DNA of 64,000 bases from Synechococcus sp. BSA11S (lineage in GTDB: Bacteria > Cyanobacteriota > Cyanobacteriia > PCC-6307 > Cyanobiaceae), in NCBI RefSeq assembly GCF_014224355.1, contig NZ_VNWP01000006.1:1-64000 (forward strand). The letters run 5' to 3'. The notes under the pieces were generated by a model that was given only the letters and a program-made list of their open reading frames with translations, was not told where the DNA came from and ran no database searches. Position numbers and translations under genes: made by a program. Positions 1 through 64,000 of the stretch are shown here, piece after piece (within the stretch, counting starts at the first letter, position 1; each line of letters opens with the position of its first letter).

Positions 1-63
1 GTTGGGCGGGCTCATCCGCTTGCGGATCGCGGCTCGCACGGCGGCGTCATACGGCGGTTTCAT
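1..63 (-). CDS. Transposase, N-terminal fragment cut by window edge
   Basis: The minus strand from an ATG at 61-63 reads MKPPYDAAVRAAIRKRMSPP and continues out of the window. A short basic N-terminus with an RKRMSPPN-type segment is typical of the helix-turn-helix DNA-binding domain of IS3-group and related transposase subunits (family knowledge). Only 21 residues are visible, so the assignment rests on this segment and on the inverted repeat just upstream. Nothing can be said about whether the gene is intact. Confidence 0.5.
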   Translation of the reverse strand, partial: MKPPYDAAVRAAIRKRMSPPN

Positions 64-187
64 CAGTCATGGTTGGAGCCCCCGGTGGACGGTCGGACCG
101 AGGGGACAACTTCGCTGGTAGCGGGGGGAGGATGAGCTGAAGGATCACTTGCGGGACTCTCATTGACTTGTCTCCCTCGGTCTGACA
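1..187 (-). mobile_element. Insertion sequence, 5' end only
   Basis: The left edge holds the start of a transposase reading leftward out of the window, preceded by a probable terminal inverted repeat. On the minus strand, the outer sequence at about 187-167 starts TGTCAGACCGAGGGAGACAA; a near-identical inverted copy lies at 92-110. A TG-starting, roughly 20-bp terminus just upstream of a transposase start is typical of IS3-like elements. The rest of the element is outside the window, so family and completeness are unknown. Confidence 0.5.
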
Positions 188-487
188 AGGCGCCGGCTAA
201 AGGAGCTGGGTCTCAATCAGGATGAGTTTGCTGGTGATGATTATGGAGCTTGAATTCCCGCAGAGTATCGTTTTTCGTGCCAGCGAAAGCAAGGCGGTTT
301 GAGTCTAGCCCCGCCACAAAGAACTGGCTGCGCTTGGGTCGTTGCCAAAACGTCACGCTTTGAGCTGTGTCGTGTGGCGAATGGCCAGGATTTGCAACAA
401 GTCTGTAAGGAGCACAAGTCTGAATGGCTCTTGGCATGCCATCGCGTCTACGTTTTGGTTGATCTTCAAGAACAGAGGTAAGAGCTT
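188..487. other. Intergenic, no gene seen
   Basis: Short open frames exist on both strands, but none shows recognisable protein features. The segment lies between the insertion-sequence end and the GlsB-like gene and probably contains that gene's promoter; no convincing -35/-10 pair was identified. Confidence 0.4.
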
Positions 488-733
488 ATGAACGTTCTCT
501 GGTTTCTGCTGGTTGGGGTGATTGCCGGTTGGCTCGCTGGTGTCCTGGTCAAAGGCGGTGGCTTCGGCCTGATCGGTGATCTGGTTGTCGGCATCATCGG
601 GGCCCTGATCGGTGGCCTGCTCTTCAGCGGTCTGGGTGGTGCCGTCGGAGGGGGTGTGCTGGGGAGCATCGTGGTGGCCACGCTCGGCGCCGTGATCCTT
701 CTGGTGGTGCTGCGGGTGATCAGGCGCGCCTGA
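488..733 (+). CDS. GlsB/YeaQ/YmgE-family stress-response membrane protein
   Basis: An 81-residue, almost wholly hydrophobic, glycine-rich protein. It begins with FLLVGVIAGWLAG, the N-terminal signature of the transglycosylase-associated (GlsB/YeaQ/YmgE) family, followed by two further membrane segments with GxxxG patterns (GIIGALIGGLLFSG). Such proteins sit in the cytoplasmic membrane and are linked to general stress; their biochemical role is unsettled. The length is normal for the family (about 80 residues). A shorter paralogue lies at 34778-34999. The start ATG follows a GTAAGAGCTT stretch, a weak ribosome-binding site. The downstream hairpin serves the convergent minus-strand gene and may also end this transcript. 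Confidence 0.85.
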   Translation: MNVLWFLLVGVIAGWLAGVLVKGGGFGLIGDLVVGIIGALIGGLLFSGLGGAVGGGVLGSIVVATLGAVILLVVLRVIRRA

Positions 734-748
734 AGGGCGAACCTCCAG

Positions 749-785
749 AAAAAAACCCCTGGAGGCTGAATGGCTCCCAGGGGTT
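749..785 (-). terminator. Rho-independent terminator
   Basis: Inverted arms AACCCCTGG (754-762) and CCAGGGGTT (777-785) form a 9-bp stem. Read on the minus strand it is followed by seven T residues (749-755), so it ends the secreted-protein gene at 805-1542. It lies between convergent genes, and the stem could also act on the plus strand. Confidence 0.75.
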
Positions 786-804
786 GGTTGAGCATGCTGA
801 TGGC

Positions 805-1542
805 TCAGTTGCAGTCGCTCGGCTTGGTGTAGGTGATCGACTGATAACGGCCGTCGGTGGTGCGAATCGTCACGCAGTTGTTCGTGGAGGGCTGCTCCCA
901 GTAGGTGAAGGAACTGTCGGCCAGCTTGGTGCCACCGCGGTAGGTGTAGCCCTTCGATGTCAGAGTGCCTTCGGCCTGTCCTCCCCTGGCGCCCACCAGC
1001 GATTGCAGATCGGACACCGGAGCGCCTACACGGGCAGGCTCCGTGGTGGTAACCGGCTTGCCTGAGATCAGGCCGCCGATCAGGGCACCCACCGCCGCAC
1101 CCAGCAGGGAACCGGCGTCAGCCTTCTGGGGGGGGGACTCGAAGCGGGCATCAGGATTCTGGACCTGGTCGAGACGCACCGAGAGCCTGTGGACTTCGCC
1201 ATCGTTCCAGCTGAAGACCTCATGATCCGCCTGAGCCTTGTGCTTCACATTGCGGACACCGGCGTAGGTCTGCACACTCAGGGCCTGCACGCCTGGACCC
1301 GAGAAGTTGAAATTTGTGCCATCATCAAGCTTCACGACATAGGCATCGGTGTTGCCTGCCTTTTTGTGTTTGAAGGTGCAGTGCCCATTGAAGGCTTGAT
1401 AGCCACCGTTCATCAGCTTGCATCGACCCTGGGCCCTGACCAGCACTTCGGCCATGGCCGCTGGGGCGAAGGGGGCGGAAAGCCCTGACAGAAGAAGGCC
1501 CGCGCCGAGGGCTGCGGAGGTTTGACGAAGGCTGCGGATCAT
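805..1542 (-). CDS. Secreted hypothetical protein with glycine zipper
   Basis: A protein of about 245 residues from the start MIRSLRQTS. This start is preferred over one 23 codons upstream because it places an n-region and a hydrophobic stretch (ALGAGLLLSGLSAPF) with an AMA-like cleavage site directly at the N-terminus. The mature part has four cysteines in two groups, CKLMNGGYQAFNGHC near the N-terminus and NCVTI...SDCN at the very C-terminus, suggesting disulphides outside the cytoplasm. The middle holds a glycine zipper (GSLLGAAVGALIGGLISG), as in surface or membrane-inserting proteins. No catalytic family was recognised. It ends at a strong terminator and may be the last gene of a minus-strand group with the two genes upstream. 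Confidence 0.65.
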   Translation of the reverse strand: MIRSLRQTSAALGAGLLLSGLSAPFAPAAMAEVLVRAQGRCKLMNGGYQAFNGHCTFKHKKAGNTDAYVVKLDDGTNFNFSGPGVQALSVQTYAGVRNVKHKAQADHEVFSWNDGEVHRLSVRLDQVQNPDARFESPPQKADAGSLLGAAVGALIGGLISGKPVTTTEPARVGAPVSDLQSLVGARGGQAEGTLTSKGYTYRGGTKLADSSFTYWEQPSTNNCVTIRTTDGRYQSITYTKPSDCN

Positions 1543-1648
1543 CAGGGAAGTAGGGAATCGGAACTCGGATCGGATCGCTTCGCTGGGCGACCCAGAAATG
1601 TGTCTTAACACACCATTCCGGGCTCGGCCATTCCCATGCCCCCCCCGC

Positions 1649-1942
1649 TCACCGTCTGACAGCGATCGCGCACCTGATCAACCCGTACAGCGTGAGCGCG
1701 CCCAGCAGCGGCCAGATCAGCAGCAGATCGACCCGGATGTTGGCCTCCGGCGTGCGCAGCTGCACCAGCGCTTCCCAGGCGGCATACAACCCCCAGCCTG
1801 CGGAGGACCACAGCAGGGGCCGGGCCGAACGTCGGTTGACGGCACCGGACCAGCACACCAGCCACCAGAGCGCCAGCAGTCCCAGGGCCACCACCAGGAC
1901 ATGTCCGGGCTGTGCGACCAGGAGTTCAGCCAGGAGAGCCAC
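1649..1942 (-). CDS. Small membrane protein, unknown function
   Basis: A 97-residue protein with three probable membrane segments: HVLVVALGLLALWWLVCW, LLWSSAGWGLYAAW and LLLIWPLLGALTLYGLI, ending in a basic RRCAIAVRR-type tail. No known family was recognised. It starts 24 bp downstream of the META-domain gene on the same strand, so cotranscription is likely. The hydrophobicity pattern favours this reading frame over the overlapping frames on either strand. Confidence 0.55.
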   Translation of the reverse strand: MALLAELLVAQPGHVLVVALGLLALWWLVCWSGAVNRRSARPLLWSSAGWGLYAAWEALVQLRTPEANIRVDLLLIWPLLGALTLYGLIRCAIAVRR

Positions 1943-1966
1943 CCTTCAGGTCCCAGCGCTCCCCCA

Positions 1967-3079
1967 TCATCGCGGTTGCTTCCGTTCCCAGACCAGGATG
2001 CCTGCGTCGGCGAGAAGGCTCAGATGCAGCCGTCCGTCCTTGACCAGGAAGGTGCGCACAAAGGGTGCCTGGGCAGCCAGGCGCTCACCGAGGCTGGGAG
2101 GTGGACAGAGGGCCCCTGTGGCGGCCAGAGGCCCGAAGCGGAAGCTGCCGCTGCTGCCATCCGCGCTGGGTTGCACGCTCCAGGTGCCGGTGGCGGTGTT
2201 GCAGTCGAGCCGCAGGGTGGCCCTGCCATCGGACTGGAGGCGCAGGCTGTAGCGGGATGGATCTGCGGGGCGTGTGATTCCCTGAGCGTCGTCCATCGAC
2301 TGGATGGCCACCAGTTGCCACTCGGTGCCGGACAGAAGCACGGAGCTCAGGGCTGCCGCGATGGCAGGCCTGTCGCAGGGCAGAGGATGGGTGGAGCTGG
2401 TGTCGTCGTTGGTGTCGAGCAGGGCCACGCCTGAGACGGGTCGGCGCAGGGGCTCGGCGGGCGGCACGGAAGGATTGCTCGGATAGCTGCGCCCGTTGTA
2501 GGGCAGACGGGTGTAGTAGCCGTGGCCCGCATCGATCCGCACCCGGCTGATCAGGTCTCTCCAGCCATTGTGGCGTTGGTCGCTCACCACCAGGGGCGGC
2601 TTGAACAGCGACATCTGTGACACCAGGCGCAGACCCTTCTGCTTGGGACCGCTCTTGAACACATAGGCGTTGCAGCCGCCGGTGCCGCAGGCGTAGGGGC
2701 CGATGACGGTGGCCACCAGCTCGTCCTGCCGGTCGCCGCTCAGGTCGATGCTGTTGTAGGCGTAGCGCAAGGGGCCCGCCGCGCGGCAGGCGTTGCGGCG
2801 CTGGTGGGTCTCGGACTGACGCCACTCCTCCGTGCCCGGGTCGGGGCCATGGCCCTGAGTGTCCACCACCGTTACGGGAAACAGCTCCTGTCGCAGCGCC
2901 TCCTCGAGGAACCGGTTCGCTGTGGCGATCGGAGCCACGGTCTGACGGATCCGGGGGGGAGGTCCGCCCACGTTCGGCTTCGCTGAGGCGTCTTCAAGGC
3001 TTGCCGCCAGCGTCAGCAGCGCCGCGGCGGAGCCCAGGGCCGCCGCGCCGATGCTGGAGTGCTGAGCTGGTGAGGCCAT
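1967..3079 (-). CDS. META-domain (HslJ-like) secreted protein
   Basis: A 370-residue protein. The N-terminus has a weak signal-like stretch (GAAALGSAAALLTLAAS). The middle part (about 60-220) contains a possible disulphide pair in YACGTGGCNAYVF, within a region resembling integrin-like repeats (SIDLSGDRQDELVATVIG). The C-terminal 120 residues match the META/HslJ fold: the GTEWQLVAIQ opening, an RATLRLDCNTATGTW core and a final FLVKDGRLHLSLLADAGILVWE. META domains occur in heat-shock and envelope proteins linked to drug tolerance, with no defined activity. Two small genes follow on the same strand and may be co-transcribed. Function beyond envelope association is not inferable. Confidence 0.7.
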   Translation of the reverse strand: MASPAQHSSIGAAALGSAAALLTLAASLEDASAKPNVGGPPPRIRQTVAPIATANRFLEEALRQELFPVTVVDTQGHGPDPGTEEWRQSETHQRRNACRAAGPLRYAYNSIDLSGDRQDELVATVIGPYACGTGGCNAYVFKSGPKQKGLRLVSQMSLFKPPLVVSDQRHNGWRDLISRVRIDAGHGYYTRLPYNGRSYPSNPSVPPAEPLRRPVSGVALLDTNDDTSSTHPLPCDRPAIAAALSSVLLSGTEWQLVAIQSMDDAQGITRPADPSRYSLRLQSDGRATLRLDCNTATGTWSVQPSADGSSGSFRFGPLAATGALCPPPSLGERLAAQAPFVRTFLVKDGRLHLSLLADAGILVWERKQPR

Positions 3080-3353
3080 CGGAGCTGAGGGGGAGTGCGG
3101 CTCAGCGTTGCAGGTCGAGCTGGCTCGGGGGCATCACGACCCACTCCGTCATTCTGGGGTTGCCCTGGTGTTGTGAACAAGTCGATCAGAGGCAGGCCGG
3201 CACTGCCGCGCTGTTCCTCGATGACGAACCCCACCAGGCAAGACCAGCCGCCGGTTGACAGCGCAGCAGACACACGAGGCCCTTGCTCTCTGTCTCCAGG
3301 AAGGCCTCCCCTGAGGGGGCGATGCTGCAGGGGTCGAGCGATCATCCCTGCCC

Positions 3354-3542
3354 ATGTCCTTCAACCCGGAGACGCTGGGTCGTTTTGCTCTACGGGGCCT
3401 CCGCATCGGCGCTAGCACGGTGTCGATCGTGGAGCTGCTGCGCAGCGACTGGACCGGTGGCATCAGTGCCGGGGTGGCCTGGCTGGTGTTTCTGCAGGTG
3501 GAACGGCGGCTGCCGCCACCTACAGAGGAAGCCGAGGGCTGA
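3354..3542 (+). CDS. Small hypothetical protein
   Basis: A 62-residue frame, starting MSFNPETLGRFALRGLRIG, with one moderately hydrophobic helix (GISAGVAWLVFLQV) and an acidic end. It is followed at 3646-3670 by a strong hairpin terminator on the same strand, which supports a real short transcript. No family recognised; short length keeps confidence modest. Confidence 0.45.
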   Translation: MSFNPETLGRFALRGLRIGASTVSIVELLRSDWTGGISAGVAWLVFLQVERRLPPPTEEAEG

Positions 3543-3645
3543 TCAGGTCCTCACCAATGGCTCGTCGTCACCGACCTTGACTTGATGCGGGCGATCGGTC
3601 GGATCTGCAGCGGGGATGCCGCCGGGGCCAGGGGCATCCAGTAGG

Positions 3646-3670
3646 AAGGCGCCCCATGTGGGGGCGCCTT
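3646..3670 (+). terminator. Strong hairpin terminator
   Basis: Perfect 10-bp arms AAGGCGCCCC and GGGGCGCCTT around an ATGTG loop, followed by a short T run. It lies about 100 bp after the 62-residue frame and could work in both directions. Confidence 0.7.
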
Positions 3671-4412
3671 TGCACCGGTTGCGAGTGGTCACCTTGGCAG
3701 TTGGGGTGCCCTCGGTCGGGTGTCTGGGTTCCAACGATCAGCCTGTCAGGGCCTGGCAGGTAAGGATTCAGTCACGACGCTGGGGAGAGATGCTCGGGGC
3801 TTGACCTCCTCAGTTGTGACCGATGCCCGGGTTATGCAGCCCGGGATTTCAACGGACGGGAACCAGATGTGGCGTATGACTCAACACGTACGGGGTGGCG
3901 TTCTCGCTGCGCCACCGAGACGACGTTCAACAGCAATGGCACCTCCTTTTGCCTAAACCGGCTCTGGCGAACACTGGCCGGACTCTCTGGGAGGGAAAGG
4001 TTGAGTTGGCTCCCATTCCTTCCCTCAACTACATAGTATTTCCACCAGCAGCAGGTGGAGGCGTCACGGCGTTCCTGTTCCCGTACCTCCCATGGCCTCT
4101 GCGCTCTGGCGGCGAACGATGACCCCACATCAACCCTTCGCCAGCCCATCAATGGGCACCCTGTGTGTTTCCTCCCCCTTCGATCGCTCCGGTCGCCTCG
4201 ACCAGCAGGCCAGGAGGCTGACAGATCCGGTGTGAACGCGTCCTGAGACGTCCTGTTCGGTGCTGACAAAAGGCTGTGCATCGCCCCCGTGGATGCTGAA
4301 CCTCGTGCATCATGAAGGCTGATGTTTCCTGGTTCCAGGGTGCTGGGTGGGAGATGTCTCTGGTGATCAGTCTGACTGGGCAGATCATCTGCTTCCATCG
4401 CTTCTCTCCTTG
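3671..4412. other. Intergenic, no gene seen
   Basis: About 740 bases with only short overlapping frames of unconvincing composition on both strands. It precedes the acyl-CoA synthetase gene and probably carries its promoter, but no clear promoter or known repeat was found. It could include decayed coding sequence. Confidence 0.4.
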
Positions 4413-5984
4413 ATGATCATTTCCGGCCCCACCCTCACGCAGCCCGATCGCCTCGATCAGCTTCTTGCGGAGGGTCTGGCCCGGGATCCGCAGGGACCCG
4501 CCCTGCAGGATCTCCACACGAGCCTCAGCTGGCAGCAGCTGGAGGAGCGAGTGGAGCGGTTGATGGTCGCCTACGGCGCCCTGCCACTGCAGGTGGGCGA
4601 TCGGGTGGCCTCACTGATGCCCAACCGTCTGGAGCTGGTGATCCACTATCTGGCCTGCCTGCGCCTCGGGCTGGTGATCACTCCGCTCAATTACCGCTAC
4701 GTGGTGCCGGAGATTGACCATGCCCTGAGGGTCAGCGGGGCTGTGCTGTTGCTCTACCACCAGGAGCGCCTTGCCGATCTGCAGGCCACGGAGCTGGCGG
4801 GATCTCTGCCTTATGGGCTGATCCGTTTCGACGACGCACCGACAGAACCGTCACCGGATCGAGAGCGGTGCTTTCACAACATGCTCTCCTCGACCGCCGA
4901 CGCCACGGGCGTTGAGGCACCCGAGCTGGCCCCTGAAGCCCCCGCGATCATCTATTTCACCTCCGGCAGCACCGCCAAGCCCAAGGGTGTGACCCACAGC
5001 CGAAGGAGCTACGGAGCGACGCTGGCCAGCCTTGCCCAGGCAATGGAGTATGCGCCTGGAGAGCGCCTGATGGTGGGCTGCTCGCTGGCCCATGCAGCGG
5101 CCTCGATGTACGGGCTGGCAGCTCTCTCGGTGGGCACGACGCTGGTCGTGGCCACCGAGAGCGACAATCACAGCCTTGAGGCCGTGCTGCACCACCGGCA
5201 ACCGAACCTGCTGCTGATGCTGCCCGCGCCGCTGATGGGCCTGATGCACGACCGGGAGTTGAATCCGGCAGATTTCGCCTACGTCCGCCTCTGCATCTCA
5301 GGCGGTGACAAGGTGCCTCTGCAACTGCAGCGGGATTTCGAGGCGTCCGTGGGCTTTGCCATCGACGAGTGTTTCGGTATGAGTGAGTGTGGGGTCGCCA
5401 CCGTCTCCCCCCCCTCCGGCGAGAACCGCATCGGTTCAGTGGGCCGGGTCTGTCCTGGCTTCGAGTGCTCCATCCGCGATGAGGAAGGCCGGCAACTGCC
5501 CGTGGGTGCTGAGGGAAGGCTCTGGCTTCGTTCCGCGTCGGTGATGACGGGCTACTGGGACAATCCCACCGCCACGGCCGAAACCCTCGTGGAGGGCTGG
5601 CTGGACACGGGTGACGAGATGCGCCTGGATGACGACGGTTACCTCTGGTTCTGCGGCCGCCGGAAGCAGATCATCGTGCATGACGGCTCCAACATCTGCC
5701 CCCAGGATGTGGAGGATGCCCTCTGTGAGCACTCCGCCGTGGAGCTGGCCGGAGCGATCGGCATTCACGACCTCATGCATGGAGAGAACGTGCGCGCCTA
5801 CGTCACGCTCAAGGAAGCGGCCTCAGTCCCGACGGTTCCAGAGTTGATCAGCTTCAGCCGCGAGCGCATTGGCTACAAGGCGCCTGAGGACATCGTGGTG
5901 CTGGCCGAAATGCCCCTCAACCCGAGCGGCAAGGTGGACCGGGTTGCGCTCAAGGCGATGGCGGCCGAAGCCCCAGCAAGCTGA
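4413..5984 (+). CDS. AMP-dependent acyl-CoA synthetase/ligase
   Basis: A 523-residue member of the ANL adenylating family. It should activate a carboxylic acid to the acyl-AMP and then the CoA thioester in the cytoplasm. The phosphate-binding loop YFTSGSTAKPKG (about residues 187-198), the A5 motif DECFGMSE, the A7 motif WLDTGDEMRLDDDGYLWFCGR and the C-terminal lysine in NPSGKVDR are all present. The start MIISGPTLTQ is chosen because the conserved domain begins just after it; a start 22 codons upstream is possible. The family includes medium-chain, benzoate and bile-acid ligases, and the substrate cannot be read from the sequence. It stands alone, with long non-coding flanks, which fits an accessory gene. 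Confidence 0.8.
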   Translation: MIISGPTLTQPDRLDQLLAEGLARDPQGPALQDLHTSLSWQQLEERVERLMVAYGALPLQVGDRVASLMPNRLELVIHYLACLRLGLVITPLNYRYVVPEIDHALRVSGAVLLLYHQERLADLQATELAGSLPYGLIRFDDAPTEPSPDRERCFHNMLSSTADATGVEAPELAPEAPAIIYFTSGSTAKPKGVTHSRRSYGATLASLAQAMEYAPGERLMVGCSLAHAAASMYGLAALSVGTTLVVATESDNHSLEAVLHHRQPNLLLMLPAPLMGLMHDRELNPADFAYVRLCISGGDKVPLQLQRDFEASVGFAIDECFGMSECGVATVSPPSGENRIGSVGRVCPGFECSIRDEEGRQLPVGAEGRLWLRSASVMTGYWDNPTATAETLVEGWLDTGDEMRLDDDGYLWFCGRRKQIIVHDGSNICPQDVEDALCEHSAVELAGAIGIHDLMHGENVRAYVTLKEAASVPTVPELISFSRERIGYKAPEDIVVLAEMPLNPSGKVDRVALKAMAAEAPAS

Positions 5985-6346
5985 ATTGAGAAGCCCTAGC
6001 TGTTCTCCAAGCACCTTGCCCGCTCCCCCGGGGGTGCGGTGGCTGGCTGACCGCTGGGCCGCCTCAGAGCCTGTGGCAACGCTGTCAGTAGTTGTCTGAG
6101 CAAGTTGTCTGAGCACCTGGTCTTCAGGATTCCACGACCACTGCCTCCAGAACATCATTGCTAGCAAGCAGAATTGATTGAGCGCTGGCAATTCCTGAAA
6201 GCTATCTATTCCGGAGAATGTTCCAGTCAAGAATTTATGTTCGATTGCATGAGGCAATCAAAAATCATACGCGCTTGCCAAAGGTAGAAGCACTATGCCT
6301 GCGGCTTCGCCCTGTGACATGATGAAGGCGAAGTCAGATGGCTTGA
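5985..6346. other. Intergenic, no gene seen
   Basis: Lower in GC than its flanks, with no supported frame. The part nearest 6346 probably contains the eroded N-terminus of the FAD-oxidase pseudogene. Confidence 0.35.
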
Positions 6347-7673
6347 GTGACTGGCACTTTGAGCGGAATTGAGCCCGAAGGCTTTGGAGCTGAGATAATA
6401 GTGTTTCAACGGGGATTCATTTCTCGCTCCGCCTCTGTCATTTCAGCGAGGGTCTCGCAGGGTGAAGGCGGGTCAGATCACTCATGGTGTTCGATCAAGG
6501 CTGTCAATTTTGCCCGCAAGCATGACCTCTTGGTCTCGATCCGAAGGGGCGGTCACAACATCGCGGGCAATGCCGTCTGCGACGACGTCCTCATGATCGA
6601 CCTCTCGTTGATGAAGAACGTCCGGGTTGACCCAAGCGCCCGCAGGGCGACCGTCGAGGCCGGCAGAACACTCGCCGACTTTGACGCGGATGCACAGGTT
6701 CACGACCTCGCAACACCGCTGGGCATCAATTCAACAACGGGTGTGGCCGGCTTGACGCTCGGCGGCGGCTTTGGTTGGTTGAGCCGCAAGTACGGCATGA
6801 CCGTCGACAACCTCCTCTCCGTTGAGGTCGTCACGGCGGATGGCAGGCGTGTGCACGCCTGCGAGACGGAACATGCCGACCTCTTCTGGGGTCTTCGTGG
6901 CTGCGGTGGCAACTTCGGTATCGTCACAAGCTTCGAATTCCAAATTCATCCCGTTGGCCCAGGCGAAGTCCGTGCTGACGCAGTTCGCCCGCTTCGCCGA
7001 GACGATGCCGGATGAACTCAGCGTCTGGATGTTCACCCGGAAGGCACCCCCATTTCCCCTCCTGCCCGAGCATGTCCATGGAACAGAGATTGTCGCGCTG
7101 GCCCTGTGCTAAGCAGGAGCCCCCTCCCAGGGAGAGAAGCTGCTCGATGTCCTGCACCGCTTCGGCACGGCTCATGGCGAGCACATCGGCGTGCAGCCTT
7201 ACACCTCCTGGCAGCAGACCTTTGATCCATTGCTAACGCGTGGAGAGCGGAACTACTGGAAGTCGCACAATTTCTCTAAACTCAGTGATGACGTGATCGA
7301 TGTCGTTATCCAATATGCTTCCACCCTTCCCTCACCGCAGTGCGAGATCTTCATCGCTGCTATTGGCGGTCAGACAGCTCGCCTTACGCCTGAAGCCATG
7401 GCCTATTCGAGCCGGGACGCCAACTACGTCATGAATGTGCATGGTCGCTGGGAATCGCCTGCCGATGAAGCCGTCTGCATCGCCTGGGCGCGCGAATTCT
7501 TCACGAAGTCACAGCCATTACCCAGCGGTGGCGCATACATCAACTTCCTCACCCAGGACGAGGTGGACTGCGTCGCATTCGCCTATGGTGCGATGTACAG
7601 TCGGCTTGTTGATCTTAAGAAGTACGATACGGCCAACTTCTTTCGAATGAATCAGAATATCAAGCCGGTCTGA
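6347..7673 (+). pseudogene. Berberine-bridge-type FAD-linked oxidase, decayed
   Basis: Three segments in two frames reconstruct one flavoprotein. The first (6347-7015) holds the PCMH-type FAD domain: SIRRGGHNIAGNAVCDD, the FAD-histidine region, then GVAGLTLGGGFGWLSRKYG and LFWGLRGCGGNFGIVTSFEF. At about 6950-6985 the frame jumps directly from HPVGP to LAQAKSVLTQFARF, which implies loss of roughly a dozen codons plus a frameshift. The second segment stops at a TAA (7110-7112) where the family has an aromatic codon in ALCYAG. The same frame then continues, with the C-terminal BBE segment (7191-7673) ending SGGAYINFLTQDE...FFRMNQNI. The N-terminus also looks eroded. The intact enzymes oxidise secondary metabolites or sugars; this copy cannot make a functional protein. 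Confidence 0.8.
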
Positions 7674-8125
7674 TGGAAGCTCAGACCCAGATAATCACAT
7701 CCAGCAGATCATTCTTCGTGCCGCCACCGCTGCCACGCGACCTCATGAAGTTCCACCAGCTGATGGTGACGTGGCCAAAGCGATAGCGGACAGATCGGGA
7801 AAGACTGGACGGCCTCACCGGCGGAGGCGTTCGGACCCGATCGAGAACTGCGGCTGTTTGCCAATGACTGGCCTGGCCGCTACGGAAATAGCCGTGAGCT
7901 TCCTCCGCGTCTGGGCGGTCCGCTCTCCCTCACGATCACCAGGACCTCCTGAGGCCGATTCAAGGGAGAATGGGTACATGCTCGCTCGCCAGGATCAGGG
8001 TGATCGGTGGGCAGCAGACATCTCGGCCTCGTGGTTGTGCTGATCGCGAATCACCTGAATGCCGGACAACCCCCACTGACGATCGATCCCTCCCTCAGGG
8101 GCGGCGGTTCAACGTGCTGTTTGTT
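7674..8125. other. Intergenic, no gene seen
   Basis: About 450 bases between the FAD-oxidase pseudogene and a small minus-strand gene. No frame has recognisable features; it is probably eroded sequence. Confidence 0.35.
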
Positions 8126-8326
8126 TCACGGATCCACTTCGTTTCCCTGATCCATTTCCGCGGACACCCCCATCTCCAGGTTCAGCAGCTGGCCGGCCTC
8201 CTTGTCGGGACTGATGTCCGCGATCTGGGGCGGGTTCAGCGAGCTGATCGCGCCGATCATCACCGCCAGGGTCATGGCGATGGCCAGGACGCCGACCGTG
8301 ATCTGCCGCAGGGTGATTTGAGGCAT
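8126..8326 (-). CDS. Small single-span membrane protein
   Basis: A 66-residue frame starting MPQITLRQITVGVLAIAMTL: one N-terminal membrane helix (to about residue 30), then a polar acidic tail. A start seven codons upstream (MAPRPGT) is possible. It follows dnaG on the same strand after a gap of about 100 bp. No family recognised; the clear one-helix pattern is the only support. Confidence 0.5.
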   Translation of the reverse strand: MPQITLRQITVGVLAIAMTLAVMIGAISSLNPPQIADISPDKEAGQLLNLEMGVSAEMDQGNEVDP

Positions 8327-8430
8327 CGTTCCAGGCCTTGGCGCCATCGGAGGTTCGCTCCTCTGACCATAAATCCGGAGGACCCGATCGGCTGTAGATG
8401 CGGCCGGCTCACCGCTCAGTCTGAAGCCTC

Positions 8431-10506
8431 TCAGCCCCGCGCGTCCCGTGCGGCCGCCACTGGGTCGGCGCAGCGCTGCCTGTCGAGGTGGCTGATGTGC
8501 CGCCGTTCGTTGTAGTACAGCTCCTGAAAGCGCAGGGCGTCGCCGTTCAGTTCGGCGAACATCGAATCGATGCGGCTTTCCATGCTCAGGGCGGCGGCGG
8601 CGCTGGCCTCCGCTTCGCTTTCTTCCAGCAACCGGGCGATGCAGCGCTCCAGTGTTTCCAGCCGCTGGGACCCCCAGGCATCGAGCAGATGGCGGCAACG
8701 CTTGAGGCTGCGCTGGCGTTCGAGCACGGCGGTGGTTCCGCGCAGCTGCAACAGCGGTTCAGCGAGGGCCATGCGTTGCAGTTCGCTCGGCTCCAGCAGA
8801 GGCGTCAGCCGGTTCAGCAGCTCGTTTTCCTCCACCAGCAGCCGATCGCCCAGCAGCCGTGGCAGGTCCAGATCGGCCAGGTCGTCGCCAGGATCGTTGC
8901 CCCGGTTGATCGCCTCGAGCCGGCCCACGCCGAGGTTGTCTTCCTCCAGCTCGCTGATGCTCGCCCAGAGAAGACGGTGGTGGGCGATGGCGAAATCCTC
9001 CAGCTCCCGCTGGCGCAGCTCCCGCCGGATCGCGGCGCGGTGACGGCCCGCATGCAGGTAAAGCCGCAGCAGTTCCGCTTCGGCGCGCTCGCGCAGGCCG
9101 ATCTCCCCGGGTTGCTCCCAGCGGCTGGCGCGGCCATGCCAGCGCTCACCCTTCACCTGCTGACGCAGATCTTCCTCCAGTTTCTGCGCCAGCCGCGCCT
9201 GGCCTCCACTCAACCGCTCGGCCACCTGCTGCAGGTAATGGCTGCGCACGGCGCTCTGGGGCAGCTTGCCGAGCAGTTCCACCAGGGAAGCCACCGCCTG
9301 CTGGAACTGGTCGGAGCGGGCCAGATCCCTGCCCTCCAGCACCTGCTCGATCTGCCAGTCGAGCCAGAGGGGCGCCCGCTCCAGCAGGGCGCGGTACTCG
9401 CCGGCCCCGTGCTGCTGGAGGAACTCATCGGGATCCTTGCCGGCGGGCAGGTGCAGCACCCGTAGTTCCAGCTGCCCCTGCAGCGCCTGCTGCTCCACCG
9501 CCCCGATCGCCCGCTGGGCGGCGCGCACGCCGGCGCCATCGGTGTCGAAGTTGAGCACCAGCCGTCGGCTGTCGCAGCAGCGACAGAGCTGGGTGATCTG
9601 CTGGCTGCTCAGGGCCGTGCCCAGGGACGCCACCGCATTGGTGATGCCGGCGGCGTGGAGGGCGATCACATCGAAGTAGCCCTCCACCACCACCGCCTGG
9701 TCGTCCTTGCGGATGGCGTTGCTGGCGCGATCCAGGCCGAACAGGTGCTTGCCCTTCTCGAACACCTCCGTTTCCGGTGAGTTGAGGTATTTCGGCTCGC
9801 CGCCGTCGAGGCTGCGGCCGCCGAAGCCGATCACCCGGCCCTGACGGTCGCGGATCGGCACCATCACCCGGTGGCGGAAGCGGTCGTAGAAGCCGTCGCC
9901 GCCCTTGCGGGGCACCACCAGCCCAGCGGCCTCCAGCAGCTCCGGCGGGAGATTCTCCACCTGGCCGAGGTGCTTGAGCAGTCCGTCCCAGCGCTCGGGC
10001 GCATAGCCCAGATCGAAGGCGTCGATCGTGCCCTCACTCAGGCCCCGCTCAGCGGAGAGGTAGGCCAGGGCGCCGGCCCCTTCGGGGCTGCGCAGCTGGC
10101 TGCGGAACCAGCCGGCCGCCAGGGCGAGGGTGCGCAGCAGCGCTTCGCGACGCGAGAGCTGCCTGCGCAGCCGCTCCTGCTGGGGACCATCCACCGTTTC
10201 CACCGGCAGCTGGTACTTGCGGGCCAGATCCAGCACCACCTCGCTGAAGCTGGTGCGCTGCAGTTCCATCAGGAACTTGATCGCGTTGCCGCCGGCTCCG
10301 CAGGAGAAGCAGTAGTAGAACTGCTTGGCCGGTGACACCGTCATCGACGGCGATGTGTCGTCGTGGAAGGGGCAGATCCCCACGAACTCCCGCCCCTTCT
10401 TCTTGAGCACCACGTGCTCGCCCACCACATCAACGATGTCCGCACGCTCCTTCACCGCTTCGATCGTGCGGGGGTGCAGGCGGGCGTGGGGTTGGGGCTG
10501 GCTCAA
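8431..10506 (-). CDS. dnaG: DNA primase
   Basis: A 691-residue primase that makes RNA primers for the replication fork. The N-terminal zinc-binding domain shows C45-x2-H48 and C66-x2-C69 (ICPFHDD...YYCFSCG). The TOPRIM catalytic core shows E275 in VVVEGYFDVIALHAAG and the acidic pair D321/D323 in LNFDTDGAG. The C-terminal part (after about 440) is the divergent helicase-binding region. The start is a TTG (MSQPQPHARLHP). The gene diverges from the EamA transporter across about 110 bp, which should hold both promoters. Length fits cyanobacterial DnaG. Confidence 0.95.
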   Translation of the reverse strand: MSQPQPHARLHPRTIEAVKERADIVDVVGEHVVLKKKGREFVGICPFHDDTSPSMTVSPAKQFYYCFSCGAGGNAIKFLMELQRTSFSEVVLDLARKYQLPVETVDGPQQERLRRQLSRREALLRTLALAAGWFRSQLRSPEGAGALAYLSAERGLSEGTIDAFDLGYAPERWDGLLKHLGQVENLPPELLEAAGLVVPRKGGDGFYDRFRHRVMVPIRDRQGRVIGFGGRSLDGGEPKYLNSPETEVFEKGKHLFGLDRASNAIRKDDQAVVVEGYFDVIALHAAGITNAVASLGTALSSQQITQLCRCCDSRRLVLNFDTDGAGVRAAQRAIGAVEQQALQGQLELRVLHLPAGKDPDEFLQQHGAGEYRALLERAPLWLDWQIEQVLEGRDLARSDQFQQAVASLVELLGKLPQSAVRSHYLQQVAERLSGGQARLAQKLEEDLRQQVKGERWHGRASRWEQPGEIGLRERAEAELLRLYLHAGRHRAAIRRELRQRELEDFAIAHHRLLWASISELEEDNLGVGRLEAINRGNDPGDDLADLDLPRLLGDRLLVEENELLNRLTPLLEPSELQRMALAEPLLQLRGTTAVLERQRSLKRCRHLLDAWGSQRLETLERCIARLLEESEAEASAAAALSMESRIDSMFAELNGDALRFQELYYNERRHISHLDRQRCADPVAAARDARG

Positions 10507-10615
10507 GGGATGGCGCTACCGCTGGGGTCGCTCAGGCCTCCATTCTGCCCCACCCCACCAGAAGTGGCGTGACCCCGATCACGCTCAACCGCCTGCCTGG
10601 CGGGCCGGCCTGTGG

Positions 10616-11473
10616 ATGCTCGCCAGTGCCCTGGCCTTCAGCCTGATGGGTGTGTGCGTCAAGGCCCTCGGAGGCCGCCTGCCGGTGGCGGAGGTGGTGC
10701 TGGCCCGGGCGGTGGTGAGTCTGCTGATCAGCTGGTGGATGCTGCGGCGCTCAGGGCTCGACGCCTGGGGCCAGAGGCGGGGGCTGCTGGTGGGGCGCGG
10801 CATGCTGGGCACTGCCGGCCTGTACTGCGTCTACCTGGCCCTGACCGGCCTGCCGCTGGCGGTGGCCACGGTGCTGCAGTACCTCCACCCCACCTTCACG
10901 GCCCTGCTGGCCTGGCCGCTGCTGGCCGAGAGGCCGGGCTGGCGGGTCTGGGGGGCGGTGCTGCTGGGCTTTCTGGGGGTGGCTGTGCTGGTCGCGCCCG
11001 GCGGGGGCGGGGCGGCCGCGGGCTCAGCTCTTCCTGCCCTGCCGCTGCTGTTTGCCCTGGCCGGTGCCCTGCTCTCGGCCCTGGCCTACGTGAGTGTGCG
11101 CGCCCTGCGCCGCAGCGAGCATCCCCTGGTGGTGGTGTTCTATTTCCCGCTGATGGCCCTCCCGCTCAGCCTGCCCCTGGTGTTGCTGCAGCCTGTGGCA
11201 CCCACTGGCCCCGAGTACGGCTGGCTTCTGGGGGTGGGGGTGTTCACCCAGCTGGGGCAAGTCGCCCTCACCTATGGCCTGATGGGCATGGCGGCCGCCC
11301 GGGCCACCGCGATCAGCTACGTGCAGGTGCCGTTGGCAGCCCTCTGGGGGGTGTGGTGGTTCCAGGAGGCGGTGCCGGCCCGGGCAGGGCTGTCGGCCCT
11401 GCTGGTGCTGCTGGCCACCCTGCTCAGTCTCCGCGCCAGACCAGTCCCGGCCAGCGGCTCCGCCTCGTCGTGA
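10616..11473 (+). CDS. EamA (DMT-superfamily) transporter
   Basis: About 285 residues with ten membrane segments in two EamA repeats, the first beginning LASALAFSLMGVCVKALGG and the second LLFALAGALLSALAYVSVRAL. This is the drug/metabolite transporter superfamily, which exports amino acids, nucleobases or other small metabolites across the inner membrane; the substrate is not inferable. The ATG at 10616 is the only standard start close to the first membrane helix. The frame is open further upstream, so a slightly longer N-terminus with a rare start is possible. It diverges from dnaG and converges on the glutamate decarboxylase gene. Confidence 0.85.
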   Translation: MLASALAFSLMGVCVKALGGRLPVAEVVLARAVVSLLISWWMLRRSGLDAWGQRRGLLVGRGMLGTAGLYCVYLALTGLPLAVATVLQYLHPTFTALLAWPLLAERPGWRVWGAVLLGFLGVAVLVAPGGGGAAAGSALPALPLLFALAGALLSALAYVSVRALRRSEHPLVVVFYFPLMALPLSLPLVLLQPVAPTGPEYGWLLGVGVFTQLGQVALTYGLMGMAAARATAISYVQVPLAALWGVWWFQEAVPARAGLSALLVLLATLLSLRARPVPASGSASS

Positions 11474-11555
11474 TGGACCGGCTGTAGGCCATGGGCCCTC
11501 CTGCACCAGGACGGAGCGTCCAGGACGGCCGGCACCGGTCGTCATCGCAGCTGTC

Positions 11556-12992
<1,437 letters not shown>

Positions 12993-13110
12993 TGAATGGG
13001 GTGGCGATTCTGCTGCGGAGACTTTATGGCAGGTTCCGATCCGGCGCGGTCATCACCGTTGCTACCGGGCCAGCCTTGATTGGGGGCTTCACGGCCTCCG
13101 CGGGCCCCGC

Positions 13111-13629
13111 TCAGGCCGGACGGTCGCCCGCCAGCGGCAGCGGATCCACCAGCCACTCCTGGTTGAGGCTGTCGCCGGAGGCTCCGGTTGGGCGTGCCAG
13201 CCGCCAGCTCTCGCCCCGCTCCCCACGCAGCAGGTACAGCTCAAAGGGGCTGTCCACCCGATAGGGGTCGTCCGCCAGGCGCCAATCGAACTGACCGGTG
13301 AGGTGCAGGCCCTTGCCCAGCCCGATCGGGATGGTCTCCTGGCGGTCGACGCGGACGCGGCTCACCTGGGGCCGCCGCTCGCTCGGCTCGAGCTCGAGGG
13401 CCTCGGCGATCGACTGCTGGGTGAGCTCGATCTGCAGACCCAGGGCCTGCAGCAGCACCGCCCGGGGGGGCTGGCCCGCCGCCTGGCAGCCGTTCAGTCC
13501 GAGCAGGGCCACCAGCAGGGCCACCAGCAGGGCCACCAGCAGGGCGGCCAGCAGGGGGCGCCGCCAGGGAGGCTGCGGCAGGGTGATGGCCTCAGACCGG
13601 CTGGCAGGGGTTGGCGGACCGGGCAGCAT
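13111..13629 (-). CDS. Putative lipoprotein with repeat-encoded signal helix
   Basis: A 172-residue protein. Residues about 25-48 form a very regular hydrophobic helix (LLAALLVALLVALLVALLG) followed by LNGC, which could be a lipobox, giving a mature lipoprotein starting at the cysteine. The helix is encoded by four 12-base tandem units. The mature part (EALELEPSERRPQVSRVRV...TGQFDWRLADDPYRVDSPFELYLLRGERGESWRLARP) resembles cyanobacterial proteins annotated only as hypothetical. It starts 23 bp from the divergent ruvA, so the two share a promoter region. No enzyme motif seen. Confidence 0.65.
   Translation of the reverse strand: MLPGPPTPASRSEAITLPQPPWRRPLLAALLVALLVALLVALLGLNGCQAAGQPPRAVLLQALGLQIELTQQSIAEALELEPSERRPQVSRVRVDRQETIPIGLGKGLHLTGQFDWRLADDPYRVDSPFELYLLRGERGESWRLARPTGASGDSLNQEWLVDPLPLAGDRPA
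13505..13552 (-). repeat. Four tandem 12-base repeats
   Basis: Plus-strand unit AGGGCCACCAGC repeated three times, then a variant with GCGGCC. On the minus strand it encodes repeated ALLV within the signal helix of the putative lipoprotein. The unit is a multiple of three, so copy-number change would lengthen or shorten the helix without shifting frame. Confidence 0.85.
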
Positions 13630-13652
13630 GGGGCGGATCGTTGGTGGTCTCC

Positions 13653-14315
13653 ATGATCGGCTGGCTGCAAGGCCATGTGGCAGAGCCGTGGCAACAGGGC
13701 AACCGTTGTGGTCTCCTGCTGGCCTGCTCTGGCGTGGGTTACGAGGTGCAGATCACCCGCCGCCACTGGGAGCTGCTGCCCCCGGCAGGCAGTCAGCTCA
13801 GCCTTTACACCCACCAGACGATCCGTGACGACGGCTGGACCCTGTTCGGCTTCGGTGCCCGCCACGAGCGCGATCTGTTCCGCCTGCTGGTGGCCGTGAG
13901 CGGGGTCGGGCCGCAGATGGCCCTGGCCCTGCTGGGCACCATGCCCTGCGAGGAGCTGGTGCGGGCGATCGTTCAGGCCGACCTGCGCCGGCTCTGCAGG
14001 GCGCCTGGGGTGGGCAAGCGCACGGCCGAGCGGCTGGCGGTGGAGCTGCGCGGCAAGCTGGCGGAGAGCTACGGGGCCGCCGCTGGCTTCGACGACGACA
14101 CCCTCGATGGCGCAGGCGGCAGCACAGACGGCGATCCGGGGCCGACCGCCTCCACCCGTGAAGAGCTGCAGATCACCCTCACCGCCCTGGGCTACGAGCC
14201 CCTGGAGATCAGCCGGGCGCTGCGCGGCCTGGGCCGTGACGGCCTTGATCCGGCCCTCGATGCTGACGCCTGGCTGAGCGCCTGTCTGCGCTGGCTCTCC
14301 CGCGAGGACGCCTGA
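13653..14315 (+). CDS. ruvA: Holliday junction branch migration protein RuvA
   Basis: A 220-residue DNA-binding subunit that loads RuvB on four-way junctions. The N-terminal OB fold starts MIGWLQGHV and includes the GVGYEVQI and LFGFG segments. Two helix-hairpin-helix motifs follow: [18 protein letters not shown] and [20 protein letters not shown]. The C-terminal RuvB-binding helical domain is at about 165-218 ([16 protein letters not shown]). The start at MIGWLQG is the family start; an upstream in-frame ATG adds only a non-conserved tail. It is followed by rpsO, as in other picocyanobacteria (from memory). Confidence 0.94.
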
Positions 14316-14410
14316 GGCTGGAGGCAAGCCGCAGAGATGGTTCGCGGCTTGGTCGCCAGTCCCCTGAGGCGTTAGGTTGTCTGTTTGCACCGTCAGGGCC
14401 CGACGCCGGC

Positions 14411-14680
14411 ATGCCGCTCGATACCACCAAGAAGCAGGAACTGATCAACTCCCACCAGACCCACGGCACCGACACCGGTTCGGTCGAGGTTCAGGTGGCG
14501 ATGCTGAGCGAGCGGGTGACCCAGCTCACCGGCCACCTGCAGAAGAACAAGCACGACTTCTCCTCCCGCCAGGGGCTGCTGAAGATGATCGGTCGCCGCA
14601 AGCGGCTGCTCGGTTATCTGCGCGCCGAGAGCGAGGAGCGCTACAGCCAGCTGATCGCCAAGCTCGGCATCCGGGGCTGA
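14411..14680 (+). CDS. rpsO: 30S ribosomal protein S15
   Basis: An 89-residue protein, the standard S15 length. It contains the conserved core [37 protein letters not shown] and [13 protein letters not shown]. It binds 16S rRNA at the h20/h22 junction during central-domain assembly. Eight bases separate it from the PAM68-family gene, so the two are probably cotranscribed. Confidence 0.97.
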
Positions 14681-14688
14681 GTCCAGCC

Positions 14689-15081
14689 ATGGCGGCCAAG
14701 CGCAAGCCCCTGCCGTTTGAGCCGGAGCGCGAGCCCAAGACCACGCCCAGGGGGTCCCAGGTGATCCCGCCGGCCGTGGCCAACCGCATGGCCCGCCGTA
14801 TCGGCGTGGCCACCGGGGTTCCGTCGCTGCTGGGCATGGGCGTGTTCATCGGCAGCTACCTGCTGGTCAGCCGCGGCCTGCTCGACATCCCCCCCGTGGT
14901 CACCCTGGCCAGCTCCGGCGGCCTGTTTCTGCTCGGGGTGCTGGGGCTGAGCTATGGCGTGCTCTCCGCCAGCTGGGAGCAGGCGCCAGGCAGCCTGCTG
15001 GGCACCGAGCAGATCGGCACCAATATCGCCCGCATGAAGGCCTCGATCAAGGCCATCCGTCAGGGCAGCAGCGGCGCCTGA
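14689..15081 (+). CDS. PAM68-family photosystem II assembly protein
   Basis: A 130-residue protein with a basic proline-rich N-terminus (KRKPLPFEPEREPK) and the signature IPPAVANRMARRI before two membrane helices (about 48-66 and 72-92), then an EQAPGSLLGTEQIGTNIARM segment. This matches the PAM68 family, an inner/thylakoid membrane factor needed for early photosystem II assembly and chlorophyll insertion into CP47 (family knowledge). It is closely downstream of rpsO and converges on dnaE, with only 4 bp between the two ends. Confidence 0.88.
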   Translation: MAAKRKPLPFEPEREPKTTPRGSQVIPPAVANRMARRIGVATGVPSLLGMGVFIGSYLLVSRGLLDIPPVVTLASSGGLFLLGVLGLSYGVLSASWEQAPGSLLGTEQIGTNIARMKASIKAIRQGSSGA

Positions 15082-15085
15082 GGGT

Positions 15086-18000
15086 TCAGGCGGTCTGCAG
15101 CACCGAGTGCAGCCTGGCGGTGAAGGCGGCGTCGGTGAGGGTGCTGACCGCGGCGGCCCCATCGCGGACGCAGAATTGATGGCCGAGGCGCACGTAGCGG
15201 GCCTCGCCATGGAGCCGCACCTTCGCCACCACCGGCACCCGCACGCCGGCCTCCTCCTGCTCCGGCCGGTGCCGCACCAGGCATTCCCTCAGGCGGTGCT
15301 GCACGGTGATGTCACTGGCCTGCTCCGCCATCAGCTCCACCAGCAGCACATCGAGGTCGTCGATGGCGCGGCAGTCATCCAGGATCAGCTGCACCCGTTC
15401 GTCGCGCCGGTCCACCGACCCCCAGATCATCAGCCGCGCATCCACCATCAGGTGGTCGCTCAGACGGGCGTAGGTCTTGGGGAACACCACGCACTCGGCG
15501 CTGCCGCTGAGATCCTCGAGCTGCAGCACGGCCATGCGATCCCCCTTGCGGGTGGTCACCTGCCGCACCTCCGGCAACATCGCCACCACGCTGACCCGGG
15601 CCTTGTCGGCCTGCTCCTCCAGCCGCCCCAGGCTGATCGGTGAGAGCATCTGAATCGGCCGCGCCAGCTGCCGCAGGGGGTGATCGGAGAGGTAGAACCC
15701 CACCAGCTCCTTCTCCAGGCGGAGTTTCTCCTTGGGGGGATAGTCGGCCACCGGCGCCGCCTTCGGGGCGGTGCTCTGATCAGCCTGGGCTGAAGTGACG
15801 CCGGCCATCAGGTCGAACAGGTTGCCTTGCCCGCTGGCGCGATCCCTGGCGCGGGAGCTGGCCCAATCCAGCACCAGATCGAGGTCGGCCATCAACTGGG
15901 CGCGGTTGGCGCTGGGCTCCAGCCCATCAAGGGCACCGCAGTGGATCAGCGATTCCAGCGCCCGTCGGTTCATCAGCGTGGTCGGGATCCGATCGCAGAG
16001 ATCGGCCAGGGAGGCAAAGGGTCCATCCTGGACACGGGCTTCCAGCAACTGGCGAATGGCGCCATCACCGAGGTTGCGAACCGCCGAGAGTCCGAACAGG
16101 ATTCTTTCTCCTTTCGGGGTGAAATCGATGCCGGAGGCATTGAGATCGGGTGGCATCACCTCGATGCCCATCGCCTGGCAATTGGCGATGTAGCGCTGCA
16201 CCTTGTCGGTGCTGCCGGCATTGACCGTGAGCAGAGCGGCCATGTAGGCCACCGGGTAATGGGCCTTGAGGTACGCCGTCTGGTAGGTGACAGCGCCGTA
16301 GGCGGTGGAGTGGCTCTTGTTGAAGCAGTATTCGGCGAACAGCACCATCTGCTCAAACAGACCTTCCGCCACCCGCTGCTCCACGCCCCGCTGGGTGGCC
16401 CCCTGCACGAACAGGCTCTGGTGCTTCTCCATCTCACTTTTCTTCTTCTTGCCCATCGCCCGCCGCAGCAGGTCGGCTTCACCGAGGGAATAGCCGGCCA
16501 GATCCTGGGCGATGCGCATGATCTGCTCCTGGTAGACCATGATCCCGTAGGTCTCCTTCAGGATCGGCTCCAGGCCAGGACAGGCGAAATCAATCGCTTC
16601 GCGGCCATGCTTTCGGTTGATGAATTTCGGGATCAGACCGGCATCGAGCGGACCCGGCCGGTAGAGGGCCAGGATCGAGGAGATGTCCTCCAGCGACGAC
16701 GGTCTGAGATCCCGCACGATCTGACGCATGCCGCTGGATTCGAGCTGGAAGATGCCCTCCAGATCGCCGCGGGCCAGCAGGGCGAAGGTGTCCGCGTCGC
16801 TGGGGGGAAGATCATCGGGATCGAGGCGCTCACCGCTGCTCTGCTCCACCAGATCGAGGGTCTTGTCGATCATGGTGAGGTTCTTGAGGCCGAGGAAGTC
16901 CATCTTCAGCAGCCCCATCGCCTCCACGTCCTCCATGAAGTACTGGGTGATCACCTGACCGTCGTTGTTGCGCTGCAACGGCACCAGCGAATCCAGCGGT
17001 TCAGCCGCGATCACCACGCCGGCGGCATGCACCCCGAAGGTCTTGTTGGTGCCCTCGATGCGGCGGGCCATGTCCACCCAGCGGCGCACCTGGGGGTCGT
17101 TCTCGTATTTCTCGCGGAATTCCGGTGCGGGCGACTCGGGGCCGATCATCTCCGCCAGCTTGGCGGGCTTGCCACGCACGACGGGAATCAATTTGGCCAG
17201 GCGGTCGGCATCGCCGTAGGGAATGTCGAGCACGCGGGCCACATCCTTGAGCACCGCCTTGGAGGTCATCCGGTTGAAGGTGATGATCTGCGCCACCTTG
17301 TCCTCGCCGTAGCGCTGGGTGACGTACTCGATCACCTCGCCGCGGCGCTCAATGCAGAAGTCGGTGTCGATGTCAGGCATCGACTTGCGCTCGGGGTTGA
17401 GGAAACGCTCGAACAGCAGGCCGTTGCTGACCGGATCGATGTTGGTGATCCCGAGGGCATAGGCCACCAGCGAACCGGCGGCGGAGCCCCGTCCCGGCCC
17501 CACCGGGATGCCCTGGTCGCGCGCGAAGCGGATGTAGTCCCACACCACCAGGAAATAGGTGGGGAAGCCCATCTGCTCCATCACCTGCAGCTCGAAGGCC
17601 AGCCGCTCGCCATAGAGCGGATCGATCGGATCAGCGCAGGCCAGCCGCAGCCGTTGGCGCAGGCCGGCCTCGGACACCTCCGCCAGATAACTCACCGCCG
17701 TGTGCCCGTCGGGGATCGGGAAGCGGGGCATCTGCTGGCGGCCGAGGATGTCGTAGGCCTCCACCTTCTCGGCCACCGCCGCGGTGTTGGCGATCGCTTC
17801 GGCCACCACGTCCGGCTCGAGGTGATCGGCGAAGAGGCGGCCCATTTCCGCCTCGCTCTTGATGTATTCGGTGCCGGTGTAGCGCAGCCGTTTCTCGTCG
17901 GTGACGAGCTTGCCGGTGAGCACGCAGAGCAGGGCGTCGTGGGCCTCCACATCGGCGCTGCTGAGGTAGTGGGCGTCGTTGGTGGCGATCAGCTCGATGC

Positions 18001-18598
18001 CCAGCTCCCGGGCGATCCGCACCAGCTCCACGTTCACGATCCGGTCTTCCGGTGAGCCGTGGTCCTGGATCTCGAGGTAGAAGTCGGAGCCGAAACGCTG
18101 CTGGTACCAGCGGGCCACATCCCGGGCGACCTCGGGTCGGCCGCGCAGGATCGCCTGGGGAATCTCACCGCCCAGGCAGGCGGTGGCCAGGATCAGCCCT
18201 TCGCGGTGCTGCTCCAGCAGCTGCTTGTCGATGCAGGCCCGCGAGAAGATGCCCCGGCCGCGCATGCCGCGCAGGTGGCTGAGACTGGTGAGCTTGACCA
18301 GGTTGCGGTAGCCGGTGTCGTTCTTGGCCAGCACCACCAGGTGATAGCGGCGTTCGCCCTTCACCCACGGCTCGTCGATCGAGCCGTTGATCACGTACAT
18401 CTCGTTGCCGATGATCGGCTTGATGCCGGCCCCCTTGCAGAGCTTCAGCAGCTCGATGGCGCCGTACATCACGCCGTGATCGGTGAGGGCCAGGGCCGGC
18501 ATGCCCAGCGCCACGGCCCGCTCGACCATCTGCGGCAGCTGGCTGGCACCGTCCAGCAGGCTGTAATCGCTGTGGTTGTGGAGGGGGACGAAGGCCAA
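15086..18598 (-). CDS. dnaE: DNA polymerase III alpha subunit (uninterrupted)
   Basis: A 1170-residue replicative polymerase. The PHP domain is at 1-210 ([22 protein letters not shown]). The C-family palm carries the catalytic acidic cluster [12 protein letters not shown] and upstream [18 protein letters not shown]. The fingers and the tandem HhH region follow, and the C-terminal OB fold contains [13 protein letters not shown]. In many cyanobacteria dnaE is split by a trans-splicing intein between a Tyr and a CFN sequence. Here [14 protein letters not shown] is continuous around Y757/C758, so no intein or split is present. The TTG start ([12 protein letters not shown]) fits the family start. 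Confidence 0.96.
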
Positions 18599-18676
18599 GG
18601 GCTGAGGCGTCAGACGCCACCACGGGGTGCTGCCACGTTACCGGCCACCAGATGTGGTGTCAGTCAGGCGGCTGGT

Positions 18677-20137
18677 TCAGGGCACCAGGGCTGCGCTGGG
18701 TCTGGTGTCCATCACCCGGGCGGCCTGCTCATAGTGGTGGGCCACCTGCAGCAGGCGCGGCTCCTCGAGCACGCCTGTGATCAGCTGCAGGCCGATCGGC
18801 AGGCCGCCGTCGTCGAAGCCGCAGGGCACGCTGATCGCCGGCAGGCCGGCCATGTTGGCCGGGATGGTGAGCAGATCGGCCAGATACATCGCCAGGGGAT
18901 CCTCGGCGTGGGCTCCGAAGCGGAAGGCTGTGGTGGGGGAGGTGGGAGTGAGCAGCACATCCACTGAGCCGAAGGCCGCATCGAAATCGCGGCGGATCAA
19001 GGTGCGCACCTGTTGGGCCTTTTTGTAGTAGGCATCCACATAGCCGGCTGAGAGGGCATAGGTGCCGATCAGGATGCGTCGCTGCACCTCATCCCCGAAT
19101 CCCTCGGCCCGGCTGCGGGCCGTCATCTCCGCCAGGCTGGCGGCCTGCTCGGAGCGGTAGCCGTACTTCACGCCGTCGTAGCGGGCCAGGTTGGCGGACG
19201 CTTCCGAGGGGGCGATCACGTAGTAGGTGGCGATGCCGTCGTTGAAGCGGGGGCAGCTCACCTCCACCAGCTCGCAGCCGAGGGCCTCCAGCTGGGCGGC
19301 GGCGGCCAGCACCGAGGCCTTCACCTGGGGATCGAGACCCTCGGCCTCAAAGCATTCCTTCACCAGTCCGACCCGCAGGCCCTTCACCGGGGCCTTCAGG
19401 GCGGCGGTGTAGTCGGGAACGGGGGCCTGCAGGCAGGTGCCATCGCGGCGGTCTTCCCCGGCGATCACCTGCAGCAGCTCGGCGGCATCAGCCACGCTGG
19501 TGCTGAATGGCCCCACCTGATCAAGGGAGCTGGCGAAGGCCACCAGACCCCAGCGGCTCACCCGTCCGTAGGTGGGCTTGAGGCCCACCACACCGCAGAA
19601 GGCGGCCGGCTGACGGATCGAGCCGCCCGTGTCGGAGCCCAGGGCGGCGACACATTCGCCGGAGCCCACGGCGGAGGCACTGCCACCGGAGCTGCCACCG
19701 GGCACCCGTTCGGGGTTCCAGGGGTTGCGGCTGGGCCCGAAGGCGGAGGTCTCGGTGGAGCTGCCCATGGCGAACTCATCGAGGTTGGTCTTGCCGATCA
19801 GGATTCCGCCGGCCTGCCACAGCCGTTCGGTGACGGTGGATTCGTAGGGAGGCACGAACTGCTCCAGCATCCGGCTGGAGCAGGTGGTGCGGATGCCTTT
19901 CGTGCAGAGGTTGTCCTTGATCGCCAGGGGCACTCCGGCCAGGGGCGGCAGCGACTCCCCGGCGGCCCGGGCGGCATCGACACGGTCAGCATCGGCGCGG
20001 GCGCGCTCCGTGGTGACCTCCAGGAAGGAATGGAGGGTGCCGTCGACGGCCTCGATCCGGGCCAGATGCTGGTCTGTGAGCTCCCGGGCCGACACCTCGC
20101 CGCGCTCCAGTTGCCCACGCCACTCGGCGATCCCCAT
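18677..20137 (-). CDS. gatA: Asp/Glu-tRNA amidotransferase subunit A
   Basis: A 486-residue amidase-signature enzyme that supplies ammonia from glutamine to Glu-tRNA(Gln) and Asp-tRNA(Asn) in the GatCAB complex. The catalytic triad is visible: K74 in [11 protein letters not shown], cis-Ser S149 in [11 protein letters not shown] and the nucleophile S173 in [16 protein letters not shown]. The length is standard. It lies about 80 bp downstream of the DUF1816 gene region on the same strand and upstream of dnaE. Confidence 0.95.
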
Positions 20138-20166
20138 CAGCCCTTGCCTTGCATCGAGCGACGCTA

Positions 20167-20415
20167 TCAGCCAGGCTCAAAGTCTTCGGTGAGGGGTTCG
20201 CCGCGGCGGACCTGCAGCAGTTCGTGTTTGATCGAGCCGGGCTGTTCGCTGCCCACATCGCCGAGAAAAGTGGGCAGGCTCGCCTCGAGATGCTCCTGTC
20301 GCACGAAGGGTCCGAACCAGTAGACGACATGGGGATCGTGGGTTTCCACCCGGGCCCACCAGGCCACCCCAAGACCGTTGGCCAGGCTTCTGAGCAGCCG
20401 AATCAAGGGGTTCAT
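20167..20415 (-). CDS. DUF1816-domain protein
   Basis: About 82 residues from the start [11 protein letters not shown]. It has the DUF1816 features [20 protein letters not shown], a central [16 protein letters not shown] segment and a C-terminal [17 protein letters not shown]. The family is cyanobacteria-specific; some members are fused to or found near phycobilisome linker domains, but no activity is known. A start 14 codons upstream is open but adds a non-conserved tail. It ends 29 bp before gatA on the same strand. Confidence 0.75.
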
Positions 20416-20497
20416 CGAACCGTGGCGAACCTGACCATTGTGCCGATCGAAGGGCACCGCTCCCGAGCTGGATCCGGGCCTGCAGACGGCACCACCA

Positions 20498-22144
20498 TCA
20501 CAATCTGATGTCTCCCTGGAAGGGGGAGGTGGAGGAGTGGGCGAAACTCAGTTCGATCTCGGCGGGCAAGGCCACCTGCAGGTCCAGCTCAGGCGCGGTC
20601 TCCGCCTGTGGGTGCTCCGTGCTCTCCTGCTGGATGGTGTCCTGGCCGTCGGCCTGATCGGCCTGGTCAGCCTGGTCAGTTTGGCTGTCCTGGTCGTCTG
20701 TCTCGCTGTCGGCCTGATTCAGAGCTGGCTGAGGGTCCTCGCTCAGCTCCTGAACCACGGGCTGGATCTCCTCGGCGGTCTCTGGAGCCGAGTGATGAGG
20801 GCTGCTGGCTGGAGCGGCGGTGGTGGGCACCTGGGGCCGCACCAGGCGTGGCGCTGGGGCGTTGCCGCTGATGGTCTTCATCCAGCCCCGTCGGGCGATT
20901 TCATAGAGCAGCAGGGCAGTGGCCACCGAGGCGTTCAGGCTGGGGGTGGCCCCCCGCAGGGGAATGCGGATCAGCTGGTCGCAGTGCTTGCGGGTGAGCA
21001 TCGAGAGGCCCTGGGCCTCAGACCCTGTGACCACCACCAACGGGCCGTCGAGATCAGCCTCCATCAGGCTCACATTGCCTTCCTCGGCCAGGCCCACCAC
21101 GCGGTAGCCCGCGTCCTTGAGCTGCTCGATCGAGCGGTTGAGGTTCACGACCCGGGCCACGGGCAGGTGCTCGAGGGCACCGGCCGCCACCTTGGCCACC
21201 GAGCCGGTGAGGCCCGCGTTGCGCCGCTGGGGCAGCACCAGACCATGGGCTCCAAGTGCTTCGGCGCTGCGCACGATCGCCCCCAGGTTGTGGGGATCGG
21301 TGAGGCCATCGACAGCCATCAGCAGCGGCGCTTCGCCGAGTCCGCGGCAGCCTTCGATCAGGCTGGGCAGGTCGAGGGTTTCAGCGGCTGCGGCCTGCAG
21401 CACGATCCCCTGGTGGACGGCACCGCTGCTGATCTGACCCAGGCGCGCCCAGGTGACCTCCTCCACCAGAACGCCACTGGCCTTGGCATCGCGCAGCAGC
21501 TGCAGGAAGCGGGGTGCGAAACGCAGCTCTGGGGTGCACCAGATGCGGTGAATCGGGCGATCGCTCTCCAGGGCGGCCTGAGCGGGGTGGCGGCCCCAGA
21601 TCAGGTCGTCAGCGGGCTCGGCGCTGAAGCGCTCGGAACTGCCGCTGGCCTCGGGTCCCGGCGACTCCTGCTCGTTGAAGCGCGGGGCACGGGCGGGGGG
21701 GCGCCCGGACTGGAAGCGGGGCCTCTCGCCGTCGGGACGGCTGAAGCGAGGCGCGCCGAAGCTGGGGCGTCGGCCCCCGTCGCGGCCCTCTGGGCGACCC
21801 TCAGGCCGCCGGCCCCCTTCCGGGCGCTGGTCGTCGAAGCGGCGTGCCGAGGGTCGGCTGCCGATCACCCGCGTGGGACGCCCCGATGGGCGGCCATCCC
21901 CCTGGGGACGCTGAAAACTCTCCCGCCGGGGGGCGTCGGGGCGGTAGCCACCCCGGCTCTCCGGGGGGCGTCCTTCGCGCTTGTCACGGCTGTCGCGTTC
22001 GGAGTCGCCGCCGGATCCGCCGCTGCCACGCCATTCGGGGCGGGGCCCGCCGAAGCGGGAGGGTTTGCCCCCTCTGGCTCCTCCCGAGGGGCGATCACCT
22101 GAGCCGGCGCCCTTGGGACGGCGGCGCTCGAAACGTTGGCTCAT
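20498..22144 (-). CDS. rlmB: 23S rRNA 2'-O-methyltransferase RlmB with disordered arms
   Basis: A 548-residue SPOUT methyltransferase. The core (about 170-420) contains the substrate-binding region (WGRHPAQAALESDRPIHRIWC) and the three knot motifs: GLTDPHNLGAIVRSAEALG, VVVTGSEAQGLS and IRIPLRGATPSLNASVATALLLYEI. It should methylate the 2'-OH of a 23S rRNA guanosine (G2251 in E. coli). An N-terminal arm of about 165 residues is rich in Arg, Gly and Pro (GGARGGKPSRFGGPRPEWRG). A C-terminal acidic arm of about 120 residues contains repeated DQAD. Both arms should be disordered. E. coli RlmB is about 243 residues, so more than half of this protein is extension. It overlaps the mini-RNase III gene by 4 bp. 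Confidence 0.88.
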   Translation of the reverse strand: MSQRFERRRPKGAGSGDRPSGGARGGKPSRFGGPRPEWRGSGGSGGDSERDSRDKREGRPPESRGGYRPDAPRRESFQRPQGDGRPSGRPTRVIGSRPSARRFDDQRPEGGRRPEGRPEGRDGGRRPSFGAPRFSRPDGERPRFQSGRPPARAPRFNEQESPGPEASGSSERFSAEPADDLIWGRHPAQAALESDRPIHRIWCTPELRFAPRFLQLLRDAKASGVLVEEVTWARLGQISSGAVHQGIVLQAAAAETLDLPSLIEGCRGLGEAPLLMAVDGLTDPHNLGAIVRSAEALGAHGLVLPQRRNAGLTGSVAKVAAGALEHLPVARVVNLNRSIEQLKDAGYRVVGLAEEGNVSLMEADLDGPLVVVTGSEAQGLSMLTRKHCDQLIRIPLRGATPSLNASVATALLLYEIARRGWMKTISGNAPAPRLVRPQVPTTAAPASSPHHSAPETAEEIQPVVQELSEDPQPALNQADSETDDQDSQTDQADQADQADGQDTIQQESTEHPQAETAPELDLQVALPAEIELSFAHSSTSPFQGDIRL

Positions 22145-22596
22145 GGGTCGCTCGTCAAGGGGTCAGAAGGGTCCGTTTCGTCCAGATGATCCAGAAGCTG
22201 GGCAAGCCGCTCGGGATTCTGCAAAAAGAGCCAGCCCACCATTGTCTCAAATCCCGTAGCCCGGCCGTAGCTGGCTGGATCTCCGCCCCGGGGGCCCCGG
22301 CCGGCCCGGTTGCGGCCCTGGCGCACCAGAGCACGCTCCCGGTCGTCGAGCAATGGCTCGAGCCGCTCCAGGGCCCTGGCCTGGGCCTGGGCCCGCACCT
22401 GGGCCACCACCGCCTGGTGGAGCTCATCCGGGCGGCCGGGCCTGTTGCAGTGCCTCAGGCGCTGGTGAAGCTCCCAGACTGCATCTCCCAGCCAGGCAAG
22501 CTGCAGGGCACCGAGCCGGTCGGGCTGAAGCTGATGACGGGCATCGGGCCGGATCTGGCGCAGCCAGGAGTGTCCGTCGGATTCAGGGTTTGGCAA
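22141..22596 (-). CDS. mrnC: Mini-ribonuclease III (MrnC-like)
   Basis: A 151-residue protein consisting of an RNase III catalytic domain without a dsRNA-binding domain. The signature LQLAWLGDAVWELHQRLR carries the catalytic Asp, and the second acidic motif is in GFETMVGWLFLQ. Mini-III trims the 3' and 5' ends of 23S rRNA precursor (family knowledge from Bacillus). The start is a TTG (PNPESDGHSW). It overlaps the STAS gene by 14 bp and rlmB by 4 bp, so all three are almost certainly one transcript. Confidence 0.85.
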   Translation of the reverse strand: MPNPESDGHSWLRQIRPDARHQLQPDRLGALQLAWLGDAVWELHQRLRHCNRPGRPDELHQAVVAQVRAQAQARALERLEPLLDDRERALVRQGRNRAGRGPRGGDPASYGRATGFETMVGWLFLQNPERLAQLLDHLDETDPSDPLTSDP

Positions 22597-22966
22597 GGGC
22601 GGCCAGGGCCGTGTCCAGATCGGGCTGAAGGTGCAGGAACTGCTCCAGCCGCACCAGCTTGACCGTCTGAATCACGCGGGCATTGCCCACCATCACGAAG
22701 CCGACCTTGGCATCGCTGCACTGCTTGGCCAGCTGCACGAGCACCCCCAGCCCGGAGGAATCGATGAAATCGATGTGGGTGAGATCCAGCAGCACCGCCC
22801 GCTTGTCGCTGCCGCGATGTTCGGTGACGAAATCCCGGAACTGCTTGTCGGAGTAGGCGTCGAGCTGGCCGGTGAAGCTGAACAGCAGACAACTGTCCCG
22901 TCGCTCGAAGCCGCCCCGGAGGGATACGGTCAACCGGTGCAGTTCAGGAATCGTTCCAGCCCTCAC
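22583..22966 (-). CDS. STAS-domain anti-sigma-factor antagonist-like protein
   Basis: A 127-residue STAS protein. The core strand-helix motif LLDLTHIDFIDSSGLGVLVQLAKQC includes the serine pair that is phosphorylated in SpoIIAA-type antagonists (DSSG). VGFVMVGNARVIQTVKLVRLEQFL matches the last helix of the fold. Such proteins switch partner binding by phosphorylation. No anti-sigma kinase is encoded nearby, so the partner is unknown. The start is a GTG, and the gene heads the cluster STAS-mrnC-rlmB. Confidence 0.85.
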   Translation of the reverse strand: MRAGTIPELHRLTVSLRGGFERRDSCLLFSFTGQLDAYSDKQFRDFVTEHRGSDKRAVLLDLTHIDFIDSSGLGVLVQLAKQCSDAKVGFVMVGNARVIQTVKLVRLEQFLHLQPDLDTALAALAKP

Positions 22967-22999
22967 GAGAAAACAAGAGGCTGAAGTGTAAGCAGCAAT

Positions 23000-23021
23000 G
23001 GGCGCAGCTTCACCTGCGCCC
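23000..23021 (-). terminator. Hairpin after carA
   Basis: Perfect 8-bp arms GGGCGCAG and CTGCGCCC around CTTCAC. Read on the minus strand it starts 6 bp after the carA stop. The following sequence is only moderately T-rich, so termination may be partial. Confidence 0.5.
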
Positions 23022-23027
23022 GGGGCC

Positions 23028-24242
23028 TCAGGGGCGTCGCTCGGCCATCAGGCGCATGAAACGACCGAAATGGTGATCCGCGTCGTGGGGGCCGGGGCTG
23101 GCTTCGGGGTGGTACTGCACCCCGAACACCGGCTGGTGGCGATGGCGCAGGGCCGCCACGGTGCGGTCGTTGAGGTTGCGGTGGGTGACCTCCACCAGCT
23201 CCTCGGGCAGGGATGTGGCCTCGATCGCGAAGCCGTGGTTCTGGCTGGTGATCTCCACCAGCCCCTCGCCCCCGCAGGGATGGTTCAGCCCGCGGTGCCC
23301 GTAGCCGAGCTTGAACGTGCTGCCGCCGAGGGCCAGGCCCAGGATCTGGTGGCCGAGGCAGATGCCGAACACCGGCAGATCGGCCTGCCCCAGCAGATCC
23401 CTGGCGAGGGCGATGCCTTCGGCCACCGCGGCCGGATCACCTGGGCCATTGGAGAGGAACACCCCTTCGGGCTCCAGGGCCAGCACCTGAGCCAGGGTGG
23501 CGCTGGCGGGCAGCACCGTGACCGTGCAGCCATGGGCCGTGAGCCGCTCGAGGATGGCTCGCTTGATACCGAAATCGATGGCCACCACCCGATAGGGCCG
23601 CTCCGGCGAGGGTCGCAGGCGCTGATCGAAGTCGGTGGCGCTGAGTTGCTGCCAGAGGTAGGGACTGGGGGTGGTCACCCGCGCGGCCAGGTTGAGCCCC
23701 TCCATCGAGGGGCTCCGGCGCACCAGTTCCAGCAGCTCGTGGGGGCCAGTGCCATCGCTGCAGATCGCTCCGTTCATGGCCCCCCGCTCGCGCAGGTGAC
23801 GCACCAGGGCACGGGTGTCCACCCCAGCGATGCCCACCACCCCATGGGAGGCGAGCCAGCCGGGCAGGTCGCCCTGGCTGCGCCAGCTGCTGGGGGTAGG
23901 CGCCAGCTGGCGGGCGATCACGCCGCGCACGTGGGGGGCTTCGGCCTCCTGATCCTCCGGATTGACTCCGGTGTTGCCCAGTTCCGGATAGGTGAAGGTC
24001 ACCAGCTGACCGGAGTAGCTGGGATCGGTCATCACCTCCTGGTAGCCCGTCATCCCGGTGTTGAACACCACCTCACCGATGGCGGTGCCCCGCGCTCCGA
24101 AGGCCGTGCCGCGGAGCACGGTGCCATCGGCCAGCACCAGCACCGCCTCGTTGGAGGCTGGGCTGCTGCTGGCGGGCTGGGGGGTGCTGGCCGAAGCCGG
24201 GGCTGCAGCGCTCAAGGGGGAAGAGTCGAGTGAAGCGATCAT
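23028..24242 (-). CDS. carA: Carbamoyl phosphate synthase small subunit
   Basis: A 404-residue glutamine amidotransferase subunit of carbamoyl phosphate synthase, feeding arginine and pyrimidine synthesis. The N-terminal CPSase domain includes [24 protein letters not shown]. The class I amidotransferase domain has the nucleophile C295 in VFGICLGHQ and H378/E380 in [13 protein letters not shown]. The first 30 residues are a Ser/Ala/Pro-rich tail not found in most homologues. The gene lies 14 bp downstream of trpD on the same strand. Confidence 0.95.
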
Positions 24243-24256
24243 CTCCCAGGCGACGC

Positions 24257-25303
24257 TCAGCTGGCTGATGCCGGCGCCTGAAGTGCGGCGCTGAGCTGCT
24301 CCAGCCGCTGCCAGGGGCGCTCGCCGCCGAGGGCCTCGAGCGCCTGCGCCAGCCCGGCCTGCACCGAGTCGGCCCGCCCGGCGGCCCAGAGCACCAGCGC
24401 CGTGTTCAGGGCCACCACGTCGCGCTGGGCGGTGTTGCCCTGGCCGCGCAGCACGGCTTCGAGGATCCGGCGGTTGGTGTCCAGATCGCCGCCGGCCAGG
24501 GCCGTGAGAGGGGCTAGACCCAGGCCCAGCTGCTCTGGATCGAGCTCCAGGGCCCGCACCGTGTCACCCTCCACCAACCGCAGCTGGTTGACCCCGCTCA
24601 GGGAAGCCTCATCCAGGCCACCGTGGCCGTGGACCACCACCGCCCGCTCCAGCCCAAGGCGGGAGAGGGCTTCGGCCATCGGCTCCAGCAGCTCCGACCG
24701 GGCCACCCCCAGCACCTGGGCTTCGGGCCGCAGGGGATTCACCAGAGGGCCGAGCAGGTTGAAGACGGTGCGCACCCCCAGACGCCGGCGCACGGGGGCG
24801 AGTTCCACCAGGGCCGGATGCCAGCCCGGAGCGAACAGGAAGGTGACCCCGCTGCCGGGCAGGGCCGCCACCACCGTTTCGGGATCGGCCCGGAGGTTGA
24901 GTCCGAGTGCCTCCAGCACATCGGCGGAGCCCACCTTGCCGCTGGCGCTGCGGTTCCCGTGCTTGGCCACCGTGGCACCGCAGGCGGCAGCCACAAAGGC
25001 CACGGCCGTGGAGATGTTGAAGGTGTCGGCCCCGTCGCCGCCGGTGCCGCAGGTGTCGACCAGCTTCAGGGGCGGGCGCTCCCCTGGCAGGCAGGAGGCC
25101 TCGCGCAACACCCGTGCCATCGCCGCCAGCTCCTCGCCGCTCACCCCTTTGCAGCGCAAGGCCGCCAGCAGGGCACCGGTGAGTTCGGGCTCCAGGCTCC
25201 CCGCCAGCCAGGCCTGCATCAGGTCCGTGGCCTGCGGTTCCGAGAGTGCCTGGCCCTGCAGCAACTGCTCCAGCAGGGTCGGCCAGGCGTTTGGGGCAGC
25301 CAT
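24257..25303 (-). CDS. trpD: Anthranilate phosphoribosyltransferase
   Basis: A 348-residue enzyme transferring phosphoribosyl from PRPP to anthranilate, the second step of tryptophan synthesis. The PRPP loop [17 protein letters not shown] (about 83-99) and [21 protein letters not shown] are intact. The ATG giving [15 protein letters not shown] is chosen because the conserved N-terminal helices begin there. The frame runs 49 codons further up, but this extension covers a terminator-like sequence and is unlikely to be coding. Cotranscription with carA is likely. Confidence 0.95.
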
Positions 25304-25338
25304 CGGTGGGGGGCGGAGGTCAGAACAGACCCGGTCAG

Positions 25339-25373
25339 AAAAAAACCCGGGTGCGAGGCACGCCGGGCCGGGT
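25339..25373 (-). terminator. Rho-independent terminator after DUF3288 gene
   Basis: On the minus strand an ACCCGG...CCGGGT stem with a 23-base inner region is followed by seven T residues (25339-25345). It lies between the DUF3288 gene and trpD, so it would separate the two transcripts. Confidence 0.55.
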
Positions 25374-25456
25374 GATGGGGAAGTTTCCACTATCCCCCGC
25401 AGCACTGGTCCGCTGCCGTCCACTCCGCCCCCGGACGGGCCCATGCTCACGCTTCG

Positions 25457-25786
25457 TTACCCCTCGGGAGCGGAGGTGTCGAAACCGCTGCCCACCGCCT
25501 CAGCGCCCACCACCGCCCCGGGCCGGTAGCCCCGGGCCCAGAGGGCACGGGTGCGGCGTTGCAGGTCCTCCACGCTCAGGCCCCAGAGGCGGAGGGCCTT
25601 ACTCAGATCATCGCGCAGGTCCTCGGCTCCGGGGAAGCCGTCGTAGCGGTTGAGCAGCCGGGCCAGATCGGCCAGTTGAGCGTCGCTGGGCTGCTGCGCC
25701 GCCAGCAGACCGTCAACCAGTTCGCGGTCGGTGGCGTAGAGGGGATGGGCCTGGGAGTGGGCGGAGGAGCCGTCGGACGGGGCCAT
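25457..25786 (-). CDS. DUF3288-family protein
   Basis: A 109-residue protein with the DUF3288 pattern: SQAHPLYATDRELVDGLL, then LARLLNRYDGFPGAEDLRDDL and LWGLSVEDLQRRTRALWARGY. The family is restricted to cyanobacteria and has no known function. The start MAPSDGSS is the first Met before the conserved block. It diverges from the ABC exporter gene across about 40 bp, so their promoters overlap. Confidence 0.8.
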   Translation of the reverse strand: MAPSDGSSAHSQAHPLYATDRELVDGLLAAQQPSDAQLADLARLLNRYDGFPGAEDLRDDLSKALRLWGLSVEDLQRRTRALWARGYRPGAVVGAEAVGSGFDTSAPEG

Positions 25787-25825
25787 GGGGCGAATCCTTA
25801 GGTTGGTTCGATCCTGCTCCGCATC

Positions 25826-27577
25826 ATGGCCGCCATCCGTCTGGGCCTGATCTGGCGCTACCTCCGTCCCCACCGGCGCGAGGTGTTCATGGGTGTCACC
25901 GCCCTGGTGGTGGTGAACCTGCTGAGCGTCAGCATTCCACTGCTGGTCCGTGGCGTCATCGACGACCTTCAGGACGGGTTCGCCGCCTCCATGGTGCTGC
26001 GTCAGGCGGGGCTGATCGTGCTGCTCGCCACCGTGATGGGAGGCGCCCGCCAGCTCTCGCGCATGCTCGTGTTCGGCGTGGGACGCCAGGTGGAGGCCAG
26101 CCTGAGGCAGCGCCTGTTTGATCACATGCTCCGCCAGGAGCCGGGCTGGGTGCAGGTCACCGGCAGCGGTGAAGTGATCAGCCGCTCCACCAGCGATGTG
26201 GAGAACGTGCGTCGCCTGCTGGGCTTCGCGGTGCTCAGCCTTTCCAACACCGCTCTGGCCTATGCCCTCACCCTGCCGGCGATGCTCTCGATCGACCCTG
26301 CCCTCACCCTGGCGGCGGTGGGGCTCTACCCCGTGATGCTGGTGGTGGTGCGCCTGTTCGGCGGGCGGATGATGCGGCAGCAGCGGCGCCAGCAGGAGGC
26401 GCTCGGCAGCCTCAGCGACCTGATCCAGGAGGACCTCTCCGGAATCAGCGCCATCAAGATCTACGGACAGGAGGACCACGAGCATGGGGCCTTCGCCCGG
26501 CGCAACGGCCGCTACCGCGACGCAGCCCTGTCCCTGGCCCGCACCCGCAGCACACTCTTCCCGCTGCTGGAGGGGATTTCATCGATCAGCCTGCTGCTGC
26601 TGCTGGCCCTGGGCAGTGGCCAGCTGGAGAGCGGCCGGCTCAGCATCGGCAACCTGGTGGCCCTGATCCTGTTCGTGGAGCGGTTGGTGTTCCCCACCGC
26701 CCTGCTCGGCTTCACCCTCAACACCTTCCAGACCGGCCAGGTGAGCCTGGAGCGGGTGGAGGAACTGCTGGCCCGGGAGCCGCAGGTGGTGTCACCGCCC
26801 GTGCCCAAGCCTCCGGCCAGGGTCGGGCGCGGGGCTGTGGAGGCCCGTGGGCTGAGCGTGCGTTACGACGGCGCCCAGCGCGATGCCCTCCGGGAGGTGA
26901 GCTTCCAGCTGCGGCCGGGAGAGCTGGTGGCGCTGGTGGGGCCTGTGGGCTGCGGCAAGACCACCCTGGCCCGGTCGCTGGGACGGATGGTGGAGGTGCC
27001 TGAGGGGCAACTGTTCCTCGATGGGGTTGATGTCACGGCCCTCTCCCTCGATGACCTGCGCCGTCAGGTGGCCCTCGTGCCCCAGGAGGGTTATCTGTTC
27101 ACAGCCAGCCTGGCCGACAACCTGCGCTACGGCGACCCTGAGGCCGACGATTCCCGCGTGGAGGCGGCGGCCCGGCAGGCACGCCTGGACGGTGACATCC
27201 GCGGGTTTCCCGATGGCTACCAGACCCTGGTGGGGGAGCGCGGCATCACCCTCAGTGGCGGTCAGCGCCAGCGGGCGGCCCTCGGCCGGGCCCTGCTGGT
27301 GTCAGCTCCCCTGCTGGTGCTCGACGATGCCCTTGCCAGCGTGGACAACAACACGGCTGCGGAGATCCTCGATTCGATCCGCGCCGAGAAGGGCCGCACC
27401 ATCCTGATGATCAGCCACCAGCTCTCCGCCGCCGCCGCCTGCGACCGGGTGCTTGTCATGGAGGACGGCCGCCTCGTGCAGCAGGGTCATCACGGGGAGC
27501 TGGTGGCCATCCCAGGCACCTACCGGCGGCTTTGGGAGCGGGAGCAGGCCGAGGAACGCCTCCACCAGGTGGCCTGA
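25826..27577 (+). CDS. ABC exporter half-transporter (TMD-NBD)
   Basis: A 583-residue fused permease-ATPase. Six membrane helices occupy about 15-310. The ATPase has a Walker A GPVGCGKTTL (about 372), a Q-loop VPQEGYLF, a signature [16 protein letters not shown] (about 477) and Walker B LLVLDDALASVD (about 497). The residue after the Walker B aspartate is Asp where most exporters have Glu. This is typical of the degenerate site in heterodimeric exporters such as BmrC (family knowledge), so a partner subunit is likely. No partner gene is adjacent; the partial exporter at the right edge has a canonical DEATAAVD but lies 36 kb away. Substrate unknown. Confidence 0.9.
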   Translation: MAAIRLGLIWRYLRPHRREVFMGVTALVVVNLLSVSIPLLVRGVIDDLQDGFAASMVLRQAGLIVLLATVMGGARQLSRMLVFGVGRQVEASLRQRLFDHMLRQEPGWVQVTGSGEVISRSTSDVENVRRLLGFAVLSLSNTALAYALTLPAMLSIDPALTLAAVGLYPVMLVVVRLFGGRMMRQQRRQQEALGSLSDLIQEDLSGISAIKIYGQEDHEHGAFARRNGRYRDAALSLARTRSTLFPLLEGISSISLLLLLALGSGQLESGRLSIGNLVALILFVERLVFPTALLGFTLNTFQTGQVSLERVEELLAREPQVVSPPVPKPPARVGRGAVEARGLSVRYDGAQRDALREVSFQLRPGELVALVGPVGCGKTTLARSLGRMVEVPEGQLFLDGVDVTALSLDDLRRQVALVPQEGYLFTASLADNLRYGDPEADDSRVEAAARQARLDGDIRGFPDGYQTLVGERGITLSGGQRQRAALGRALLVSAPLLVLDDALASVDNNTAAEILDSIRAEKGRTILMISHQLSAAAACDRVLVMEDGRLVQQGHHGELVAIPGTYRRLWEREQAEERLHQVA

Positions 27578-27650
27578 TTCGCACGAGTTGTTGAACAGCG
27601 CAGACAAGCCCGCGGGGAGGGGCTTAGCTGAGGCAGATCCCGCGAGGCCG

Positions 27651-27914
27651 ATGGAGAACCCCAAGGGCTACAACCTGCGCTGCACCCTCACCTTCGGTGA
27701 CATCTACGGCCAGGTGCTGGTGTGGATGCTTGTGATCTTCGTGAGCCTGGCGGCGGGACTGGCCCTGATGGGCTCCAGCAAGCCGATCTTCGCCCTGGTG
27801 GGGGTGGGCGTGATCCTTGTGCTTTCCCTGCCCTTTCTGCTCTTTGCGTTCACCACCACCCTGCTGAACCACATCGCCCTGGAACCCGCTCCGGCCCCCG
27901 ACCGCGTTGCCTAG
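27651..27914 (+). CDS. Small two-helix membrane protein
   Basis: An 87-residue protein starting MENPKGYNLRCTLTFGDIYG with two adjacent membrane helices (about 23-42 and 47-70) and a proline-rich tail. The composition and the clear start suggest a conserved picocyanobacterial membrane protein of unknown function. It lies 73 bp after the ABC exporter and 24 bp before msrA on the same strand, so it may be cotranscribed with either. Confidence 0.65.
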   Translation: MENPKGYNLRCTLTFGDIYGQVLVWMLVIFVSLAAGLALMGSSKPIFALVGVGVILVLSLPFLLFAFTTTLLNHIALEPAPAPDRVA

Positions 27915-27938
27915 GCTCAAGGCCTAAGCAGAGCAGCG

Positions 27939-28697
27939 GTGTTCGGACTCTTCAACCAGGCCCCCGGCGCGACCAAGGGCAGGATCGTTTCTGCCGAGGA
28001 GGCTCTGCCGGGACGTGACACGCCGATTGCCACGGCACGCACCCACGTGGTGCTCGGTACCCCTCTTCAGGCGCCTCTCCTGCCTGGCCAGGAGGAGGCC
28101 TTCTTCGGCTGCGGATGCTTCTGGGGTGCGGAGAAAGGTTTCTGGCGTCTGCCTGGCGTGATCACCACGGCCGTGGGCTACTGCGGCGGCCACACCCCCA
28201 ACCCCACCTACGAGGAGGTGTGCTCCGGCCGCACCGGCCACACCGAAGCGGTGCGGGTCGTTTGGGACACCGATCAGGTGGGCTTCGCCGATCTCCTCAA
28301 GCTGTTCTGGGAATGCCATGACCCCACCCAGGGCATGGGCCAGGGCAACGATCGCGGCAGCCAGTACCGCTCGGCGATCGTGACCAGCACCGAGGCCCAG
28401 GCCGAGCTGGCGAGCGCCAGCCGCGACCATTACCAGGAGCAGCTGAGCGCCGCCGGTTTCCCGGAGATCACCACTGAACTGCTGGCCGGCAAGCCCTTCT
28501 ACTTCGCCGAAACCCACCACCAGCAGTACCTGGAACGGCCCGGCAGCAGGCCCTACTGCTCCGCGCGGCCTAGCGGGGTGACCCTGGGCGCCTTCCCCGG
28601 TGCTCACTTCAAGCTCCCCGCAAAGGTCTGGGATCACTACGACTGGAGCCAGCCCCATTGCGTCCTGCGCAGCCCCGGCGGCCCGATCAGGCTCTGA
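27939..28697 (+). CDS. msrA: Peptide methionine sulfoxide reductase A
   Basis: A 252-residue reductase for S-methionine sulfoxide in proteins. The catalytic motif GCGCFWGAEKGFWRLPGV places the nucleophile at C60. GYCGGHTPNPTYEEVCSGRTGHTEAV and FWECHDPTQGMGQGNDRGSQYRS are the substrate-binding and His/Asp/Tyr regions. A 50-residue N-terminal extension precedes the fold. The start is GTG, 24 bp after the small membrane-protein gene. Additional cysteines (C187 in the PYCSA segment region) may act as resolving residues. Confidence 0.93.
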   Translation: MFGLFNQAPGATKGRIVSAEEALPGRDTPIATARTHVVLGTPLQAPLLPGQEEAFFGCGCFWGAEKGFWRLPGVITTAVGYCGGHTPNPTYEEVCSGRTGHTEAVRVVWDTDQVGFADLLKLFWECHDPTQGMGQGNDRGSQYRSAIVTSTEAQAELASASRDHYQEQLSAAGFPEITTELLAGKPFYFAETHHQQYLERPGSRPYCSARPSGVTLGAFPGAHFKLPAKVWDHYDWSQPHCVLRSPGGPIRL

Positions 28698-28712
28698 ACC
28701 ACCCCGGCGATA

Positions 28713-29183
28713 TCAGCCCCGTCGTGACCGGTTCACCTGGAGCATCAGGCCGATCATGATCGCGGCGAACGATTGCAGCATCGGTACGACGATCAGGGTC
28801 ATCCGCTGCACCATCCTGTGTTCAGGAACCGTGTGGTAGCGGTAGCTGTCCAGTCCGAGAAGGATCGTTCCGGCCAGGGACAGCACCAGCACGGCCACGA
28901 ACAGCACCGCCGAGAGGCGCCGCCGCCCCCGCTCCCGCCAGGCCAGCAGTCCCAGCAGAAGGTAGGGGGCAAGCAGGAAGGCGAGGAACGGCAGATCGTC
29001 CATCCGTACGCCAGGGACCCCCGTGATCACAAGGATCAGGCTCGTGAGGGCGGCAAGCGTGCACACGCTCCTCGTGGGGTGATCAGTCACGTCCAGGCCG
29101 CCTAGTGCCACTAGCGGCTCCACGAGGGCTGGTAGCGGGAGCGCCCCCAGCAAAGAGGCGACGACCAGAGGCACCGACCTCAT
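28713..29183 (-). CDS. Multi-pass membrane protein, unknown
   Basis: A 156-residue protein with about five hydrophobic segments (LVVASLLGALPLPALV, LAALTSLILVITGV, LPFLAFLLAPYLLLGLLA, AVLFVAVLVLSLAGTILLG, IVVPMLQSFAAIMIGLML). The basic loop WRERGRRR gives a positive-inside side. No family recognised. It converges on msrA with 15 bp between the ends. Confidence 0.6.
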   Translation of the reverse strand: MRSVPLVVASLLGALPLPALVEPLVALGGLDVTDHPTRSVCTLAALTSLILVITGVPGVRMDDLPFLAFLLAPYLLLGLLAWRERGRRRLSAVLFVAVLVLSLAGTILLGLDSYRYHTVPEHRMVQRMTLIVVPMLQSFAAIMIGLMLQVNRSRRG

Positions 29184-29294
29184 CCACCACCTCGAGGTCG
29201 CGAAGCTGGCCGCCGCACTGGTTGCTGGCCGCGACCATGCCCATACCGATGATCAAGTGGGTGGAGCGTCAACCTTGATGCCGTGGTAGCCACA

Positions 29295-29326
29295 ACAAAG
29301 CCCAGGACCTTGGCCCTGGGCTTTGT
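29295..29326. terminator. Orphan bidirectional hairpin
   Basis: Perfect 12-bp arms ACAAAGCCCAGG and CCTGGGCTTTGT with an 8-base loop. Both sides end in GGGCTTTGT, so it looks like a terminator in either direction, yet no gene on either strand ends just before it. Confidence 0.65.
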
Positions 29327-29750
29327 CTGGTCAGCTGTGTAGCCGGTGAAGGATCGCAGCTGGTTCAGCGGACGTTTCGTCCGATCTGGTGTCTTCAGTT
29401 GTGGGGCGGAGCTGCCTGGCGATGGCACCTGGGGCCATGGCTCTAGCGGGGCTTCCCAATTCGGCCCGGGGCACCTGAGGCAGGGCCGTGAACGGTGCAT
29501 TGGACGGCGTCGATAGGGGACGCCAGGGAAACCAGTGATCCTTGAAGATTGTTGGAGCAGGGTCCGAACGTCAGTTCGCTCCTATCACCTGCTCAGGGGG
29601 GGTGTCGTCCATGGGCTGGAACCTCCGAATCCCGATGAACACACAATCGGACGGGCGTCCTGTCCACGCAAGGGGAAGCGCTCCGGACGCAATGGGTCTT
29701 CATCTCATGACAAAGGTCTTCACCTGAGCCGGACCAGCAGAATCAAAGCC
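29327..29750. other. Intergenic, no gene seen
   Basis: Between the orphan hairpin and the cupin gene there is no supported frame. It should contain the cupin-gene promoter. Confidence 0.4.
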
Positions 29751-30410
29751 ATGGAACTCCACGCCGATCTCGCCCAGCGGGTGGTGCTCGACACCGCGGC
29801 CCTCCCCTGGAGCCCCTCGCCGATGGCGGGGGTGGAGCGGCGCATGCTCGATCGCCTTGGCGGTGAAGTGGCCCGTGCCACCTCGATCGTGCGTTATGCC
29901 CCCGGGAGCCGATTCGAGCGGCACAGCCATGGGGGTGGCGAGGAGATCCTTGTGCTGGAGGGCACGTTCTCCGACGAGCAGGGCGACCACCCAGCCGGCA
30001 CCTACCTGCGCAACCCCGCCGGCTCCGCCCATGCGCCCTTCAGTGAGCAGGGCTGCACCCTCCTGGTGAAACTGCATCAGATGCACCCGCTTGATCAGCA
30101 GACCGTGGTGATCGACACCCGCAGCAGCGACTGGTTGCCAGGCCTGGTGGCTGGCCTGCAGGTGCTGCCGCTCCATGCCTTCGGTTCCGAGCATGTGGCC
30201 CTGGTGCGCTGGGCTCCGGGTACGCGCTTCCAGTCCCATGGGCACCCTGGCGGTGAGGAAATCCTTGTGCTGGACGGCGTCTTCCAGGACGAGCAGGGCA
30301 ACTATCCCGCCGGCAGCTGGCTGCGCAATCCCCACGCCAGCTCCCACCGCCCGTGGAGTGAGGCCGGCTGCACCATCTGGGTCAAGACCGGGCATCTGCT
30401 CACTGATTGA
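29751..30410 (+). CDS. Duplicated ChrR-like cupin protein
   Basis: A 219-residue protein made of two homologous cupin domains. Repeat 1 (about 30-105) reads IVRYAPGSRFERHSHGGGEEILVLEG. Repeat 2 (about 140-215) reads LVRWAPGTRFQSHGHPGGEEILVLDG. Each carries the HxHxxGEE-type metal ligands and ends with a YLRNPxxSxH or WLRNPHASSH segment. This is the anti-sigma ChrR C-terminal cupin type, which binds a metal. The zinc-binding anti-sigma domain of ChrR is missing and no sigma gene is adjacent. A role as a metal-dependent dioxygenase or sensor is possible; substrate unknown. Confidence 0.82.
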   Translation: MELHADLAQRVVLDTAALPWSPSPMAGVERRMLDRLGGEVARATSIVRYAPGSRFERHSHGGGEEILVLEGTFSDEQGDHPAGTYLRNPAGSAHAPFSEQGCTLLVKLHQMHPLDQQTVVIDTRSSDWLPGLVAGLQVLPLHAFGSEHVALVRWAPGTRFQSHGHPGGEEILVLDGVFQDEQGNYPAGSWLRNPHASSHRPWSEAGCTIWVKTGHLLTD

Positions 30411-30704
30411 GCCGGGTGGATGGGCCATACGGATTTCCTCACCCACAACGGCATCAATGCAGACCCATGCCTGATCCGAGCAGGCGGTAATCCGTCACTG
30501 GCAGATTCGGCCTGCGGCTTATGGGTTCGAGGAAAGTACTTCGACTAGAATTGTGGGTAGGAAGGGAAGATCGAACAGATTTGATTCGATGCGTTTGATG
30601 AAAATTCCAGAAGATCAGCAGGCAAATGCCATGGAGATTGAGGCCATGGATGCTGTCCTCCGTTCCCTTCGCCACAGCCCATCACACTGACCAAGGTGAA
30701 TGCC

Positions 30705-30983
30705 ATGACAGCTCCATCAGAACTTACCAAAGTCAAGAATTACGCAGAATCAGAGGGAGGAATGTGGGATTCCGATGGCTCCAAGCTGCTTGATCCCGCT
30801 GTCGTTGAGCCGAGGATGTACCGAGCCAGTCCGGATAGCGAAAGCGGGTGGGGCTTTCACCGCCGTGCAGAGCTTCTGAATGGACGGCTGGCCATGCTTG
30901 GTTTCGTGATCGGGCTGTTGGTCGAGGCCCTCTCTGGCCAGGGGATTCTCCACCAGATCGGCCTCGGTGCCCTACTCAATTAA
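30705..30983 (+). CDS. High-light-inducible chlorophyll-binding protein
   Basis: A 92-residue HLIP from the ATG at 30705 (a GTG three codons earlier is also possible). The single helix carries the chlorophyll-binding motif HRRAELLNGRLAMLGFVIGLLVEAL. This corresponds to helices 1 and 3 of plant light-harvesting proteins (ExxNGR). It should sit in the thylakoid membrane and protect photosystem II and chlorophyll intermediates under light stress. The N-terminal 50 residues are soluble. About 290 bp upstream is non-coding and should hold stress-responsive control sites; no known motif was recognised. Confidence 0.9.
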   Translation: MTAPSELTKVKNYAESEGGMWDSDGSKLLDPAVVEPRMYRASPDSESGWGFHRRAELLNGRLAMLGFVIGLLVEALSGQGILHQIGLGALLN

Positions 30984-31016
30984 GTCAGCCCGACAGGCCC
31001 ATCCCGCCCAATGCCA

Positions 31017-31048
31017 GCCTCCCCCTGCCCTGATCAGCAGAGGGAGGC
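31017..31048. terminator. Strong hairpin between HLIP and sulfatase genes
   Basis: Arms GCCTCCCCCTGC and GCAGAGGGAGGC pair at 11 of 12 positions around CCTGATCA. It lies between the convergent HLIP and sulfatase genes. There is no clear T run, so termination is inferred from position and stem strength. Confidence 0.45.
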
Positions 31049-31094
31049 ACCTCGGCGAAAACGCACCTCGGCGAAAACGCACCTCGGCGAAAAC
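31047..31094. repeat. Three perfect 16-base tandem repeats
   Basis: The unit GCACCTCGGCGAAAAC occurs three times in a row, ending 8 bp before the sulfatase stop codon. It starts within the right arm of the hairpin at 31017-31048. The unit is not a multiple of three and lies outside genes. Confidence 0.9.
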
Positions 31095-31101
31095 GATCGG
31101 C

Positions 31102-33471
31102 TCATTGCCGCGCCATCGCCAGCTGGACCGCCAAGGCCGGATCGATCAAGTGATCCAGGTTCTCGGCAGCGTCATCGATCGCCAGCTGCACGCCCTTGAC
31201 CCGGCCATTGAAGGCATTGCCACGCGGCCCATAGTCTTCCGACACTGGCGCGCCGCTGTCCTCGCCTACGTCGCAACCGTCATCAGCGGAGAAGATCATC
31301 GCCAGGCTGGCGCCGATCGGCCCTTGGCCCACCTTCTGGCCGTCGGTGTAGAGGCTGACGGTGCCGCCCTTGCCCAGGCCGCCGCCGGCGTAGGAGAACT
31401 CCATCCGCACCTGGTGTTCACCGGCAGGGATGGGCGACTCCCCCTCCACATAGAACCGCTGAAAGCCTCCCCAGTTATAGCAATACTTGAGTTTCCCTGC
31501 TTTGGCATATAGGCTCCAGCCACCGATGTTGGCGCCCTGGGAGATGATCACCCCCTCAGCACCGTTCTCCGGCACCACGATCTCGGCCGTGACCGAGTGG
31601 GATTTGTTCTTGATGTTGAGAACGCAGTTCTCTGACAGGCGGCCCATCCCACCGAACAGCAGTTGCGTCTTGCCCTTGATCAAGGTCGGGCGGCCAGCTG
31701 TGTCGGGGTTGAGCTTCTCAAGCAGCCGATCGTCGATCGGCAGCACCTTGTAACGCGTGGCCTCGATCAACCAGAGACGCTTCAGCTCGTGCAGTTTCTG
31801 CGGCATCTCCCTGGCGAGATCCTTGGCCTGGCTCCAGTCTTGACTCGTGTCGTAGAGCTCCCAGACGTCGTCATCAAGGGCAGGCGGAGCGGCCTGCACC
31901 CAGGGCGTGGAGTGGTGGGTCACAGCCGTCCATCCCTTGTGATAGATGCCGCGGTTTCCGAACATCTCGAAGTACTGGGTTTCGTGCCGCTCAGCGGCGG
32001 CCGGATCGTCGAAGGTGTAGAGCATGCTCACCCCTTCGATCGGATCCTGTTGAATTCCATCGACGGACATGGGTTCAGGCAGGCCGGCGGCCTCCAGAAT
32101 CGTCGGTGCCACATCGATCAAATGGGTGAACTGGGAGCGGATCTCGCCCTTGGCCTGGATCCCCTTGGGCCAGTGGACGACGGTGCCATTGCGCGTGCCT
32201 CCGAAGTGGGACGCCACCTGTTTGGTCCACTGGTAGGGCGTGTTCATCGCGTGGGCCCAGCCCACCGCGTAGTGGTTGTAGGACTCCGTCCCGCCCAGCT
32301 TGTCGAGCCGCTCGCTCAGGTACTCAGGCGTTTCAAGCGCCTGCAGGCCATTGAAATAGCTCATCTCATTGAAACAGCCATTCAACGAACCCTCGGCAGA
32401 GGCACCGTTGTCACCAATGATATAATAAATAAGTGTGTTGTCGAGAATGCCGAGCTTTTCAAGGCCTTCGATAATGCGCCCCACGTGATGATCGGTATAG
32501 GCCATGAACCCGGCATAGACCTCCATCTGGCGGCTCAGCACCGGGCGGAAGGCCTCCGGCATCTCTTCCCAGGCGGGGATTTCACTGTGCCGGTCGGTGA
32601 GTTCGCATTCCGGCGGGATCACACCCAATTGCTTTTGGCGGGCGATCGTCTGCTCGCGCAGAGCATCCCAGCCTGCATCGAATTGACCTTTGTATTGATC
32701 GGCCCATTCCTTTGGCACGTGATGCGGAGCATGGGTGGCGCCAGGCGCGAAATAGGTGAAGAAGGGCTGATCGGGCGTCAGTGCTTTCTGCTGCGCGATC
32801 CAGTTCAGGGCCTTGTCGGCCATGTCCTCCACGAGGTGGTAGCCCTGCTCGGGTGTCTTGTCAGGCTCCACCGGTGTGGTGCCTTCATAGAGCGTGGGGT
32901 ACCACTGATTGGCTTCGCCGCCGACAAATCCATAGAAATGATCGAAGCCGCCGCCGCCCGTCGGCCAGGCGTCGAATGGTCCGACGGGGCTGGTCTGCCA
33001 CACCGGGACTTCGTGGCACTTGCCGAACTGCGCGGTGGCGTAGCCATTCAGCCTCAATGTTTTGGCCAGAGGGGCCATGCTGTTGGGCAGAACCGAGCAG
33101 TACCCCGGCGCTCCCGTGGCGACCTCGGTGATTCCGCCCATCCCGGCAGAGTGGTGGTTGCGCCCGGTGAGCAGCGCCTGGCGCGAAGGCGAGCACAGAG
33201 CGGTGCTGTGGAAGCGGTTGAACTTAAGACCGCCGGCAGCCAGTTTCTCTGCCGTGGGCGTCTGGCAGGGGCCACCGAAGGCGCTGGAAGAGCCGAACCC
33301 GGCATCATCGATCAAAATGAGCAGCACGTTTGGCGCTCCCTCGGGCGGTCGCAACTGCTCGATCGCAGGGGAGGAGGTATCCGGATCCTTTGCGTCGTAG
33401 GTGATCAGTTTCGGCCGAGCCGTGTTGGGCATCGGCAGGTGGGACCGGTGTTTCCTGTTCTGATTCCCCAT
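31102..33471 (-). CDS. Type I (formylglycine) sulfatase
   Basis: A 789-residue arylsulfatase. The metal-binding start is NVLLILIDDAGFGSSS (D55, D56). The formylglycine motif is C93-S-P-S-R97 within TALCSPSRQALLTGRNHH. Further family segments are FGKCHEVP, HAPHHVPKEW and the DNGASAEGSLNG metal site. It should hydrolyse sulfate esters after cysteine conversion by a formylglycine-generating enzyme, which is not in this window. The C-terminal 220 residues form an extra beta-rich domain. No signal peptide is visible, although many such enzymes are exported. Some stretches use ATA and TTA-type codons rare in neighbouring genes, suggesting transfer. Substrate unknown. Confidence 0.88.
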   Translation of the reverse strand: MGNQNRKHRSHLPMPNTARPKLITYDAKDPDTSSPAIEQLRPPEGAPNVLLILIDDAGFGSSSAFGGPCQTPTAEKLAAGGLKFNRFHSTALCSPSRQALLTGRNHHSAGMGGITEVATGAPGYCSVLPNSMAPLAKTLRLNGYATAQFGKCHEVPVWQTSPVGPFDAWPTGGGGFDHFYGFVGGEANQWYPTLYEGTTPVEPDKTPEQGYHLVEDMADKALNWIAQQKALTPDQPFFTYFAPGATHAPHHVPKEWADQYKGQFDAGWDALREQTIARQKQLGVIPPECELTDRHSEIPAWEEMPEAFRPVLSRQMEVYAGFMAYTDHHVGRIIEGLEKLGILDNTLIYYIIGDNGASAEGSLNGCFNEMSYFNGLQALETPEYLSERLDKLGGTESYNHYAVGWAHAMNTPYQWTKQVASHFGGTRNGTVVHWPKGIQAKGEIRSQFTHLIDVAPTILEAAGLPEPMSVDGIQQDPIEGVSMLYTFDDPAAAERHETQYFEMFGNRGIYHKGWTAVTHHSTPWVQAAPPALDDDVWELYDTSQDWSQAKDLAREMPQKLHELKRLWLIEATRYKVLPIDDRLLEKLNPDTAGRPTLIKGKTQLLFGGMGRLSENCVLNIKNKSHSVTAEIVVPENGAEGVIISQGANIGGWSLYAKAGKLKYCYNWGGFQRFYVEGESPIPAGEHQVRMEFSYAGGGLGKGGTVSLYTDGQKVGQGPIGASLAMIFSADDGCDVGEDSGAPVSEDYGPRGNAFNGRVKGVQLAIDDAAENLDHLIDPALAVQLAMARQ

Positions 33472-33886
33472 GATCCTGTGCGTTCTCCGCTGCCGATTGG
33501 CGTGCTGATGCAGCCACTCTGGCTGAAGCCTTGCTATGCCCTATGGCCCTTGTGAGTCGCCGCAAGGAAACGTTAAAATATCTGAATTGAACCTCGTGGC
33601 ATTGCTCGCCAGCCAATCACTGATAGGCAATTAGCCGTCGATGGCACCACCAAAAAACGCCACCTTCCTGAGCAGACTCTTGCAGAGGCTGCTCGATCGA
33701 CTCTGGGATTGAATCGGTATGGGTTAGGATTGCTCAATCAGGTTCCATTGACATCTCTTTTCGATTATTCTCCATTCACTCCTTTTGCTGATTCACGCTT
33801 TTCCCCCTTTCTCAGGGCCTCCAGATCGTGAGTTCAGCCCTCGCACCGCTCAGCAGTCGTCCTCTTTCCGCAAACAATTCACCACC
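33472..33886. other. Intergenic, no gene seen
   Basis: AT-richer spacer between the sulfatase start and the TPR gene, with T-rich tracts near 33750-33790. It must contain the divergent promoters of both genes. A longer N-terminal reading of the TPR gene from 33785 is open but lacks a signal-peptide pattern. Confidence 0.4.
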
Positions 33887-34597
33887 ATGGCCCTCAGACT
33901 ACGCAGGCACCTGCTGACCGTGCTTCCCTGCATGCTCCCCATGCTGCTGCCATGGGGACTTGTGCCAGCGGCGGTGCGCGCCGGTGAACTGGTGCCCAAC
34001 GCGACGATGGCCAGGAGCGATTCTGCTGGCATTCCCGCTGAAGCGGCCCTGTGCAGGGAACGGATCAATTCTTCAGATTGGCAGGGTGCTGTGCAGGCCT
34101 GCAGTCAGGCGATCAAGATCAATCCAAAGTTCGCCACGGCCTGGATCGACCGCTGCAGGGCCCAGCGCGAACTCAATCAGCTCAATCAAGCGATGTCGGA
34201 TTGCCTGCAGGCGATCCAGCTGGAGCCGGATCATTCAGATGCCTATCTCCGACTTGCTGATGTCAAAGGTGCTCTCAAGCCCGTGGATTACTCCAACGTG
34301 CTTGAGCATTACGGCAAGGCCATCGAGCTCGATCCGAAGAATGCAACGGCCTACAACAACCGTGGCGTCACCCGCCAATCTCTTCAGGATTACAAGGGAG
34401 CCCTTGACGACTACAACAAGGCGATTGAGCTGGTGCCCGGCGAGGCCTTGTATTATTTCAATCGCGGTGAAATCCTTTTTCTCCAAGGGCGCCGTGAGCT
34501 GGGCTGCTCCAGCTTTCGTCAAGGCCGTGCACTGAACACTGACTTCAACCTGAATACGCCGGACTTTGATTCCACCTACATCAAGGTCTGCAGCTGA
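33887..34597 (+). CDS. Secreted TPR-repeat protein
   Basis: A 236-residue protein starting MALRLRRHLLTVLPCMLPML, a signal peptide with probable cleavage after AVRA. At least four tetratricopeptide units follow: WQGAVQACSQAIKINPKFATAW, LNQAMSDCLQAIQLEPDHSDAY, VLEHYGKAIELDPKNATAYNNRG and YKGALDDYNKAIELVPGEALYY. TPR arrays mediate protein contacts; this one should act in the periplasm or at the membrane. The start is chosen for the signal peptide. Partner unknown. Confidence 0.8.
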   Translation: MALRLRRHLLTVLPCMLPMLLPWGLVPAAVRAGELVPNATMARSDSAGIPAEAALCRERINSSDWQGAVQACSQAIKINPKFATAWIDRCRAQRELNQLNQAMSDCLQAIQLEPDHSDAYLRLADVKGALKPVDYSNVLEHYGKAIELDPKNATAYNNRGVTRQSLQDYKGALDDYNKAIELVPGEALYYFNRGEILFLQGRRELGCSSFRQGRALNTDFNLNTPDFDSTYIKVCS

Positions 34598-34687
34598 GAG
34601 CGCCTTGGTTGGATCGTTTCAGGGGAAGCCCTCAGTTGTTGGTGCCAGGGTCTGTCGATCAGGGACCATGGGGCTGAACCTGGTTGT

Positions 34688-34702
34688 CCCCCCCCCCCCC
34701 CC
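34688..34702 (+). repeat. Run of 15 C
   Basis: An uninterrupted tract of 15 cytosines about 75 bp upstream of the second GlsB-like gene, outside any supported coding sequence. Confidence 0.9.
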
Positions 34703-34777
34703 GTTTCTTCGGGCTGCCCTCAGGTCTCCAGGTACGCCGATGGCGATGGTTCCCTCCTTCACTGCTTTGATCAGCCC

Positions 34778-34999
34778 ATGACTGTTCTGCTCTTCCTGCT
34801 CGTGGGTGTGGTCGCTGGATGGATGGCCGGTGGGCTGGTCATGCACCTGGTGGCCGGGATCCTCGGTGCCCTGATCGGTGGCCTGGCGCTGGCGGGCCTG
34901 GGCCCCTCCCTGGGCAGTGCGCCGCTGGATGGCGTGATCAGGGCGGCCATCGGTGCTGCGCTGGCGGTGCTGCTGTTGCGACTGATCAAGCGCCCCTGA
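34778..34999 (+). CDS. GlsB/YeaQ/YmgE-family membrane protein, second copy
   Basis: A 73-residue paralogue of the protein at 488-733. It starts MTVLLFLLVGVVAGWMAGGL and continues with GGLALAGLG and a final LAVLLLRLIKRP helix. It lacks the KGGGFGLIGDL insert of the other copy, giving about 8 residues less. It should be a small inner-membrane protein induced under stress (family knowledge), with unknown biochemistry. The upstream C tract lies in its probable promoter or leader region. Confidence 0.83.
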   Translation: MTVLLFLLVGVVAGWMAGGLVMHLVAGILGALIGGLALAGLGPSLGSAPLDGVIRAAIGAALAVLLLRLIKRP

Positions 35000-35057
35000 G
35001 CCAGTTGCCCACTGCCGTGGCAGCTTGGAGATGGGCACACGTCCCGTGTTGCCCAGC

Positions 35058-35093
35058 CACTGGCTTCACAAGGAGCACTGGCTTCACAAGGAG
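35058..35093 (+). repeat. 18-base direct duplication containing the RBS
   Basis: The sequence CACTGGCTTCACAAGGAG occurs twice in tandem, directly before the start of the 69-residue gene. Each copy ends in AAGGAG, a strong Shine-Dalgarno sequence; the second copy is 11 bases before the ATG. Confidence 0.9.
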
Positions 35094-35104
35094 GAGGTGT
35101 CCCC

Positions 35105-35314
35105 ATGACCGTCCATTCACTGGATCTGCCCGAAGCCCTGACCCTGCTCGACCTCGAAGACCTGCCCGAGGATTTTGGTGAGCTCTCACGCCAAGTGGCC
35201 TGGCATCAGCCCGCCACCCAGCCATGGGGTGAATCCGAGACCCAGGCCTATCGCGTGGTCTGGGAGGCCGTTGAGCAGCACGTCGAGCACCCGGACGAGA
35301 GCCTCAGCGGTTGA
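35105..35314 (+). CDS. Small acidic hypothetical protein
   Basis: A 69-residue soluble, acidic protein starting MTVHSLDLPEALTLLDLEDL, with DFGELSRQVAWHQPATQPWGESETQAYR. No family recognised. The ATG is preceded by a strong AAGGAGGAGGT-like ribosome-binding site inside an 18-base duplication, which supports real and efficient translation. Its end overlaps the end of the convergent TspO-like gene by 11 bp. Confidence 0.6.
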   Translation: MTVHSLDLPEALTLLDLEDLPEDFGELSRQVAWHQPATQPWGESETQAYRVVWEAVEQHVEHPDESLSG

Positions 35315-35750
35315 GCCTCTCCATGCGCCAGGTCACGAAGCTGCCCACCGGGCTCCAGAGCAGGAAGGGAATCAGCAGCACCGCCGCCGGTCGCATCTGC
35401 GAGAGCACCACCACCCCCAGGGCCACGCCCCAGGCCCAGCCGGCCAGGCCGATCAGTGTGCCGTTGCGCAGACTGCGGCTGCGGCAGATCACCAGCGTGT
35501 AGCTCTGCACCAGCACCACCAGCACCAGGTACCCGCCCATCAGCGCCAGGCTGGCTGTGGCCTGCCACACCAGCAGTGCGGAGGCATAGAAGCAGAGGTA
35601 GATCACCAGCCAGATCGCCGGGATCCAGCGCTCGAAAGTCAGCCAGCGAGGCCGGTGCAGCTGCAGAAACCAGCGGAAGTCTTCCCGGGAGGGATTGAGC
35701 AGCGCTGCTACTGCCACGATCACCGCCAGGATCACCAGGGCCGCCACCAT
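35304..35750 (-). CDS. TspO/MBR-like membrane protein
   Basis: A 148-residue protein with five membrane helices. The segment RPRWLTFERWIPAIWLVIYLCFYASALLVWQ resembles the TspO helix 1-2 region, where a conserved Trp-Pro loop binds tetrapyrroles. The family transports or degrades porphyrins and senses oxygen or stress. Conservation beyond this region is weak, so TspO membership is probable rather than certain. The start is the Met before VAALVILAVIVAV; longer readings are not conserved. It diverges from the DUF4334 gene across about 100 bp. Confidence 0.6.
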   Translation of the reverse strand: MVAALVILAVIVAVAALLNPSREDFRWFLQLHRPRWLTFERWIPAIWLVIYLCFYASALLVWQATASLALMGGYLVLVVLVQSYTLVICRSRSLRNGTLIGLAGWAWGVALGVVVLSQMRPAAVLLIPFLLWSPVGSFVTWRMERLNR

Positions 35751-35851
35751 GTTTCTCGTTCTGCGGGGCTCTCCAGGCTGATCGGCCGCGGGACGTTGAA
35801 GGTGCAGGTCGTGTTGCGCCGTCACCTTTCCAACCGCCCAGGGTTCAGACC

Positions 35852-36394
35852 ATGGCCATCGACCCCAGCCTTCATTCCCTGTTGCAGGAGCGCCGCGCCG
35901 GCCTCGAGCAGGCGCTGGCAGTCTTTGATGGATTGCCTCCGGTGCCTCTTGACCTCCTCTGGGGCCGCTGGGAAGGCCGCGAGATCCGCACCGGTCATCC
36001 CATGGAGGGCTGGTTGGAGGCCTCGGGTTGGTACGGCAAGGAGTTCCTCGATGCGGAGCATGTGCATCCCCTGCTGATGCGCCTCGGGGATGGGGAGCCC
36101 TTCCCAATCCGCGCTCTGCCAGGGTCGCTTGCCCTGGCACGCCGCCTCTCCCCCCGGTCGTTGACTGTGCCGCTGCCCTTGCTGCGCCGGGCCTTGTGGC
36201 TGCTTCGCACCGAGCACTCCCAGGCCCGGCTGCGGCGCATGGAGGTGCGCGGTGTGGTGAGCGCCACGATGCTCTACGACCATCTGCCGGTGCAGGACAC
36301 TTTTCGCCAGGTGGATGGCGACACCGTTCTGGGTCTGATGCAGGAGAAGGGCGTCCCGCGGCCCTATCTGTTCCTGTTGGAACGACGTCCATGA
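35852..36394 (+). CDS. GXWXG/DUF4334-domain protein
   Basis: A 180-residue protein. The N-terminal GXWXG motif is in LDLLWGRWEGREIRTGHPMEGWLEASGWYGKEF, and the C-terminal DUF4334 block is MEVRGVVSATMLYDHLPVQDTFRQVDGDTVLGLMQEKG. The two domains occur together in bacteria and in fungal or plant-pathogen proteins. Function is not established; a lipocalin-like fold has been suggested. It lies 36 bp upstream of the alcohol dehydrogenase on the same strand, so an operon with a redox role is possible. Confidence 0.82.
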   Translation: MAIDPSLHSLLQERRAGLEQALAVFDGLPPVPLDLLWGRWEGREIRTGHPMEGWLEASGWYGKEFLDAEHVHPLLMRLGDGEPFPIRALPGSLALARRLSPRSLTVPLPLLRRALWLLRTEHSQARLRRMEVRGVVSATMLYDHLPVQDTFRQVDGDTVLGLMQEKGVPRPYLFLLERRP

Positions 36395-36430
36395 GGCTGC
36401 GTTACGTTGATTCCTCAACGCTGAGGACGG

Positions 36431-37432
36431 GTGGAGATCACCGTGTGGCAGGCGGCAGCCAAGGGTGCTCCGCTGGAGCGCTCCAAGGCCACACTGCTGG
36501 ATCCGGGCCCGGATGAAGTGCTGCTGGAGGTGCTGCACTGCGGGCTGTGCCACAGCGACCTCTCGATGCTCGAGAACGCCTGGGGGGTCAGCACCTATCC
36601 ACTCGTGCCCGGCCATGAGGTGGTCGGTCGGGTGGCGGCGGTGGGTGCCGGGGTGGACAGCGGTCTGCTGGGAACGACCCAGGGCCTGGGCTGGATCGCC
36701 GGCAGCTGCCGCCACTGCGACTGGTGCCTCGGTGGCAACGCCAACCTCTGTCCCTCGCTCGAGGCGTCGGTGGTGGGGCGCCATGGTGGTTTCGCCAGCC
36801 ATGTCATGGCCCATCAGGACTGGATCGTGCCCATTCCCGACGGAGTTTCGCCCGCCGATGCCGGGCCGTTGTTCTGTGGTGGAATCACCGTCTTCGCTCC
36901 GCTCTTCGATGAGGCCGTCTCGCCCACGGCGCGGGTGGCTGTGATCGGCATCGGCGGGCTTGGGCACCTCGCCCTTCAGTTCGCCCGGGCCTGGGGCTGT
37001 GAGGTCACCGCGCTCACCACCTCCCTGGCCAAGGCGGACGAGGCCCGCCGTCTCGGAGCCCACCGGGTGCTGGCCCTCTCCGAGCTGGGTTCCCATCCGG
37101 GCGCCTTCGATCTGGTGATCAACACGAGCAACCACGCTCTCGATTGGCCGGTCCTGATCGCCAGCCTCGCGCCCCTGGGCCGGCTGCATCAGCTCGGTGT
37201 GCCGCTCAACCCCCTGCAGATCCCGGCCTTCCCGCTGATTGCCGGACGTCGAAGCGTCACCGGCAGCCCCACCTCATCTCCGGCCTCCCTGCGCCGCATG
37301 GTGGAGTTCTGTGCTCGCCACGGCATCGCGCCGCTGGCGGAGCATCTGCCGATGGCCGAGATCAACACCGCCATCGCCCGGCTGCACCAAGGCGATGTGC
37401 GCTACCGCTTCGTGCTCGATGGACCGGCCTGA
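36431..37432 (+). CDS. Zinc-dependent alcohol dehydrogenase
   Basis: A 333-residue medium-chain dehydrogenase. The catalytic zinc ligands are in HCGLCHSDLSML and GHEVVGRV. The structural zinc site appears as CRHCDWCLGGNANLC (four Cys). The nucleotide-binding GIGGLGHLALQFARAWG carries the Rossmann glycines. This is the YahK/cinnamyl-alcohol type, usually NADP-linked and reducing a range of aldehydes. The start is a GTG, after a small CCTCA...TGAGG inverted repeat. It lies between the DUF4334 and Nudix genes on the same strand. Confidence 0.9.
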   Translation: MEITVWQAAAKGAPLERSKATLLDPGPDEVLLEVLHCGLCHSDLSMLENAWGVSTYPLVPGHEVVGRVAAVGAGVDSGLLGTTQGLGWIAGSCRHCDWCLGGNANLCPSLEASVVGRHGGFASHVMAHQDWIVPIPDGVSPADAGPLFCGGITVFAPLFDEAVSPTARVAVIGIGGLGHLALQFARAWGCEVTALTTSLAKADEARRLGAHRVLALSELGSHPGAFDLVINTSNHALDWPVLIASLAPLGRLHQLGVPLNPLQIPAFPLIAGRRSVTGSPTSSPASLRRMVEFCARHGIAPLAEHLPMAEINTAIARLHQGDVRYRFVLDGPA

Positions 37433-37457
37433 TGCAGGCTCTGCCTGAGCCGGTCTG

Positions 37458-37874
37458 ATGGTGGAGGTGGCCCTGGCAATGCTCGAGCAGGAGGGGCGTT
37501 GGTTGCTGCAGCTCCGGGACGACCTCGCGGGCATCGTGGCCCCGGGCACCTGGGGCCTCTTCGGCGGTCATCTCGACCCGGGGGAGAGTCCCGAGCAGGC
37601 CCTGCGGCGGGAGCTGCAGGAGGAAATCAGCTGGTGCTCCGGCGACCTTCACTTCTGGTTCAGCCACAGCAGTCCCCAGCGGATTGCCCATTTCTTCCGC
37701 TCGGGTCTGCCCGTGCCCCTGGAGGCGCTGCAGCTTCTGGAGGGGCAGGACATGGTCCTCGCCGGCTTCGAGGAGTTGGCTTCCGGCCAGATCTGGAGCC
37801 CCAGACTTCAGCAGACCCGGCCCCTGGCCCCCTCCCTGCAACTGGCGCTGGAGGCATTGCGACAGATGCCATGA
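37458..37874 (+). CDS. Nudix hydrolase
   Basis: A 138-residue protein with a complete Nudix box GHLDPGESPEQALRRELQEE (about 36-55), which binds Mg2+ and cleaves nucleoside-diphosphate-linked substrates. The preceding WGLFGGH is typical of MutT-like members. The substrate cannot be inferred. The stop overlaps the start of the ABC ATPase gene (ATGA), so the two are translationally coupled. Confidence 0.87.
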   Translation: MVEVALAMLEQEGRWLLQLRDDLAGIVAPGTWGLFGGHLDPGESPEQALRRELQEEISWCSGDLHFWFSHSSPQRIAHFFRSGLPVPLEALQLLEGQDMVLAGFEELASGQIWSPRLQQTRPLAPSLQLALEALRQMP

Positions 37875-38662
37875 TGGCCGCCGAGCCCTACCTCGAGCTG
37901 CAGGCCGTGGAGGCCTGGCTGGGCCCCCGGCGGGTCTTTGACAACCTCAGCCTGCGCCTCCACCGGGGGGAAAACACCGTGATCCTGGGGCCGAACGGGG
38001 CCGGCAAGAGCGCCCTGATCAAGCTGGTCAGCCGTGAGATCTATCCCGTGGTCAAGCCGGGCTCCGGCCTGCGCCTGTTCGGGAGTGAAACAGTCAACCT
38101 CTGGGATCTGCGTGCCCGGATCGGACTTGTCTCCCGTGACCTCCAGGCCGGCTACGTCCCGGGAGTCAGCGCCCAAGACGTGGTGCTCTCGGGATTCTTC
38201 GGCTCGGTGGGGATCGGCCCCAGCCAGCACCCCAGCCCCGAGCAGCGCGAGCGGGTGCGTGAGCTGATGGTCCGGCTGCGGCTGGAATCGCTGGCCGAAC
38301 GGCCCTACCGCCATCTCTCCGATGGCCAGCGCACCCGCCTGCTGCTGGCGCGCGCCCTGGTGCACGATCCCCGGGTGCTGGTGCTGGATGAACCCACCGC
38401 CGGGCTTGACCTGCGCGCCAAACACCAGCTGTTGATCGACCTGCGAGAGCTGGCCCAGGCTGGCACCACCCTGCTGCTCGTCACCCATCAGATCGAGTCG
38501 ATCATTCCCGAGATCAGCCGCTGTGTGCTGATGCGTGAGGGTGCGGTCGTGGCGGATGGCCCGGCGGCGCAGCTGCTGGACGAGGCCCCCCTCAGTGCCC
38601 TGTTCGAAACCCCCCTGCAGGTGATCTCTGCCGGCGGTTACCGCCAGGTGCTGCCGGGGTGA
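37871..38662 (+). CDS. Stand-alone ABC ATPase
   Basis: A 263-residue ATPase: Walker A GPNGAGKSALIKLV (about 39-52), Q-loop LVSRDLQ, signature LSDGQRTRLLLARAL and Walker B VLVLDEPTAGLD. The Q-loop lacks the usual glutamine-before-acidic form, and the region VVLSGFFGSVGI resembles the ModF/YlmA type of orphan ATPases. No permease lies adjacent, so it may serve a distant transporter or a non-transport role. It starts by a 4-bp overlap with the Nudix gene. Confidence 0.85.
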   Translation: MMAAEPYLELQAVEAWLGPRRVFDNLSLRLHRGENTVILGPNGAGKSALIKLVSREIYPVVKPGSGLRLFGSETVNLWDLRARIGLVSRDLQAGYVPGVSAQDVVLSGFFGSVGIGPSQHPSPEQRERVRELMVRLRLESLAERPYRHLSDGQRTRLLLARALVHDPRVLVLDEPTAGLDLRAKHQLLIDLRELAQAGTTLLLVTHQIESIIPEISRCVLMREGAVVADGPAAQLLDEAPLSALFETPLQVISAGGYRQVLPG

Positions 38663-38722
38663 GGGATCACTGATGCCTGGCGTTCCCTGGGCGGCTGGTG
38701 CAAACTCAGGTTCTGGCAGGTC

Positions 38723-39085
38723 ATGGGGATGTCGTCGACAAAGCAGCACCGCAGGCTCGGCTGGCCTCGGCTTCTGGCCTGGGTTCCCCTGCTTGCCCTT
38801 CCCTTCGCTGGCGCAGCCGTGGCGATGTCCTCGCCCTGGTGGGAGAACTACGAGGTGCGCGAAACCTTCCTCTGCAACGACACCAACAAGGTGGTGGTGG
38901 AGCGCAACGACGCTCAGGCCTCGCTGCTGGCCGGCCGCTCCCGCACCACCCTCTTCCGCGAAGACTCGCCCCTCCCCGGACTGCGCTACGGCACCGATCG
39001 TCTGCGTCTGATCCTGCGTGGCGATGAACTCACCCTGGAGCGTCTTCCCCAGCGGCTGCACTGCCTGCGCACGGATCAGGTCTGA
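38723..39085 (+). CDS. Secreted or membrane-anchored small protein, MliC-like
   Basis: A 120-residue protein with an N-terminal signal or anchor helix (LLAWVPLLALPFAGAAVAMSS). A beta-rich part follows, VRETFLCNDTNKVVVERND...LRYGTDRLRLILRGDELTLERLPQRLHC, with two cysteines that could form a disulphide. The pattern resembles the lysozyme-inhibitor (MliC) fold, but the match is weak. The following two small genes on the same strand are 4 and 5 bp away, suggesting one transcript. Confidence 0.55.
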   Translation: MGMSSTKQHRRLGWPRLLAWVPLLALPFAGAAVAMSSPWWENYEVRETFLCNDTNKVVVERNDAQASLLAGRSRTTLFREDSPLPGLRYGTDRLRLILRGDELTLERLPQRLHCLRTDQV

Positions 39086-39089
39086 TGGC

Positions 39090-39275
39090 ATGACCCCCCT
39101 CCCCGATCGAACCGTGCTGCTGCTGATGGCGATCACCCTCGGAGTGGTGGCCGCCCTGGTGTTCTGGAGCGTGCGGCTCCAGCCGACCCGGGAGACCCCC
39201 CTGCTCTGGAAGGAGTCGCCGGGGCGCAGTGTCCCCGCCGCTCCGGCGGGCCAGCCGAAAGGCACTCTGCTCTGA
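39090..39275 (+). CDS. Single-span membrane microprotein
   Basis: A 61-residue protein starting MTPLPDRTVLLLMAITLGVV: one membrane helix (about 8-27) followed by a short polar tail rich in Pro. It begins 4 bp after the previous gene and ends 5 bp before the next, so it is part of the same small-gene transcript. No family known. Confidence 0.5.
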   Translation: MTPLPDRTVLLLMAITLGVVAALVFWSVRLQPTRETPLLWKESPGRSVPAAPAGQPKGTLL

Positions 39276-39280
39276 GTTCC

Positions 39281-39646
39281 TTGGCATCCCCCGACGACGG
39301 CCCCGACGGCAAACGACAACTCCACCCCTTGCCCAAGGGTCTGGTGGAGCTCTACGGCCTGCTGGCGGTGCTGTTCGTGCTGGTGCCCGAGTGGATGGCC
39401 GGAGGCGCGATGCGCTCGATCCCGGGGGTGAACCAGGGCAATCCCCTGCCGGTCACAGCCAGCGCCTGGCGGCGTTTGCCGGAACTGCGCCTGGCGGCCC
39501 TGAACCTGGTGCAACTGCGGCAGCTGGCCCGGCAGCTTCGCCTCTGGGGCTACGCCAGTCAGGGTCGCGACCGGCTCACCGCCCGCATTCTGCGCCGGCT
39601 GAAACGGGTGCGCGCCTGGGAGTCCCGGCTGCCGCGGGGGCTGTGA
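39281..39646 (+). CDS. Hypothetical protein with basic C-terminus
   Basis: A 121-residue protein from a TTG start. It has one membrane-like segment (LVELYGLLAVLFVLVPEWM) and then a Leu/Arg-rich helical part (LPELRLAALNLVQLRQLARQLRLWG...RDRLTARILRRLKR). The C-terminal part resembles a short DNA/RNA-binding SAP-like helix pair (LRLWGYASQGRDRLTARIL), but this is tentative. It ends 16 bp before tRNA-Pro on the same strand. Confidence 0.55.
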   Translation: MASPDDGPDGKRQLHPLPKGLVELYGLLAVLFVLVPEWMAGGAMRSIPGVNQGNPLPVTASAWRRLPELRLAALNLVQLRQLARQLRLWGYASQGRDRLTARILRRLKRVRAWESRLPRGL

Positions 39647-39658
39647 TAGCTTCCCTTC

Positions 39659-39735
<77 letters not shown>

Positions 39736-39739
39736 TTGA

Positions 39740-40723
39740 TCAGCCGTTCATTGCTTCTTCACCGGCTTCCCCAGCCGGTTTTTTTGTGTCCTGATCCGGC
39801 ACCGCCAGCAGGGCCAGCAGCGACCTGCGGTTGTCCTCCAGGCGAAGACGGTCTGAGAGGGCCAGCCAGTGCTGCCAGGCGTCGCTCTGCTGGCGCTCGA
39901 TCCAGTGGCTGAGCTGGGGAAACGTCTGAGCGGGGGTGGTTCCGAGCACATCCCCGAGCACTTCGGCCAGCACCTGCAGATCGTGCAACTCTCCCAGGAT
40001 GTCCTGGCCCTGCCTCAGATCGGCGATCCAGTGGCTCAGGGATGGCTGGAGGTAGGGCTCGAGGTTCTCGAGGCCGTAGCGCACCCCCTTGATTCGCTTG
40101 CGAAGGCCATGCAGCGCCGGATCGTTGGGGTCGTCGCTGAACCAGCCCTGTTCCAGAAACAATCCGGCCACGGCCTTGGTACCCCACTCCCCCAGCCAGG
40201 GTTGCAAGGGCAAGACCCCCAGGCTCGTGTAGCGGGGGCGATCCTGCCAGCGATGCAGGCGCTCCAGCAGCTTCAGGTAGCGATGGCTGCGCAAGGCTTC
40301 CGCCAGACCCTCGAAGGCCCGGCGCCGATCCCGGCCCAGTTGCTTCATGGCAGGCCTCAGCGCCTTGGCCTCTCGCTGGGGCAGCGATGGCAGCAGCCCT
40401 GTCTCCAGGCGCTGGCGCAGCACGTCGAGATCGCGGCAGAGTCCGGTGCGAGCGGCCACCCGGGCGATCCGGCGCTCACTGACATGTTCGGGAAGGACCA
40501 GGGCCGGCTGGAACTGCGCCAGAACCGTGCGCAACCGCCGGAGGCTCACCCGCAGCTGATGCAGCGGTTCGGGATCCGAGTCGGCCAGCACCTCCGGCTG
40601 CAGGCGGCCCAGCCGGCGGGTCTGTTTCTGGATCAGCTGGGCGGCATGGGCACCGTTGCTGATGGCCTCAGGGTCCCTGGCTGGTTCCATGCTCTCCAGT
40701 GGCGATGGCTTGATTCTCGGCAC
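39740..40723 (-). CDS. CHAD-domain protein
   Basis: A 327-residue alpha-helical CHAD domain. It has LHQLRVSLRRLRTVLAQFQ with the conserved His and Arg residues, RTGLCRDLDVLRQRLE, and a second copy of the pattern, ALHGLRKRIKGVRYGLENLE with ILGELHDLQVLAEVLGD. CHAD domains bind inorganic polyphosphate and are often near polyphosphate enzymes; none is seen here. The GTG start gives the full frame, and an ATG at MEPARDPEA (40690) is an alternative. Its last 15 codons overlap the tRNA-Pro terminator. Confidence 0.88.
   Translation of the reverse strand: MPRIKPSPLESMEPARDPEAISNGAHAAQLIQKQTRRLGRLQPEVLADSDPEPLHQLRVSLRRLRTVLAQFQPALVLPEHVSERRIARVAARTGLCRDLDVLRQRLETGLLPSLPQREAKALRPAMKQLGRDRRRAFEGLAEALRSHRYLKLLERLHRWQDRPRYTSLGVLPLQPWLGEWGTKAVAGLFLEQGWFSDDPNDPALHGLRKRIKGVRYGLENLEPYLQPSLSHWIADLRQGQDILGELHDLQVLAEVLGDVLGTTPAQTFPQLSHWIERQQSDAWQHWLALSDRLRLEDNRRSLLALLAVPDQDTKKPAGEAGEEAMNG
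39761..39785 (+). terminator. Rho-independent terminator of tRNA-Pro, inside CHAD gene
   Basis: Arms ACCGGCT (39761-39767) and AGCCGGT (39773-39779) around TCCCC, followed by a run of seven T. On the plus strand it ends the tRNA transcript; the same bases encode the C-terminal KKPAGEAGEE segment of the convergent CHAD gene. Confidence 0.9.
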
Positions 40724-40817
40724 GATCCTGTCGAGAACCGATCGGTTGGGGCCGGGTTGTCATGGCCACAACCCATAGGCTATGGCGCAGTCGGTTCAGG
40801 GCTTGGGGGGATGGCCT

Positions 40818-41264
40818 ATGGCATCGGAGCGCTCCAGCCCGTCGGCTGAGCAAGGCGTCAACGGGGCCCGCCCTGTTGCGGATCCGGCCTTCGATGATCG
40901 TCTCAGCGACCAGCCGCTCGAGCACTGGCCTGAGCTGGTGCGTCAGCGACGTCGCTGGTTCTGGGGGGAGGGTTATGCGTTGGTGCAACTGCTCCAGCGT
41001 TTTCTGCTCGAGGCGCCCCGCCTGGCGCAGGCCCTTGGGTATGCCGACAGCGAGAGCCTGTTGCGCGAAGGCTATGGCCTGGATCTTGTGCTGGGCGAGC
41101 TGACGGACTGCCGCTCGCTGCAGGACCGGAGCGCGCAGACCCAGCACCTCTGCGCCTGCTGCCATGAACCGTTCAAGGCCCGGCGGCGCGATGCTCGCTA
41201 CTGCTCCAGCACCTGCCGCTCCCGGGCGAGTCGCCACCGACGGCGCCACAATCAGTGGCCTTGA
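40818..41264 (+). CDS. Hypothetical protein with C-terminal zinc ribbon
   Basis: About 148 residues from the start MASERSSPSAEQG. The central part has ELVRQRRRWFWGEGYALVQLLQRFLL and a helical region to about 105. The C-terminus is LCACCHEPFKARRRDARYCSSTCRSRASRHRRR, a four-cysteine zinc ribbon plus an Arg-rich tail typical of small nucleic-acid-binding fingers. It may bind DNA or RNA; no target is known. A longer start at 40782 is possible. It diverges from the CHAD gene. Confidence 0.65.
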   Translation: MASERSSPSAEQGVNGARPVADPAFDDRLSDQPLEHWPELVRQRRRWFWGEGYALVQLLQRFLLEAPRLAQALGYADSESLLREGYGLDLVLGELTDCRSLQDRSAQTQHLCACCHEPFKARRRDARYCSSTCRSRASRHRRRHNQWP

Positions 41265-41265
41265 G

Positions 41266-41526
41266 TCAGGGTCCCCAACCCTTCAGAGCCCAGACCAGTT
41301 CCCCGGCGTCCCAGCCCAGGTTGTCGAACAGGGCCACGGCCCTGTCATCGTCGCTCTCCAGCAGCAGGTGGGCGAAACTCTTCACCAGTTCAGCCGGTGT
41401 GAAGGTGATTCCCACCTCGCCGGCCAGCTCGGCCAGTTCTTCAGCTTTGAGGGCTCGTTTGACCTTCTGCTGCAGGTCGTCATCAGCTTTGACCTGTTCG
41501 ATGAACTGTTCAACGGCTGGAAGCAT
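41266..41526 (-). CDS. Nif11-like protein A
   Basis: An 86-residue protein starting MLPAVEQFIEQVKADDDLQQ. The N-terminal helix pattern FIEQVKADDDLQQKVKRALKAEELAELAGEVGITFTPAEL is the Nif11/nitrile-hydratase-like leader signature. In RiPP precursors this leader ends in a Gly-Gly cleavage site followed by a Cys/Ser/Thr-rich core. Here there is no such site. Instead the C-terminus ends FDNLGWDAGELVWALKGWGP, nearly the same as protein B at 46043-46315. No lanthionine synthetase or peptidase-type exporter is nearby. It converges on the zinc-ribbon gene with 1 bp between. Confidence 0.75.
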   Translation of the reverse strand: MLPAVEQFIEQVKADDDLQQKVKRALKAEELAELAGEVGITFTPAELVKSFAHLLLESDDDRAVALFDNLGWDAGELVWALKGWGP

Positions 41527-41891
41527 CAGTGCCACAGATCTGAGCTGATCCTTCAGCCTCCTGCAGCACCCTGGATCTGTCAATCCAATCGACTCAACGT
41601 CACTTGCCTGCAATTGAATCCGCTCAAGAGCGAGTCAATCAATGGAGCACCACCAGGTGACAAGGTGAGAGGCGCGACAATGGTGGAGACGACTCACCAA
41701 TCAGGACGGGGAGCATGTCATCAAGGAGATGGATCTGAAGTTCAGGCAAGGTGGGCTGACTGAGGTGATGGAATTGGTGTTGGGAGAAGTTTTGCCGGGC
41801 CTCCGATGCCTGCGAAACGCCACCTCAGAAACGAATCGCGGTGTCCTTATTCCCCGTTATGGGTGTTGTATTCAGACCGGCCCGGCTTGGC
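41527..41891. other. Intergenic, no gene seen
   Basis: AT-richer than the surrounding genome, with a few short frames of no recognisable content. It probably contains the promoter of Nif11-like gene A. Confidence 0.35.
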
Positions 41892-42452
41892 TTAGCGATA
41901 AGGTCTGGCTGAGTCGTTGAACATAAATGTAGGCAACTTTGAGCCGCCAGTTACATGGCCAATGCCCGCCAGGGCAAGGAAGCCTGCGATCAATGCAGCC
42001 ACGAGTGTCTTGTATCCTGTAATTTGATTTAGCTTTTGACTTGCCTGTTCTTTCATGCATTCTGAGCGAAACCCAGGATCCTCAAGAAGTTCTTCCACAA
42101 GCGCCTGGTTTTCCTCGTAGTGACGCTCGACATCGTTTCTGTACTCTTTCCAGTCAGCATGACCCAGGGCCCACTGTTTCCAGCTTGTCCATACCTGCAT
42201 CGCAGCAATTTTCTCTTGATTCTTTAAGTGAGCTCCGCCGAATGAAGCAGCAGGCCCCATCGCGCCTAAGAAGGCGCCGCTGAGAGCATCTCCAGCAGTT
42301 GTTCCACGAGGCGGGGTTACGTCAACACCATGCTTGCGAAGAAACATCACTACCATTGAATCAATGGTAGGCATTGGATCAAGAGGTATTCCGCGTTTCT
42401 TGCATAGCCGTTGCACGGCTGGATCTTCCTTGGTAAGGATTTTTGTCGTCAT
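41892..42452 (-). CDS. Orphan membrane-anchored hypothetical protein
   Basis: A 186-residue protein with lower GC and AT-ending codons unlike its neighbours. The N-terminal part (AVQRLCKKRGIPLDPMPTID...FLRKHGVDVTPPRG) may be a small folded domain. A Gly/Ala segment (GDALSGAFLGAMGPAASFGG), a charged helical region (WKEYRNDVERHYEENQALVEELLEDPGF) and a C-terminal membrane helix (TLVAALIAGFLALAGIGHVTGG) follow. No family recognised. Composition suggests recent acquisition. It lies between Nif11-like gene A and an 800-base non-coding stretch. Confidence 0.6.
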   Translation of the reverse strand: MTTKILTKEDPAVQRLCKKRGIPLDPMPTIDSMVVMFLRKHGVDVTPPRGTTAGDALSGAFLGAMGPAASFGGAHLKNQEKIAAMQVWTSWKQWALGHADWKEYRNDVERHYEENQALVEELLEDPGFRSECMKEQASQKLNQITGYKTLVAALIAGFLALAGIGHVTGGSKLPTFMFNDSARPYR

Positions 42453-43292
42453 GGCCCTGAGGTGAGGTTGCTGAAGAGGTCGCCCCCTCCCACCTCATCA
42501 CCATCCCCCAGGTGCCGCCGTCACCACATCCCCAGGATGGGGGATCTTTCGGAGGAGCATCACCAGGCGAAGCCGTGGCTGGTCAAACGGTCGTTCCCAG
42601 TGAAGCTGCTGGAGCTCCGCAACCCTGCCAAGGGCTCCAGCAAAGTTGAACTGGAAAACGGCACATGCCGATTCGCTGGCCCCTCTTGCAGTGATGGCGA
42701 CAGTCGCGAGCATCCGCTCCTGACCCGCTTGGTCGACGAAAGCCGTGAAAATGTCAGCTGATCTCCCTGAGGCCTTGGCCGCCTTGGGCCTGAGAACCAC
42801 GCCCAGAACCCGAGAGGATCTGGCCCGGGGTGGTGCTGCTGGCCCTCAGCTGGGCGCGGCGCATGAGTCGAGCGACTCGGTGGCTGCCGATCGAACTGCT
42901 GGCCTGCTGAACGGAGCTCATGGTGAACCCGGGGGGGGGGGGGGCCGCAGAAGCCGCGGTGCTGCATGAACACACTCCGAATGTCTGCGGTGATCACGGC
43001 GTTGTCGGCCGCCCGCTTTCACGCACCTCCCACCGCTGCCGCCAGGCGTGGTAGCCGCTGCGGACCACCCCAGACGCGGTTCAGCCATGAGCACCGTATA
43101 ATTGGTATTCACTAGGTTCAGCAGCTAGACATTAAATCAACCGACCAAGTCGGCATGCTTCGAACCAGCTGCTGTCTCATTGGAGCGAGCCCTCCAGCCA
43201 GGACTAAGCTCGTGACTGCATCACTCGCAATTCAATTTGATTAATAGGCATCATACTTGCCCGCACTCAGCGATGTCGAGCATCCCCAAGAC
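42453..43292. other. Gene-poor stretch with a poly-G tract
   Basis: About 840 bases with short frames on both strands and no recognised protein. It holds a 14-base G run at 42931-42944. Some frames (for example minus strand 42498-42800, with DIFTAFVDQAGQERMLATVAI) have a protein-like composition and may be remnants. AT content rises after 43090. Confidence 0.4.
42931..42944 (+). repeat. Run of 14 G
   Basis: An uninterrupted guanine tract in the gene-poor stretch upstream of the acyltransferase gene, outside any supported coding sequence. Confidence 0.9.
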
Positions 43293-44087
43293 ATGATAGG
43301 AAGACAAATCAGATCTCCATTGTTAAGCCCTTTGGCAGCCAGCGCCGTTGCATCAGCTCCTGAGCTGATTGCCGACCTGCCGCTCCATCTCTCACGGCTT
43401 CTCATTAGTGCCGCAGGCACGAAAGCTACTTATCATTTCATCGAGCGAGTTCCCACTGTTAATCGCATCATCCTTGTCAGCAACCATCGCAGCTTGCTGG
43501 ACGCTCCATTGCTGATGGCAGCACTGAACCGGCCAATACGTTTTGCATGCCACTACTACATGAGTCGGGTGCCAGGCTTGAGGGAGATGGTCTCAGCTAT
43601 GGGGGCATTTCCTCTCGATGCACCACAAAAAAGACACAAGGATTTTTTTCAGAAGGCCGTCAGTCTTCTGGACGAGAAAGAAGTTGTCGGGATCTTTCCA
43701 GAGGGTGCAGAACCCATGATTCAGTTATCGACACCAAATCGAATCAGGTCCTTCCACCGCGGTTTTGCCCACCTCGCCATGCGGGGTTCAGTTGGCGATG
43801 TGGCCATCCTGCCAGTGGCCATCGCTTCGCTTCAGGAGAAGACAAGCAACCTCGCCCCACTCAGCCTCTTCAAACTGGTTGACCCATCAGAACCCTTGTT
43901 TGATCGTGGTGGCTGGCATCACAGCGTTCGTTATCAGCATGTCCGCGTACTTGCGGGACACCCCATATGGGTCAAAGACAAGCAAAGAGCAGAGTATTAC
44001 GGGCGACAAGGTGGCTTGCTTGCACGAGAGCTTACCAACTCTTGCCGTAATCAGATTATCAAACTGATACGCGAAGGCTGCTCGTAA
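43293..44087 (+). CDS. Lysophospholipid acyltransferase (PlsC-type)
   Basis: A 264-residue acyltransferase. The catalytic block is NHRSLLDAPL (H65, D70; the HX4D motif), and the acceptor block is VVGIFPEGAEP (about 131-142). It also has a C-terminal RAEYYGRQGGLLARELTNSCR helix. The family transfers acyl groups from acyl-ACP or CoA to lysophosphatidate or other hydroxyls. The ATG giving MIGRQIRSPL is preferred; a TTG 12 codons earlier is possible. The hydrolase gene begins 15 bp later on the same strand. Codon usage is AT-richer than in core genes. Confidence 0.82.
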   Translation: MIGRQIRSPLLSPLAASAVASAPELIADLPLHLSRLLISAAGTKATYHFIERVPTVNRIILVSNHRSLLDAPLLMAALNRPIRFACHYYMSRVPGLREMVSAMGAFPLDAPQKRHKDFFQKAVSLLDEKEVVGIFPEGAEPMIQLSTPNRIRSFHRGFAHLAMRGSVGDVAILPVAIASLQEKTSNLAPLSLFKLVDPSEPLFDRGGWHHSVRYQHVRVLAGHPIWVKDKQRAEYYGRQGGLLARELTNSCRNQIIKLIREGCS

Positions 44088-44102
44088 CTGGCTCTTTCCT
44101 CC

Positions 44103-44924
44103 ATGCCACTTTTGGTTAATCCACTGTCATCTCCCCTTGTCGGATCTCTCAAGCCGTCTCGTCCCTTGTTTATCTATCTGCCAGGGATGGATGGAACTGG
44201 AGCACTACTCAGGCCTCAGATTTCAGGGTTGAAGGCCTCATTTGACATCCGTTGCCTTTCCATTCCCTCGGATGACTTGGCCGGCTGGGATATGCTTGTT
44301 GCGCAAACAGCTCGATTGATCGCCAGTGAGCAGCGTCAAGTCCAGTCACGTCCCACCTACATTTGCGGTGAATCCTTTGGTGGTTGTCTGGCCCTGCAGC
44401 TTGCAGCTTCCCACCCTTCTCTTTGCCAACATCTGATTCTTGTCAATCCTGCCACCTCTGCTGTCCATCAACCATGGGTCAGCTGGGGAGCATCAATCAC
44501 TCAACGCTTGCCGCCCACCCTGTATCGGCTTTCAGCCTTCGGATTGCTTCCACTCCTGATCCAGCCACAACGGGTTTCTCTGTCTAATCGACAGGCTTTA
44601 TTGCAGGCCATGCAATCAGTTTCCCCCAGAAGTGCTGCCTGGAGGATTTCCCTGCTCACGAAGTTCACCCTTGAGACGTTGCCCTTGGGACGAATCAGGC
44701 AGCCCGTCCTGCTGCTGGCGTCAGGTGCAGACCGGCTCCTTCCATCCCTTGACGAAGCCGGAAGACTCGTTCGACACCTTCCCAATGCGCGTACTGTGCA
44801 GCTACCAGACAGTGGCCACGCTTGCCTTCTGGAATCTGAGGTGAATCTCGGAAAGCTCCTGAAGACAACAGAATTTGATCCTTCCATCCACGCACTTCCC
44901 CTGAGCCTGAGCCACGGGCATTGA
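44103..44924 (+). CDS. Alpha/beta hydrolase, esterase/thioesterase type
   Basis: A 273-residue alpha/beta hydrolase. The oxyanion region is FIYLPGMDGTGALLRPQ, and the nucleophile is S91 in YICGESFGGCLALQLAASHP. The acid is D210 in LLLASGADRLLPSL and the catalytic histidine H239 in LPDSGHACLLE. The PGMDGTG opening with GESFGG resembles the hydrolase half of plant phytyl ester synthases and cyanobacterial Slr2103-like proteins (from memory). It lies 15 bp after the acyltransferase gene, so the pair may together make or recycle acyl esters. Substrate is inference. Confidence 0.82.
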   Translation: MPLLVNPLSSPLVGSLKPSRPLFIYLPGMDGTGALLRPQISGLKASFDIRCLSIPSDDLAGWDMLVAQTARLIASEQRQVQSRPTYICGESFGGCLALQLAASHPSLCQHLILVNPATSAVHQPWVSWGASITQRLPPTLYRLSAFGLLPLLIQPQRVSLSNRQALLQAMQSVSPRSAAWRISLLTKFTLETLPLGRIRQPVLLLASGADRLLPSLDEAGRLVRHLPNARTVQLPDSGHACLLESEVNLGKLLKTTEFDPSIHALPLSLSHGH

Positions 44925-45148
44925 GATGGCCATGTCCACCCTCGTCTGCAAGACGGGCAGGAGCAAGAGAGGGAATCCAAAGGAGGTCGGCAGCAACTCA
45001 CACCGTGTGTATCAGGACGAAAAGTTGATTCACGGTCCCTTGAGCCATAGATAACTTTTGTCAAGCGATATCCGCTTTTGGTCCTCCAGTTTTCGCTGTC
45101 GCCTGACACCTGGTGGCACGCGAACCGGGTGCCGTTCGTGCACGCACC

Positions 45149-45937
45149 TCAGGCCACCACCATGCGCATCATCTCCCCCTGGATGAAGTGTCCATCTGAC
45201 TTCATCAGGTGGCCGTCGGGATCGGTGAAGTTGCGCTGGTTCTTCTTGGTTGGTGTGCCATCAGCACTTCTCTCCAAGCCCCGCCAGGGCATCGCAACCG
45301 CTGCGTGGAAGCCTCCGGCTGCAGACACAAGTCGCTCCAGATCCGGCAGTTCGATGCCGGCGTTTTCGGCGGCCTCGATCGCTTCCTTCCTTGCCGCCTT
45401 GGCCTCTTCTGCTTCCTCCTGACGCCGACGCAGTTCATCGGGAAGATCACTTCCGCGGTTGCCCTTGCTGTAGGGGCGATCCTCCTGGGCATCGAGGATC
45501 TCGACCTTCTGACACAGCCTGAGCACCTGAACAAACAGCCCGGCCAGGGCGCTCAGGTGACGGCGGCTGAAGTCGATGATGCGGCTGTGGTCCGGCTGTT
45601 GGTTGCCGGTCAGGACCCGGAAGGCAGTGTCCTCCCAGCAAGCCTTCTCGATCTAGTGCCTCCGGCACGCTGGCCTGCGGCCAGGTAGGCGAGAGCTTGG
45701 CAGTCCGACGCGGTAGGCATAGAGGAGCAGCACAACCATCATCCGCGGCTCGTACGCCTTCTCACCCCGCGGATCCTTCTGGAGGTCGTAGGAGTGGATC
45801 TCGCGCAGATCCAGCTCAGCCGCCAGATCCAGCAGGAAGAACACCAGATGGTTCTCCGGCAGCCACTCCACCGGTGAGGGCGGAAAAAGCAGGGTCTGCT
45901 CAGGGTTCCAGGGGCGGAAGGACTTGGGCTTGACCAT
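45149..45937 (-). pseudogene. IS1182-type transposase, truncated and interrupted
   Basis: The N-terminal part reads FRPWNPEQTLLFPPSPVEWLPENHLVFFLLDL and RMMVVLLLYAYRVGLPSSR, then a TAG stop at 45653-45655. Beyond it, in the same frame, IEKACWEDTAFRVLTGNQQPDHSRIIDF and LAGLFVQVLRLCQKV follow, then a charged linker and GTPTKKNQRNFTDPDGHLMKSDGHFIQG. There the match ends abruptly, before the second half of the DDE catalytic domain. About 250 of an expected 450 or more residues remain. The stop codon lies at the edge of an inserted double palindrome (45656-45683). The element cannot be mobile by itself. Confidence 0.8.
45656..45683. repeat. Double palindrome inserted in transposase
   Basis: Two adjacent perfect hairpins, GTGCC-TCC-GGCAC and TGGCC-TGC-GGCCA, separated by GC. 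Each has a 5-bp stem and a 3-base loop. They interrupt the otherwise continuous transposase frame with an in-frame segment of about 36 bases that also supplies the TAG stop. Confidence 0.75.
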
Positions 45938-46042
45938 GCCCCGTTCTCTCACCCAGAACCATTGCAATCACAGAGGTCTGGGCGGATTCAGTGCCGTCTG
46001 TGGAGAAGCTGGACCCTGATCTATGTGCGACAGGCTCCCAGG

Positions 46043-46315
46043 TCAGGATCCTGATCCGAGTGATTTGAGGAACCAGAGGATTTCGCCGGCATCCCAGCCC
46101 AGTTCGTCGAACTTCTTCACCACGACCTCATCGGAGCCCTCCATCAGAGTCCGGGCGAAACACCTCACCAGAGAGGCGCTCGAGAACTCCATGCCCCTGG
46201 AGGCAGCGGCTGCCACCACGTCATCGGCGCTGGTGGCCATTTTCACGCTGTGTTGTAGATCCGCGTCGCTGCGCAGGCATGCTACGAATCGATCGATCAC
46301 ATCGTCTGCTGCCAT
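46043..46315 (-). CDS. Nif11-like protein B
   Basis: A 90-residue protein with the N-terminal Nif11-type helix VIDRFVACLRSDADLQHSVKMATSADDVVAAAASRGMEF and a C-terminus FDELGWDAGEILWFLKSLGSGS that mirrors protein A (FDNLGWDAGELVWALK). As in A, no Gly-Gly leader cleavage site or peptide core is present. The two genes lie 4.5 kb apart with the orphan gene, the lipid-enzyme pair and the broken transposase between them. Function unknown; RiPP precursor status is doubtful. Confidence 0.75.
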   Translation of the reverse strand: MAADDVIDRFVACLRSDADLQHSVKMATSADDVVAAAASRGMEFSSASLVRCFARTLMEGSDEVVVKKFDELGWDAGEILWFLKSLGSGS

Positions 46316-46434
46316 AGCTCCTGAGTGCTCAGTTAATACCTGCTTAATCTAACCCATCTGTTGGCCCACTTCCCCCTCAGGCGAGTCGATCACACCAGCC
46401 CGTCGCAGACTGAGCTGGGCGATCCTTGCGATCC

Positions 46435-47538
46435 TCAGTGCCGAGGCGCCGTCCAGTCCTGGAACCAGCCGCGGCGCCACAGCCAGTAACTCTGAACCAG
46501 GGCGACCAGCACCATGAACACCAGAATGATTCCATAGCCATACTTCAGGTGCAGTTCCGGCATGTTCACAAAATTCATGCCATAGATGCCGGCGATGAAG
46601 GTGAGTGGCGCAAAGATCGTTGACACTATCGTAAGCGTCTTCATCACCTGGTTCATGCGGTTGCTGATGCTGGCCATGTAGGCCTCGGTCACCGAATCGC
46701 ACTGATGGCGGATGAGTTCACAGGCCTCAAAGATCAGGATCACCCGCTGCTCCATGTCCTGGAAGCCACGCAGGGCGTCGGGGCCCAGCAGCCGTTGGTT
46801 CTGGCGCAGCAACACCATCAGCTGATGGCGCAGCGGCCACACCTGGCCCCGGATGTCCCTCAGGCTGCTGCGGATCTGGTACGTGCGGCTGAGCAGTCGT
46901 GGTTTGGGCCGTAGCAGGGCAGCCTCCTCCAGCTGCTCCAGCAGCTCCGCCAGTTGTTCCAGCAATGGAAAGTGACCGTCGAGCAGTTCGTCGATCAGGA
47001 AGTGGAGAATGTCATCCAGATCGTCCCGCGTCGGGGCCGGATCCAGGCACGAGAGCCACTGGGTGAGCTGCGGAAACGATCCGGCGCTGGGCACCTCCTC
47101 GAGGCTGATCAGCAGGTCGGGCAGCAGCAGCAACCCCACCTGCTCGGCGATCAGTCGGTCGGGCGTCTCGGAGAAGCTGAGGCGGTGCAGCACCGTCAGC
47201 ACCGCCTCACCGATCGAATCGACACGGGGGCGCTGTGGATGCTCCAGCAAAGGAGCCTGCATGTGGGCCGGCACCCCCAGGGTGTCGAGCACCGTACGGA
47301 TCAGGGTCGTGTCGGCCAGTCCCTGGATGCGGACCCAGAGCGGTACCCCGCGGCTCAGCAGGGGTTCGAGCCCCTGGGCTCCCTTCAGCTCGCACTCCTC
47401 GATCCCCGCAGGCTGAAAGCAGAGCACCGAGAGCCTCGTGGGCGCCCGGCCGCCATGGATGAAGAGCTGGCTGGGGAGATCACCCGGCCGCCCCGCGAGG
47501 CGCATGGAGCGCAGGGTGCCCGGATCGAAGCGCGTCAT
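46435..47538 (-). CDS. corA: CorA-family Mg2+/Co2+ channel
   Basis: A 367-residue protein of the CorA family. A large cytoplasmic domain covers 1-300. Two C-terminal membrane helices carry the pore signature Y-G320-M321-N322-F between TIFAPLTFIAGI and the final GIILVFMVLVALVQSYWL. The long helix MNQVMKTLTIVSTIF precedes the pore. It imports divalent metals along the membrane potential. It overlaps the 50-residue gene upstream by 4 bp, so the two are translationally coupled. Confidence 0.92.
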   Translation of the reverse strand: MTRFDPGTLRSMRLAGRPGDLPSQLFIHGGRAPTRLSVLCFQPAGIEECELKGAQGLEPLLSRGVPLWVRIQGLADTTLIRTVLDTLGVPAHMQAPLLEHPQRPRVDSIGEAVLTVLHRLSFSETPDRLIAEQVGLLLLPDLLISLEEVPSAGSFPQLTQWLSCLDPAPTRDDLDDILHFLIDELLDGHFPLLEQLAELLEQLEEAALLRPKPRLLSRTYQIRSSLRDIRGQVWPLRHQLMVLLRQNQRLLGPDALRGFQDMEQRVILIFEACELIRHQCDSVTEAYMASISNRMNQVMKTLTIVSTIFAPLTFIAGIYGMNFVNMPELHLKYGYGIILVFMVLVALVQSYWLWRRGWFQDWTAPRH

Positions 47539-47687
47539 CCACGCGTTGAGGCGATCCGTGCTCCCCCGGGGGAGGGGATGGTGCGCTGGAGAAGGTGCTC
47601 AAGCACCAGGCCCGTTGCCAGCAGGCTTCCCTGCAGCAGCAGGCAGCAGCCGATCTGTGCGCGGCGTTCCCAGAGCAGGCCCGTCAT
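47535..47687 (-). CDS. Small membrane protein coupled to corA
   Basis: A 50-residue frame starting MTGLLWERRAQIGCCLLLQG with one hydrophobic helix (about 11-30) and a polar tail. Its stop overlaps the corA start (ATGA), a typical sign of a real upstream gene in an operon. A longer reading from 47774 adds 29 residues without obvious conservation. No family recognised. Confidence 0.5.
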   Translation of the reverse strand: MTGLLWERRAQIGCCLLLQGSLLATGLVLEHLLQRTIPSPGGARIASTRG

Positions 47688-47739
47688 GGCATCAGCGGAA
47701 GGAGCCCTGCAGTTGAGACGACCTGCCCTCATCGCGCTG

Positions 47740-49377
47740 CTATCCGGGCGACATCGTGGGGCATGGGAGATCACCGGAGCCCCTGGCCAGGGCCGCGGCT
47801 TCGAGATGGCCGCTGATCCGGCCCAGGTGCTGGCTCACCCGCCGCAGCCAGCGGATCGCCTCCAGCCGCTGGCTCGCCAGCTCAACCTCGACGCCGCCGC
47901 TGGCCACCTCCGCCATCACCCCTTGCCTCAGCGGCTTCACCCGCCGGTGCAGGCTGCGGCCGGTGGCCTGGCTCCGCCGTGCCACCTCACCCCACTGCTG
48001 TGCCTCCACCAGGGGCTCCAGCTGCTCCAGGGCCGCCAGCAGGTCCTGGCGCTCCCGTTGCAGGGCGCTGCTCTGGCGCACGGTGCTGGCCCGCTCCGGT
48101 TCTTCCTCACAGCGTTCATGCAGGCGCTGCAGGTGGTCGAGGCTGTGCAGGAGGTGCAGCAACTGCTGGGCTTCGGGTTCATCCAGACGGCGCAGGTGGA
48201 TCTGATCGAGGAACTGCTCGATCCGAGCCAGGTCAGCCTCCAGATCTTCGAGGCCTGCGGCCCTCCGGCGCTGGTCGTTGCTGGCGGGGGCACCCAGGGC
48301 CTGGCGCAGATGGCGCATCAGCTCCAGCAGCCCACGCTGCTGAGCGGTCTGGGCCAGATCCAGGGCCCGCCCGGTGTCGGCGCTGGGAGGCTCATCGAGA
48401 TCATCGGCCGCGCGCCCGTCCGGGGCCGGCAGCAGGGCCTGGATCATGTGGGCGAACGACTGGGTGAAAGGCAGCAGCAGCGCCACCCCCAGCAGGTTGA
48501 AACCTGTGTGGAAGGCCGTGAGCGCGAATTCGGGATCCGCGGCGATCGCCCCCGCCAGCCAGCGCTGGCCCAGGGTCAGGTAGGCCGGCAGCAGGACGAA
48601 GGCCAGCCCTGCGGTGGCCAGGTTGAAGACCAGATGGGCGGCGGCCGTGCGGCGGGCGCTGAGGTTGGCTCCGAGGGCGGCGATCTGGGCGGTGATCGTC
48701 GTTCCCACGTCCATCCCGATCACCAGCGCGCCGGCCTGGGCCAGATCGATCGCACCCGCGGTCAGCGCCGTGAGTGCTGTCGCCACCCCAGCCCCCGACG
48801 ACTGGGTGATCACGGTGGTCAGCAGACCCAGCAGCACCAGCTGAAACCGTCCGCTCAGGCTGGCTCCATCGAAGCGTTCCGGTTGCAGCAGCACCCCATG
48901 GCCCGCCATGGCCTCCTGCAGGGTGCCGATGCCCAGGAAGAGAACACCGAAGCCAGCCAGGGCGAAGCCGATCTGGGCCAGCCGCCCCCGGCCGAGCAGC
49001 CGCAGGCAGGCGCCGATGGCGATCATGGGTGGCATCAGGCCGGCCAGGTCGAGCTTCAACCCCAGCAGCGCCACCAGCCAGCCGAGGCCGGTACTGCCCA
49101 CGTTGGCTCCGAAGATGATGCCCAGGGAGCTGGGAAAGCTGATCAGCCCCGCCTGCACGAACCCAACCGTGGCCACGGTGGTGGCCGACGACGACTGCAG
49201 GGCCGCGGTGGTGGCCGCACCAATCAGAGCCCCCGACCAGGGGGTGCGGGTGAAGCGCAGCAGCCAGGCCCGCAGTCTGCTGCCGGCAAGGGTGCGCAAG
49301 GACTCGCTCATCACGGTCATGCCCATCAGGAACAGACCGAGTCCCGCCAGGGCGTTGACGGTGGCGCCACCACCCAT
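47740..49377 (-). CDS. Na+/phosphate cotransporter-family protein with PhoU-like tail
   Basis: About 545 residues from the start MGGGATVNALAG. The N-terminal 320 residues hold two NaPi repeats with the QSS motifs TTAALQSSSATTVATVGF and TTVITQSSGAGVATALTA, plus GANVGSTG and GMDVGTTITAQIAALG. The C-terminal 200 residues are helical and Glu/Leu/Arg-rich (LEDLEADLARIEQFLDQ), a PhoU-like regulatory tail. It should move sodium and phosphate or a related anion. The start fits because the previous gene stops 2 bp before it. Confidence 0.88.
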   Translation of the reverse strand: MGGGATVNALAGLGLFLMGMTVMSESLRTLAGSRLRAWLLRFTRTPWSGALIGAATTAALQSSSATTVATVGFVQAGLISFPSSLGIIFGANVGSTGLGWLVALLGLKLDLAGLMPPMIAIGACLRLLGRGRLAQIGFALAGFGVLFLGIGTLQEAMAGHGVLLQPERFDGASLSGRFQLVLLGLLTTVITQSSGAGVATALTALTAGAIDLAQAGALVIGMDVGTTITAQIAALGANLSARRTAAAHLVFNLATAGLAFVLLPAYLTLGQRWLAGAIAADPEFALTAFHTGFNLLGVALLLPFTQSFAHMIQALLPAPDGRAADDLDEPPSADTGRALDLAQTAQQRGLLELMRHLRQALGAPASNDQRRRAAGLEDLEADLARIEQFLDQIHLRRLDEPEAQQLLHLLHSLDHLQRLHERCEEEPERASTVRQSSALQRERQDLLAALEQLEPLVEAQQWGEVARRSQATGRSLHRRVKPLRQGVMAEVASGGVEVELASQRLEAIRWLRRVSQHLGRISGHLEAAALARGSGDLPCPTMSPG

Positions 49378-49379
49378 GC

Positions 49380-49679
49380 TCAAGCCAGCCTGGTCAGTGC
49401 TCCGTAGCCCTCGAGCCAACGGTTCACCCGCGGTCGGATCGAAGGCGGCACTTCCTGCAGAAGCTGAGCCAGCTCAAGCGCCCCCAGCCGGCGCAGATCC
49501 CGCACGTTCACGCGCCATAGAGCCTCCGCCTCCCGGATCAGGCGTGCCCAGGTGCGGGCCTTCTGCCAACGGCGCAACTGCTGCTGGTGGCGCCGCCGCT
49601 CCGGCTGGGCCGGTCCTGCCCTCTGCTCCATCGCCATGGCTGTCTCCGACGTTTGCGCTGTTGACCACAGCTTGCGCAT
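49380..49679 (-). CDS. Basic hypothetical protein upstream of the phosphate cotransporter
   Basis: A 99-residue basic protein (RRRHQQQLRRWQKARTWARLIREAEALWRVNVRDLRRLG). An internal Met at position 15 may be the true start. It ends 2 bp before the cotransporter gene, so the two are likely cotranscribed. No family recognised. Confidence 0.5.
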   Translation of the reverse strand: MRKLWSTAQTSETAMAMEQRAGPAQPERRRHQQQLRRWQKARTWARLIREAEALWRVNVRDLRRLGALELAQLLQEVPPSIRPRVNRWLEGYGALTRLA

Positions 49680-49759
49680 GGCTGCAGCACTTGACAGCTT
49701 CCAGCACCGATCGAGTCGTGATCGGATGCAAATGAAATGTTCGCCTGGGTCAGGCCGGT

Positions 49760-50650
49760 TCAGGCGGCGTGGGACTGGGCTGGATCCGGATCCACCGGAC
49801 TCACCGAAAAATCAAGCTCCCGCACCTCCCGCTCGCTCAGGCGCCGGCTCCAGGCCTTCGCCACAGGCTGGTTCCAGCGGAATCCCGCGTCCCGGGCTCG
49901 ATGGCGCTGGTCGTAAGGCAGCTCGGCCCGGTAGAGGCGCCGTGGCTCCAGCCCGGCCAGCAGCAGCGACTCCAGTTGATCGCAGCGTTCGAACACCTGG
50001 GCCAGGTAGATGCAGTCGGTGAGGGCCCGGTGCGCTGCCCAGACCGGAATGCCGTAGGCCAGGGCCAGATCCCGCACCGAGGGGGTGGCCTTCAGGCGGC
50101 GTTCCCTTGGCCAGCGCAGGTCCTCCATGGTGCACAGCCAGGGTTTCTCGATCCCTGGCAGGGGGCCGCGGCCGAACCAGGACCGGTCGAAGGCGGCGTT
50201 GTGGGCCACCATCACCTCGGCGCTGGCCACCAGGGCTCGGAGATAGGCCAGCCCCGCCTGCCAGGGCTGCTCCAGCCGGCTCACCGCGGCATCGATGCCG
50301 TTGATGTCCTCGGCCCGGTTGCTCTGGCAGGGAAGCAGCAGGGAGAGCTGGCTGAGCACGGCACGGCTCTGCACATGAAACAGCACCGCTCCCACTTCGA
50401 TGCAGTGGTCGCGCTCGGGGTCCAGGCCGGTGGTTTCCGTATCGAGGATCAGCAGCCGCTGGGGGCAGGCGCCGGGAGAGCCGCTGGCTGGGGCGGGTAC
50501 GTGCGCGGCTGGTTCAGACCTGGGCGGTTGTTCGGGCGGGCTCTGAGGGGCCGCAGGCGGCACCAGGCTGAGCAGGCTGGTCTGCTGCCAGCGGCTGGCC
50601 GCCTGGTCCGCCGGATCCTCGGCCCCAGGACATCCCGACTGTGCTGCCAT
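49760..50650 (-). CDS. DEDDh 3'-5' exonuclease with DUF5710-like tail
   Basis: A 296-residue protein. The DnaQ-like core shows D70 and E72 in LLILDTETTGLD, D155 in VAHNAAFDRSW, and H207/D212 in AAHRALTDCIYL, a complete DEDDh set. The N-terminal 60 residues are Pro/Ser-rich and probably disordered. The C-terminus reads YRAELPYDQRHRARDAGFRWNQPVAKAWSR, matching the short DUF5710 motif (a Tyr/Lys-rich beta element ending in a Trp). Substrates may be DNA or RNA 3' ends. It diverges from prxQ. Confidence 0.85.
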   Translation of the reverse strand: MAAQSGCPGAEDPADQAASRWQQTSLLSLVPPAAPQSPPEQPPRSEPAAHVPAPASGSPGACPQRLLILDTETTGLDPERDHCIEVGAVLFHVQSRAVLSQLSLLLPCQSNRAEDINGIDAAVSRLEQPWQAGLAYLRALVASAEVMVAHNAAFDRSWFGRGPLPGIEKPWLCTMEDLRWPRERRLKATPSVRDLALAYGIPVWAAHRALTDCIYLAQVFERCDQLESLLLAGLEPRRLYRAELPYDQRHRARDAGFRWNQPVAKAWSRRLSEREVRELDFSVSPVDPDPAQSHAA

Positions 50651-50718
50651 GGGCGGGCTCCCCCAGGGTGGTTGCCTCCCATGATCCCAGCTTCGGCAAG
50701 CGAATCGGCGCGATCCTG

Positions 50719-51228
50719 ATGCTGCCTAGGGTGGCTAGCACAGTTTTCGATGCACCCGTGGGCAAGGCCATCCAGGTCGGTGACAGAGCTCCCCTGATCA
50801 GCCTGAACGATCAGAACGGAACCGAGCGCCGCAGCGATCAGCTGGGGGGCCGGCCGCTGGTGCTGTTTTTCTATCCAAAGGACGACACCCCCGGTTGCAC
50901 GATGGAGGCCTGTGCCTTCCGCGACAACTACGCCGAGCTGCAGGCCCTTGGCGCCGAGGTGTGGGGCGTGAGCGGCGATGACAGCGCCAGCCATGGGCGC
51001 TTCTCCCAGCGCCACCAGCTCCCTTACCCCCTGCTGGTGGATCAGGGCAACGCCCTGCGCCAGTCCTTCGGGGTGCCCGGTGCGCTGCTGAATCTGCTTC
51101 CGGGCCGGGTCACCTATGTGATCGATGGCGACGGGGTGGTCCGCCATGTGTTCAACAACCTGCTCGATGGAGCGGCCCATGCCCGTGAGGCCCTGGCTGC
51201 CCTCAGGCGGCTGGTTCCTCAGGCCTGA
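50719..51228 (+). CDS. Thioredoxin-dependent peroxiredoxin (BCP/PrxQ)
   Basis: A 169-residue peroxiredoxin of the BCP/PrxQ class. The peroxidatic Cys is C60 and the resolving Cys C65 in DDTPGCTMEACAFRD, five residues apart as in E. coli BCP. VGDRAPLISLNDQNG is the N-terminal edge, and VTYVIDGDGVVRHVF the last strand. It reduces hydroperoxides with thioredoxin. The ATG giving MLPRVASTVF is preferred; a start 26 codons upstream lies in the divergent promoter region. The DUF1350 gene starts 5 bp after its stop. Confidence 0.9.
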   Translation: MLPRVASTVFDAPVGKAIQVGDRAPLISLNDQNGTERRSDQLGGRPLVLFFYPKDDTPGCTMEACAFRDNYAELQALGAEVWGVSGDDSASHGRFSQRHQLPYPLLVDQGNALRQSFGVPGALLNLLPGRVTYVIDGDGVVRHVFNNLLDGAAHAREALAALRRLVPQA

Positions 51229-51233
51229 CTCCG

Positions 51234-51989
51234 GTGAGCCGCTGGCGTCAGCAGGGGAGCCTCTGGTGTCTGGATCCGCCCGATCCCTCGGGGGTGATCG
51301 AGTTCATTGGTGGCAGCTACCTGGCGGCCACACCCCAGATCAGCTACCGGCGCCTGCTGGAGTCGCTCGGCCGGCTTGGACTCACGCTGCGGGCCTGGAG
51401 TTACGTGCCGGGGTTCGACCACCAGGCGCAGGCCACCGAGGCCTGGCGGGCCTTCCGCTCAGCCCGGGCGGGCCAGGGCACCCCGGCTGGAGATCCTGTC
51501 CTGCCGGTGTTGCGTCTGGGCCACAGCCTCGGTTGCAAGCTGCACCTGCTGGCCCCGGACGGGGGCCGGAGCAGCAACGCCCTGGTGGCCATGAGTTTCA
51601 ACAACTTCTCCGCCGATCGTTCGATTCCACTGCTGGCCGACCTGGCCCCCCGGCTGGGGGTGCGCACCGAGTTCAGCCCGTCACCGCAGGAAACTCTGCG
51701 CCTGGTGAGCCAGCTCTACGGCGTGCCCCGCAATCTGCTGATCCGCTTCGGCCGCGATCCCCTCGACCAGAGCCCACCCCTGCTGGAGGTGCTCCAGCAG
51801 CGCCCCGGTGACGCCAGCTCGCTGGTCCAGCTGGGGGGCGACCACCTCACCCCCGCCAGCGCCGGCCTGCGCCAGAACCTGCTGGGCACCTGGGCCGATG
51901 ACCCCCTGCGCCAGCGGCAGATCGACCGCCTGGCCGCCACGATTGACAGCTGGTGGCGGCAGGACGGGGGCCGGGCCGAGCTGGGGTAG
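51234..51989 (+). CDS. DUF1350-family protein
   Basis: A 251-residue protein with alpha/beta-hydrolase-like features: GVIEFIGGSYLAATPQISYRRLLE, RAWSYVPGFDHQAQA, and LRLGHSLGCKLHLL with a nucleophile-elbow pattern (GHSLG). The later SFNNFSADRSIPLL and LGGDHLTPA could provide an acid or histidine. The family occurs in cyanobacteria and plastids and has no proven activity. The start is GTG, 5 bp after the PrxQ gene, so the two are cotranscribed. Confidence 0.85.
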   Translation: MSRWRQQGSLWCLDPPDPSGVIEFIGGSYLAATPQISYRRLLESLGRLGLTLRAWSYVPGFDHQAQATEAWRAFRSARAGQGTPAGDPVLPVLRLGHSLGCKLHLLAPDGGRSSNALVAMSFNNFSADRSIPLLADLAPRLGVRTEFSPSPQETLRLVSQLYGVPRNLLIRFGRDPLDQSPPLLEVLQQRPGDASSLVQLGGDHLTPASAGLRQNLLGTWADDPLRQRQIDRLAATIDSWWRQDGGRAELG

Positions 51990-52079
51990 GAACGCTACGG
52001 TTGCAACCGATTGATTGACAGCACCAGCAGGCCCCGACACTGTTTGTGCGATCGAATACCAAACCAGGACGGCTTGATC

Positions 52080-52397
52080 ATGCTTGATGCCTACATTTCC
52101 GGCTGGAAACGCGCCTTCGATTACAGCGGCCGGTCCACCCGTGGCGACTACTGGTGGTTCATTCTGGCCAACATCATCATCGGCCTCCTGCTTGGACTGG
52201 CGGCCAAGCTGGTCAGTCAGTTGAGCGCACTGCAGAACCTTTATGCCATTGCCGCCATCGTGCCGGGAATTCCCCTCTGCGTGCGTCGGTTGCGCGACGC
52301 CGGTAAGGGCTGGCCCTGGATCTTCATCGGGCTGGTGCCCATCATCGGCGCCATCTGGTTGATTGTGCTGCTGGTGATGCCGTCGGTGCCTGGCTGA
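52080..52397 (+). CDS. DUF805-family membrane protein
   Basis: A 105-residue protein with the DUF805 pattern: WKRAFDYSGRSTRGDYWWF, then two to three membrane helices and LCVRRLRDAGKGWPWIFIGLVPIIGAIWLIVLL. The family is widespread, short and of unknown function. The start ATG is followed at once by conserved residues. It converges on acsA with about 20 bp between. Confidence 0.85.
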   Translation: MLDAYISGWKRAFDYSGRSTRGDYWWFILANIIIGLLLGLAAKLVSQLSALQNLYAIAAIVPGIPLCVRRLRDAGKGWPWIFIGLVPIIGAIWLIVLLVMPSVPG

Positions 52398-52417
52398 GCC
52401 AGAGCCGACGGGCACGA

Positions 52418-54385
52418 TCAGACCCGCAGCGCATCGAGCACGGAGCGGTCCTCCAGGGTGCTGGTGTCGCCGCTCACCTCTTCGCCGGCAGCCAGGGCCC
52501 GCAGGATGCGGCGCATGATCTTGCCGCTGCGGGTCTTGGGCAGGGCATCGCTGAAGCGGATTTCATCCGGCCTGGCGATCGGACCGATCTCGGTGCCCAC
52601 GTGCCGGCGCAGTTCAACGCCGAGGGCTTCGCTGCCGTCCACGCCCGCCTGCAGGGTCACGAAGGCGACGATGCCCTCACCCTTGAGGTCGTCAGGGCGG
52701 CCCACCACGGCCGCTTCCGCCACTGCCGGATGGCTGACCAGGGCCGATTCGATCTCCATCGAGCCCAGCCGGTGGCCCGACACGCTGATCACGTCGTCGA
52801 CCCGGCCCATCACCCAGTAGTAGCCGTCGGCGTCGCGGCGGGCGCCATCACCGGCGAAGTAGAGAGGCCGGCCATCGTCGCCGGTGATGTGCTCCCAGTA
52901 GCTCCTGCGGAAGCGCTCGGGGTCGCCGTGCACGGTGCGCATCATCCCCGGCCAGGGGCGGCGCACCGCCAGGTAACCGCCCTCATCCACCCCCACGCTG
53001 TGGCCCTCGTTGTCGACCACGTCAGCGGCAATGCCTGGCAGCGGCAGGGTGGCGGATCCAGGTTTGGTGGGGGTGGCCCCGGGCAGGGGGCTGATCATCA
53101 CCCCGCCCGTCTCGGTCTGCCACCAGGTGTCGATGATCGGGCAGCGGCCATGGCCGATCACCTCCCGGTACCACATCCAGGCCTCGGGATTGATCGGCTC
53201 GCCCACCGTGCCCAGGATCCTCAGGGTGCTCATGTCGTAGTGATCAGGCACCTCGCGGCCGCTCTTCATGAAGGCCCGGATCGCTGTGGGAGCGGTATAG
53301 AAGAGGGTCACCTTGTGCTTCTCGATCACCTCCCAGAACGCACCGGGTTTGGAGGGCCGGGGGGCCCCCTCGTACATCACTGTGGTGGCGCCATTGGAGA
53401 GCGGGCCGTAGACGATGTAGCTGTGGCCGGTGATCCAGCCCACGTCGGCGGTGCACCAGTGCACGTCGTCGTCGCGGAGGTCGAAGATCCACTGAAAGGT
53501 GAGATGGGCCCAGAGGTTGTACCCCGCTGTGGTGTGAACCACCCCCTTGGGTTTGCCGGTGGAGCCTGAGGTGTAGAGCACGAACAGACGGTCTTCGCTG
53601 GCCATCGGCTCGGCTGGGCAGTCGGCGCTCTGGACCTCCACCAGCTCATGCCACCAGCGGTCGCGGCCTGGCTCCATGGCGGTTGGTTGCTCGGTGCGGC
53701 GCACCACCAGCACGTGCTCCACCGTGGGGCAGGCGCCATCGGCGAGGGCCCTGTCCACGGCGGGCTTCAGCGCAACGGGCTTGTCCTTGCGGAAGCCGCC
53801 ATCGGCGGTGATCACGGCCTTGACGCCGCCATCGATCAGGCGGTCGCGCAGGGCCTCGGCGGAGAAGCCGCCGAACACCACCGAGTGGGGCGCGCCGATG
53901 CGGGCGCAGGCCAGCATGGCAATGGCCGCTTCCGGCACCATCGGCATGTAGAGGGCCACCAGATCTCCCTTGCCGATCCCGAGGGCCTTGAGGGCGTTGG
54001 CGGCCCTGCAGACCTCGCCGTGCAGGTCGCGGTAGGTGAAGTGGCGGCTGTCTCCCGGCTCCCCTTCCCAGATCAGGGCTGTCTTCTCGGCACGCGGACC
54101 GTCCAGATGGCGGTCAAGGCAGTTGTAGGCCAGGTTGGTGGTTCCACCCTCGAACCAGCGGGCAAAGGGCGGATTGCTCCAGTCGAGCACGGTGTGGAAG
54201 GGCTCGAACCAGTGCAGCTGCTCCCGGGCCTGCTCACCCCAGAAGGCATCGGGATCGGCTTCGATCCGCTCCACCAGCTCCCTGTAGGCGGCCATGCTGC
54301 CGATGCGGGCCCCGGCCGCCAGCTCCGCCGGCGGCTCGAACACCCGCTCTTCCTGCAGCACCGATTCGATCGTGACCTGGCTCAT
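52418..54385 (-). CDS. acsA: Acetyl-CoA synthetase
   Basis: A 655-residue enzyme making acetyl-CoA from acetate, ATP and CoA. It has [17 protein letters not shown] (phosphate-binding loop), [53 protein letters not shown] and the C-terminal [12 protein letters not shown] with the lysine commonly controlled by acetylation. The length and all motifs match bacterial Acs. It lets the cell use or recycle acetate. The start ATG is clear, and the gene diverges from the HAD hydrolase across about 47 bp. Confidence 0.96.
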
Positions 54386-54432
54386 CGGGTGGAGGGCGAC
54401 ACCACGTCATTGTGGACTGAGAGGATGCGGCC

Positions 54433-55083
54433 ATGACCAGCCCCGCGGCCTGCCTGTTCGACCTCGATGGCCTGCTGCTCGACACCGAGCCGCTGCATGG
54501 CCGGGCCTGGCGACAGGCGGCCCGGATCTTCGGCTTCGAGCTCAGCGATCAGCAGTTGCTGGCGCTGCGCGGACGCCGACGGCTGGACAATGCCGGCAGT
54601 GTGATCGCCTGGATCGAAGCGGCCGGCGGCACCCCCCCCAACCCCGAGCAGTTGCTGGCGGTGCAGCAGCCGATCGCCCGGCAGCTGCTGCCCGGGGCGC
54701 GGGCCATGCCAGGGGCGCCCGAGCTGCTGAGTCGCTGCCAGGAGCTGGCCATTCCCATGGCCCTGGTCACCAGCAGCACCCGGGAGTCGGCGGGGATCAA
54801 ATGCGCTCCCCACCCCTGGCTGAAGCAGATCGAGCTGATGGTCTGCGGGGATGATTCCGAGCTGGCCGAGGGCAAGCCCGCCCCGGACATCTTTCTTCTG
54901 GCGGCCCGGCGGCTCGGGGTGGCCGCCAGGGCCTGCTGGGCGTTCGAGGATTCTCCTGCGGGTGCCCAGGCAGCCCTGGCTGCGGGAGCCCTGGTGCATG
55001 TGCTGCTCCCCGACGGGATCGACCTGGACCACTACCCCCCCCAGGTGCGTTGCCTGCGCTCCCTCGGCGAGCTGGAGCTCTGA
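54433..55083 (+). CDS. HAD-superfamily hydrolase
   Basis: A 216-residue subfamily IA phosphatase. Motif I is FDLDGLLLDTE (D10, D12), motif II TSSTRES, and motif III/IV KPAPDIFLLAARRLG followed by AFEDSPAGAQAALAAG. The helical cap lies at about 18-85. Members remove phosphate from sugar phosphates or phosphoglycolate. The sequence resembles the cyanobacterial YcjU/CbbY-like group, but the substrate is not determinable. Confidence 0.87.
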   Translation: MTSPAACLFDLDGLLLDTEPLHGRAWRQAARIFGFELSDQQLLALRGRRRLDNAGSVIAWIEAAGGTPPNPEQLLAVQQPIARQLLPGARAMPGAPELLSRCQELAIPMALVTSSTRESAGIKCAPHPWLKQIELMVCGDDSELAEGKPAPDIFLLAARRLGVAARACWAFEDSPAGAQAALAAGALVHVLLPDGIDLDHYPPQVRCLRSLGELEL

Positions 55084-55117
55084 GCAGGGCCCCTCGGTCC
55101 TGGCTCCCTGGCGGCCT

Positions 55118-55339
55118 TCAGCTGTCCTGACTGGAGCCAGTGAACCGCTGGTAGAGGCGAAAGCCCAGCCCTCCCCAGATCAGCGTCCAGACCGTGAAGG
55201 TGGCCAGAGTTCCCAGCTGGTTGGTCTCGATCGAGTACACCCCGGCCTGGATGAATCCGGCATCGATCAGGGAGCCACCGATCCCCCAACCCAGCACCCA
55301 GCTGATCAGGAAGCCAACGGCCTGGAGGTTCCCGGTCAT
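55118..55339 (-). CDS. Small two-helix membrane protein
   Basis: A 73-residue protein with a first helix (VGFLISWVLGWGIGGSLIDAG) and a second (LATFTVWTLIWGGLGFRLY). The pattern suggests a conserved picocyanobacterial membrane protein. It converges on the HAD gene with about 35 bp between. No function known. Confidence 0.6.
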   Translation of the reverse strand: MTGNLQAVGFLISWVLGWGIGGSLIDAGFIQAGVYSIETNQLGTLATFTVWTLIWGGLGFRLYQRFTGSSQDS

Positions 55340-55403
55340 CTGTCAGCGTCCTCTGCAGCCGATCGCGGCCATGAACTGGTTTCTTTGCTCCGACGCTCCT
55401 CCA

Positions 55404-55730
55404 TCAGGCTCTCGATCGAAGGGCTGCATCCTGGCGCTCCGGATCGGATGCCCCCTGGCTCAGGGGAGCCTGAGCAACTGATACCGACGAAACGGTCACC
55501 GAGGAGGCCATGGCCTGCTGGCGGTAGGCGCGCAGGCAATACTTGCAACCGCCCGTGGTCTGCAGATGGCGCTCGGGCGTGATCACGATCAGCCGAACGG
55601 GATGATCCAGGCAACGGATCTTGATGGGGCTGCGATAACTGCGGTATTCAATGTCCTCGTAGCTGTAGCGATGTCCAAACCGCTCCATCGCCCGCTTCAG
55701 GAACGTTTCACGATCGATCCTCACAGCCAT
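55404..55730 (-). CDS. DUF723-like protein with C2H-type finger pattern
   Basis: About 108 residues from the start MAVRIDRETFLKRAMERFGH. The segment FLKRAMERFGHRYSYEDIEYRSYRSPIKIRCLDHPVRLIVITPERHLQTTGGCKYC matches the DUF723/homing-endonuclease-associated repeat. It has paired C/H ligands (CLDH...CKYC) and a helix-turn region. In phages and mobile elements the repeat binds DNA. Here it stands alone, and the C-terminal 35 residues look disordered. It may be a relic of a mobile element or a small DNA-binding protein. Confidence 0.65.
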   Translation of the reverse strand: MAVRIDRETFLKRAMERFGHRYSYEDIEYRSYRSPIKIRCLDHPVRLIVITPERHLQTTGGCKYCLRAYRQQAMASSVTVSSVSVAQAPLSQGASDPERQDAALRSRA

Positions 55731-55836
55731 GGACTTCCTTGATTGGCGACAGGCCCAGAACGTCAATCCACTCTCAGCCTATGGGAGAGCTGCCGGGGGC
55801 TGCCCAGGGCCTTCCATCTTTCTGAAGATTCCCGGC

Positions 55837-55857
55837 GGCCAGGAATGTCTCCTGGCC
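55837..55857 (-). terminator. Hairpin downstream of rod linker gene
   Basis: Perfect 8-bp arms GGCCAGGA and TCCTGGCC around ATGTC, about 27 bp after the linker stop on the minus strand. There is no T run, so it may stabilise the mRNA end rather than terminate. Confidence 0.4.
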
Positions 55858-55883
55858 CATGGCTGCCCCGCGCGGTGGATCCC

Positions 55884-56819
55884 TCAGCTGACCACGACGT
55901 TGGTGACCCTCCCGCCCAGGCGGTTGACCCGTTGCAGGGCCTGGTTCATGCGGCTGAACGGAACCCGGATCACGTAAGCGCCACTGCGCACGTAGTCGTT
56001 GTTGGCGATCCCCGTGGCCGAGATGGTGACCAGCCGGCCGCTGCCACTGCTGCTCTCGCCGGAGGAGACCCTCAGAGCCTCCACCCGGTGCTCCTGGGAG
56101 GGGGCCCTCAGGGAGGTTTCCGGAGCGAACTCCGAGGAAATCCCTGATTGTTTGCTCACAACCGCCTTGAACGGTCCTTCCGTGGAGACGATCACCACCC
56201 GAGCCCCGGAACCCCGCACCGGTACGGCTTTGTCCTGGTGCAGGGCTTTGCCGAGGCGGAACTGGGTTCCGCTGGAATCCCCCTTCACCGAGGCCGCCGC
56301 CCCTCGGGCCAGTTGCATCAGCCAGGAGAACTGACGACCTTCATGGCCTTTGGAGTAATCCCAGCCGTGCAGGTAGGGCACACCATCAAGACCAAAACGT
56401 TCCTGGTACTCGTTGCTGTCGATGTAGGAGTCGATCTCGGCATCGTAGCCCTGCTCCTGCAGGATCGTGAAGTGATGCAGCATCTCTGCCTTGTTCTGCG
56501 GCGCTCGACCAAGGAGATGCTTGTGGTTCAGTTCGATGAACCGATAGGGGTTGCAGTTTTCAAAGAATCTGGAGCGATACAGGCCACTCTTGGCCACGGT
56601 TCGCACCAGTTCTCTTACATTCAGATCTCCATTGCGGAACAGGGACTCCGCCCCATTCAGTCGCTCGCTGGCCATCACGTACTGCTGACCGAGCACCTGC
56701 TGATAGACAGCCCGGAGGATCGTGTTCGTGTCCTGCTCGGAGCCGTGCGACCAGCTTTCCCTGTTGCGATCATTGGCGAAGCGATCAATGCCTAAGGCGG
56801 GCGCCTGGACCAGTGCCAT
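55884..56819 (-). CDS. cpcC: Phycobilisome rod linker (CpcC-type)
   Basis: A 311-residue linker. The N-terminal PBS-linker domain (about 30-165) includes TILRAVYQQVLGQQYVMASERLNGAESLFRNGDLNVRELV and NPYRFIELNHKHLLGRAPQNKAEML. The C-terminal CpcD domain (about 255-311) ends DYVRSGAYVIRVPFSRMNQALQRVNRLGGRVTNVVV. This pairing is that of the phycocyanin rod linkers that stack hexamers in the rods; a phycoerythrin-type linker is not excluded. It is not next to cpcBA or other rod genes in this window. Length is near the 290 typical of CpcC. Transcription is probably light- or nutrient-controlled (family knowledge). Confidence 0.9.
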   Translation of the reverse strand: MALVQAPALGIDRFANDRNRESWSHGSEQDTNTILRAVYQQVLGQQYVMASERLNGAESLFRNGDLNVRELVRTVAKSGLYRSRFFENCNPYRFIELNHKHLLGRAPQNKAEMLHHFTILQEQGYDAEIDSYIDSNEYQERFGLDGVPYLHGWDYSKGHEGRQFSWLMQLARGAAASVKGDSSGTQFRLGKALHQDKAVPVRGSGARVVIVSTEGPFKAVVSKQSGISSEFAPETSLRAPSQEHRVEALRVSSGESSSGSGRLVTISATGIANNDYVRSGAYVIRVPFSRMNQALQRVNRLGGRVTNVVVS

Positions 56820-57008
56820 GGGGGAAAATGCGTGTTGGAAGGGAGGAGAAGAGGGGCGACCAAAGGGGTTCCAGACAGGCGGTTATCGAAGCCTGATGGG
56901 AAACGTGCAGACTTTGGTGCCAGCAAGACTCTACGCTGAGTGAGCGTATCCGCGCATTTCTCCATAAGCCTTCAGACAACGCAAAATCTCTTCATGCTCG
57001 AGATACCG

Positions 57009-57400
57009 CTATGGCGTGCTGTGCCGTCGCTTCAGCAGCCAGTCGGCAATGGTTTTGATCTTCTCAACACGAGGATGATCACTGAGATCGTCAAAGGCCG
57101 TGAAGCCAACCATGCCGGCAAGCAGAACGCTTGCGGATGGGTGGGTCCGAGCGATGGTCCGCTCCCCATCCTTCATCTCCTTGTCAATGGATCTTGGAAG
57201 GATGCTCAGTGACAGATCCTCAGTTCCACGCCACTCCTGCTCGGCGTGATTCTCTGCCTCCTGCCGGTGATTCATTTCCCTGTTGGTGCGCAGAAAAGAC
57301 TGAATGAAGACGACTCGGCATCGGCCAGTTCATCATCTCTTGTCACTGTAATCAGGATCTTCTCCTTGTTGATCGAGCCCGCTTCAGCCACTGGTCTCGT
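57009..57400 (-). pseudogene. Class III adenylate/guanylate cyclase remnant
   Basis: The minus strand reads LSLSILPRSIDKEMKDGERTIARTHPSASVLLAGMVGFTAF, the linker and first strand of a class III cyclase catalytic domain. It then jumps to DDLSDHPRVEKIKTIADWLL, which matches the segment after the second metal-binding part. About 25 codons are lost between. The metal-binding aspartate of the FADIVGF-type motif is absent (LAGMVGF). Upstream, LFLRTNREMNH and, in another frame, KEKILITVTRDDELADAESSSF suggest a further frameshift. The gene is dead. Confidence 0.65.
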
Positions 57401-57890
57401 GGCGAATGATCAGCCGGTGATCACCTGGACGATCCAGTCACTGATCCGGCGGGAGAGTGGTGCCTGCAGATCAAAGCCGGTGTCAGGGCCGTTTGTTGAC
57501 CCCTTGGCAGATGGCGCCGCCCCGATCATTCACCCCGCCACCCCGCCGAAGCCTTGCCCAGCGAGGCCCATGGCATTGTGGTGATGCCGTTTTCGTTGCC
57601 GATGATTCCCAGGTCATGCCTGATCACGCTGACATCCAGTCTTGTTGTGATCGCTCTGACCGGTGTCGCTCAGCTCTGGATCCGCACGGCTGAGCACAGA
57701 TTGCATTGGAGTTGCCTTCTTTATGCCTCAGGTGAGAGTCCCGGTGTCGTCACCCGATCGATTCAGACGGTCCTGCCGGGATTCAAGGCCAAGGAGAAGG
57801 AATCCGTCGATGGGGAGCGCCTCTACCGCCTCTGCTCCACGGTGCTCGACTCCGTGGCCTGGTGAAACCAGCGGCAGGCCTGGTCTGGCC
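57401..57890. other. Intergenic, no gene seen
   Basis: Short frames on both strands, none with recognisable content. The part next to the cyclase remnant may be its eroded N-terminal region. Confidence 0.35.
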
Positions 57891-58814
57891 TCAATCGCCT
57901 GCGGCGCGATAACTGCTGCGCACCAGGGGGCCACTGCGCACCTGCTGGAAGCCGAGCTCACGGGCGATCGCCCCGAGCCGCTCGAATTCCGCGGGCTCCC
58001 AGTAGCGCGCCACCGGCAGGTGGGCCAGGGATGGGCGCAGGTACTGACCCAGTGTGAGGCGCTGGCAGTCGACCCGCCTCAGCGCTTTCAGAGTGGCCAC
58101 CACCTCCTCTGGCGTCTCGCCCAGCCCCAGCATCAGCCCTGATTTCGTCGGGATTCCCGGGGCCAGCTCCCGGGCCGCCGCCAGCAACCCCAGGGAGCGC
58201 TCGTAGGTGGCGCCCCGCCTCACCTCCCCCTGCAGCCGCTCGACTGTCTCGAGGTTGTGGTTGAAGCAGACGGGCTGGGCTGCCAGCACAGTGGCCAGCC
58301 GCTGCCGCTGGGCGGCCTCTCCTTCTTCCCGGTGGGTGTGGCCCCCCCAGAAATCCGGGGTGAGCACCTCGATCGCGATCAGGGGATTGCGCTGCCGGAT
58401 CGCCGCCATGGTGCCGGTGAACAGCGCGGCTCCGTGGTCGGCCAGGTCGTCGCGGGCGACGGCGGTGAGCACCACGTAGCGCAGCCCCAGCTGCACCACA
58501 GCCTCCGCCACCCGCTCGGCCTCCCGGGGGTCGAAGGGCTGCGGCGCGCGGCCCTTCTCCACCTGGCAGAACGCACAGCTGCGGGTGCAGATCGGCCCGC
58601 CGAGCAGGAACGTGGCGGTGCCGGCGGCATAACACTCACCCCGATTGGGGCAGCGCCCTTCCTCGCAGATTGTGTGCAGGCGCTGGCCCTTGACCACGGC
58701 CTGAACCGTTTCCAGGGCGGAAGCGCTGCCGATCGGGCGGCGCAGCCAGGCAGGGAGCCGTTCGGCAGGGGGGATCGGGCTGTAACGGCTGGTGCGGCGA
58801 ACCATGACCCTCAC
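57891..58814 (-). CDS. lipA: Lipoyl synthase
   Basis: A 307-residue radical-SAM enzyme inserting two sulfurs into octanoyl groups to make lipoate for 2-oxoacid dehydrogenases. The auxiliary cluster ligands are C50, C55 and C61 in [12 protein letters not shown]. The SAM cluster ligands are C76, C80 and C83 in CTRSCAFC, with [17 protein letters not shown] near the C-terminus. It overlaps the stop of recR by 4 bp, so the two are translationally coupled. A second Met at position 4 is an equally good start. Confidence 0.94.
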
Positions 58815-59410
58815 TCCATCCGGCGCCGGCCCTCCAGGGCCCGCGCCAGGGTGACCTCATCGGCGTACTCGAGCTCGCTACCCACCGGCAGCCCATAGGC
58901 GATGCGGCTCACCAGGCAGAACGGACGCAGCAGCCGGGCCAGATAGAGGCTGGTGGTGTCCCCTTCGACGCTGGGGGGCAGGGCCAGGATCACCTCCCCC
59001 ATCGCCTCCTGATCGACCCGGTGCACCAGGGGCTGGATCTGCAGCAGTTCTGGCCCGATGCCATCCATCGGCGAGATCAGTCCGCCGAGCACGTGGTAGC
59101 CCCCCCTGTACTCACGGGTGCGCTCCAGGGCCAGCAGGTCGCGGGAGTCGGCCACCACGCAGAGCTGACCATTGCGCCGCTCCTCGTTGCGACAGATCTC
59201 GCAGAGAGGTTCGGCCGAGAGGTGAAAACAGCGGCTGCACTGCCCCACCTGACGCCGGGCGCCGACCAGGGCGTCGGCGAAGGCGTGCACCTGTTCCTCG
59301 GGTTGGCGCAGCAGGTGCAGGGCCAGGCGCTGGGCCGTGCGGGGTCCGATCCCAGGAAGGCGCTCGAACTGATCGATCAGCCGCGCCAGGGGCCTGGTGA
59401 AGCCGCTCAG
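58811..59410 (-). CDS. recR: Recombination protein RecR, unusual start
   Basis: About 199 residues. The family N-terminus, [29 protein letters not shown] with its helix-hairpin-helix, is encoded upstream of the first GTG (59290). A four-Cys zinc finger ([16 protein letters not shown]) and a Toprim region ([31 protein letters not shown]) follow. Between an in-frame TAG (59435-59437) and the RPLARL segment there is no ATG, GTG or TTG. The candidates are CTG at 59410 and ATT at 59434. RecR acts with RecO/RecF in gap repair. It overlaps lipA by 4 bp. Confidence 0.85.
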
Positions 59411-59502
59411 GAATCCGCCGCAACTGAGGCCAATCTAGGAGCGAGGCCACCGGCAACAATGGTGTCGGTGTGATCCCACCCCATCCGCTTGCTCGGTATC
59501 CC

Positions 59503-60087
59503 ATGGCGCAGCGCCCTTTGTTTCCCTGGCTCCCTTCCGTTCGTCGGGGTGTGCTCGGCCTGCTGCTGGGGACACTCCTGATGGTGGGCGGCCTGGCCGG
59601 GTGCAGCGCCGCGGCGGCCGGGCTGAATTCCTTCCAGAGCCCGGATGGACGCTATGCCTTTCTCTATCCCACGGGATGGACCCGGGTGGCGGTCAGCAAC
59701 GGCCCCCAGGTGGTCTTCCACGATCTGATCAACAGCGATGAAACCCTCAGCCTGGTGATCTCGGAGGTGAACGCCACCAACGAACTGGATTCTCTCGGCA
59801 GCCCCGTGGCGGTGGGCGAGAAGCTGCGCCGCATCGTGATCGCCCCGGAGGGCAGCGGCCGCGAGGCCGAGCTGGTGCAGGCGGATGAGCGGGACGACGG
59901 CGGCCACACCTTCTACGACCTGGAGTATGCGGTTCATCTCTCCGACCGCGATCGCCACGAGCTGGCCACCGTGGTGGTGGACAGGGGTCGGCTCTACACC
60001 CTGGCGGCGAGCACCAATGAACTGCGCTGGCCGAAGGTGAAGGATCTGTTCCGCAGTGTGATCACCTCCTTCACCCTGCAGATCTGA
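59503..60087 (+). CDS. CyanoP/PsbP-domain lipoprotein
   Basis: A 194-residue protein starting MAQRPLFPWL, with a signal helix (GVLGLLLGTLLMVGGLAGC) ending in an LAGC lipobox, so it should be lipid-anchored on the lumenal side. The PsbP fold contains FQSPDGRYAFLYPTGWTRVAV, VVFHDLINSDETLSLVISEV and a final KDLFRSVITSFTLQI. CyanoP helps early photosystem II assembly, probably by binding D2 (family knowledge). The start is chosen because an earlier in-frame start would precede the signal helix with unneeded residues. The FAD oxidoreductase gene begins 3 bp after its stop. Confidence 0.9.
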   Translation: MAQRPLFPWLPSVRRGVLGLLLGTLLMVGGLAGCSAAAAGLNSFQSPDGRYAFLYPTGWTRVAVSNGPQVVFHDLINSDETLSLVISEVNATNELDSLGSPVAVGEKLRRIVIAPEGSGREAELVQADERDDGGHTFYDLEYAVHLSDRDRHELATVVVDRGRLYTLAASTNELRWPKVKDLFRSVITSFTLQI

Positions 60088-60090
60088 CGC

Positions 60091-61227
60091 TTGGCCGATG
60101 TGCTGGTGATCGGAGCCGGTCTGGCTGGCTCCCTGGTGGCGCTGGCCCTGGCCGAGCGCGGCGCCACGGTGGAACTCCTCGATCCCTGCACAGGCTCTGG
60201 CGCCACGGGTTTCAGTTACGGCGGAGTGCCCTGGTGGGCCGGTGCCCCAGGGCCTATGAACCAGCTGATGGCGTCAGCTCCGGCGGCCTGGAAACGGCTG
60301 GAGTCCCGGCATGGTCCTCTGGGCTGGCGCCCCTGCTCCCTGAGGCTGTACTGGAGCCAGGACGATGGGGCCTCGTCGGTGGACCGGGCCCTGGCCCAGG
60401 TGGAAACCCTGGTGCGCCGCCATCTGGCTGCTGATCAGGTGGAACGCCTGGGCGCCTCGCCTGTCTCGGGAGTGGCAGGAGCGCTGCGAGTCGACTATGG
60501 CCGTGTCGACGGCCATGCGCTTGCCCTGGCCTTGCCCGTGGCCCTGCAGCGGGCCGGCGTGCACTGGCGCCGGGAGCGCTGTGCCCCGCTGCGGCCGGGG
60601 GGCCTGCCCGCCGGGCAGGTGGTGCTTGCCGCCGGGTCCGGTTGTCGTGCCCTCTGGCCGGGCCTGGCCGATCGCCTGCGGGTGAGCTGGGCCGGGGTGC
60701 TGCTGCTGGAGGATCCGCGGCTCACCCGGGAGCTCCTGGACGCCTGCAGCCTCATGCCGGCCAATGACATCCTTATGCCCCTGCTGGCGGAGCGCATGGC
60801 CCTGGAGCAGCGCGCGGAGCAGCTGCAGCAGCCGGCCTGGATCATCGACGCAGGGCTGGCCCCCTGGGGCGATGGCCTGTTGCTGGGTCAGAGCAGCCTG
60901 ATCAGGCCAGGGACCGCCTGTGGAGCCCCGCCCGAGGCTGCACCGTTGGAACTGCGCCTGCGCCGGAGCCTGGGGAGGATCGATCCCCGGCTCGCCAAGG
61001 TGCCCGCCTGTTTCCAGCAGGTGCCTGTGAGCTTCACGGGCTGTGGACCACCGTTGGTGGGCCCTGTGCCAGAGGTGGCGGGCCTGTGGGTGTTTGCCGG
61101 ACTCAGCAGCCCCTTTGCTTTGGCGCCTCCCCTGGCGGAGCTCCTGGCTGATGCGCTTGGAGGAGATCCTCGGGCCGTGGCCCGGTTGCCGGGGGGCTCA
61201 GATGATGCCGTCTCCAACTGGGGCTGA
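60091..61227 (+). CDS. FAD-dependent oxidoreductase (DAO type)
   Basis: A 378-residue flavoprotein. The N-terminal dinucleotide fold is VLVIGAGLAGSLVALALAERGATVELLD with all three glycines. The segment VDGHALALALPVALQRAGV is typical of glycine/D-amino-acid oxidases, and VPVSFTGCGPPLVGPVPEVAGLWVFAGLSSPFALAPPLAELLADAL is the C-terminal FAD-binding part. The substrate is unknown. The start is TTG, with psbP only 3 bp upstream, so the two are cotranscribed. Confidence 0.85.
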   Translation: MADVLVIGAGLAGSLVALALAERGATVELLDPCTGSGATGFSYGGVPWWAGAPGPMNQLMASAPAAWKRLESRHGPLGWRPCSLRLYWSQDDGASSVDRALAQVETLVRRHLAADQVERLGASPVSGVAGALRVDYGRVDGHALALALPVALQRAGVHWRRERCAPLRPGGLPAGQVVLAAGSGCRALWPGLADRLRVSWAGVLLLEDPRLTRELLDACSLMPANDILMPLLAERMALEQRAEQLQQPAWIIDAGLAPWGDGLLLGQSSLIRPGTACGAPPEAAPLELRLRRSLGRIDPRLAKVPACFQQVPVSFTGCGPPLVGPVPEVAGLWVFAGLSSPFALAPPLAELLADALGGDPRAVARLPGGSDDAVSNWG

Positions 61228-61235
61228 GCCTGATC

Positions 61236-62183
61236 TCAGAACAGGTAGCGGTCGCCCTCCAGCCTCTCGCCGGAGGATGTGGATGTGGTGCTGGCTTCCA
61301 CGGAGAGGGGGGGCCAGTCGGCCTCCCAGTAACTGATCCCATGCAGATCAAAGGGGCGTCCACTGAGACGCTCCGCATCGAAGCGGGTGGTGGCCATGGC
61401 GGTGATCAGTCCACCGATCTCCATCGGTCCCAGGTCGGTGTTGAGGTCCTGGCCGGCTGCTCCGATCAGGCTGGGCAGCCGGACCAGGTTCTCGGGCCGG
61501 GTCAGCTTGCTGAACAGGGCGGCCAGCACCAGCTTCTGCCGATCGATCCGGCCCAGGTCACCCTCCTCATCGTGCCGCCAGCGCAGGAAGCCCTCCAGAT
61601 CGCGGCCTTTGAGGGTCTGCAGGCCAGGTTGCAGATCGATGTAGAGGCCCTGGCTGTTGTCGACGTAATACATCCGCTTGGGCACGTCCACCTCCACGCC
61701 GCCGAGCACATCGCCCATGCGGCGGATCGCCCCCAGGTTCACCAGCAGGTGATGGTCGATCGGACGTCCGAGGCGCTCCGAGAGTTCCTGCTTCACCGCT
61801 TCGGCGCCACCGTAGGCATAGAGCGCATTGGCCTTGATTCCCCCGAAACGGGCCGAGTCGATGTAGGTGTCCCTGGGGACCTGGGTGATCCGGGTGACGC
61901 CGTCGGCGATCCGGATCGAGAACATCACATCGGTGTTGCCACCGCTCACGTCGGTGCCCAGCACGAGCACATCGCGGCCCTCACCTCCCCAGGCGGCGAA
62001 GGGATTGCTGAGCTGACCGGTGAGTTTGGCGGTCTGGGTGGCCCAGTCGCCCTTGAGGACTGAGGCCAGGGGGCCAGAGAGGGCCAGACCTCCAGCCAGT
62101 CCAAGCAGCGTCGCCAAGAGAAGCGGGACTCGGCGGGATCTGGGGCTGGAGGTCATCGGCACCGAAGGAGGGTGAGGCTTCAT
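61236..62183 (-). CDS. LCP (LytR-CpsA-Psr) family protein
   Basis: A 315-residue protein with one N-terminal membrane helix (VPLLLATLLGLAGGLALSG) and an extracytoplasmic LCP domain: RDVLVLGTDVSGGNTDVMFSIRI, ITQVPRDTYID, LGGVEVDVPKRMYYVDNSQGLYIDLQPGLQTLKGRDLEGFLRWRHD and DLGRIDRQKLVL. LCP enzymes transfer glycopolymers to peptidoglycan (family knowledge). An arginine/aspartate pair (R, D in GRIDRQ) forms part of the active site. An inverted repeat lies about 115 bp upstream of its start. Confidence 0.9.
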   Translation of the reverse strand: MKPHPPSVPMTSSPRSRRVPLLLATLLGLAGGLALSGPLASVLKGDWATQTAKLTGQLSNPFAAWGGEGRDVLVLGTDVSGGNTDVMFSIRIADGVTRITQVPRDTYIDSARFGGIKANALYAYGGAEAVKQELSERLGRPIDHHLLVNLGAIRRMGDVLGGVEVDVPKRMYYVDNSQGLYIDLQPGLQTLKGRDLEGFLRWRHDEEGDLGRIDRQKLVLAALFSKLTRPENLVRLPSLIGAAGQDLNTDLGPMEIGGLITAMATTRFDAERLSGRPFDLHGISYWEADWPPLSVEASTTSTSSGERLEGDRYLF

Positions 62184-62298
62184 GGACGCCTGGCCGTGGA
62201 AGCCGGCCCGACGGCCCGGAGCTCAGAGGGGAGAAAGCCTGAAGCGCAGGGCATGGGCGTCAGCCATCGATGGGACTGATCCCACCGGTTGTCACGTT

Positions 62299-62317
62299 GA
62301 TGAAACCTTATTTCATC
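62299..62317. promoter_or_regulatory. Inverted repeat upstream of LCP gene
   Basis: A perfect 7-bp inverted repeat GATGAAA-CCTTA-TTTCATC in the 216-bp gap between the LCP gene start and the ParB-like gene. The AT-rich, symmetric sequence looks like a regulator binding site; the regulator is unknown. Confidence 0.35.
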
Positions 62318-62399
62318 CACACCGTCCAGATCCCATTGTCCCTGGGTGGCAATGGTCCAGTTCCCCTGCTGGACCCGGGCTGTGGCTGCCGGCCCGCGT

Positions 62400-63041
62400 T
62401 CAGGGGGGCGGCGGGCCGCCCTGCCCGCCCCGGGCGCGCACCAGGCGTCTGGCCTCGGGCAATGCGGGGTCCAGATCCATCGAGTTGAAGGCCGGCAGGT
62501 CCTGGCGACGCAACCAGCTGCCCCAGTGAAACTCCAGGAAGGGCACCTGGGGTTGGGCGCGGATCAGACCCTCCTGCTTCAGCTTCCAGACCAGGCTGCG
62601 GAAGGGATCGTCCTCCAGGCCGGCCAGGTCCATGGGCAGGCGCTCCGGCGGGTGGGGCCCCCGGCCGCCGGCATCGCGCAGATACAGCCAGCCGCGGCGG
62701 TTCAGCTCTTCAAGGCAGTGGGTGCGACTGGCACCGGAGAGCACCAGCACCACCGCACAGAACGCCGTGGCATCGGCATCCACGTCCAGCAGAGCCCTCA
62801 GCCGGTGATGACGGTCGATCATCCAGTGCTCCCCGGCACTGCTCACGGCCACCGGAACCGGCCGGGTGCGCAGATAACGGCGCCGTTCCGCCGCCGTTTC
62901 CATGCTGAAATCCCGGGCTCTGGAGCGCACCTCCGCCAGTCCGAGGCACAGCTGGGTGGGCTGAAGCCTGCTGATGGGCAGCTCCAGGAGGTCCTGCCTG
63001 GCCAGGGGCGGCAGCTCGAAGGGACCGGATGTCTGGGCCAT
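62400..63041 (-). CDS. ParB-like nuclease-fold protein
   Basis: A 213-residue protein of the ParBc_2 type. The ParB-like core includes RPVPVAVSSAGEHWMIDRHHRLRALLDVDADATAFCAVVLV, with the DRHHR motif that is catalytic or DNA-contacting in this fold. LPMDLAGLEDDPFRSLVWKLKQEG follows. It lacks the HTH and dimer domains of true ParB, and no parA is adjacent, so it is not a partition protein. Function unknown. It lies downstream of the ABC exporter on the same strand. Confidence 0.8.
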   Translation of the reverse strand: MAQTSGPFELPPLARQDLLELPISRLQPTQLCLGLAEVRSRARDFSMETAAERRRYLRTRPVPVAVSSAGEHWMIDRHHRLRALLDVDADATAFCAVVLVLSGASRTHCLEELNRRGWLYLRDAGGRGPHPPERLPMDLAGLEDDPFRSLVWKLKQEGLIRAQPQVPFLEFHWGSWLRRQDLPAFNSMDLDPALPEARRLVRARGGQGGPPPP

Positions 63042-63099
63042 GGGCGAGGGCCCGCCGCCGCTGGGGACCTGGAATCACTGTGGATCCATGGTGGAGCAT

Positions 63100-64000
63100 T
63101 CAGGCCAGGAGTGCCTCGTTTTCGCGCAGGCCGGCCTGAACCCTCCAGAGCCGGGCGTAGGCCCCTCCTTCGCGCAGCAGGTCGTCGTGACGGCCCTGCT
63201 CCACGATGCGGCCCTGCTCCATCACCACGATCCGGTCGGCGTGGCGCACCGTGCTGAGCCGGTGGGCGATCACCAGGGTGGTGCGCTCGGCCGTGATCTG
63301 CTCGAGCGAGCGCTGGATGGCGGCTTCTGTTTCGTTGTCGACGGCAGCGGTGGCTTCATCGAGGATCAGCACGGGAGGGTTCTTGAGAATCGCCCTGGCC
63401 AGGGCGATGCGCTGGCGTTGGCCGCCCGAGAGCCGCTGCCCCCGTTCCCCCACAACGGTGTCGTAGCCCAGGGGAAGGGCCTCGATGAACACGCTCGCTT
63501 CGGCCAGGGCCGCAGCCCTTGCGATGGCGGTAGGGCTGGCGGCGAAGCTCCCGTAGGCGATGTTCTCGGCCACGGTGCCGTGAAAGAGGAACACCTCCTG
63601 GCTCACGAGGCCGATGGCGTGGCGAAGGTCGCCCAGCTGAAGCTCCTGGATCGGCTGGCCGTCGAGCAGGATCTCGCCCTGCTGCACCGCGTAGAGCCTC
63701 AAGAGCAGCTTGACCAGGGTGCTTTTGCCGGAGCCGGTGGCGCCCACCAGGCCCACCGTGTGTCCGGCTGGAACCGACAGGGAGAAGTCGACCAGCAGCG
63801 GCTCGCGTCCCTGGTAGCCGAAGCCCACGGAGCGGAACTCCAGCGCGCCGCGCACCCCTGCCAGGGGCAGCGGGCGATCGCCGCCTGGGATCGCGATCGG
63901 TGTTTCGAGCAGGTCGAGCACCCGGTTGCTGGAGGCCATGGCCCGCTGAAAGTCGTCGAGTGTGCGTCCCAGGGTGGTGAGGGGCCAGAGCAGCCGCTGG
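63100..64000 (-). CDS. ABC exporter, C-terminal part (cut by window edge)
   Basis: The visible 300 residues cover the end of the membrane domain ([20 protein letters not shown]) and a full ATPase. The ATPase has Walker [19 protein letters not shown]-loop [11 protein letters not shown], signature [16 protein letters not shown], Walker [15 protein letters not shown] and the H-loop IAHRLSTV. The catalytic glutamate is present, unlike the exporter at 25826-27577. The reading frame is open to the right edge, so the gene continues outside. Substrate unknown. Confidence 0.92.

Follow-up and report, generated by a model that had tools for sequence, protein, structure and literature searches.

A PlsC-type acyltransferase gene (AT), followed on the same strand by an alpha/beta hydrolase gene (HYD) in Synechococcus sp. 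BSA11S, belongs to a real, old and widely conserved gene pair whose recurrence is not due to chance. We propose that the two genes may form a module, ancestral in cyanobacteria, that handles fatty-acid esters of lipophilic alcohols, with plastoquinol as the most likely acceptor; from protein families, gene order and distribution, we put the probability of this tentative reading at roughly 40%. Coordinates are those of the window, meaning the whole stretch of 64,000 nucleotides that was analyzed, from a host genome (G000) of 2.88 Mb.

The AT-HYD locus

43293..44087, + strand: AT, PlsC-type (PF01553) acyltransferase with HX4D and FPEG motifs, 264 aa (Pfam, motifs, alignment)
44103..44924, + strand: HYD, alpha/beta hydrolase with Ser91-Asp210-His239, 273 aa, similar to the hydrolase portion of plant phytyl ester synthase (PES) (Pfam, triad, PES comparison)
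42001..46000, no strand: low-GC stretch around AT-HYD, 56.9% GC versus 65.6% for the window (GC computation)

Both genes are intact, and 15 bp separate the AT stop from the HYD start. An earlier note, made from the letters alone, had described this spacing, a PlsC-type acyltransferase with HX4D at H65/D70 and FPEGA, a GESFGG alpha/beta hydrolase with a full Ser-Asp-His triad, and an A+T-richer island around them, and each of these observations was confirmed. H65 and D70 lie in NHRSLLD and FPEGA begins at residue 135; AT matched PF01553 (E = 5e-23) as its sole Pfam match at E ≤ 0.01, and H65, D70 and F135-P136-E137-G138 were invariant in an alignment of 16 AT proteins. HYD, with Ser91 in GESFGG, Asp210 and His239 all invariant among 14 aligned HYD proteins, matched Abhydrolase_1 (E = 1e-13) among several alpha/beta hydrolase Pfam models. 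AT has a possible alternative start codon further upstream, a TTG at 43257, and the N-terminal ∼20 residues of AT are common only to its nearest relative among five aligned proteins. Unsaturated comparisons within the genus gave dN/dS of 0.06 to 0.14 for AT and 0.12 to 0.26 for HYD, and both genes look to be under purifying selection. Single-sequence structure models of the two proteins were poor (mean pLDDT of 50 and 32).

GC content was 52.5% in AT and 54.6% in HYD against 65.6% for the window, and third-position GC was ∼53% in the pair versus 81 to 83% in two flanking genes. The same pair in four relatives of the genus had 52.3 to 54.3% GC, within fetched surroundings of 57.5 to 60.7%. When ORFs of ≥100 aa in the 30- to 58-kb part of the window were compared with the contexts of G006, G002 and G005, matches were confined to the pair and to ORFs that overlap it, while the G001 context also matched ORFs at 30.0 to 34.6 kb; the neighbors shared with these genus contexts give no sign of function. 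Low GC and the few neighbors shared among genus members would suit a pair that moved recently, lacks a common pathway and is adjacent only by accident, and that explanation can also point to the four of nine genus genomes without either gene (the other five, host included, carry AT then HYD). It is nonetheless strongly disfavored by the wider conservation of the pair, set out below, and we regard it as very improbable.

Nif11-domain peptide genes flank the pair at 41266-41613 (−) and 46043-46315 (−), the first scoring above and the second below the cut-off of the Nif11-leader RiPP model. A 186-aa protein adjoining the pair (41892-42452, −) had no match in Pfam, NCBIfam or PADLOC, and AT and HYD were likewise without a PADLOC match.

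Conservation of the pair

The survey sample comprised 339 genomes of the phylum. HYD was registered (cut-off of 1e-20) in 99 of them, with a weakest match of 2.8e-55, and AT in 59 members of the class, with a weakest match of 6.5e-60; weaker AT matches (7.5e-32 to 6.7e-21) in six genomes that do not belong to the class were excluded from the counts. HYD was present in 59 of the 59 AT-bearing class members, such that AT without HYD occurred in none, and in 50 of the 59 the two were adjacent on one strand in the order AT then HYD. In the other nine, the genes lay far apart or on separate contigs, a point in favor of incidental proximity that has to be set against the 50. The earlier note had called for this comparison of gene order and would have been contradicted by unrelated families that are not found together elsewhere. 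This is not what was seen: the order recurred in the genus and in the class, and AT and HYD occur together far beyond this genome. Of 45 pair contexts that were fetched, 43 had their gaps measured (the two outside the measurement include a Gloeobacterales locus, which was read directly): the genes were on the same strand with a median gap of 90 bp, the gap being ≤100 bp in 24 and the genes overlapping in nine. In trees of 35 proteins per gene, members of families f1 (that of the host), f7 and f11 each clustered in both the AT and the HYD tree, which again counts against a recently moved pair of incidental neighbors; the three f2 entries did not cluster in the AT tree. Viral contigs scanned with the HYD profile yielded no confirmed relative.

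The usual gene order was lptC-NYN-metG | AT-HYD: of the 43 measured contexts, 30 had a divergent metG next to the pair, and in most of these an NYN-domain gene and lptC came next. A different neighbor bears on the possibility that the pair makes or recycles xanthophyll esters, AT adding an acyl group to the CrtR-made hydroxyl and HYD taking it off, in the manner of PES-family proteins in petals. crtR lay directly downstream of HYD on the same strand, 81 to 183 bp away, in five genomes of two families (G062, G129, G334, G167 and G180; loci L151, L149, L165, L168 and L173) and 3.3 kb away in one genome of a third family (G205), and was thus near HYD in six of the 45 contexts of the pair, spread over three families, versus 0 of 20 HYD-only contexts. 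Three of these six crtR copies were scanned and passed the NF045688 cut-off, and the others were 74 to 89% identical to one of those three. A PES2 homologue is also described as controlling xanthophyll esters in Brassica petals (PMC9111173). However, the link to crtR is confined to three families, with four of the six genomes from one of them, and may be leftover gene order; there is no crtR beside the pair in the window, and xanthophyll esters are not among the MFAT lipids reported in the relevant sections of PMC12048435 and PMC11973298. We consider xanthophyll esters improbable as the explanation of the pair.

AT and MFAT as putative partners of HYD

Most HYD genomes also carry MFAT (Slr2103 / A0918), an acyltransferase making TAG and phytyl and plastoquinol esters (PMC12048435). 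An MFAT-specific profile found MFAT in 96 of the 339 genomes; AT, HYD and MFAT occurred together in 46, HYD and MFAT in 40, AT and HYD in 13 (from nine genera), and MFAT alone in 10. None of the 99 HYD genomes lacked both AT and MFAT, and the emptiness of this class was significant by Fisher test (P = 0.0013 for genomes; P = 0.008 for genus-pattern units). In shuffle tests of the same signal, P was 0.007 on 60 genus-pattern units and rose to 0.08 on 33 family-pattern units, and relatedness therefore explains part of it. The 46 HYD genomes (host included) that hold both acyltransferases and the 10 with MFAT and no HYD count against AT and MFAT being alternatives. In the host, MFAT is a separate gene with an SHNGG motif (G000:C34:156178-156975).

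Gene neighborhoods add a second line of evidence. Contexts were fetched for 20 of the 40 HYD-only genomes, and in 11 of these 20, metG lay beside HYD with AT gone, at a distance of 324 to 2,072 bp. Two MFAT-bearing genomes, G308 and G328, hold a decayed AT copy with stops between metG and an open HYD (L176 5350-5726 and L184 ∼3450-4030); the G308 remnant was matched by 35 of 35 AT queries, while that of G328 is fainter and was matched by 27 of 35. The other 18 HYD-only contexts had no convincing AT remnant (best E of 0.01). With AT gone or decayed beside a retained HYD, it follows that HYD can persist in MFAT-bearing genomes after the loss of AT. We take AT and MFAT to be putative alternatives to each other as the partner of HYD in the metabolism of neutral esters, an interchangeability that we infer from these patterns. 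The G078 MFAT is split in two, with stops in one of the pieces (G078:C81:25967-26619; counted as present, although it may be dead), and an MFAT-like gene is in pieces at G334:C9:57560-58379, with a further G334 copy at C106, suggesting that MFAT decays in places too.

The same patterns bear on ordinary glycerolipid remodeling, in which AT would be an LPAAT-like reacylating enzyme and HYD a membrane-lipid lipase. AT reached 54.7 bits against TIGR00530 (1-acylglycerol-3-phosphate acyltransferase), below the cut-off of 102.95; besides PF01553 it matched PRK08633-type acyltransferases, also below the cut-off, and in the PDB it matched only a PlsC (5kym), while HYD matched monoglyceride lipases weakly, among other hydrolases. 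On the other hand, all six genomes compared hold at least one other PlsC-like match besides or instead of AT that is far weaker (1e-9 to 1e-15), which sets AT apart from those proteins, and wherever AT is absent, HYD is always found with the neutral-lipid enzyme MFAT (40 of 40), which would not be expected under remodeling. We therefore hold remodeling to be somewhat unlikely.

Relation to plant PES

The earlier note had taken the two genes for a divided PES with its order reversed, and had described PES and Slr2103-like proteins as fusions with the hydrolase first. Plant and algal PES belong to the DAGAT (PF03982) superfamily and, as described for Chlamydomonas PES, have an alpha/beta hydrolase region that precedes the acyl-acceptor pocket (PMC12526585); the reversed order was thus borne out. 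Slr2103-type MFATs are described as resembling only the acyltransferase domain of PES (PMC12048435), and the claim of a fused Slr2103 is therefore wrong. Comparison was made with an unverified PES1-type sequence, checked by Pfam alone (hydrolase plus DAGAT) and searched in ten genomes. With this query, HYD was the best match in nine of nine HYD-bearing genomes, via query residues 1 to 257; in the host, the match fell on the window gene, with 38% identity over the hydrolase half (E = 1e-26), and the weakest was 4e-10 (G185). The C-terminal half of the query matched MFAT weakly (9.7e-5 to 5e-3) as a further match in six of the seven genomes with HYD and MFAT (G000, G205, G151, G022, G064 and G027), missing it in G322, which has MFAT; in G219, which lacks HYD, MFAT was the best match (3.3e-5). 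AT was not matched by the query in any of the ten genomes. Because this query matches HYD, weakly MFAT and never AT, it is HYD and MFAT, not HYD and AT, that are likely the counterparts of the two PES halves. As a split PES, the pair is thus partly supported: the resemblance of HYD to the PES hydrolase half holds up, but AT, a PF01553 protein, does not correspond to the PES acyltransferase domain, and the earlier reading is half right, with a PES-type hydrolase but a PlsC-type partner in place of a DGAT2-type one.

These matches indicate that the hydrolase half of PES has a relative in cyanobacteria, and they suggest that plant PES may be a fused version of HYD and MFAT, having arisen through the joining of the two. 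The literature on PES and MFAT, as represented by titles, abstract openings and selected sections, describes no link of a HYD-type hydrolase to either. The cyanoglobule alpha/beta hydrolase alr1709/sll0553 was considered as a possible HYD and was not equated with it, since it is listed beside At5g19850 and not PES in the relevant part of PMC12923008.

Gloeobacter and Synechococcus elongatus

Gloeobacter violaceus PCC 7421 has no MFAT, yet acyl-plastoquinol (with 16:0 and 18:0 chains) is made there, though not acyl-PQC; the acyltransferase responsible was stated to be still under isolation (PMC12048435). A metagenome-assembled genome (MAG), Aphanocapsa lilacina HA4352-LM1, served as proxy for G. 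violaceus; according to one paper it has been moved to Gloeobacterales, and a second places it with G. violaceus among lineages that branch basally (PMC10156173, PMC11804610), while NCBI taxonomy still places it under Microcystaceae. It carries AT (1e-71) and HYD (2.5e-73), the ATG of HYD overlapping the AT stop, and has no MFAT match at 1e-3, although, for a MAG of unstated completeness, the missing MFAT could be an assembly gap. A GLIC-type ion channel was confirmed in one genome only of the collection, this same MAG (L116), G. violaceus being absent from those results.

G363, which we take to be S. elongatus (its KaiA is 100% identical to the query sequence), belongs to the same class as the host. 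Searches of G363 and its congener G044 found no AT, only two weak PlsC-like matches each (6.8e-13 to 3.6e-10), and G044, which is part of the 339-genome sample, matched neither HYD nor MFAT. In S. elongatus PCC 7942, also without MFAT, acyl-PQH was not found (PMC12048435), although the same paper, citing Tanikawa et al. 2025, elsewhere gives it as “very low” rather than zero; Synechocystis delta-slr2103 is likewise reported to make little or no acyl-plastoquinol. Tanikawa et al. 2025 is further cited as reporting two strains that have acyl-plastoquinol but no slr2103 ortholog, and the passage concerned leaves the second of them unnamed (PMC11973298). Should the unnamed strain be S. elongatus, part of the acyl-PQH would have an origin other than AT. 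To judge from its title, that study reportedly compares “different sets” of DGAT2-like genes among strains, and it may address part of this question already. The distribution of AT-HYD fits a possible role in acyl-plastoquinol synthesis at two points, one by proxy and the other with the caveat on S. elongatus. With the pair present in a Gloeobacterales genome and AT absent from S. elongatus, which has little or no acyl-plastoquinol, the question is directly testable, and AT-HYD is a testable candidate for the MFAT-independent acyl-plastoquinol synthase of Gloeobacter.

Proposed role of the pair

As an ester module, the pair would work as follows. With acyl-ACP or acyl-CoA as donor and the standard HX4D mechanism, AT would acylate a hydroxyl group on a hydrophobic molecule, plastoquinol being the likeliest, with a saturated chain. 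The same pool would be the target of HYD, which could be a lipase freeing membrane-lipid acyl groups or an esterase recycling the product. In many lineages, a DGAT2-type MFAT (Slr2103) would have joined or replaced AT, with HYD kept. As to the acceptor, the Gloeobacter data favor plastoquinol, and the crtR neighbor and petal PES2 homologue favor a xanthophyll; that the notable neighbor is crtR and no plastoquinone gene speaks against the plastoquinol reading. In E. coli, where no cyanobacterial HYD is present, MFAT yields TAG and phytyl esters (PMC12048435); HYD is therefore not needed for transfer by MFAT and more likely supplies acyl groups or turns over esters than takes part in the transfer itself. 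Given that the host has both AT-HYD and MFAT, the pair may be redundant there or more specific. A more far-reaching version would have AT with HYD as both the MFAT-independent synthase of Gloeobacter and the ancestral PES/MFAT system, the hydrolase remaining constant while the acyltransferase was exchanged (PlsC to DGAT2 type) and then fused in plants; this we consider rather unlikely.

Comparison with known systems

PlsC and lysophosphatidate acyltransferases share PF01553, HX4D and FPEG with AT; AT differs from them in falling short of the TIGR00530 cut-off, in its distance from the PlsC-like proteins of the same genomes, and in being tied to HYD. MFAT, like AT, is an acyltransferase that co-occurs with HYD (in 86 of the 99 HYD genomes), but is DGAT2-like, with an HNGG motif invariant in 15 aligned proteins, and is not described with a hydrolase domain. 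AT has NHRSLLD and no PF03982 match at E ≤ 0.01, and the two are remote relatives (25% over 140 aa; profile E = 5.5e-6). The PES1/PES2 (ELT) family, which makes phytyl esters and TAG and in petals affects xanthophyll esters (PMC12526585, PMC9111173), is like AT-HYD in combining a HYD-related alpha/beta hydrolase, as judged from the unverified sequence, with an acyltransferase. In PES, however, these form a single polypeptide with the hydrolase first and a PF03982 acyltransferase, whereas AT-HYD consists of two genes with the acyltransferase first and of PlsC type.
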